This document shows, in pieces, positions 1 to 21,389 of a DNA stretch of 21,389 nt; position 1 is the first letter of the stretch; each line of letters begins with the position of its first letter. Made by a program: the position numbers and the translations under genes. The notes under the pieces are model-generated. The model ran no database searches. It was not told the DNA's origin and saw only the letters and a program-made list of their open reading frames with translations. Source of the DNA: a virus; the IMG/VR virus record IMGVR_UViG_3300048012_000026, positions 1-21,389 of that record, one strand, 5' to 3'.

Positions 1-249
1 TTCACGCACCATCTTTGAAATCGGTTGTGCGAAGTACCTATCGGGCGGGCCAACTAGACCCTCATTTCCACGAGATAAACAGTCTAGGAGATACTCACGT
101 GATGTGTAGTATGACCCTAGATCCACGTCCTTGCGTTCATGATAGGTCCAATACTTTTCGTCGTTGTACGACGGTTTAGACAGCATCTCATCTGAGAAAC
201 TGTTCAGAGTCTTCAACATTTCTTTGTTACGAATAACAACTTCTGTCAT
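1..249 (-). CDS. Unidentified phage protein, N-terminal 83 residues only
   Basis: An open frame begins at ATG 249 and runs off the window edge with no stop, so only the first 83 residues are seen. The start is set by an ATGA overlap with the stop of the preceding 66-residue gene, which implies translational coupling. The visible part is polar and rich in Tyr, Asp, Glu and Arg (for example KYWTYHERKDVDLGSYY), with no signal peptide or membrane segment. It lies downstream of gp41, where T4 itself has the primase gene 61, but the residues do not look like the gp61 N-terminus and no zinc-finger cysteines are visible. I do not recognise the family. That it is a real gene is well supported by coupling and an unbroken frame; its role is unknown. 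Confidence 0.7.
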   Translation of the reverse strand, partial: MTEVVIRNKEMLKTLNSFSDEMLSKPSYNDEKYWTYHERKDVDLGSYYTSREYLLDCLSRGNEGLVGPPDRYFAQPISKMVRE

Positions 250-446
250 TTTTCTTTACCATTACGATGAATGATCATGGAATATCGATCGCCAATTTGT
301 TTTTTAAAAGAAACAGAATCTCCCGCGTTCAGATTGAACTGTTTGTATAGTTCATCTGGTATCTCGAAAGCACAATCACCCTCCAGAATGGTAGGAACCA
401 CTGGGCAACTATAAACTTTATTGGTTTTTTTTGTCGAATTCCTCAT
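246..446 (-). CDS. Small AbrB/MazE-like protein (66 aa)
   Basis: A 66-residue protein. The central part reads like a swapped-hairpin AbrB/MazE strand pattern: a hydrophobic strand, FEIPDELYKQFNLNAGDSVSF, then a strand ending SMIIHRNG. In that family the 'IPxEL...GLxxGDxV' pattern forms a DNA-binding dimer, as in antitoxins and transition-state regulators. The match is by eye and the protein lacks the usual start of that domain, so regulation is an inference. The gene overlaps the membrane-peptide gene upstream by 29 bases and its stop overlaps the next start as ATGA, so it belongs to the gp41 message. No toxin-like partner is next to it. Confidence 0.6.
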   Translation of the reverse strand: MRNSTKKTNKVYSCPVVPTILEGDCAFEIPDELYKQFNLNAGDSVSFKKQIGDRYSMIIHRNGKEK

Positions 447-600
447 TAGCCTTTCTTAAATCTTCTTCAGTACAGGCACCTGTATTTAGAAGATACACAA
501 GAGTGTTTTCTATACCTCTTTGTTTCCCCAAAATGCCTCCAACAAAGTAACACGTCCACATAAGTGCTACCGCTATTAATGTGTGTAGGACTGGATCCAT
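418..600 (-). CDS. Small single-pass membrane protein (60 aa)
   Basis: A 60-residue protein with one predicted transmembrane helix near residues 5-26 (TLIAVALMWTCYFVGGILG), followed by a charged cytosolic-type tail rich in Glu, Asp and Lys. A good ribosome-binding site (AAGGGG) sits 5-8 bases before ATG 600, in the short gap after the gp41 stop. It overlaps the next gene by 29 bases. It carries no enzymatic motif. Small membrane proteins of this kind are common between T4-like replication genes and their roles are mostly unknown. Possible roles such as membrane anchoring of the replisome are guesses with no direct support here. Confidence 0.65.
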   Translation of the reverse strand: MDPVLHTLIAVALMWTCYFVGGILGKQRGIENTLVYLLNTGACTEEDLRKANEEFDKKNQ

Positions 601-609
601 GACTTCCCC

Positions 610-2004
610 TTAGAATTTGAAGTTTTCGAATTTTTCGGAATCAATTCGTTGACCGGAGTTAGAGTTATCAAACGCTGGTCCATTATCTACTTCTTTATTT
701 AGGGGTGAATCATTTTGATCAACGTCATATAGACGCATTTTACTACGGTCAATACCTACGACAAACTTCTGATATGTATTCAAATCGTTATATCGGTTTT
801 TCAACTGTTTGACTAGGATCTGGTTGTTTGCCTTGAGTTCGTCATTGGATATAAGTGCGAACATGAAGTCGGCGGTTGCGGGTAGTCCAAAAGACTCGGA
901 CGTATCTTCCAACCCCACGTCATCATTATTGAAACCAGAACGAGTCGTCTGCGTTGCAGACACGATCGGCACGTCGAATTCCACGGCAAGACCACGTAAC
1001 TCTTCAGCAATAGACTTGATATACGAATACGAGTTAATAGCACCGCCCATTCCTTTCATACGCGCACTGGCGCAGATGTTGAGATAATCGATATAGATGA
1101 TATCGGGAACAAACTGTTTCTTCAGTTTGAGTTCATTGAACAACGCACGGAAGTGGTTCGCGTGTGCACTGCCCGTTGGGTATTCCTTGATGATCAGTTT
1201 ACCTTCGGTCTTACCCTTGACCCTTGAGACGCGGTCATCGAACATTGGTTTACTCAAGTGTTCGAGTTGATCCATCGGCACGTTAAGTAGGTTCGCGTCG
1301 ATACGTTCTGCGATTCGTTCTTCGGACATTTCCATCGTGAGGTATAGAACGTTCTTACCGGAACTGAGAGCCCCTGCGGCAGAGTGACACATGAATAGAG
1401 ACTTACCCACACCCGTGCCCGCGAGAGCGATGTTTAAGGTCTTGTTAGGTAGACCGCCCTTTGTGACTCGATTGAAGTAATCAAGATCGAACGGGATGCG
1501 TTCCTCTTCTAGGTGATAGAAGTCGAATCGTGCGTCAGAGTTCTCAAGATAGTCGTGACCGATGTTGGTATCGAACGACACAGACAGTGCCTTGGTCAAT
1601 ACGTCTGGGATCGCGTTCTTACTGAGGGTCTGGTGTTTGCCGTCGATGATAGAGATCGACTCCATTACCGCATTGAAGACCGCACGATCCTGACAGAACT
1701 TCTCAGTCTTCTCAACCAACCATTCCATATCTTCATCAGCACGTGTGAAGATATCGGGAAGGATTTCCATAGCATGACGATACTGTTCGTCCGGTAGACG
1801 ATCATTCTCATCAATCTCAATCTTAAATGCCTCAAGTGTCGGCAGACGATTGAACTTCCCGATGTATTTGAGTGTCTCTTTGAGAATGGACTGATATGTC
1901 CCCTCAAAGTAATCCGGAACAAGAAAGGCAGCAACCTTTCTCGTATATGAATCGTTAGTCAGTAGATTCCGTAGAATCGTCTGTTGTAGGTTGATCTCCG
2001 TCAT
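610..2004 (-). CDS. 41: Replicative DNA helicase, T4 gp41 type (DnaB family)
   Basis: Hexameric 5'-3' helicase that unwinds the fork ahead of gp43 and, in T4, works with the primase as the primosome. At 464 residues it is close to T4 gp41 (about 475). An N-terminal helical domain (1-150) is followed by a RecA-like motor: Walker A GTGVGKS at 196-202, the DnaB-type stretch YLTMEMSEER at 221-230, Walker B-like DIIYIDYLNI near 305, and a downstream SATQTTRSG segment of the kind that senses nucleotide and contacts DNA. The start at ATG 2004 has a ribosome-binding site (GAGGG) and lies inside the 3' end of the preceding gene (50-base overlap). It is the last large gene of the uvsX message in this window. 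Confidence 0.95.
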   Translation of the reverse strand: MTEINLQQTILRNLLTNDSYTRKVAAFLVPDYFEGTYQSILKETLKYIGKFNRLPTLEAFKIEIDENDRLPDEQYRHAMEILPDIFTRADEDMEWLVEKTEKFCQDRAVFNAVMESISIIDGKHQTLSKNAIPDVLTKALSVSFDTNIGHDYLENSDARFDFYHLEEERIPFDLDYFNRVTKGGLPNKTLNIALAGTGVGKSLFMCHSAAGALSSGKNVLYLTMEMSEERIAERIDANLLNVPMDQLEHLSKPMFDDRVSRVKGKTEGKLIIKEYPTGSAHANHFRALFNELKLKKQFVPDIIYIDYLNICASARMKGMGGAINSYSYIKSIAEELRGLAVEFDVPIVSATQTTRSGFNNDDVGLEDTSESFGLPATADFMFALISNDELKANNQILVKQLKNRYNDLNTYQKFVVGIDRSKMRLYDVDQNDSPLNKEVDNGPAFDNSNSGQRIDSEKFENFKF

Positions 2005-2317
2005 CGTTTCCCTCTACTGTGCGAATGCTTTTGTTGTGCACCGCTTCCGCTAAAATATCCTGTAGTACATCGGCTGCAAAACTTTGCAACTCAATATTGT
2101 CTGTATTATACACGGATTTGTCGGGTGTGTCAATAACATCAAAGTTAAATTTTATAGATTCGCTACTCTCATCAATCGTGACGTTGCGATATCGAATCGT
2201 AACGTTCTCGTAGGGAGAACGCATAAGACTGACATTCCACATGGGACTGCCTTTGATCGATACTGCTTCAAGAGTGTAGTCTAAGTTTTCGGATGGCTTG
2301 TCTAAGTCCAGATCCAT
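1955..2317 (-). CDS. Small acidic protein between uvsX and gp41 (120 aa)
   Basis: A 120-residue protein starting at ATG 2317, with GGAGG-type ribosome-binding site and a TAATG overlap with the uvsX stop. The body (1-95) has alternating hydrophobic and charged residues suggesting beta strands, then a short helix (SFAADVLQDILAEAVHN). The last 20 or so residues are almost only Asp, Glu, Thr, Ser and Gly, and this tail is encoded over the start of gp41 in another frame. T4 has gene 40 at the equivalent position between uvsX and 41, but I see no convincing residue similarity. Its placement suggests a helicase or recombination accessory role; this is inference only. Confidence 0.7.
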   Translation of the reverse strand: MDLDLDKPSENLDYTLEAVSIKGSPMWNVSLMRSPYENVTIRYRNVTIDESSESIKFNFDVIDTPDKSVYNTDNIELQSFAADVLQDILAEAVHNKSIRTVEGNDDGDQPTTDDSTESTD

Positions 2318-3366
2318 TATGCTTCCTCCAAAATATCTTCTGCATTTATTTTACTGGCGAGACCGATTCTATAGGTCTTCTCTAAAAAGTCTGCGAAATT
2401 TGTTGTTTCGAAAACAGGTTCCCAGAAACTTGCCTCTAGGGTATCCTTTGTTCGTACTTTAGTCCCAACGAGTTCGCCTGTAGTTGTGTCAACTTTTTGA
2501 TACCAACCGTTAGAAGGCTTAGCGACATAACCGCCAGCAAGAGCGACATCGAGAAGACCACTATACTTTTGAACACCCCCTTCCCACGAAACTCCGATAG
2601 GAATTTTTGACTTCTCTTTGACATAACGAGATTTCTCTATATTGATAACAAAATTGTATCCAACAACTTCTGTTCCTTGTTTCTCTTGTTGACGACCAAT
2701 AATCCAAATATTGTCAGCAGAGTAGTAGATACCTGTTCCACCACCAACGATATCTTTTGGAAATAAACCGATCTCTTTGTATGTGTGGTTGATTGCGATA
2801 AGAGGGATATTCTTCATCGTCAAGTATGGGGTCGCCATACGGAACAGACCTTTCAGTGCTTTCGCACGAGACATGTCTGCAACACCCTTTTCAGCCAACG
2901 CATCTTCTAGTTCTTTCTTAGATGCAAGATTACCGATAGAATCAATCACAATCATAACATCATCATTTCGGTCTAAGTTTTCTAACTGGTTGATCAGATC
3001 GAACTTGAGTTCTTCGACGTTTGCGATCGGTGTGTGTAAGACACGGTCAGTATCGACACCGAACTGTTCGAAGTATGACTGCGGAGAACCGAACTCCGAA
3101 TCATAAAAGAGGACAACCGCCTCTGGTTTTGCGTTAAGATATGCACCCGCCATAAGTAGCGCGAATGATGTCTTGAAGTGTTTTGATGGTCCCGCAAGGA
3201 CGGTAAGTCCCGGCGAGATACCACCGTCCACGGAACCGGATAACGCGACGTTCACCATTGGAACGTCGGTAGGTACCATATCTTTTTCAGTGAAGAACTT
3301 ACTCGTCGAGAGGGTCGCTGTCTCCTTGATCTTGCTGTTCTTCTGTAGTTTGTCCATTATCGACAT
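2317..3366 (-). CDS. uvsX: UvsX, RecA-like recombinase
   Basis: Strand-exchange ATPase that coats single-stranded DNA and drives recombination-dependent replication and repair. At 349 residues it is near T4 UvsX (about 390). The Walker A is the unusual UvsX form GPSKHFKTS at 59-67 (T4 has a GPSKSxKS-like version), Walker B is VMIVIDSIGNL near 135-145, and a RecA-type loop region with GGGTGIYYSADNIWIIGR follows around 205-222. ATG 3366 has a strong GGAGGAAG ribosome-binding site and lies 68 bases inside the end of the upstream dehydrogenase gene. The stop overlaps the next start as TAATG. Order uvsX, small gene, 41 matches T4. Confidence 0.96.
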   Translation of the reverse strand: MSIMDKLQKNSKIKETATLSTSKFFTEKDMVPTDVPMVNVALSGSVDGGISPGLTVLAGPSKHFKTSFALLMAGAYLNAKPEAVVLFYDSEFGSPQSYFEQFGVDTDRVLHTPIANVEELKFDLINQLENLDRNDDVMIVIDSIGNLASKKELEDALAEKGVADMSRAKALKGLFRMATPYLTMKNIPLIAINHTYKEIGLFPKDIVGGGTGIYYSADNIWIIGRQQEKQGTEVVGYNFVINIEKSRYVKEKSKIPIGVSWEGGVQKYSGLLDVALAGGYVAKPSNGWYQKVDTTTGELVGTKVRTKDTLEASFWEPVFETTNFADFLEKTYRIGLASKINAEDILEEA

Positions 3367-4282
3367 TCTTGCTTCCTCCGAAATCTACGAATGTAATGTT
3401 GTTGACTTTTTCACGTTCATCGAGTTCATATTGTACCCTATAATCGCTGTTGATGTCAAGAACTTTTTCAAGTAAATCAAACGACGCAATAGTTCCGTCG
3501 TCCTTATCATGTGTAGAAAATCGTAAGAATGCCTTGGTGTCTTTTGGTAAACACGCACCACCGAATCCACGTTTTCCATCAAACCCTGGCACACGAGTAT
3601 GCCCCACACCTACACGATCGTCTTGTCCAACAGCACGAACAACCGTGTTAAAGTTGCAACCATACAAGTTCACAAGATCGTACAACTGATTGAAGAAGGT
3701 AACCTTGGTTGATAGGAAAGAGTTGATGGTGTACTTGACGAAGGACGCCTCGTAAGCACTCATTCTGTGATAGTCATTAGACTCACATGAACCGAAGATC
3801 TCATAGATATCTACTATTTCAAGTACTGCCTGTGGTGTACCACCCATCACGTGGAATTTTGCAGAGACGAAATCCGCCTTCGCATTCTTCTCTGTGAGGA
3901 ACTCTGGGTTATAACAGAATCTGTCGTGTTGTTCTTTGGACATGGACGCGTACAAACGATCGACCACGTCCGGTGTGATAGTTGATTTTACAACAACCAA
4001 TGCGTTTGTGTAGTTCAGTGATTTCAATACCGAACTCTCTACGATCGATGAGTTTACCGAACCGTCGTCGTTCGACGGTGTCGGCGCACATACGAAAACG
4101 CAATGTGGTTGTTCGTCTGGTAACATGGACTTGAAGTCTTCCACGTCATTATTGTATTTTTTTGGATCGATTAACATGTGTTGCACGAGAGGATGTGTGA
4201 AGGCAAACTCAACTGCCTGTCCCACAAACCCATGTCCAACTATTGCAAGTCGGAAAGTTTTTTCCGTATTGTCAGTTGCCAT
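3299..4282 (-). CDS. UDP-glucose 6-dehydrogenase-like protein, C-terminally short
   Basis: NAD-dependent dehydrogenase of the UDP-glucose/GDP-mannose family, which oxidises a nucleotide sugar twice to a uronic acid. The Rossmann motif GHGFVG is at 16-21, NPEFL at 125-129, the helix Lys of FVKYTINSF at 183, and the catalytic Cys244 lies in GFGGACLPKD. At 327 residues it is shorter than typical members (about 390-450): the NAD-binding and central helical domains are present, but the C-terminal UDP-binding domain is largely missing and replaced by an acidic tail encoded over the start of uvsX. Because the adjacent gene is a UDP-glucuronate epimerase-like enzyme, UDP-glucose is the likely substrate. 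Some family members with this short form occur in T4-like phages, so it may be functional; activity is not certain. Confidence 0.88.
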   Translation of the reverse strand: MATDNTEKTFRLAIVGHGFVGQAVEFAFTHPLVQHMLIDPKKYNNDVEDFKSMLPDEQPHCVFVCAPTPSNDDGSVNSSIVESSVLKSLNYTNALVVVKSTITPDVVDRLYASMSKEQHDRFCYNPEFLTEKNAKADFVSAKFHVMGGTPQAVLEIVDIYEIFGSCESNDYHRMSAYEASFVKYTINSFLSTKVTFFNQLYDLVNLYGCNFNTVVRAVGQDDRVGVGHTRVPGFDGKRGFGGACLPKDTKAFLRFSTHDKDDGTIASFDLLEKVLDINSDYRVQYELDEREKVNNITFVDFGGSKNVDNGQTTEEQQDQGDSDPLDE

Positions 4283-5229
4283 TAGGCATCTACCTCATTG
4301 TATTTTTTGTACCATTCATAGAACCGTTCTACCCCCTCTGCGATACTGACCTTTGGATCATATCCAAGTGCTTGTAATTTCGCAGTGTTAGACCATGTCT
4401 CTAACGTGTCTGCTGGGTGTTTAGGTGCTAAGTTCTTGTCTGCTTCCTTGCCGGTGTTCTTCTCAATCTCCGAAATGAAGTCCATCAACGCGACCTGTTC
4501 GCCACGTCCAATGTTGAAGATCTCACCTGCTGGGATGTCCGCATTATCTAGTACGATCTCAATACCGTCGTTGATGTCATCGACGTAAGTGAAGTCGCGT
4601 TTCATATCACCATAGTTGTATACGGTGATCTGGTTACCTGCAAGAATGTTTTTGGTAAAGTCAAACAACGCCATGTCTGGTCGACCCCAAGGGCCGTAAA
4701 CGGTGAAGAAACGTAGACCAGTTGTGTTAAGACCGGAAGACTGCATCTGACATTCGTTCGCCCACTTAGTGTAACCATATGCGTTGAGTTGTTTACCCGT
4801 CTCTTCTCCCTCAGTCCAAGGCACTGGTGATCCCGCATACACACACGAGGTGGATGCGTAGACAATACGGATTTCGGGGAAATACTTTTTGCAAGTGTCG
4901 ATTAGGTTTTGTGTTGCGTCGATGTTGTTTCGATGGTAACTCTTTTCCTTACCCAACGAATCACGCACACCTGCCATTGCAGCCAAGTGGACTATCGTGT
5001 CCGGTTGAAACTCTCGAATGAGTGCTTCGGTCTTTACTTCGTCGCAGAGATCACAACCCCAGATGTCGAGGTCGAAATGTTTCATGCGGTCAACTTTAAG
5101 GGACGGACTATATAAATGTTTATTAAAATTGTCAATACCTTTGACAACCAAACCGTCTCTTTCTTTCAATCTAGCCATGAGTTGCGACCCGATAAATCCT
5201 GCCGCTCCCGTAATTATTACACGTTTCAT
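4282..5229 (-). CDS. NAD-dependent epimerase, probably UDP-glucuronate 4-epimerase
   Basis: Extended short-chain dehydrogenase/reductase acting on a nucleotide sugar. Cofactor motif GAAGFIG at 8-14, the stretch HLAAMAGVRDSL at 81-92 (very like the HLAAQAGVR segment of UDP-glucuronate 4-epimerases), catalytic Ser/Thr region YASTSCVY at 124-131 and the YxxxK pair Tyr151/Lys155. At 315 residues the length is full. The product from UDP-glucuronate would be UDP-galacturonate, and the substrate would be supplied by the dehydrogenase encoded next (one-base TAATG overlap). ATG 5229 directly follows the stop of the primase-like gene. UDP-glucose 4-epimerase is the main alternative, but the AGVR signature favours the glucuronate enzyme. 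Confidence 0.88.
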   Translation of the reverse strand: MKRVIITGAAGFIGSQLMARLKERDGLVVKGIDNFNKHLYSPSLKVDRMKHFDLDIWGCDLCDEVKTEALIREFQPDTIVHLAAMAGVRDSLGKEKSYHRNNIDATQNLIDTCKKYFPEIRIVYASTSCVYAGSPVPWTEGEETGKQLNAYGYTKWANECQMQSSGLNTTGLRFFTVYGPWGRPDMALFDFTKNILAGNQITVYNYGDMKRDFTYVDDINDGIEIVLDNADIPAGEIFNIGRGEQVALMDFISEIEKNTGKEADKNLAPKHPADTLETWSNTAKLQALGYDPKVSIAEGVERFYEWYKKYNEVDA

Positions 5230-6168
5230 TCATCCATTCCTATAAACATATTCTAGTGCGCGATCCGCCTCCACGTGCAACGGTCTATTATCATACCAGT
5301 TACCCGTTTCGCGGTCGAACTCTCTACAAAGTTCTTCTATTTGTTTTGCAGTGATCGGATACCCTCGTGAGTATGCGTTCCCTGCGATTGCGACCATGAT
5401 CGCATAAATCTTCGAATACCAACCTGTCCCCGAAATCGTCTGATATTCTGCACCCAGTTTTTTGGGCCAGAACGGACAATCTCGATAGGATGTCCAGCGG
5501 TAGTCGGTGTTATTTAGTCCATTCTTACGGTGTTCAATTACCGCCTTCTGCATTTCTGGTGGTAATCTATCTAGGAAGGAATTGCCTGTCTTTTCGACGT
5601 AGGGATGTTTCGCAATCAACTCAGAAACATTAAGAGGATCACCTTGATTTGTGATGAAGAAACTTTTCGCATTTGGATACTGTGCGGGCACATAATACAT
5701 ACGCGCTAGGTCTTTGGTCTGGGGATCTCCGATATCACCAAGTTCGGTATTCAATGCATACCAGAAAGCCTTGATTCGTTCATTCTCAACGTTTTCGTCT
5801 AGTCTAAAGACAATTCTAAATTTGAGATGGTCTTCTCGACTCGATGCAGTGTTGTACACAACATATTCATATCTTCCGAAGGTTTCATACAACTGTTCGT
5901 TAAGGCTTCGTACATCACTAGAGAAACTGTGATCATCAACATCAACGCAACACCAGCCACCCCAATAATTAGTAGATTTGTTACTGCGAGTCGTACCCAC
6001 TTCGAAAACAGCAGGACTAATAAGAGGACTAGAATTATTTCCACCCTTTTCTCCCTTTTCCTTATACATGTTCTTCAACGTTTTGACAAACTTATCCCAA
6101 TCACCTAATACCATATGGCGATGAGTCTTGTTGTCGAACTGGTTTTTAAATATAGTTAATTCATACAT
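5230..6168 (-). CDS. Archaeo-eukaryotic-type primase-like protein
   Basis: Protein of 312 residues from ATG 6168 (two in-frame ATGs lie at 6180 and 6189). Counting from 6189, a glycine/serine-rich stretch precedes WCCVDVDDH (79-87), which resembles the metal-binding DxD of archaeo-eukaryotic primases. It is followed by HLKFRIVFRLDE (121-132), like the strand carrying the second motif, and KDLARMYYVPAQ (159-170), like the third motif with its conserved Arg. The C-terminal 90 residues are helical (ITAKQIEELCREFDRETGNW) as in primase C-terminal modules. It could lay down primers for gp41/gp43, in addition to or instead of a gp61-type primase, which is not in this window. A RepB-like origin-binding role is the alternative. 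The 6168 start fits the domain start and falls at the predicted transcription start. Confidence 0.65.
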   Translation of the reverse strand: MYELTIFKNQFDNKTHRHMVLGDWDKFVKTLKNMYKEKGEKGGNNSSPLISPAVFEVGTTRSNKSTNYWGGWCCVDVDDHSFSSDVRSLNEQLYETFGRYEYVVYNTASSREDHLKFRIVFRLDENVENERIKAFWYALNTELGDIGDPQTKDLARMYYVPAQYPNAKSFFITNQGDPLNVSELIAKHPYVEKTGNSFLDRLPPEMQKAVIEHRKNGLNNTDYRWTSYRDCPFWPKKLGAEYQTISGTGWYSKIYAIMVAIAGNAYSRGYPITAKQIEELCREFDRETGNWYDNRPLHVEADRALEYVYRNG

Positions 6169-6175
6169 GGAGTGT

Positions 6176-6205
6176 ATCATACCACACACTTAGTGTATCT
6201 GTCAA
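6176..6205 (-). promoter_or_regulatory. Sigma70-type promoter for the primase-sugar-uvsX-gp41 operon
   Basis: TTGACA (6200-6205), an 18-base spacer and TATGAT (6176-6181) on the minus strand. The spacer holds a perfect 11-base palindrome, ACACTAAGTGT, a possible operator. The predicted start of transcription is about 6169, one base before ATG 6168, so the message would have no leader. It sits directly after the terminator of the GIY-YIG gene, which supports its being the entry point for the downstream genes. Confidence 0.75.
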
Positions 6206-6207
6206 TG

Positions 6208-6231
6208 AAAAAAGGGGACCGAAGTCCCCTT
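6208..6231 (-). terminator. Rho-independent terminator after the GIY-YIG gene
   Basis: On the minus strand a perfect GGGGAC stem closed by a TTCG tetraloop (AAGGGGACTTCGGTCCCC) is followed by six T residues, directly after the stop at 6235. The UUCG loop is an especially stable closure. It separates the GIY-YIG transcript from the promoter at 6176-6205. Confidence 0.92.
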
Positions 6232-6234
6232 CTT

Positions 6235-7476
6235 TTATCCTACAGTAAGTTGTTCTTTCTGATCTTGCAAGAGTTTCAAACCAACCTCTTGGAACTCAAT
6301 ACCCGCCTTCTGCATGAAGAACTCCAACATATCACGATCCGCAATGTTCTTCGGTCCAGAAATCCAAGACTCTTGGTCAGCGATAGATGGGTGACGTACA
6401 AGACACACAGCACGTTCGTAGGCGAACTCTTGTTGTGCACGGTAGAAGTTAGACATGAAAGTCTGGATTGAACCACCCGAACCACTGGTGATTACTTCCA
6501 CATAGGTCTTACCATCTTTATTGAAACTTGGGATGATATCTTCTTCAAGGTGTTTCTTCTGAGAACCACGTGTCCAGTCAATCAGTTTCTTACCGACAAG
6601 ACTCAGTTCGTGTTTTTCAATCGCCTTCTTCGCTTTGTTGACTGCGGAGTTGATTTGACGTTTGGTGATGTTGAACTTCTCAAGTGCAATGATCATTGCA
6701 TCTGAACCAAGGTCGATGTTGTGGTTGTAGTAGAGACTCTGTGCAATCTTAGAGAAATCGTCTGACTGGTTTACTTTGGGTTGAATCTTACCTTCCTGAA
6801 CATTTAACATCATGCCCAAGTATTCAACTTCTGAATCCGACAAACCTTCCCACATTGACAAGGGAACCCGAATGACCTCAAGGGTAACACCGTGTTTTGA
6901 ATCATTGGTCGCAGGAGTAGAGTGGTTACCACCAATACCGGCAGAACCATCAACACCATATTCGTCATCACCCTCTTCAAAGTAATCTTCTAGGAGAACC
7001 GCCTGAAGTTTTAACTTCTTAGTGTTACCGTGTTCTTCATCGATAGCGTTCTGGATATTCTGTTTGTGCGTCCAGTCATCTTCTGCACGTACCTGAATGA
7101 AGGTTGTCTTCACAACCTCAGACGCCATCTCCTGTTCTCCGGTCATGTTCTTGATCTTTGCTGCGAGATCCAAGACACGATCCATATCGAACTTCTTACT
7201 CGCGGGAGACCCGTTGGACTTGTTAAAAAACATCACGTTGGATTTTGCATTTGCTTCACTTAGCATTCTATGTTCCTCATTTTGCATTGCACCGTAACTT
7301 CCGGTGAGCAGCACTTCATAATCAAAGTCATCATAACTCTCTCTCAAGAGTCGATTAAATTCCTCACAAGTGGAGGAGTGGTTGTATCCATCGGAGATCA
7401 ATCCTTTGTGGATACCAACATACATCCGTCCAGTTGGACGGTGTGTGTATCTGTATAAGTACGCTTCATATCTCAT
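6235..7476 (-). CDS. GIY-YIG nuclease-domain protein with long unknown C-terminal region
   Basis: A 413-residue protein whose first 90 residues look like a GIY-YIG nuclease: YLYRYTH at 6-12, GRMYVG at 16-21, a Glu in NEEHRML (67-72) placed like the metal-binding Glu, and FFNKSNG at 83-89. Residues 95-413 are unlike the short Seg-type homing enzymes of T4. They contain an acidic linker (EEGDDEYG), a helical segment (near 250-310) that could bind DNA, and a Lys-rich region. It has its own promoter and a strong terminator, so it is a single-gene transcription unit. Possibilities are a free-standing homing endonuclease, a recombination or repair nuclease, or a nuclease aimed at host or rival phage DNA. 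The domain start right at the N-terminus supports ATG 7476, which has no ribosome-binding site. Confidence 0.75.
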   Translation of the reverse strand: MRYEAYLYRYTHRPTGRMYVGIHKGLISDGYNHSSTCEEFNRLLRESYDDFDYEVLLTGSYGAMQNEEHRMLSEANAKSNVMFFNKSNGSPASKKFDMDRVLDLAAKIKNMTGEQEMASEVVKTTFIQVRAEDDWTHKQNIQNAIDEEHGNTKKLKLQAVLLEDYFEEGDDEYGVDGSAGIGGNHSTPATNDSKHGVTLEVIRVPLSMWEGLSDSEVEYLGMMLNVQEGKIQPKVNQSDDFSKIAQSLYYNHNIDLGSDAMIIALEKFNITKRQINSAVNKAKKAIEKHELSLVGKKLIDWTRGSQKKHLEEDIIPSFNKDGKTYVEVITSGSGGSIQTFMSNFYRAQQEFAYERAVCLVRHPSIADQESWISGPKNIADRDMLEFFMQKAGIEFQEVGLKLLQDQKEQLTVG

Positions 7477-7482
7477 GTTTTA

Positions 7483-7511
7483 ATAATAACAAGGTCGTAG
7501 TTATATGTCAA
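7483..7511 (-). promoter_or_regulatory. Sigma70-type promoter with A/T-tract upstream element, GIY-YIG gene
   Basis: TTGACA (7506-7511), 17-base spacer, TATTAT (7483-7488), minus strand. The predicted start of transcription is 7476, which is the A of the ATG, so the message would be leaderless. Upstream, A- and T-tracts (AAAAAAGTTTTAAAAAAG) resemble an RNA polymerase alpha-subunit UP element. That tract is part of a 36-base exact repeat shared with the promoter at 11219-11246. Confidence 0.85.
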
Positions 7512-7542
7512 CACTTTTTTAAAACTTTTTTATGGTAATTTT
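7507..7542 (-). repeat. 36-base exact direct repeat, copy 1 (upstream promoter element)
   Basis: Identical over 36 bases to 11242-11277. It spans from the -35 box through A/T-tracts into the last codons of the glycosyltransferase-like gene (ending at 7530). It probably represents a reused UP-element plus -35 module rather than a mobile element, as no other sequence is shared around it. Confidence 0.9.
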
Positions 7543-8522
7543 ACCATTTCTAGTTCGTTCATCCGATCGGAGAATTCGGCAAAGTACTGGTCTTCAGTGA
7601 GCAGCACCTTGGAGTAGTTGTTTCTGTACTCCTCCAATTTTTGGTTTAGAACTTCTTCGTCCCTCAACTCAAGGATGCGTTCCTCAAGTTCTTCGAACGT
7701 TTGAACTCTCTGCCAAGGGTCTATGTTGTAGGTGTTGTCAATGTCGTAGTCTTGCCAAACGAAAGGTATCATACCAATCGATAGTGCCTCTGGGTATCTC
7801 GATGTGGTTGCTTGAGGATCTAACCAGTTGAAACACAGGGTTGCACGAGCGGGTTCTAACATCGGATATAGTTTGTTCCAATCCTTGATCCACTTCGACT
7901 GCCTCTTCACACCAGAAGGAAATCCACCGACCATGACGGTCGACAACTGAGACCGATAGATTTTACGAATCGTCTTCTCTCTGTCGTTCCCGTGTTTCAT
8001 CCTTCCCCAGTACGCAAAATCAATACTCTTACCTTCATACATCATTTCCGTAATCGGGTTTTTGAGTCTTTGAATGAAATGGTATTTCATACCATGAATG
8101 TTTCCGCTGAAATCAATCTCATCGATAGTGATAAAGTGTTTGATGTCCGGCAAAAAACTTCGATACAATTCTTCAGTGTCTCCCCGATCACTCCTAAACA
8201 TGACCACAGTCTTGCCTGCAAAGTAAGGTGCAATCTTCTCAATGTGTGACTCACTCTTCGCCAAGTCTTTTGGGTTCATTTGTAACTCACCGTGATATCT
8301 GAACTCACTATCACTGGGAATAACAATGACATCCGCCCACTCAATGGTCTCTGGCGTTCGTTTAGGTGTCGATCCATCCAAGGAACAATTGTATGTGTCA
8401 TAATTGTGTTGTGGGTTTGCCTTCATCCACTTGACATAGTTTTCAAAAAAACTGTCAAGGACGGTTTGCAGCGGTCCTTCATATCGGACAAAAGATCTGA
8501 GTCTCGCAATAGTAATATTCAT
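7530..8522 (-). CDS. Glycosyltransferase-like protein (GT-B type)
   Basis: A 330-residue protein with no membrane segment. The C-terminal part around residues 222-265 reads CFNWLDPQATTSRYPEALSI and then GMIPFVWQDYD, like the nucleotide-sugar-binding end of GT-B glycosyltransferases where a conserved E/xxA segment precedes a 'G-x-x-P' strand. The N-terminal half has alternating strands and helices (WADVIVIPSDSEF, KTVVMFRSDRGD) consistent with the first Rossmann lobe. The acceptor is unknown: phage DNA, cell envelope or a protein are all possible. Its start overlaps the stop of the DUF4338/Mom-like gene as ATGA, so the two are translated together from the promoter at 9656-9684. The fold assignment is by eye and moderate. 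Confidence 0.55.
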   Translation of the reverse strand: MNITIARLRSFVRYEGPLQTVLDSFFENYVKWMKANPQHNYDTYNCSLDGSTPKRTPETIEWADVIVIPSDSEFRYHGELQMNPKDLAKSESHIEKIAPYFAGKTVVMFRSDRGDTEELYRSFLPDIKHFITIDEIDFSGNIHGMKYHFIQRLKNPITEMMYEGKSIDFAYWGRMKHGNDREKTIRKIYRSQLSTVMVGGFPSGVKRQSKWIKDWNKLYPMLEPARATLCFNWLDPQATTSRYPEALSIGMIPFVWQDYDIDNTYNIDPWQRVQTFEELEERILELRDEEVLNQKLEEYRNNYSKVLLTEDQYFAEFSDRMNELEMVKLP

Positions 8523-9631
8523 CGTATGATATCAATCTCGTTCATAGTTTCTTGGTTCCAAACCTCCAGCGAATGACGAACTCGATCTTCTCGTGTCAGT
8601 TTTTCGTATCGTTTGGTCGCGAGTTTCTTCCACCAGTTAACAACGTTGTCCAACTCAAATCGATCGAAATTCTCCGCCTTGACTAACTTATCGGTATTTC
8701 CAAGAAGAACGTCACGCACATTCGAATAACCATATTCGGACATGTAGAAACGTTTTTGTGTTGTGACATCACCCGCAGTCGCAATCTTTTTTGAAAACAT
8801 CTCGTATGCTTTTGTATCGTGTTTTTTGAGTGATGACTTTATAACACCAACCATCTTGGTTTGCATTTTCAGTTTACGCGACGATGCACCCTTCGGTACG
8901 ATTTCTTCTCCTCCATTCTTCTCAGTGAACCAATCACGCATACGAGGATACATATCTTCGCCCAAGGTCAATAGGAACTTGGATTGTGTGTCTCCCTTAT
9001 ATCTCAGATAAGGTCTCATGCCATCATACATCGATGCGCCTTTGAGATTACCATATAGAGATGTGGTTTCAAACAGACAAAACTCTGTATCATACTTCTT
9101 GTTTAAAATTCGACGACTTTCGTGTGAACAACAGATAGCAGCGAGAAGTTTACCACCAAGGTAGTTGTACCCAAAGGGTTGAGCAGGAACAATATTGAAT
9201 CCCATAATCGCTCGACGGTTGAAGATGTCGAGATCTGGAACACCCCCAAGGTATTCATTTCTTGGTTTCGAATTTATCAGTGGGGATCCAAAACGAATGA
9301 ATCCAACAATCGTATTTGTGGTCTTCTCCATGACAACCATTTTATGTGTCTTGCCTGGCGACTCATCTGGAGAGAAAGACGCTGTTTTTTCTAATAAGGT
9401 ATCGAACATCTCGTTAGGTAGTTGTTGTATTCTAAAGTCCATATCCATAGGATGCAAATCGAACTGTTGAAAAAGATCATCCTCTACACTAAAACCGGGC
9501 AATGGTGTAGGGATGTTCCGAACACGTTCAATCTTACGCGCACGAAAATAGTCGTCTATACGTCCGAAGTTCTCGAAGTATTCGATAAATTGTAAAGACG
9601 CCCACATAGCGTCTTTCTTAGATAAAATCAT
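8519..9631 (-). CDS. DUF4338/DruA- or Mom-like protein (GNAT-like fold)
   Basis: A 370-residue protein. Its central section has the pattern of DUF4338 and Mom-like acyltransferase folds: TNTIVGFIRFGSP at 105-117, a strand AIMGFNIVPA at 141-150, QPFGYNYLGGKLLA at 151-164, then ETTSLYG at 188-194 and GASMYDGMRPYLR near 198-210. DUF4338 occurs in the DruA defence protein, and Mom modifies adenine in phage Mu DNA; neither reaction is shown here. The last 130 residues are basic and helical (KLKMQTKMVGVIKSSLKK) and could bind nucleic acid. ATG 9631 has a GGGAG ribosome-binding site. Coupling to a glycosyltransferase-like gene hints at DNA modification or counter-defence, which is inference. Confidence 0.6.
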   Translation of the reverse strand: MILSKKDAMWASLQFIEYFENFGRIDDYFRARKIERVRNIPTPLPGFSVEDDLFQQFDLHPMDMDFRIQQLPNEMFDTLLEKTASFSPDESPGKTHKMVVMEKTTNTIVGFIRFGSPLINSKPRNEYLGGVPDLDIFNRRAIMGFNIVPAQPFGYNYLGGKLLAAICCSHESRRILNKKYDTEFCLFETTSLYGNLKGASMYDGMRPYLRYKGDTQSKFLLTLGEDMYPRMRDWFTEKNGGEEIVPKGASSRKLKMQTKMVGVIKSSLKKHDTKAYEMFSKKIATAGDVTTQKRFYMSEYGYSNVRDVLLGNTDKLVKAENFDRFELDNVVNWWKKLATKRYEKLTREDRVRHSLEVWNQETMNEIDIIR

Positions 9632-9655
9632 GTAGTACTCCCATCAATACTACAC

Positions 9656-9684
9656 ATTATACTAGAAAAATGGAGACCTGTCAA
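9656..9684 (-). promoter_or_regulatory. Consensus sigma70 promoter for the DUF4338-like/glycosyltransferase pair
   Basis: Perfect TTGACA (9679-9684), 17-base spacer and perfect TATAAT (9656-9661) on the minus strand. The predicted start near 9649 gives a leader of about 18 bases that holds a GGGAG ribosome-binding site before ATG 9631. Confidence 0.92.
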
Positions 9685-9689
9685 TAAAA

Positions 9690-10175
9690 TTATGCAGCGT
9701 CCCCATAGAGGTTCGCCTCTTTTTTGAAGCGCCATTCCTCGCGCACAGGTTCATCAAAATTTTCTAGAGAACATGCGTCCTTACCCATAGAGTCCTGTTC
9801 CCATCGACGGACACCGACAACCTCGTTCTCGAAGTTGAGTGCCTTCTTCTCGCAGTACAACTGACCGAAGTCTACCGTCGCGCAGATCGCGGACTCCCAG
9901 AACTCGATGTGGTCTTCCTCACGGAAGTCGATAAGATCGACGACCGACTCGGAGATGATGTACTCCTCAGAGTATGCAGATGAGTGCTCGATAGAACGCT
10001 CAACGTCGACCCACCACTGAGAGTCGGCAATATCCGCCGCAGAAGCAGAGATGAAATAGGTGTCGCCACCCTTGGACTTCCAGTGCTGAGGGCAGTAACC
10101 CTCACCGTCCCAATCGTGGGCACCGTAGTTCTCACGAAACTGAGTGGCGATAACAACAATAATTGAATTACTCAT
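9690..10175 (-). CDS. Conserved-type hypothetical acidic phage protein (161 aa)
   Basis: A 161-residue acidic protein with no membrane segment. It begins with a hydrophobic strand and a striking polar signature (VVIATQFRENYGAHDWDGEG, then CPQHWKSKGGDTYFI), followed by a region rich in Trp, Glu and Ser. I recall this FRENYGAHDWDG-type opening from small phage proteins of unknown function. Its codons are visibly richer in GC than the neighbours (GTC, GAC, GAG, ATC, CTC dominate), suggesting separate ancestry or strong codon selection. Its ATG overlaps the stop of the preceding 61-residue gene as TAATG and has an AGGAG ribosome-binding site, so it is part of the early accessory message. Confidence 0.75.
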   Translation of the reverse strand: MSNSIIVVIATQFRENYGAHDWDGEGYCPQHWKSKGGDTYFISASAADIADSQWWVDVERSIEHSSAYSEEYIISESVVDLIDFREEDHIEFWESAICATVDFGQLYCEKKALNFENEVVGVRRWEQDSMGKDACSLENFDEPVREEWRFKKEANLYGDAA

Positions 10176-10360
10176 TACACAAACTCCTGATATTCATCAT
10201 AGGTTAAGTACATGTCGGTAGTGGGATCAAGATAGGCACCTTCACGTGCATCATAGTACAAGACTCTATCACCGTCATAGAAAAATGGACCTTCCAGACC
10301 CACACGTTCTTGATACTTCTCGCGGGTTTCATCTGAAATGTTCAAAATTCTGTATCCCAT
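10175..10360 (-). CDS. Small hypothetical acidic protein (61 aa)
   Basis: Begins at ATG 10360 (residues GYRILNISDE), because a purine-rich ribosome-binding site (GAGAGAGG) lies 7-8 bases upstream; a further in-frame ATG at 10375 would cover that site. The 61-residue product is rich in Tyr and acidic residues, including RVLYYDAREGAYLDP and TDMYLTYDEYQEF, which looks like a small beta-rich module repeated around 'YxDxxxxxYL'. No known function. It is the first gene after the promoter at 10390-10417, and the stop overlaps the start of the next gene. Confidence 0.75.
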   Translation of the reverse strand: MGYRILNISDETREKYQERVGLEGPFFYDGDRVLYYDAREGAYLDPTTDMYLTYDEYQEFV

Positions 10361-10367
10361 AACAACC

Positions 10368-10422
10368 TCTCTCATGACTTTATGTAGCCATTATATCAAA
10401 GTATGAGAGAAAGTCAACACTT
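10368..10422 (-). repeat. Promoter-leader direct repeat, copy A
   Basis: A 55-base block holding -35, -10, leader and ribosome-binding site. It differs from 11197-11251 at only five positions while the genes that follow the two copies are unrelated, so the promoter-leader unit itself has been duplicated or exchanged. Confidence 0.9.
10390..10417 (-). promoter_or_regulatory. Sigma70-type promoter, duplicated cassette copy A
   Basis: TTGACT (10412-10417), 16-base spacer, TATAAT (10390-10395), minus strand. The leader of about 23 bases ends in a GAGAGAGG ribosome-binding site. The 55-base block 10368-10422 matches the promoter block at 11197-11251 at 50 of 55 positions. Confidence 0.9.
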
Positions 10423-10426
10423 AAAC

Positions 10427-10452
10427 GTGACTTTTTTTAGGTAATAAGTCAC
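10427..10452. repeat. Inverted repeat at the end of the 192-aa gene
   Basis: Perfect 7-base arms (GTGACTT and its complement) spaced by 12 bases, starting on the stop codon of the 10449-11027 gene. The minus strand carries an A-tract rather than a T-tract after it, so it is a poor intrinsic terminator. It may protect the mRNA end or bind a protein. Confidence 0.5.
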
Positions 10453-11027
10453 ATTATAGAGAAGAGATTTACTGTCTCTGTCCAAGTCTTAAAAAGCGAC
10501 TTTTCTCTCAGAGTATACGACCCAAAGATGTATCCCTGAGTCATTGGTACTTCTCGAACATTATCACTATGACCTTTACCGACAAAGTACTTGTTCTTAA
10601 CTGGATACTTTTTGATCACTTTGGTATCAACAACTAAAAAACGATCCCGATTTCGACTCATGGGACAGAATAAAAAAGGGACATTGGACTCAACATACTT
10701 TGTCTTTCTGCCCAAAACGTGTATCCAACGATAGTTAGTCGGCCACTCAGTGCCCCACGCATTCCATCGTTCAAGATCAATATCGAGAACGCGCTCTCCG
10801 GTATCATGGTTAAATAATGACAAATCAACACCCATTTGACCATCTACATGACGACCGACAGTCAAGGACATTTCTCCCACAATGGAAGTGATATATTCTC
10901 TGAAGTAGGAGTTGTTTCTTAAATGACGATGAATGAAGAGGTCTAAGTCTCCACAATCATCGAAAGAATTCGACCTATCCTTAAACACTTTACCATATTG
11001 TTCTATCTGTGACTTTGTTACATTCAT
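10449..11027 (-). CDS. Hypothetical phage protein (192 aa)
   Basis: A 192-residue soluble protein I do not recognise. Residues 55-100 form strands with a polar pattern (GQMGVDLSLFNHDTGERVLD, then IDLERWNAWGTEW), and 120-150 are basic with FLFCPMSRNRDRFLVVD followed by KVIKKYPVKNKY. The acidic-then-basic layout with alternating strands would fit a small nuclease-like or nucleic-acid-binding fold, but no catalytic motif is clear and I do not assign one. Its start overlaps the stop of a 55-residue gene as ATGA, so both come from the promoter at 11219-11246. Confidence 0.75.
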   Translation of the reverse strand: MNVTKSQIEQYGKVFKDRSNSFDDCGDLDLFIHRHLRNNSYFREYITSIVGEMSLTVGRHVDGQMGVDLSLFNHDTGERVLDIDLERWNAWGTEWPTNYRWIHVLGRKTKYVESNVPFLFCPMSRNRDRFLVVDTKVIKKYPVKNKYFVGKGHSDNVREVPMTQGYIFGSYTLREKSLFKTWTETVNLFSIM

Positions 11028-11191
11028 TGCAGTGGGATCTCCATCTTAGGACCAACAAACTCGTTGAGGCGGCGTTCAACTTCTTCGAACATCAAAGTGT
11101 ACTTTCGACCCTCAAGTTGACGAATGCGCATCGGGCACACTTCGTACTTCAGCTTCTCATCGTACATTGCAATCTTTTCTTCGTAAGTCAT
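11024..11191 (-). CDS. Small hypothetical protein (55 aa)
   Basis: A short gene filling the gap upstream of the 192-residue gene. It starts at ATG 11191, with a GAGAGA ribosome-binding site in the duplicated leader, and its TGA overlaps the next ATG as ATGA. The product is charged and helical, beginning MTYEEKIAMYDEKLKYEV and containing FEEVERRLNEFVGPK. Promoter, ribosome-binding site, exact coupling and codon use like its neighbours make it a real gene despite its size. A second ATG two codons upstream (11197) is possible but overlaps the ribosome-binding site. Function unknown. Confidence 0.8.
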   Translation of the reverse strand: MTYEEKIAMYDEKLKYEVCPMRIRQLEGRKYTLMFEEVERRLNEFVGPKMEIPLQ

Positions 11192-11196
11192 AATCA

Positions 11197-11251
11197 TCTC
11201 TCATCACTTTATGTACCCATTATACCAAAGTATGAGAATAAGTCAACACTT
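11197..11251 (-). repeat. Promoter-leader direct repeat, copy B
   Basis: Partner of 10368-10422 (50 of 55 bases identical). At its upstream end it joins the 36-base A/T-tract repeat at 11242-11277, which is shared instead with the GIY-YIG promoter. The three promoters are thus mosaic relatives. Confidence 0.9.
11219..11246 (-). promoter_or_regulatory. Sigma70-type promoter, duplicated cassette copy B
   Basis: TTGACT (11241-11246), 16-base spacer, TATAAT (11219-11224), minus strand, preceded by A/T-tracts like an UP element. It drives the 55- and 192-residue genes and lies directly after the gp43 stop. Confidence 0.9.
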
Positions 11252-11277
11252 TTTTAAAACTTTTTTATGGTAATTTT
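11242..11277 (-). repeat. 36-base exact direct repeat, copy 2 (upstream promoter element)
   Basis: Identical to 7507-7542. Here it lies wholly between the gp43 stop (11283) and the promoter, consistent with a regulatory role for the tract rather than coding constraint. Confidence 0.9.
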
Positions 11278-11282
11278 TCACA

Positions 11283-13754
11283 TTACCCAAAGAAATCCTC
11301 AAGGGTTGCGGCTGGTTCTGCCTTCCACCCGACCGCATCAAGGATCGGTTCCAACGGGTCAAGGAAGGTCTTATCGAACATCATGTCATAGTCTACGAAC
11401 TTGTGTAGACCGAGTTCAGGGGGTAGATTGAGAGGGAACGATACGACGTTCTGTCCCAATCGGTTAGGCAGTTTGAGGTAACAGAACTTGATCTTGGTTC
11501 CGGTCGTCACGTTTTCATAACGTGTGGTGAGATCGTTCTGTTTTATCGCGTTGTTATAGGTCAACGCGCCACGCACGTGAATCGGGCATGATTTCTTAAA
11601 AACATGTTCACGGTCGATCCACTTATCAAGGTTGGAAACACCACGAGGGAAAGACACATCTTCGGGAGGCAGAGTCTTGAAGTGGGACCGGAAGTCACTA
11701 ATATACCCTTGAGTGTCAGTCTCAGTACCTTCCACAATGACGCGGAAGATTTCCTTAAACTTATCGCGGACGACCTGCGGAGTGGAAGACTTGATTGCCT
11801 CGATACCCATCATCTTGAGTTTAGGTTCTGTGTACTGGACACCTTCGTTGTTGTGGACGTTTAGGATGTATCGTTTCTTCGCCATCCAGATCCCACGATC
11901 CGCGATCACCTCGCGTCCCATCTCCATGCGGTTGACATACGCACCCATAGCAATAGACATCTTGTCATATGACTCAGCGAGTTTCTTTTCGAAATGAGTG
12001 GAACAGATCTTGTCTAAAAACTTTACTGGATTTTTAGGAGCAAACTTGTCAACAAGGCCCCCCATCCTAATATAAACAGAGTCCGTATCAATTGCCACCA
12101 CATAGTCTTCTTCAGTTTCAAGTATTTTTTGCATTTCATTATTAACCGCCCTCTCTGCCCATTTGATCGCCAACTGACCGGCCATCGTGATAGACTCTGC
12201 GACCCGTTGATCGAAGTAACGGAACCACTTGTTACCCAACGCACCATAGAGTGAGTTCATTAGGATCTTGATTGCCATCTGTTGGTTGTTTAATGCAGTA
12301 ATCTTATACTGCAATGTCTTGTTAGGATTATTCTGATACTCTTGGTCTAACTTTAACATCTCATCTTTAATGATTCGACGTTCAGAGTAATATTGTTCAA
12401 TGATCTGTGGAATGATGCCTTTATGTTCGTGAGAGAACCTCACACCCGTAGGCGCGAGAGAATATCCCTCACCTTGGATCTGTTGACCATCAAGGAAAGA
12501 CTCTACCGATGCGTCCACCAGACCGTCCATAACGGTCTCTGGAGACATGTTATACTGAACAATGATGTTTGGGTATAGAGAGTTCAAGTCGAACGAGGTG
12601 ACCCATTCATGGGATCCTACCTGCGGTTCTTTCACGTAACCGCCTGGGTATGGGGTCTTCGGTTTTTCGGTCTTGGGTGGGATCGCGATCTTGTTCTTGT
12701 TCAGGAGTCGATAGATGATCGAGTCCCAAATATTCGTAGTACCCAAGGTATCTCCGTAGTTAACACCACCGCGATACGCCATAGTCAGAACCAGAGAAAT
12801 CAGGTCGAGTTTTTCATCAAGTTTGTGCACCAACTCCACATCTTTGACGTTGTAGTCAATAAACTTCTGGTAGTCCTCACGATAGAGAGTGTGTAGGTTT
12901 CCGTGTTCCTCATATGAGAGTTTGCGTTCGTCTAGGACGACGTGGGCGATGTGGTCAAGTCGATACGACTCTTGTTGTCCCAAGGTGTTGTATGTAAATT
13001 TTTTGAAGATTTCAATATAATCAAGATGTTCCATACCCTCAATGATGTATTCTTGATTTTCACGTCCATTGATCTTCTGCACACGTTCACGTACCGCGCC
13101 CCAAGGTGAGAGACGTTTTACTAACGTGTCGTCACCATACATTCGGTAGCATCGGTTGACGATGTAGGGGATATCGAAGAATCTTGTGTTCCATCCGGTG
13201 ATGATGTCCGGTGAATAGGTAACCCAATGGTCTACGAACTTACGCAGTAGGTCGTCCTCGTTGTCGCACTTGATGAACAGAACGTCCTCGCGCGTGGGCG
13301 TGTAGTCGTTGAGACCCCAGACCCAATACATGCCATCGTTCTTACGAATGGCGATAGAGATTATGGGATGTTCCGCAACATCTGGAGAAGGAAACCCTTG
13401 ATCGGAAGCGACCTCAATATCAATATTTAGAACTCGAACATCTTTACGTTCAAATTTAATGTTATTGGGGAAGGTCTCCGCGATGAACTGCATCGCGTAG
13501 TTGGTCATACCGTAGACCTTAAAGTTGGAGACCTCACGATATTGTTTTGTAAACTCAGTCGCCTCTTTCATGGAATCAAACTGCATTTCCATGACAGAGG
13601 TGCCATCTAGAGTTCTCCAGTCTGACGGAGAGTTCCCAGTAACATAGAGTTTAGGTTTGAAGGGTACGCGCAACTTGAACTGTTGTCCATTGTCATAGCC
13701 GCGGTATAGTATGTTGTTGCCCATTCGCAACACGGATGTATAAAATTTACTCAT
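11283..13754 (-). CDS. 43: Family B DNA polymerase, T4 gp43 type
   Basis: Replicative polymerase with proofreading. Exonuclease motifs: NIDIEVAS with Asp112/Glu114, [11 protein letters not shown] with Asn189 and Asp194, and DYNVKD with Tyr301/Asp305. Polymerase motifs: A at SFDLNSLYP (Asp389), B at KILMNSLYG (496-504), C at IDTDSV (Asp556/Asp558). The extreme C-terminus, LEDFFG, fits the clamp-binding peptide that docks on gp45. At 823 residues it is shorter than T4 gp43 (898) but like gp43 of marine relatives. The start [15 protein letters not shown] aligns with the T4 N-terminus (MKEFYISIETVGNNI), so ATG 13754 is well supported although it has no ribosome-binding site. It is transcribed from its own promoter, whose predicted start is one base before the ATG. 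Confidence 0.97.
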
Positions 13755-13761
13755 GGGACGT

Positions 13762-13790
13762 ATTATACCCCATTGTAAAGGCTATGTCAA
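13762..13790 (-). promoter_or_regulatory. Consensus sigma70 promoter for gp43
   Basis: Perfect TTGACA (13785-13790), 17-base spacer, perfect TATAAT (13762-13767), minus strand. The TGA stop of the upstream gene (13787-13789) lies inside the -35 box. Predicted transcription start 13755 is one base before the gp43 ATG, leaving no leader. Confidence 0.9.
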
Positions 13791-14596
13791 TCAATAACGT
13801 GAAAAAATTTATGCCTCTTCCAAGGTTCGTCTTGTAACTGCTGTTTGTAACTGTGATGTTCCTGAGTGACAGCGAGTCTTTTCGAAACAACCTGAGTTGT
13901 GGGCGTAGGCAACCCATGTGATTTATCCAATGGATCATTTGTATTAAAGAACTTCCCAATTTCACGACCAACGCCTATAGTATCACAGTTATGCCATGGG
14001 TGTAAAGAAGTAACGTGCTTTCCGTAGTAATTAATATCCGGATGTGATAGGTGATTTGTGGTGTATGTTCTGAAAAGACGTTGAAGAACACAGTAAGGAC
14101 CGCAGTTTATTGGAAAGTCATTGGTAGTCAACATGTGATACGCCCAGTGACAGAATCTTGGGTCGAGAGAATACATACCCATGAACAGTCCAATGTTTGC
14201 ATAGAGAGTTTCGGGTGTTAGAGTGACCAGAGCCTTAAAAGACTCGTACCGTTCTTCCAACATCCACGTGTCATGTTCGATGACCCACACGCGTTCACCG
14301 CTAACCGCACACTGACGCATGATCTCCCAGTGAGAACACATCCCAGCCTTCTCTGTAGGCGAGTGGTCGTCCTTTGGTTGACCGAACTTCTTATTGTCCA
14401 GTGTCATCAAACTACGAGACCATGTGTATCGGTCTACGTGTTCTTGGAAGTCTTCGGAGTCGGGGGTGATTGCGTCGAACTTCTCTATCGAATCAATGTA
14501 ACCCTCACGCAGAGCGCGTTCGAATGAATACTGCGAGAGTGCAGCATATTCTTCGGATACTTCGTTTCCCTTTATGACGATCTGAACTACTTTCAT
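13787..14596 (-). CDS. Glycosyltransferase-like protein (GT25-like, GT-A type)
   Basis: A 269-residue protein. Residues 79-96 (SPTEKAGMCSHWEIMRQC) followed by VWVIEHD at 103-109 resemble the 'G-x-x-x-C...SH...ilEDD' core of family 25 glycosyltransferases, with EHD in place of the metal-binding EDD. The rest contains NCGPYCVLQRL near 163 and HPWHNCDTIGVGREIG near 200, consistent with an acceptor-side lobe. The Asp-to-His change could alter metal use, so activity is uncertain. Its start overlaps the stop of the PhyH-like dioxygenase gene as ATGA: an oxidise-then-glycosylate pairing on one message is plausible but inferred. The acceptor is unknown. Confidence 0.6.
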   Translation of the reverse strand: MKVVQIVIKGNEVSEEYAALSQYSFERALREGYIDSIEKFDAITPDSEDFQEHVDRYTWSRSLMTLDNKKFGQPKDDHSPTEKAGMCSHWEIMRQCAVSGERVWVIEHDTWMLEERYESFKALVTLTPETLYANIGLFMGMYSLDPRFCHWAYHMLTTNDFPINCGPYCVLQRLFRTYTTNHLSHPDINYYGKHVTSLHPWHNCDTIGVGREIGKFFNTNDPLDKSHGLPTPTTQVVSKRLAVTQEHHSYKQQLQDEPWKRHKFFHVID

Positions 14597-15174
14597 ACGA
14601 ATCTCTGAGTGTAAAATCCTTCAAGGTGTATCGGGGATTCCGTGTAAACACAAGCGTACAAACCTCTACTGTAGATAGATCTGTTCTTACCGGATCTGTG
14701 ATAGGTGTTCCCCTGTATCGCTACGATGTCACCTTTCTTAGGGTATATAGTAACCCACTCTCCGTTGTCTTGACTCTGTATCTCAAGTGTGCCGTTCTCT
14801 TCAGTGAAGTCGTCAAGTATCCAAGACATATTGACCGTATGGACGGATCCGTCACTGTTGGGTCCGTATTGGTTATCCTTGTGAGGTTCGAAACGGAGTC
14901 GGTCATTGGGCAGTTTGATGACGATCTGATCGTTGAAGAGATAGACCTCATCCCCTAAGATCTCACGCGCGAGTCCTTTCATAACATCACTGGTATAAGA
15001 CTGAAACAGTCGATCGTCAAAGTTGCCCGCGCACGAGATACCACTCCATGTGGAATAATCTGCGGCATGGAGGCGCATCTCCTCACCGATGCGTTTGACC
15101 ATATCGACTTCGTGTGGGTTTAGTGCGGACTCAATGACGACCCAACCTTTTTGTCTGTAGTGATTTATGTTCAT
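14593..15174 (-). CDS. PhyH-family 2-oxoglutarate/Fe(II) dioxygenase
   Basis: Non-haem iron oxygenase of the phytanoyl-CoA dioxygenase superfamily. It starts with the typical NINHYRQKGWVVIESAL (family form 'f..dGyvvi...l'), has the metal pair His98-x-Asp100 in FEPHKDNQYGP, an MSWILDDFTEENGTLEI segment (116-132, matching 'w..lDd....nG.l.') and the distal His159 in NTYHRSGKNRS with an Arg that would bind 2-oxoglutarate. Length 193 is on the short side of the family but holds all the ligands. The substrate cannot be read from sequence. It is coupled to the glycosyltransferase-like gene downstream and starts just after the Hsp20 terminator; I see no clear promoter of its own. Confidence 0.85.
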   Translation of the reverse strand: MNINHYRQKGWVVIESALNPHEVDMVKRIGEEMRLHAADYSTWSGISCAGNFDDRLFQSYTSDVMKGLAREILGDEVYLFNDQIVIKLPNDRLRFEPHKDNQYGPNSDGSVHTVNMSWILDDFTEENGTLEIQSQDNGEWVTIYPKKGDIVAIQGNTYHRSGKNRSIYSRGLYACVYTESPIHLEGFYTQRFV

Positions 15175-15178
15175 GTAT

Positions 15179-15203
15179 AAAAAAAGGGAACCTAAGTTCC
15201 CTT
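15179..15203 (-). terminator. Rho-independent terminator of the Hsp20 operon
   Basis: Minus strand AAGGGAAC, loop TTAG, GTTCCCTT, then seven T residues ending a few bases before ATG 15174. It follows the 35-residue membrane peptide gene. Confidence 0.88.
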
Positions 15204-15208
15204 ATTTA

Positions 15209-15316
15209 TTACATTAGTTGTTGGACACAGACGGCTACCACGAATACGCTTGATAGTCCTGCGAACATCCAACCCATCTCTTCTAACCTAGAGTTGGCTC
15301 GGTTGCTCTTCTCCAT
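15209..15316 (-). CDS. 35-residue membrane peptide
   Basis: A very short gene with a strong GAGGAGAAC ribosome-binding site 5-13 bases before ATG 15316, overlapping the end of hsp20 by 29 bases and ending at TAA 15209 just before the terminator. The first 16 residues are polar (MEKSNRANSRLEEMGW); residues 17-34 form one hydrophobic helix (MFAGLSSVFVVAVCVQQL). The ribosome-binding site and position between a real gene and its terminator make translation likely. The size and form are like small phage membrane peptides; no function can be read. Confidence 0.72.
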   Translation of the reverse strand: MEKSNRANSRLEEMGWMFAGLSSVFVVAVCVQQLM

Positions 15317-15773
15317 TGTTGTTCTCCTCGTTTAAAAGTTGCGGGGTCGATTGATAAGTGACGCCCGAATTAATTGCTACTTTACGAGGCTTCTGACTTT
15401 CAGGGATTATTACTTCCAATGAAATGGCTAGTAATCCGTTCCTGAAATCAGCTCCCATTACTTCAACATACTCCGACAGACGGAACTGACGTTCAAATCT
15501 TTTCGTCGAAATGCCTTTATGAATATACTCTCTAGTGTCGTTTACAGACCCTCGAATGCTAAGTGTTCGGTTCTTTACTTCGATTTCGAGTTCGTCTTCC
15601 GTGAAACCGGCGACGGCTAACTCGATTAGGTATTGATCCTCTCCCGTCTTTAGAATATTATGCGGGGGGAACGTATCACCCGAGTGTCGTGCGACCCTGT
15701 CTAGTTCGTCGATCATAGTATCAAATCCGACGAATGCTGAACGTGGGAACAGTTGTTTTGCTGTTAATGTCAT
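15288..15773 (-). CDS. Small heat-shock protein, Hsp20/alpha-crystallin family
   Basis: ATP-independent chaperone that holds unfolded proteins. The 161-residue product has an IbpA-like opening (LTAKQLFPRSAFVGFDTMID), an alpha-crystallin domain at about 38-130 with DQYLIELAVAGFTEDELEIEV and the loop-strand SIRGS, and an FERQFRLSE segment. The domain ends with NGLLAISLEVIIPES, matching the family's 'A.y.nGvL.i..p' end. A flexible Asn/Glu-rich tail follows. Hsp20 genes are frequent in T4-like marine phages and may help capsid or tail folding. ATG 15773 has an AAGGAG ribosome-binding site. It appears to have its own, possibly repressible, promoter. Confidence 0.93.
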   Translation of the reverse strand: MTLTAKQLFPRSAFVGFDTMIDELDRVARHSGDTFPPHNILKTGEDQYLIELAVAGFTEDELEIEVKNRTLSIRGSVNDTREYIHKGISTKRFERQFRLSEYVEVMGADFRNGLLAISLEVIIPESQKPRKVAINSGVTYQSTPQLLNEENNNGEEQPSQL

Positions 15774-15840
15774 GTTGCTAACTCCTTAGTTTTAAGCAAG
15801 TTTAAAATAACCCCCACTTATGTGGCAGGTCGATAGTATA

Positions 15841-15881
15841 TATACTCGTTATGAGTATAAAGGTAACACTAGACGTGTGAA
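15841..15881 (-). promoter_or_regulatory. Probable hsp20 promoter with palindromic operator
   Basis: TTCACA (15876-15881), 16-base spacer and TATACT (15854-15859), minus strand. A perfect 19-base palindrome, TATACTC-ATAAC-GAGTATA (15841-15859), covers the -10 box and the predicted start (about 15847), as an operator for a dimeric regulator would. The leader would be about 70 bases. Weaker than the other promoters here. Confidence 0.5.
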
Positions 15882-15892
15882 TATGTCACTAT

Positions 15893-16138
15893 TCAATCAT
15901 CTAGGTCATCATAGTCGTCATCATCTAAACGTATAATAGGTAGAGAATCATCAACGACTACGACGGCATCGTTTTCGATCATCTCGATGATTTCCGTCGT
16001 AACTTTTCGATCCATCTCTAGGAAGGCCATGCGGTCTTCGATCATTGTGAGATGTCTTCGATACATTTCAAGTTCTTTCTCTTTATCCTGTTTTCTTTTC
16101 AAGACCTCTGATAACGATACAACGTTTTTACCAGACAT
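15893..16138 (-). CDS. Small coiled-coil protein with acidic tail (81 aa)
   Basis: The start is ATG 16138, chosen because an AAGGAAA ribosome-binding site follows the upstream stop and a heptad-rich protein begins there; a longer frame reaches back into the upstream gene but has no support. Residues 8-60 are a likely coiled coil (LKRKQDKEKELEMYRRHL and following), and the last 12 residues are nearly all Asp (RLDDDDYDDLDD). Charged dimeric proteins of this sort may bridge or mimic nucleic acid, but nothing here shows a function. It ends the gp44-regA message, before the hsp20 promoter. Confidence 0.72.
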   Translation of the reverse strand: MSGKNVVSLSEVLKRKQDKEKELEMYRRHLTMIEDRMAFLEMDRKVTTEIIEMIENDAVVVVDDSLPIIRLDDDDYDDLDD

Positions 16139-16148
16139 GAGAATTTCC

Positions 16149-16691
16149 TTAGTAGTATTTTGATGGGTCCGGATCACCCTCCACACCGAACGAGAAAGAA
16201 ACACGAGACACCCTTGGGAATACTTGGTGATGGGTTCCCCTTGGCAAATAGACGAACATACCTGGCTCGAAATCAAAAGGCTCCTCGTTATTAATGTGTT
16301 CTACTTTGAGACCCACGGTAGAGATAACCTGAACCAAGAATACGTCCATCGAATCCTTGTGCCAAGGATAAGATCCACTGGCACGACCAAATCCACTAAA
16401 CGCAATGTTAGTGATCTTGTTTTCGTGAAGTGAAAATACTTCTTGCATTTCTTCGTAAATGTTCTTTGCAAACTCTGGCGCACTGCCGCGAGAATGAAAA
16501 GCATTAAGACCAATACGCATCTTATCTGAGTTACGATCGTATAGGTCATCTGGATGCGAGTCCATCATTTCCATGAACTGCGTCCACCCATAGTTCGACT
16601 CCATATCAAAAGGAAGTCGACCTATGAATGGGACTTTGTCGCGAATATTGTCTTCGCGACCTTCAAAAATGTCATAATATTCTTTCGCCAT
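16149..16691 (-). CDS. JmjC/cupin-type 2-oxoglutarate oxygenase-like protein
   Basis: A 180-residue protein whose C-terminal half reads like a cupin/JmjC oxygenase: WHKDSMDVFLVQVISTVG (110-127) carries a His111-x-Asp113 metal pair and the family-like 'DvFl.Q..G' segment, FEPGMFVYLPRGTHHQV (141-157) is the 'pGd.lylPrg..H' strand with the distal His154/155, and SRVSFSFGV closes the barrel. Relatives hydroxylate ribosomal proteins or other proteins; the phage substrate is unknown. The start overlaps the regA stop as TAATG, so the two are translationally coupled. A non-catalytic cupin is possible, but the triad is complete. Confidence 0.75.
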   Translation of the reverse strand: MAKEYYDIFEGREDNIRDKVPFIGRLPFDMESNYGWTQFMEMMDSHPDDLYDRNSDKMRIGLNAFHSRGSAPEFAKNIYEEMQEVFSLHENKITNIAFSGFGRASGSYPWHKDSMDVFLVQVISTVGLKVEHINNEEPFDFEPGMFVYLPRGTHHQVFPRVSRVSFSFGVEGDPDPSKYY

Positions 16692-17065
16692 TAGTTATTA
16701 CCGATGTTGTATTTCGGTTGCAGATTCCACTTTGACTTTTCCTTATACGAAATTATTTTGATCTGTCGCATAGGAGCGCAATCTTGTGCAACTTCTGGGT
16801 TTACGATTGATACCAGACCCCAATCCTGTAGAAGGGTTGCGATCGTGTTACGACGTTCCATGTCCGTCGTTTCTAAGTTTGACTTTTTACCGTCCAGTAA
16901 AAACAACTCCTTAAAATGGACGATAAAGTACCTACCCTGTTTATGTAGGATATGGCACGATTGAAATAGGGTGTTGTCGCGTCTTGATGCAACTCCTATT
17001 CTGGTAAGGGTTTCTCTAACTTTTAGGAAATCATCAGGTTCTGCTAGGGTGATCTCTAACATCAT
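16691..17065 (-). CDS. regA: RegA, translational repressor of early genes
   Basis: RNA-binding protein that blocks ribosome access on many early T4 messages including its own. From ATG 17065 the product begins MMLEITLAEPDDFLKVRETL and matches T4 RegA (MIEITLKKPEDFLKVKETL) closely, continuing with LFQSCHILHKQGRYFIVHFK, a match to the T4 QSCHILQKKG segment, then RRNTIATLLQDWGL and a KWNLQPKYNIGN end like the T4 C-terminus. The length of 124 agrees with T4 (122). A GTG at 17101 would give 12 more residues but overlaps gp62 and has no family support. ATG 17062 is equally possible. The order 44-62-regA-43 is as in T4. Confidence 0.95.
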   Translation of the reverse strand: MMLEITLAEPDDFLKVRETLTRIGVASRRDNTLFQSCHILHKQGRYFIVHFKELFLLDGKKSNLETTDMERRNTIATLLQDWGLVSIVNPEVAQDCAPMRQIKIISYKEKSKWNLQPKYNIGNN

Positions 17066-17087
17066 CTCTGAGTTCCACTGAACTAGA

Positions 17088-17465
17088 TTATTCTCTTCCA
17101 CCTTTATTAACCTTATTTTTGAGTTCTTGTAATTGTGCCGAGGTTAAGAGTCCAATAATCTGCTTCGCTTTGGAATCGCTATATCCGTAATACTCTTTGA
17201 TACACTCGATATCTGTACTTTGGGGTTTATCCCATTTCGAGAAACGTTTTTTCCTACGTATAATATTTATAAGAAAATCGTGTTGAAGTCTCGCATCTAT
17301 ATGATGCAACCTGTTCATTTCGTTACTAATTAACACAGTATCTGGAAAGTATGAAAGCGACCTATTTACTAGGAAGCTATTGTATTGATTAATATTTTCC
17401 GGATCCTTATCGAGTAAATTTACCTTGGTACTGTTAATGCTGTTTAGGAAATCAAACGGACTCAC
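17088..17465 (-). CDS. 62: Clamp loader small subunit, gp62-like
   Basis: Small subunit that, with gp44, opens the gp45 ring and loads it at primer ends. The 125 residues are shorter than T4 gp62 (187), as in marine relatives. Recognisable parts are NRSLSYFPDTVLISNEMNRL (T4: NALSQFPECMPAVYAMNLI), HDFLINIIRRKKRFSKW (T4: NYLMAAVPRGKRYGKW) and a helical end. Similarity is weak overall, but the ATGA overlap with gp44 and position before regA match T4 exactly. The low-GC, Ile/Asn/Lys-rich codons differ from gp44. Confidence 0.85.
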   Translation of the reverse strand: MSPFDFLNSINSTKVNLLDKDPENINQYNSFLVNRSLSYFPDTVLISNEMNRLHHIDARLQHDFLINIIRRKKRFSKWDKPQSTDIECIKEYYGYSDSKAKQIIGLLTSAQLQELKNKVNKGGRE

Positions 17466-18406
17466 GCTTTGACCTCCACGTTTGCCATCACCTCTGTGAG
17501 ACAGGCGACCATGTTTAATTCATGATCTGCGACAAACGCATTCTTGTATTGATAGTCAGCAAGTATCAAAACAAGTTGTGGAATACTATTCGGGGAGACA
17601 TGGTCATACATGCGATCGTAGACACCACGGAATACCGCCGCTGGTTCTACGTCAATGTTATTGACGACCCACGTCCTCATCTTCTTAAAGTTTTTATCAC
17701 GGATTGCGCCGAACAACTGAGTGTAGTTATCTACGACTTCACCGTCGAGAGCAGACGCCACGTTCAGTGACCCCGAAATCGATCCTTTCTGCAACTCATT
17801 CAGAACACGCCTCCAATCCGGTGCGTGTTTCATGATGACCTGCGCAAGGACATCCTTATTATAGTCTACACCCTCCGTCTGGAGAATGGTCATCGCGCGT
17901 TGCATAAACTCCGCCGAGAGAGACTGGAGAGTCTTCTTGGTGGCGCTGAACGCGATCTTAGTGCATCGCGAGTGTAATGGGTCGATGATCTTGTTTTCGA
18001 AGTTACAGGTCATGATGAACCTACAGTTTTTCGAAAACTCCTCGATGAACCCACGCAATGCGGGTTGGGTTGACTGGGGATTTAGATAGTCCGCCTCATC
18101 AAGGATGACGACCTTGTAACCACCAGCCAACGAGACAGAAGAGGCGAACTGCTTGATCTTTCCTCGTAGTGTGTCAATGTTGCCTTCTTCGGACCCGTTG
18201 ATTACGATGTAATCTAATTCCAGTTCCTCGCATATCGCACGAGCGACTGTAGTTTTACCTGTCCCAGCAGTCCCACTAAACATCATGTTCGGGATTTCTC
18301 CACCGTCCACAATGTTCTGAAACGTTTCTTTCAGTTCTGTGGGTAGGATAGTTTGGGATACAGTTTTTGGGCGGTACTTTTCCACCCATAAGAATTCGTT
18401 ACTCAT
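17462..18406 (-). CDS. 44: Clamp loader large subunit, gp44 (AAA+ ATPase)
   Basis: ATPase that forms the 4:1 gp44/gp62 loader with gp62. Walker A GTAGTGKT at 45-52, Walker B VVILDEAD at 97-104, sensor region FIMTCNFENKI (129-138), and the arginine-finger SRC motif at 144-146. The opening WVEKYRPKTVSQTILP is the standard family N-terminus. At 314 residues the length equals T4 gp44 (319). ATG 18406 is preceded by GGAG and its own promoter. The C-terminal collar domain is helical. Confidence 0.97.
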   Translation of the reverse strand: MSNEFLWVEKYRPKTVSQTILPTELKETFQNIVDGGEIPNMMFSGTAGTGKTTVARAICEELELDYIVINGSEEGNIDTLRGKIKQFASSVSLAGGYKVVILDEADYLNPQSTQPALRGFIEEFSKNCRFIMTCNFENKIIDPLHSRCTKIAFSATKKTLQSLSAEFMQRAMTILQTEGVDYNKDVLAQVIMKHAPDWRRVLNELQKGSISGSLNVASALDGEVVDNYTQLFGAIRDKNFKKMRTWVVNNIDVEPAAVFRGVYDRMYDHVSPNSIPQLVLILADYQYKNAFVADHELNMVACLTEVMANVEVKA

Positions 18407-18434
18407 TTACCACTCCATAATATAATAAGGGGAC

Positions 18435-18463
18435 ATTATACCGCATTATCCCCTTCGTGTAAA
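18435..18463 (-). promoter_or_regulatory. Sigma70-type promoter for the gp44-gp62-regA operon
   Basis: TTTACA (18458-18463), 17-base spacer, TATAAT (18435-18440), minus strand. GGGGA in the spacer and TCCCC just after the -10 form an inverted repeat across the -10 box, a possible operator or start-site hairpin. The leader (about 22 bases) has a GGAG site before ATG 18406. The 77 bases between this gene block and the alternative oxidase hold no gene; no terminator is evident there. Confidence 0.82.
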
Positions 18464-18540
18464 CCGATTTCTCCAATCTATTTATCTATAACAAAGTGAC
18501 AAATACGATCGGTTATATCGATAAAAACAATCAATTTATC

Positions 18541-19134
18541 CTATAGTCGTCCGTTCGCATATGCGTGGTTGACTTTAGCATGGTGCATCTCATCATTACG
18601 GACGCACTTAATCATATCAGACAACTTAGAGAACTCGTGGAGTTCGCTGTAGTAGTCAATTGCGATCTGTGGTGCGGGGACATCTTTGATCTCTCCGGAC
18701 TCGATCAGTTCCAAATAGTTTGTGTAACTTTGTACCGCTTCCTGTTCGAAGTATCCAGTCATGCGGTGTGCGGTTCGGGGGAATAGAACAAACATCACCA
18801 AATAGTAGTGCCAGAAGATAAACTGGGCAAGGATGATGATTACACGTTCAATGAACCACGGTTGGATCACCTCCATGAAAAACATGAGGTGTTTTCTTTC
18901 GTTCTCAGCCTCTGCGAGCATCTCGTGGATCTTGGTACCGTGACCTTTCTTAAACGCCTGTAGACTGTAAAGGTGGGTCATCATACCCGCGACCATGCCT
19001 GGTACCCCTGCAACTGTTTCTAAAACGAGTGCGCGGTGACCGTAACGCTTGCGGAAAAAGAGATCTGCAAACAGACGGAAGAACGCAGTCATAGACCGAG
19101 CAAATGCGTCTGATACCTGAGTAGATAAATTCAC
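18541..19134 (-). CDS. aox: Alternative oxidase (ubiquinol oxidase, di-iron)
   Basis: Membrane-surface di-iron enzyme that takes electrons from ubiquinol and reduces oxygen to water without pumping protons. All six iron ligands of the family are present: Glu39 in LETVAGVPGMVAG, Glu79 and His82 in AENERKHL, Glu130 in GYFEQEAVQSYT, and Glu182 and His185 in RNDEMHH. The conserved Tyr (137) is also there. VPAPQIAIDYY (152-162) is the form found in mitochondrial and proteobacterial enzymes, unlike plastid-type oxidases of cyanobacteria. The 197 residues lack only the variable N-terminal extension; amphipathic helices at 45-60 and 92-118 would lie on one membrane leaflet. It follows the tRNA within 13 bases with a GGAG ribosome-binding site and is on the clamp (gp45) message. 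Confidence 0.95.
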   Translation of the reverse strand: MNLSTQVSDAFARSMTAFFRLFADLFFRKRYGHRALVLETVAGVPGMVAGMMTHLYSLQAFKKGHGTKIHEMLAEAENERKHLMFFMEVIQPWFIERVIIILAQFIFWHYYLVMFVLFPRTAHRMTGYFEQEAVQSYTNYLELIESGEIKDVPAPQIAIDYYSELHEFSKLSDMIKCVRNDEMHHAKVNHAYANGRL

Positions 19135-19147
19135 GGTGTCTCCAAAG

Positions 19148-19213
<66 letters not shown>

Positions 19214-19223
<10 letters not shown>

Positions 19224-19531
19224 ATATCTTTATTAAGTTTGGTCTTACGTCTTTCTGTAAGAGTCCTTACTATGTATATGCGAGTGAACGCTACGAAGGA
19301 TATTCCGACAGTAAGAATGGTGGACAAAGTTATAGGGTCCGTGATACCCCACTTAACAACTGCTAACCATGTATAGAAAATGTTAAGTGGATAGTTGATG
19401 ACCGTCCCAAGTGCAACATGGATTGAGGTCTCTTTTGCGATTAGGGGATCATACAGTTTCATAAAAAACGGGGCGATGGGTGGATCATAATAAAGTATTC
19501 GCGGTGAAAGAGAAGTTACCCACCGCCCCAA
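19214..19531 (-). CDS. Small two-helix membrane protein (up to 105 aa)
   Basis: A protein with two probable transmembrane helices: near residues 36-60 (HVALGTVINYPLNIFYTWLA) and 64-88 (ITDPITLSTILTVGISFVAF), followed by a positive RIYIVRTLTERRKTKLNKDM tail that would stay inside. The pattern is like small phage membrane proteins grouped as DUF7220, of unknown role. Two starts are possible: TTG 19531, six bases after the upstream stop, or ATG 19462 (MKLYDPL), which gives 82 residues but has no ribosome-binding site. It lies two genes upstream of the alternative oxidase (with a tRNA between) on the same message, so a membrane role alongside it is possible but unproven. Confidence 0.7.
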
Positions 19532-19536
19532 AGGGT

Positions 19537-19752
19537 TTACTCAGAGTCTTCTTCTGCGGCTGACTCTGCGTGTTCTTTTGCCAACTTCTCGTACAACGCA
19601 ACCACTTGAATTGCTTGGTCACGTAGTTGTCCGATAGTTGTAAGTTCCTCACCTTTGAACCCACCACGTGTTACAACAGTATCAACTACTGCGACACATG
19701 AACGGGCAACGCGGTTTGCGAGGTCGTAAAATGTAGCTTGGTCTTCAGTCAT
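19537..19752 (-). CDS. Small hypothetical protein (71 aa)
   Basis: Starts at ATG 19752 (MTEDQATFYDLANRV), chosen because the GGAG inside the last clamp codons forms a ribosome-binding site eight bases upstream; a longer frame to 19788 would lie inside the clamp gene. The 71-residue product is mostly helical, with VARSCVAVVDTVVTRGGFKG then EELTTIGQLRDQAIQVV and an acidic Ala/Glu-rich tail (AEEDSE). It is a likely soluble helical hairpin; such small proteins occur after gp45 in related phages. Function unknown. Confidence 0.78.
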   Translation of the reverse strand: MTEDQATFYDLANRVARSCVAVVDTVVTRGGFKGEELTTIGQLRDQAIQVVALYEKLAKEHAESAAEEDSE

Positions 19753-19753
19753 T

Positions 19754-20431
19754 TTATGCTCCGTATGTTGATGACTTTTCAAGTGCAATAAAGTATTCGG
19801 TTTTGCCAGATGTTGATCGGAAACTAGAAATCAACTTAGTTGAAATCGAAACCTCATAATCATCACCCAACAATTTCAGGTTATTTACCCCAATAACAAA
19901 TTTGAAATCTGCATCCTCTGGGAACTGACCTTCAACTTGAATTGAGTATGAATTTGAAGTCGTATTGTTAATATCAACGACATCAATACGTACAGCGTTT
20001 CCATCGGGACTAATTGAAATTTCATCATAACCCAATGCAGACGATGCACGTTTGATCTTACTTAGGGTTTCGTTAGTGAGTAGAAATCTGACCTCACACT
20101 CAGGCATGATGATCTCTTTCTTAGGTGCAGAAAGCATCTCTGGATCTGAGTAGAAATAACGAACTGAGGAAAGACCACTGCCGTCTGATACGGTACAGAA
20201 GTTTTCACCAAACTCGATTGAAGGATTGTCTACAAGGGACAACACCGACAAAAACTCCGACAGATCGTAGATACCGAATGAACTAGGAAAGGTTTCATCA
20301 ATCTCTGCTTGAGAGACAATGTTCTTTGCGATAGACATAGTCTTGATGACGTTGCCGCCATTGACTACGATGTTTTGATTAATCGTCGAGAAGTTTCGTA
20401 GGATCTCGACAGTTCTGGTTGATAGTTCCAT
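19754..20431 (-). CDS. 45: Sliding clamp, gp45
   Basis: Trimeric ring that tethers gp43 to DNA and, in T4, also serves as the moving activator of late transcription. At 225 residues it equals T4 gp45 (228). Motif-level matches include the opening LSTRTVEILRNFSTINQNIV, and the start of the second domain KIKRASSALGYDEISISPDG typical of clamp repeats; the end KTEYFIALEKSS fits the final strand. ATG 20431 has a GAGGA ribosome-binding site. It heads a message that also carries two small genes, a tRNA and the alternative oxidase. Confidence 0.93.
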   Translation of the reverse strand: MELSTRTVEILRNFSTINQNIVVNGGNVIKTMSIAKNIVSQAEIDETFPSSFGIYDLSEFLSVLSLVDNPSIEFGENFCTVSDGSGLSSVRYFYSDPEMLSAPKKEIIMPECEVRFLLTNETLSKIKRASSALGYDEISISPDGNAVRIDVVDINNTTSNSYSIQVEGQFPEDADFKFVIGVNNLKLLGDDYEVSISTKLISSFRSTSGKTEYFIALEKSSTYGA

Positions 20432-20458
20432 GTGGATTCCTCAGTTAATATGTGGGAC

Positions 20459-20487
20459 ATTATACAACAATATCCAGTCAGTGTCAA
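20459..20487 (-). promoter_or_regulatory. Consensus sigma70 promoter for gp45 and the oxidase operon
   Basis: Perfect TTGACA (20482-20487), 17-base spacer, perfect TATAAT (20459-20464), minus strand. The gp46 stop TGA (20484-20486) lies inside the -35 box. Leader about 21 bases with GAGGA before ATG 20431. Confidence 0.93.
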
Positions 20488-21389
20488 GTAATATCTCGCA
20501 TTCGACTAAAGTTTTTGTCCTTAACGAACGACAGTTTGCGTTCGAAGTGGGCGTCCTCCAGTTCGGTCTTGTGAGAGATTACAAATACGTTGGTGTCTTC
20601 CTTGAGAGTGTCAATGATCTTCATTAGGTTGTCGACGCCCTCACCATCGAGAGACGAATCAAATGTCTCATCTAGGATCAACAGGTTGGTTGATACGGAG
20701 TTCTTCATCTTGGCAATGTGTCTCCAAGTGAAGAGTAAGGATAGGTCGATGCGTTGTTTCTCACCTTCTGAAAACGAGTCGTAGGAGAAAGTGTCACGGT
20801 AACGCGATCGGATGGTCTCGTTGAAACTCTCATCCAACTCAAAGTGAACGAAGAAGTCCAGCGTCTGTAGATACTTGTTGGTGAGTTCGTTGATGACCGG
20901 AATATACTGTTTGATGATCTTGGTCTTGATACCCGTGTCGCGAAGCAGTTCAGACGCAACACGATTGTACGAAGACTTCTCATTGAGAGTGTACTTGGTG
21001 TCGTTTAGTGTATGTAACTCTTCATCAAGGTTGTTGAGATCTTTGTTTGCCTGTGACATATCACCAGAACTGTCAGCCATATCTGCGAGATCATTCTGGA
21101 TCTTCTGGACGTTCTGAGTTAGACGAGCGATTAACTGCATATTATTGTTCATAAGATTTTGTTTATGCAACAGATCTGCCATGTCTTCTTCGAGTTTATC
21201 GATCTGGGTTTGGTAATCACTCAACTGAGCATCCGCCTGAACCATGAGTTTCTGAAGTTCACGTGCACGTTCATTCGCAGCAGACTTTTTACTGTTGCGC
21301 AGTTCATCACCTATGTCTTGGTCACATGTAGGACACACTTCATTATCATCAAAGAACTTTGCTTCTTTAACAACAGACTTAACCTGTGT
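20484..21389 (-). CDS. 46: Recombination nuclease subunit gp46 (SbcC/Rad50-like), C-terminal 301 residues
   Basis: ATPase subunit of the gp46/gp47 complex that trims DNA ends and prepares them for UvsX. The frame is open at the window edge, so the N-terminal Walker A lobe is missing. What is seen: the zinc-hook Cys pair in CPTCDQDIG, a long coiled coil (about 100 residues rich in Gln, Leu and Lys), then the C-terminal ABC lobe with signature FSEGEKQRIDLSLLF, Walker B NLLILDETFDSSLD and the His switch VISHKTE. The visible zinc hook and motifs are in the T4 gp46 order. It is followed by gp45 as in other T4-like phages; its stop is in the gp45 promoter -35 box. Confidence 0.95.
   Translation of the reverse strand, partial: TQVKSVVKEAKFFDDNEVCPTCDQDIGDELRNSKKSAANERARELQKLMVQADAQLSDYQTQIDKLEEDMADLLHKQNLMNNNMQLIARLTQNVQKIQNDLADMADSSGDMSQANKDLNNLDEELHTLNDTKYTLNEKSSYNRVASELLRDTGIKTKIIKQYIPVINELTNKYLQTLDFFVHFELDESFNETIRSRYRDTFSYDSFSEGEKQRIDLSLLFTWRHIAKMKNSVSTNLLILDETFDSSLDGEGVDNLMKIIDTLKEDTNVFVISHKTELEDAHFERKLSFVKDKNFSRMRDIT

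Follow-up and report, generated by a model that had tools for sequence, protein, structure and literature searches.

Probable replacement of the gp61 primase by an archaeo-eukaryotic-type primase in a clade of T4-like phages

Introduction

The helicase gp41 and the primase gp61 of phage T4 make up the textbook primosome. The primase has zinc-binding and TOPRIM domains, and docks on dimers of gp41 hairpins through a motif behind its zinc ribbon together with its C-terminal helix; the gp41 hairpin that binds it comprises residues 104-118 (PMC10359460). The T4 Core Genome counts gp61 among its genes (PMC2993671). Primases of the archaeo-eukaryotic (AEP) fold are frequent in phages (PMC5862659, section 5), and a survey of jumbo phages describes AEP-AAA+ fusions in a siphovirus subgroup (PMC7824862). 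Among characterized AEPs, three are especially useful for comparison here: the PrimPol of cyanophage S-2L, whose AEP domain is accompanied by an extra C-terminal domain with its best match in the VirE family (PMC8065100); RepB', the plasmid primase of RSF1010; and the NrS-1 PrimPol, which carries a C-terminal helicase domain and lacks the zinc finger of other AEPs (PMC8718748). In the latter two the AEP domain is followed by a helix bundle, and such bundles bind the template recognition site and are required for primer initiation (PMC8718748).

Here we describe a T4-type replication locus in a 21,389-base viral record (the window, meaning the whole stretch analysed) that encodes an AEP-type primase. 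We put the probability at roughly 0.8 that in one T4-like clade this protein took over primer synthesis from the TOPRIM primase gp61, within a replisome that is otherwise of T4 type. The database label 'DNA primase' and the occurrence of AEPs in phages were already known; the replacement of gp61 by an AEP appears to be new, and we found no account of it in a T4-type replisome among the matches listed in a search of the titles and abstract openings of open-licence papers.

Results

The gene and its family

ORF analysis places the primase gene at 5230-6168 on the minus strand, encoding 312 amino acids beginning MYELTIFKNQ; plus-strand frame 1 across the same interval contains stops. Alignment gives most support to the ATG at 6168 as the start codon; a GTG at 6189 opens the longest frame. 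The open frame and the three motifs picked out by a sequence-only reading of this DNA proved real: VDVDDH (residues 75-80), FRIVFRLDE (117-125) and DLARMYYVP (153-161) all lie in the minus-strand frame.

Among PHROGs the product matched phrog_9765, 'DNA primase' (2.8e-46); helicase-primase families matched less strongly. Relatives are common in IMG/VR, being encoded by at least 596 stretches (of 599 that fit the search pattern), but few among deposited phage records, of which 7 of 50,697 match. The T4-like AEP phage group is known mostly from environmental DNA. The seven matching records are C48C1 (75% identity, the only one above 60%), five Vibrio phage records (28-30%) and a Brevibacillus phage that matches in part. 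Databases label the genes of C48C1, henriette (RefSeq) and V6Aob 'DNA primase' and the others 'hypothetical protein'; starting from the V6Aob protein gave no pattern match among viral contigs. The 143 loci taken yielded 84 distinct primase gene sequences, and 79 distinct proteins (three from Vibrio phages) entered the motif counts given below, after exclusion of one homologue split across two frames. This last gene (L163, at G030:28528-29461 on a 137-kb contig) is broken by a TAA, through either an assembly error or a real lesion. The family is under strong purifying selection, with a median dN/dS of 0.13 and a maximum of 0.28 over the 1156 of 2556 pairs that were usable.

Fold and active site

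Sequence searches gave little help in classification. The window protein matched no Pfam family, and as a single query it matched nothing in the PDB; a profile gave 14 chance-level PDB matches, none of them a primase. Three of four family members had no NCBIfam match, and the fourth had one at chance level. BT4734-like AEPs (PF08800) were considered as a home for the family and rejected: 4 of 40 members matched at E ≤ 1, the best at 0.012, under the Pfam cut-off, and two unrelated Pfam families matched 7 and 6 of the 40 at the same level.

A structure predicted from 40 homologues (mean pLDDT 85.8, pTM 0.62) was more telling. Its top-ranked Foldseek match in the PDB, and the sole one at E ≤ 0.001, was the AEP domain of S-2L PrimPol (E 4.6e-5, probability 1.00). 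VIA alignment of residues 1-189, the predicted catalytic domain (5602..6168, minus strand), to the same structure (6zp9) gave Z 8.9 over 150 residues with an rmsd of 3.8. The next VIA rows (Z 4.4-6.9) were mostly AEPs, namely HP0184 (2ATZ, an AEP according to PMC8065100), RepB', CAPP, PrimPol-C, human and yeast PriS, and NrS-1; two designed helical proteins among the rows matched the C-terminal bundle. Against viral models there were 71 matches at E ≤ 1e-3, and primases, helicases and VirE-type proteins were numerous among the 50 listed. The AEP-type identity proposed from sequence thus survived structure prediction, and the model supports placing the protein in the AEP fold class, with its RRM-like catalytic fold.

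Seven residues (D76, D78, K116, R118, D148, D153 and R156) are invariant in all 79 distinct proteins. CCVDVD matches motif I (hhhDhD/E), with D76 and D78 of VDVDD (residues 75-79; 5932..5946, minus strand) as presumed metal ligands. The family has no conserved histidine at motif II; near the expected place, judged by spacing and a predicted strand, stands K116-F117-R118 (5815..5823, minus strand), a putative substitute for sxH. The putative motif III acid, also assigned by spacing, is D148 of GDPQTKD (5725..5727, minus strand), 30 residues after R118; the residue before it is glycine in 76 of 79 proteins, not hydrophobic as in motif III. R156-M157 (5698..5703, minus strand) resembles the 'Rh' of motif IV (PMC5862659). 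Going by sequence, then, the invariant residues appear to fit published motifs I, IV and, save for the glycine before the acid, III (PMC5862659). The motif II contact residue is histidine in most AEP families and glutamine, tyrosine, arginine or lysine in some (PMC5862659).

The same elements can be compared with S-2L PrimPol, whose contacts to triphosphate or metal are made by T112, K115, H118, D146 and R157 (PMC8065100). On a spacing-based mapping, T107, K116, R118, D148 and R156 stand at spacings near those five; the predicted fold is that of S-2L PrimPol, and the spacing of the acids and of the arginine after motif III is similar. The two proteins differ at motif II (histidine in S-2L, K-x-R here); in S-2L D146 follows H118 by 28 residues. 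Their identity is 9%. F55 (6004..6006, minus strand; F in 75 and Y in 4 of 79 proteins) stands 21 residues before D76 and is a candidate dNTP steric gate by its spacing, the S-2L gate Y63 lying 22 residues before E85 (PMC8065100).

The C-terminal 115 residues (198-312; 5233..5577, minus strand) are modelled confidently as a five-helix bundle (pLDDT 90.5, pTM 0.84). A Foldseek search with the bundle gave no match at E ≤ 0.001; by VIA the RepB' helix bundle came first (Z 6.5 across 75 residues), NrS-1 scored Z 5.0 and unrelated bundles 5-6, so that in the model this part only weakly resembles AEP helix bundles. As modelled, the primase has the order of AEP domain and then a helix bundle seen in RepB' and NrS-1 and, like NrS-1, has no visible zinc motif: no zinc ribbon was seen in its sequence. 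Unlike either of these proteins, it is a separate protein encoded in a block with a DnaB-type helicase, and their whole-length superpositions on the model are poor (rmsd 10-16).

Gene neighbourhood

T4-type replisome genes for gp43, gp44, gp45, gp41 and UvsX are all in the window (PHROGs, 1.7e-302 to 4.7e-71), all on the minus strand: the gp43-type DNA polymerase at 11283..13754 (phrog_262, 1.7e-302), the gp44-type clamp loader at 17462..18406 (phrog_168, 2.2e-115), the gp45-type sliding clamp at 19754..20431 (phrog_223, 4.7e-71), UvsX at 2317..3366 (phrog_97, 1e-90) and the gp41-type DnaB-like replicative helicase at 610..2004 (phrog_19, 1.1e-122). The sequence-only reading had the primase gene heading a uvsX-gp41 operon, and here it has to be corrected. 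A same-strand ORF of 413 aa (6235-7476, with a weak N-terminal homing-endonuclease match, phrog_314, 1.5e-4) ends 66 bases upstream, and genes for a nucleotide-sugar epimerase (4282..5229, minus strand; PF01370, 8e-48) and a UDP-glucose dehydrogenase-like protein (3299..4282, minus strand; PF00984, 3.5e-16) separate the primase from uvsX. The primase gene belongs to a longer series of genes read in the same direction.

This arrangement is a fixture of the T4-like family members. All 50 distinct genes whose downstream DNA extends to 6 kb or more are followed on the same strand by the epimerase, UDP-glucose dehydrogenase, uvsX and gp41 genes, gp41 starting at a median of 3,235 bases downstream. 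Where 6 kb of upstream DNA was available (46 genes), gp43 lies within 8 kb upstream in 45, at a median gap of 850 bases. The position of the two sugar genes (window 3299-5229) between primase and uvsX in 50 of 50 loci is odd and very stable.

Mutual exclusion of gp61 and the AEP

The sequence-only reading had noted that nothing like gp61 is visible up to the window edge, and had proposed that the phage swapped or doubled its primase. We built a gp61 profile from T4, Syn1 and Melnitz, holding out KVP40, P-SSM2, HTVC008M and RB49 as controls; all four were recovered (E 1e-84 to 7e-119). The profile had no match in the window up to E 10, which bears out the first observation, and DNAG_N (PF08275) had none there either. 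It likewise found no gp61 in 30 AEP-bearing IMG/VR contigs (all the taken contigs above 30 kb, the longest 151 kb) or in four AEP phage records, namely C48C1 (complete, 156 kb), V6Aob, henriette and 2.058.O; these are four of the seven phage matches, the search leaving out 3.058.O, a second henriette record and the Brevibacillus phage. The reverse also held: an AEP profile matched none of seven gp61 phages and none of 34 gp61-bearing IMG/VR contigs of at least 20 kb (from 80 gp61 loci returned), nine of which contain gp41. A search with PF13155 (TOPRIM) matched none of 16 records but also missed all seven gp61 control phages, and so was uninformative.

Most AEP records are fragments, and of the T4-like ones only C48C1 is described as complete. 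Gene order offers a second line of evidence. In Syn1, Melnitz, P-SSM2 and HTVC008M (Kyanoviridae), as in contig G031:C79, nrdA has gp61 just upstream of it. C48C1 and ten of the 30 AEP contigs have nrdA and no gp61; the usual place of gp61 is therefore covered and empty.

Two low-scoring matches deserve mention. The gp61 HMM gave one match on C48C1 pieces (12.7 bits, E 0.0067), in a frame annotated as DNA end protector; it spans profile positions 104-168, which take in the linker and a portion of the N-terminal lobe, and covers neither zinc ribbon nor TOPRIM. As 20 residue-shuffled copies produced no gp61 HMM match at all, it cannot be dismissed as noise alone, yet it does not represent a gp61 gene. 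The AEP contig G031:C58 has a 10.4-bit match (E 0.36) within a 2078-aa frame.

Doubling of the primase was not seen, as no searched contig had both the AEP gene and a full-length gp61. At the level of bins, G031, G032 and G033 hold AEP genes; in G031 and G032 full-length gp61 is present on contigs other than the AEP contigs, and G033 has a single 19-bit gp61 match, on a non-AEP contig. Bins named Sphingobacteriales, Rhodobacteraceae and Gammaproteobacteria (loci L164-L167) contain AEP-type phage contigs, which reflects either contamination or hosts; the Sphingobacteriales and Rhodobacteraceae bins have their full-length gp61 on other contigs.

Of the two proposals, then, the swap is favoured over the doubling: the relatives searched yield no full gp61 on their AEP contigs, while all four held-out controls are found. 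Since the window's own genome is represented by a 21-kb fragment, absence of gp61 from it is read from these relatives.

History of the exchange

In a first gp41 tree (32 proteins), the 21 T4-like AEP phages formed one group (support 96/99), and three Vibrio AEP phages lay far from it, so that the primase label needs two changes. A second tree added nine gp61 contigs and took T4, RB49 and KVP40 as its root. It contained 16 AEP rows and omitted the three Vibrio rows along with another five T4-like AEP rows. The 16 fell on one side of a branch with moderate support (87/64; 86% of bootstraps, with a long-branch warning), and the label needed one change, vs. 11 in shuffles. The T4-like branch probably records a single swap event. 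Because gp61 is found in both Straboviridae and Kyanoviridae, it is simplest to suppose that the ancestor of this clade lost gp61 and acquired the AEP.

The same AEP family is used by a second lineage without gp61, the Vibrio phages. The protein of henriette 12B8, 2.058.O and V6Aob (phrog_9765) is 28-30% identical to that of the window over 96-99% of the query and keeps the same invariant residues, and no gp61 was found in the three genomes. These phages differ from the T4-like clade in their distant gp41, which in 3 of 3 is located elsewhere, not beside the primase; in a Dda-like helicase gene (phrog_325) directly downstream of the primase in the two checked (among L085, L086 and L172); and in having kept a T4-type RNase H/FEN.

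Discussion

Displacement of gp61 by the AEP draws on the fold match of the model, the invariant residues, purifying selection, genetic linkage and the mutual exclusion of the two primase genes in the records searched; from these we infer priming activity, docking on gp41, the roles of individual residues and the choice between dNTPs and NTPs. The proposed protein would do the same job as T4 gp61, with gp41 as its partner, although it has no counterpart of the zinc-binding domain of gp61 and no sequence match to it. As gp41 opens the fork, the primase would bind the exposed lagging-strand template. The helical bundle probably grips this template, a role we assign because AEP helix bundles bind the recognition site and are needed for primer start. 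Metal ions on D76, D78 and D148 would then allow the first nucleotides to be joined while the triphosphate is held by K116, R118 and R156; elongation of the primer would fall to gp43.

How gp41 would accept such a partner may be approached through the hairpin that binds gp61 in T4. Mean identity in hairpin 104-118 is 0.79 in the AEP group, vs. 0.65 in the rest of the gp41 N-terminal domain; the corresponding values for the gp61 group are 0.54 and 0.47. The hairpin is thus not relaxed in the AEP clade, and the primase may dock there; however, it also forms helicase dimers, so its conservation neither shows nor excludes primase docking. No column of the hairpin distinguishes the AEP and gp61 groups, so it gives no sign that gp41 was re-fitted to the new primase.

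A more far-reaching form of the swap is that the whole T4-like clade moved from RNA to DNA (or DNA-rich) priming, a dNTP-gated AEP having replaced gp61 and RNase H/FEN having been lost because no RNA was left to remove. T4-type RNase H/FEN (PF02739) was absent from all seven T4-like AEP records searched (those of L018, L021, L036, L073, L081, L130 and L163), namely C48C1 and six contigs of 97-151 kb, and an RNase H HMM that recovered each of seven left-out RNase H proteins found none in C48C1 pieces. This absence fits DNA primers and may be taken as a hint of them. Against it, the loss represents one evolutionary event; the nuclease, present in 7 of 9 gp61 records, is missing from P-SSM2 and contig G062, which have gp61; and it is present in all three Vibrio AEP phages. 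On balance we consider a change of primer chemistry rather unlikely and treat it as a lead. If it did occur, it took place inside a T4-type replisome whose helicase, polymerase, clamp and loader were all retained.

The AEP could instead be an accessory PrimPol for repriming or damage tolerance, with lagging-strand priming left to host DnaG or an unrecognised phage primase. S-2L PrimPol polymerises DNA and showed no primase activity in standard assays (PMC8065100), and the absence of any group-specific column in the gp61-docking hairpin gives no sign of re-fitting. An accessory enzyme would not, however, account well for the absence of a T4-core primase where the AEP is present in the records searched, and the reverse, or for the fixed linkage of the AEP gene with gp43, uvsX and gp41, and we regard this explanation as improbable.

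Still less probable is an origin-specific, Rep-like initiator that primes once and leaves lagging-strand primers to the host, as might be suggested by the plasmid protein RepB' among the structural matches and by the fact that plasmids, like viruses, encode AEPs (PMC5862659, section 5). The window keeps UvsX and C48C1 encodes a UvsY-like mediator. UvsX and UvsY are parts of T4 recombination-dependent replication; with these kept and gp61 lost, a new general primase would be called for. A catalytically dead AEP retained as a structural part is hardly credible: the motif II histidine is indeed missing, but D76, D78, K116, R118, D148 and R156 are kept in 79 of 79 proteins under strong purifying selection, and PolpTN2 is active with glutamine in place of that histidine (PMC5862659).

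With displacement of gp61 as the preferred reading, a clade in which an unrelated primase replaced gp61 while gp41 and gp43 were kept would be a natural experiment on the exchangeable parts of a replisome. It bears on how a DnaB-type helicase accommodates a primase of foreign origin, and on whether a replisome can change between RNA and DNA primers.
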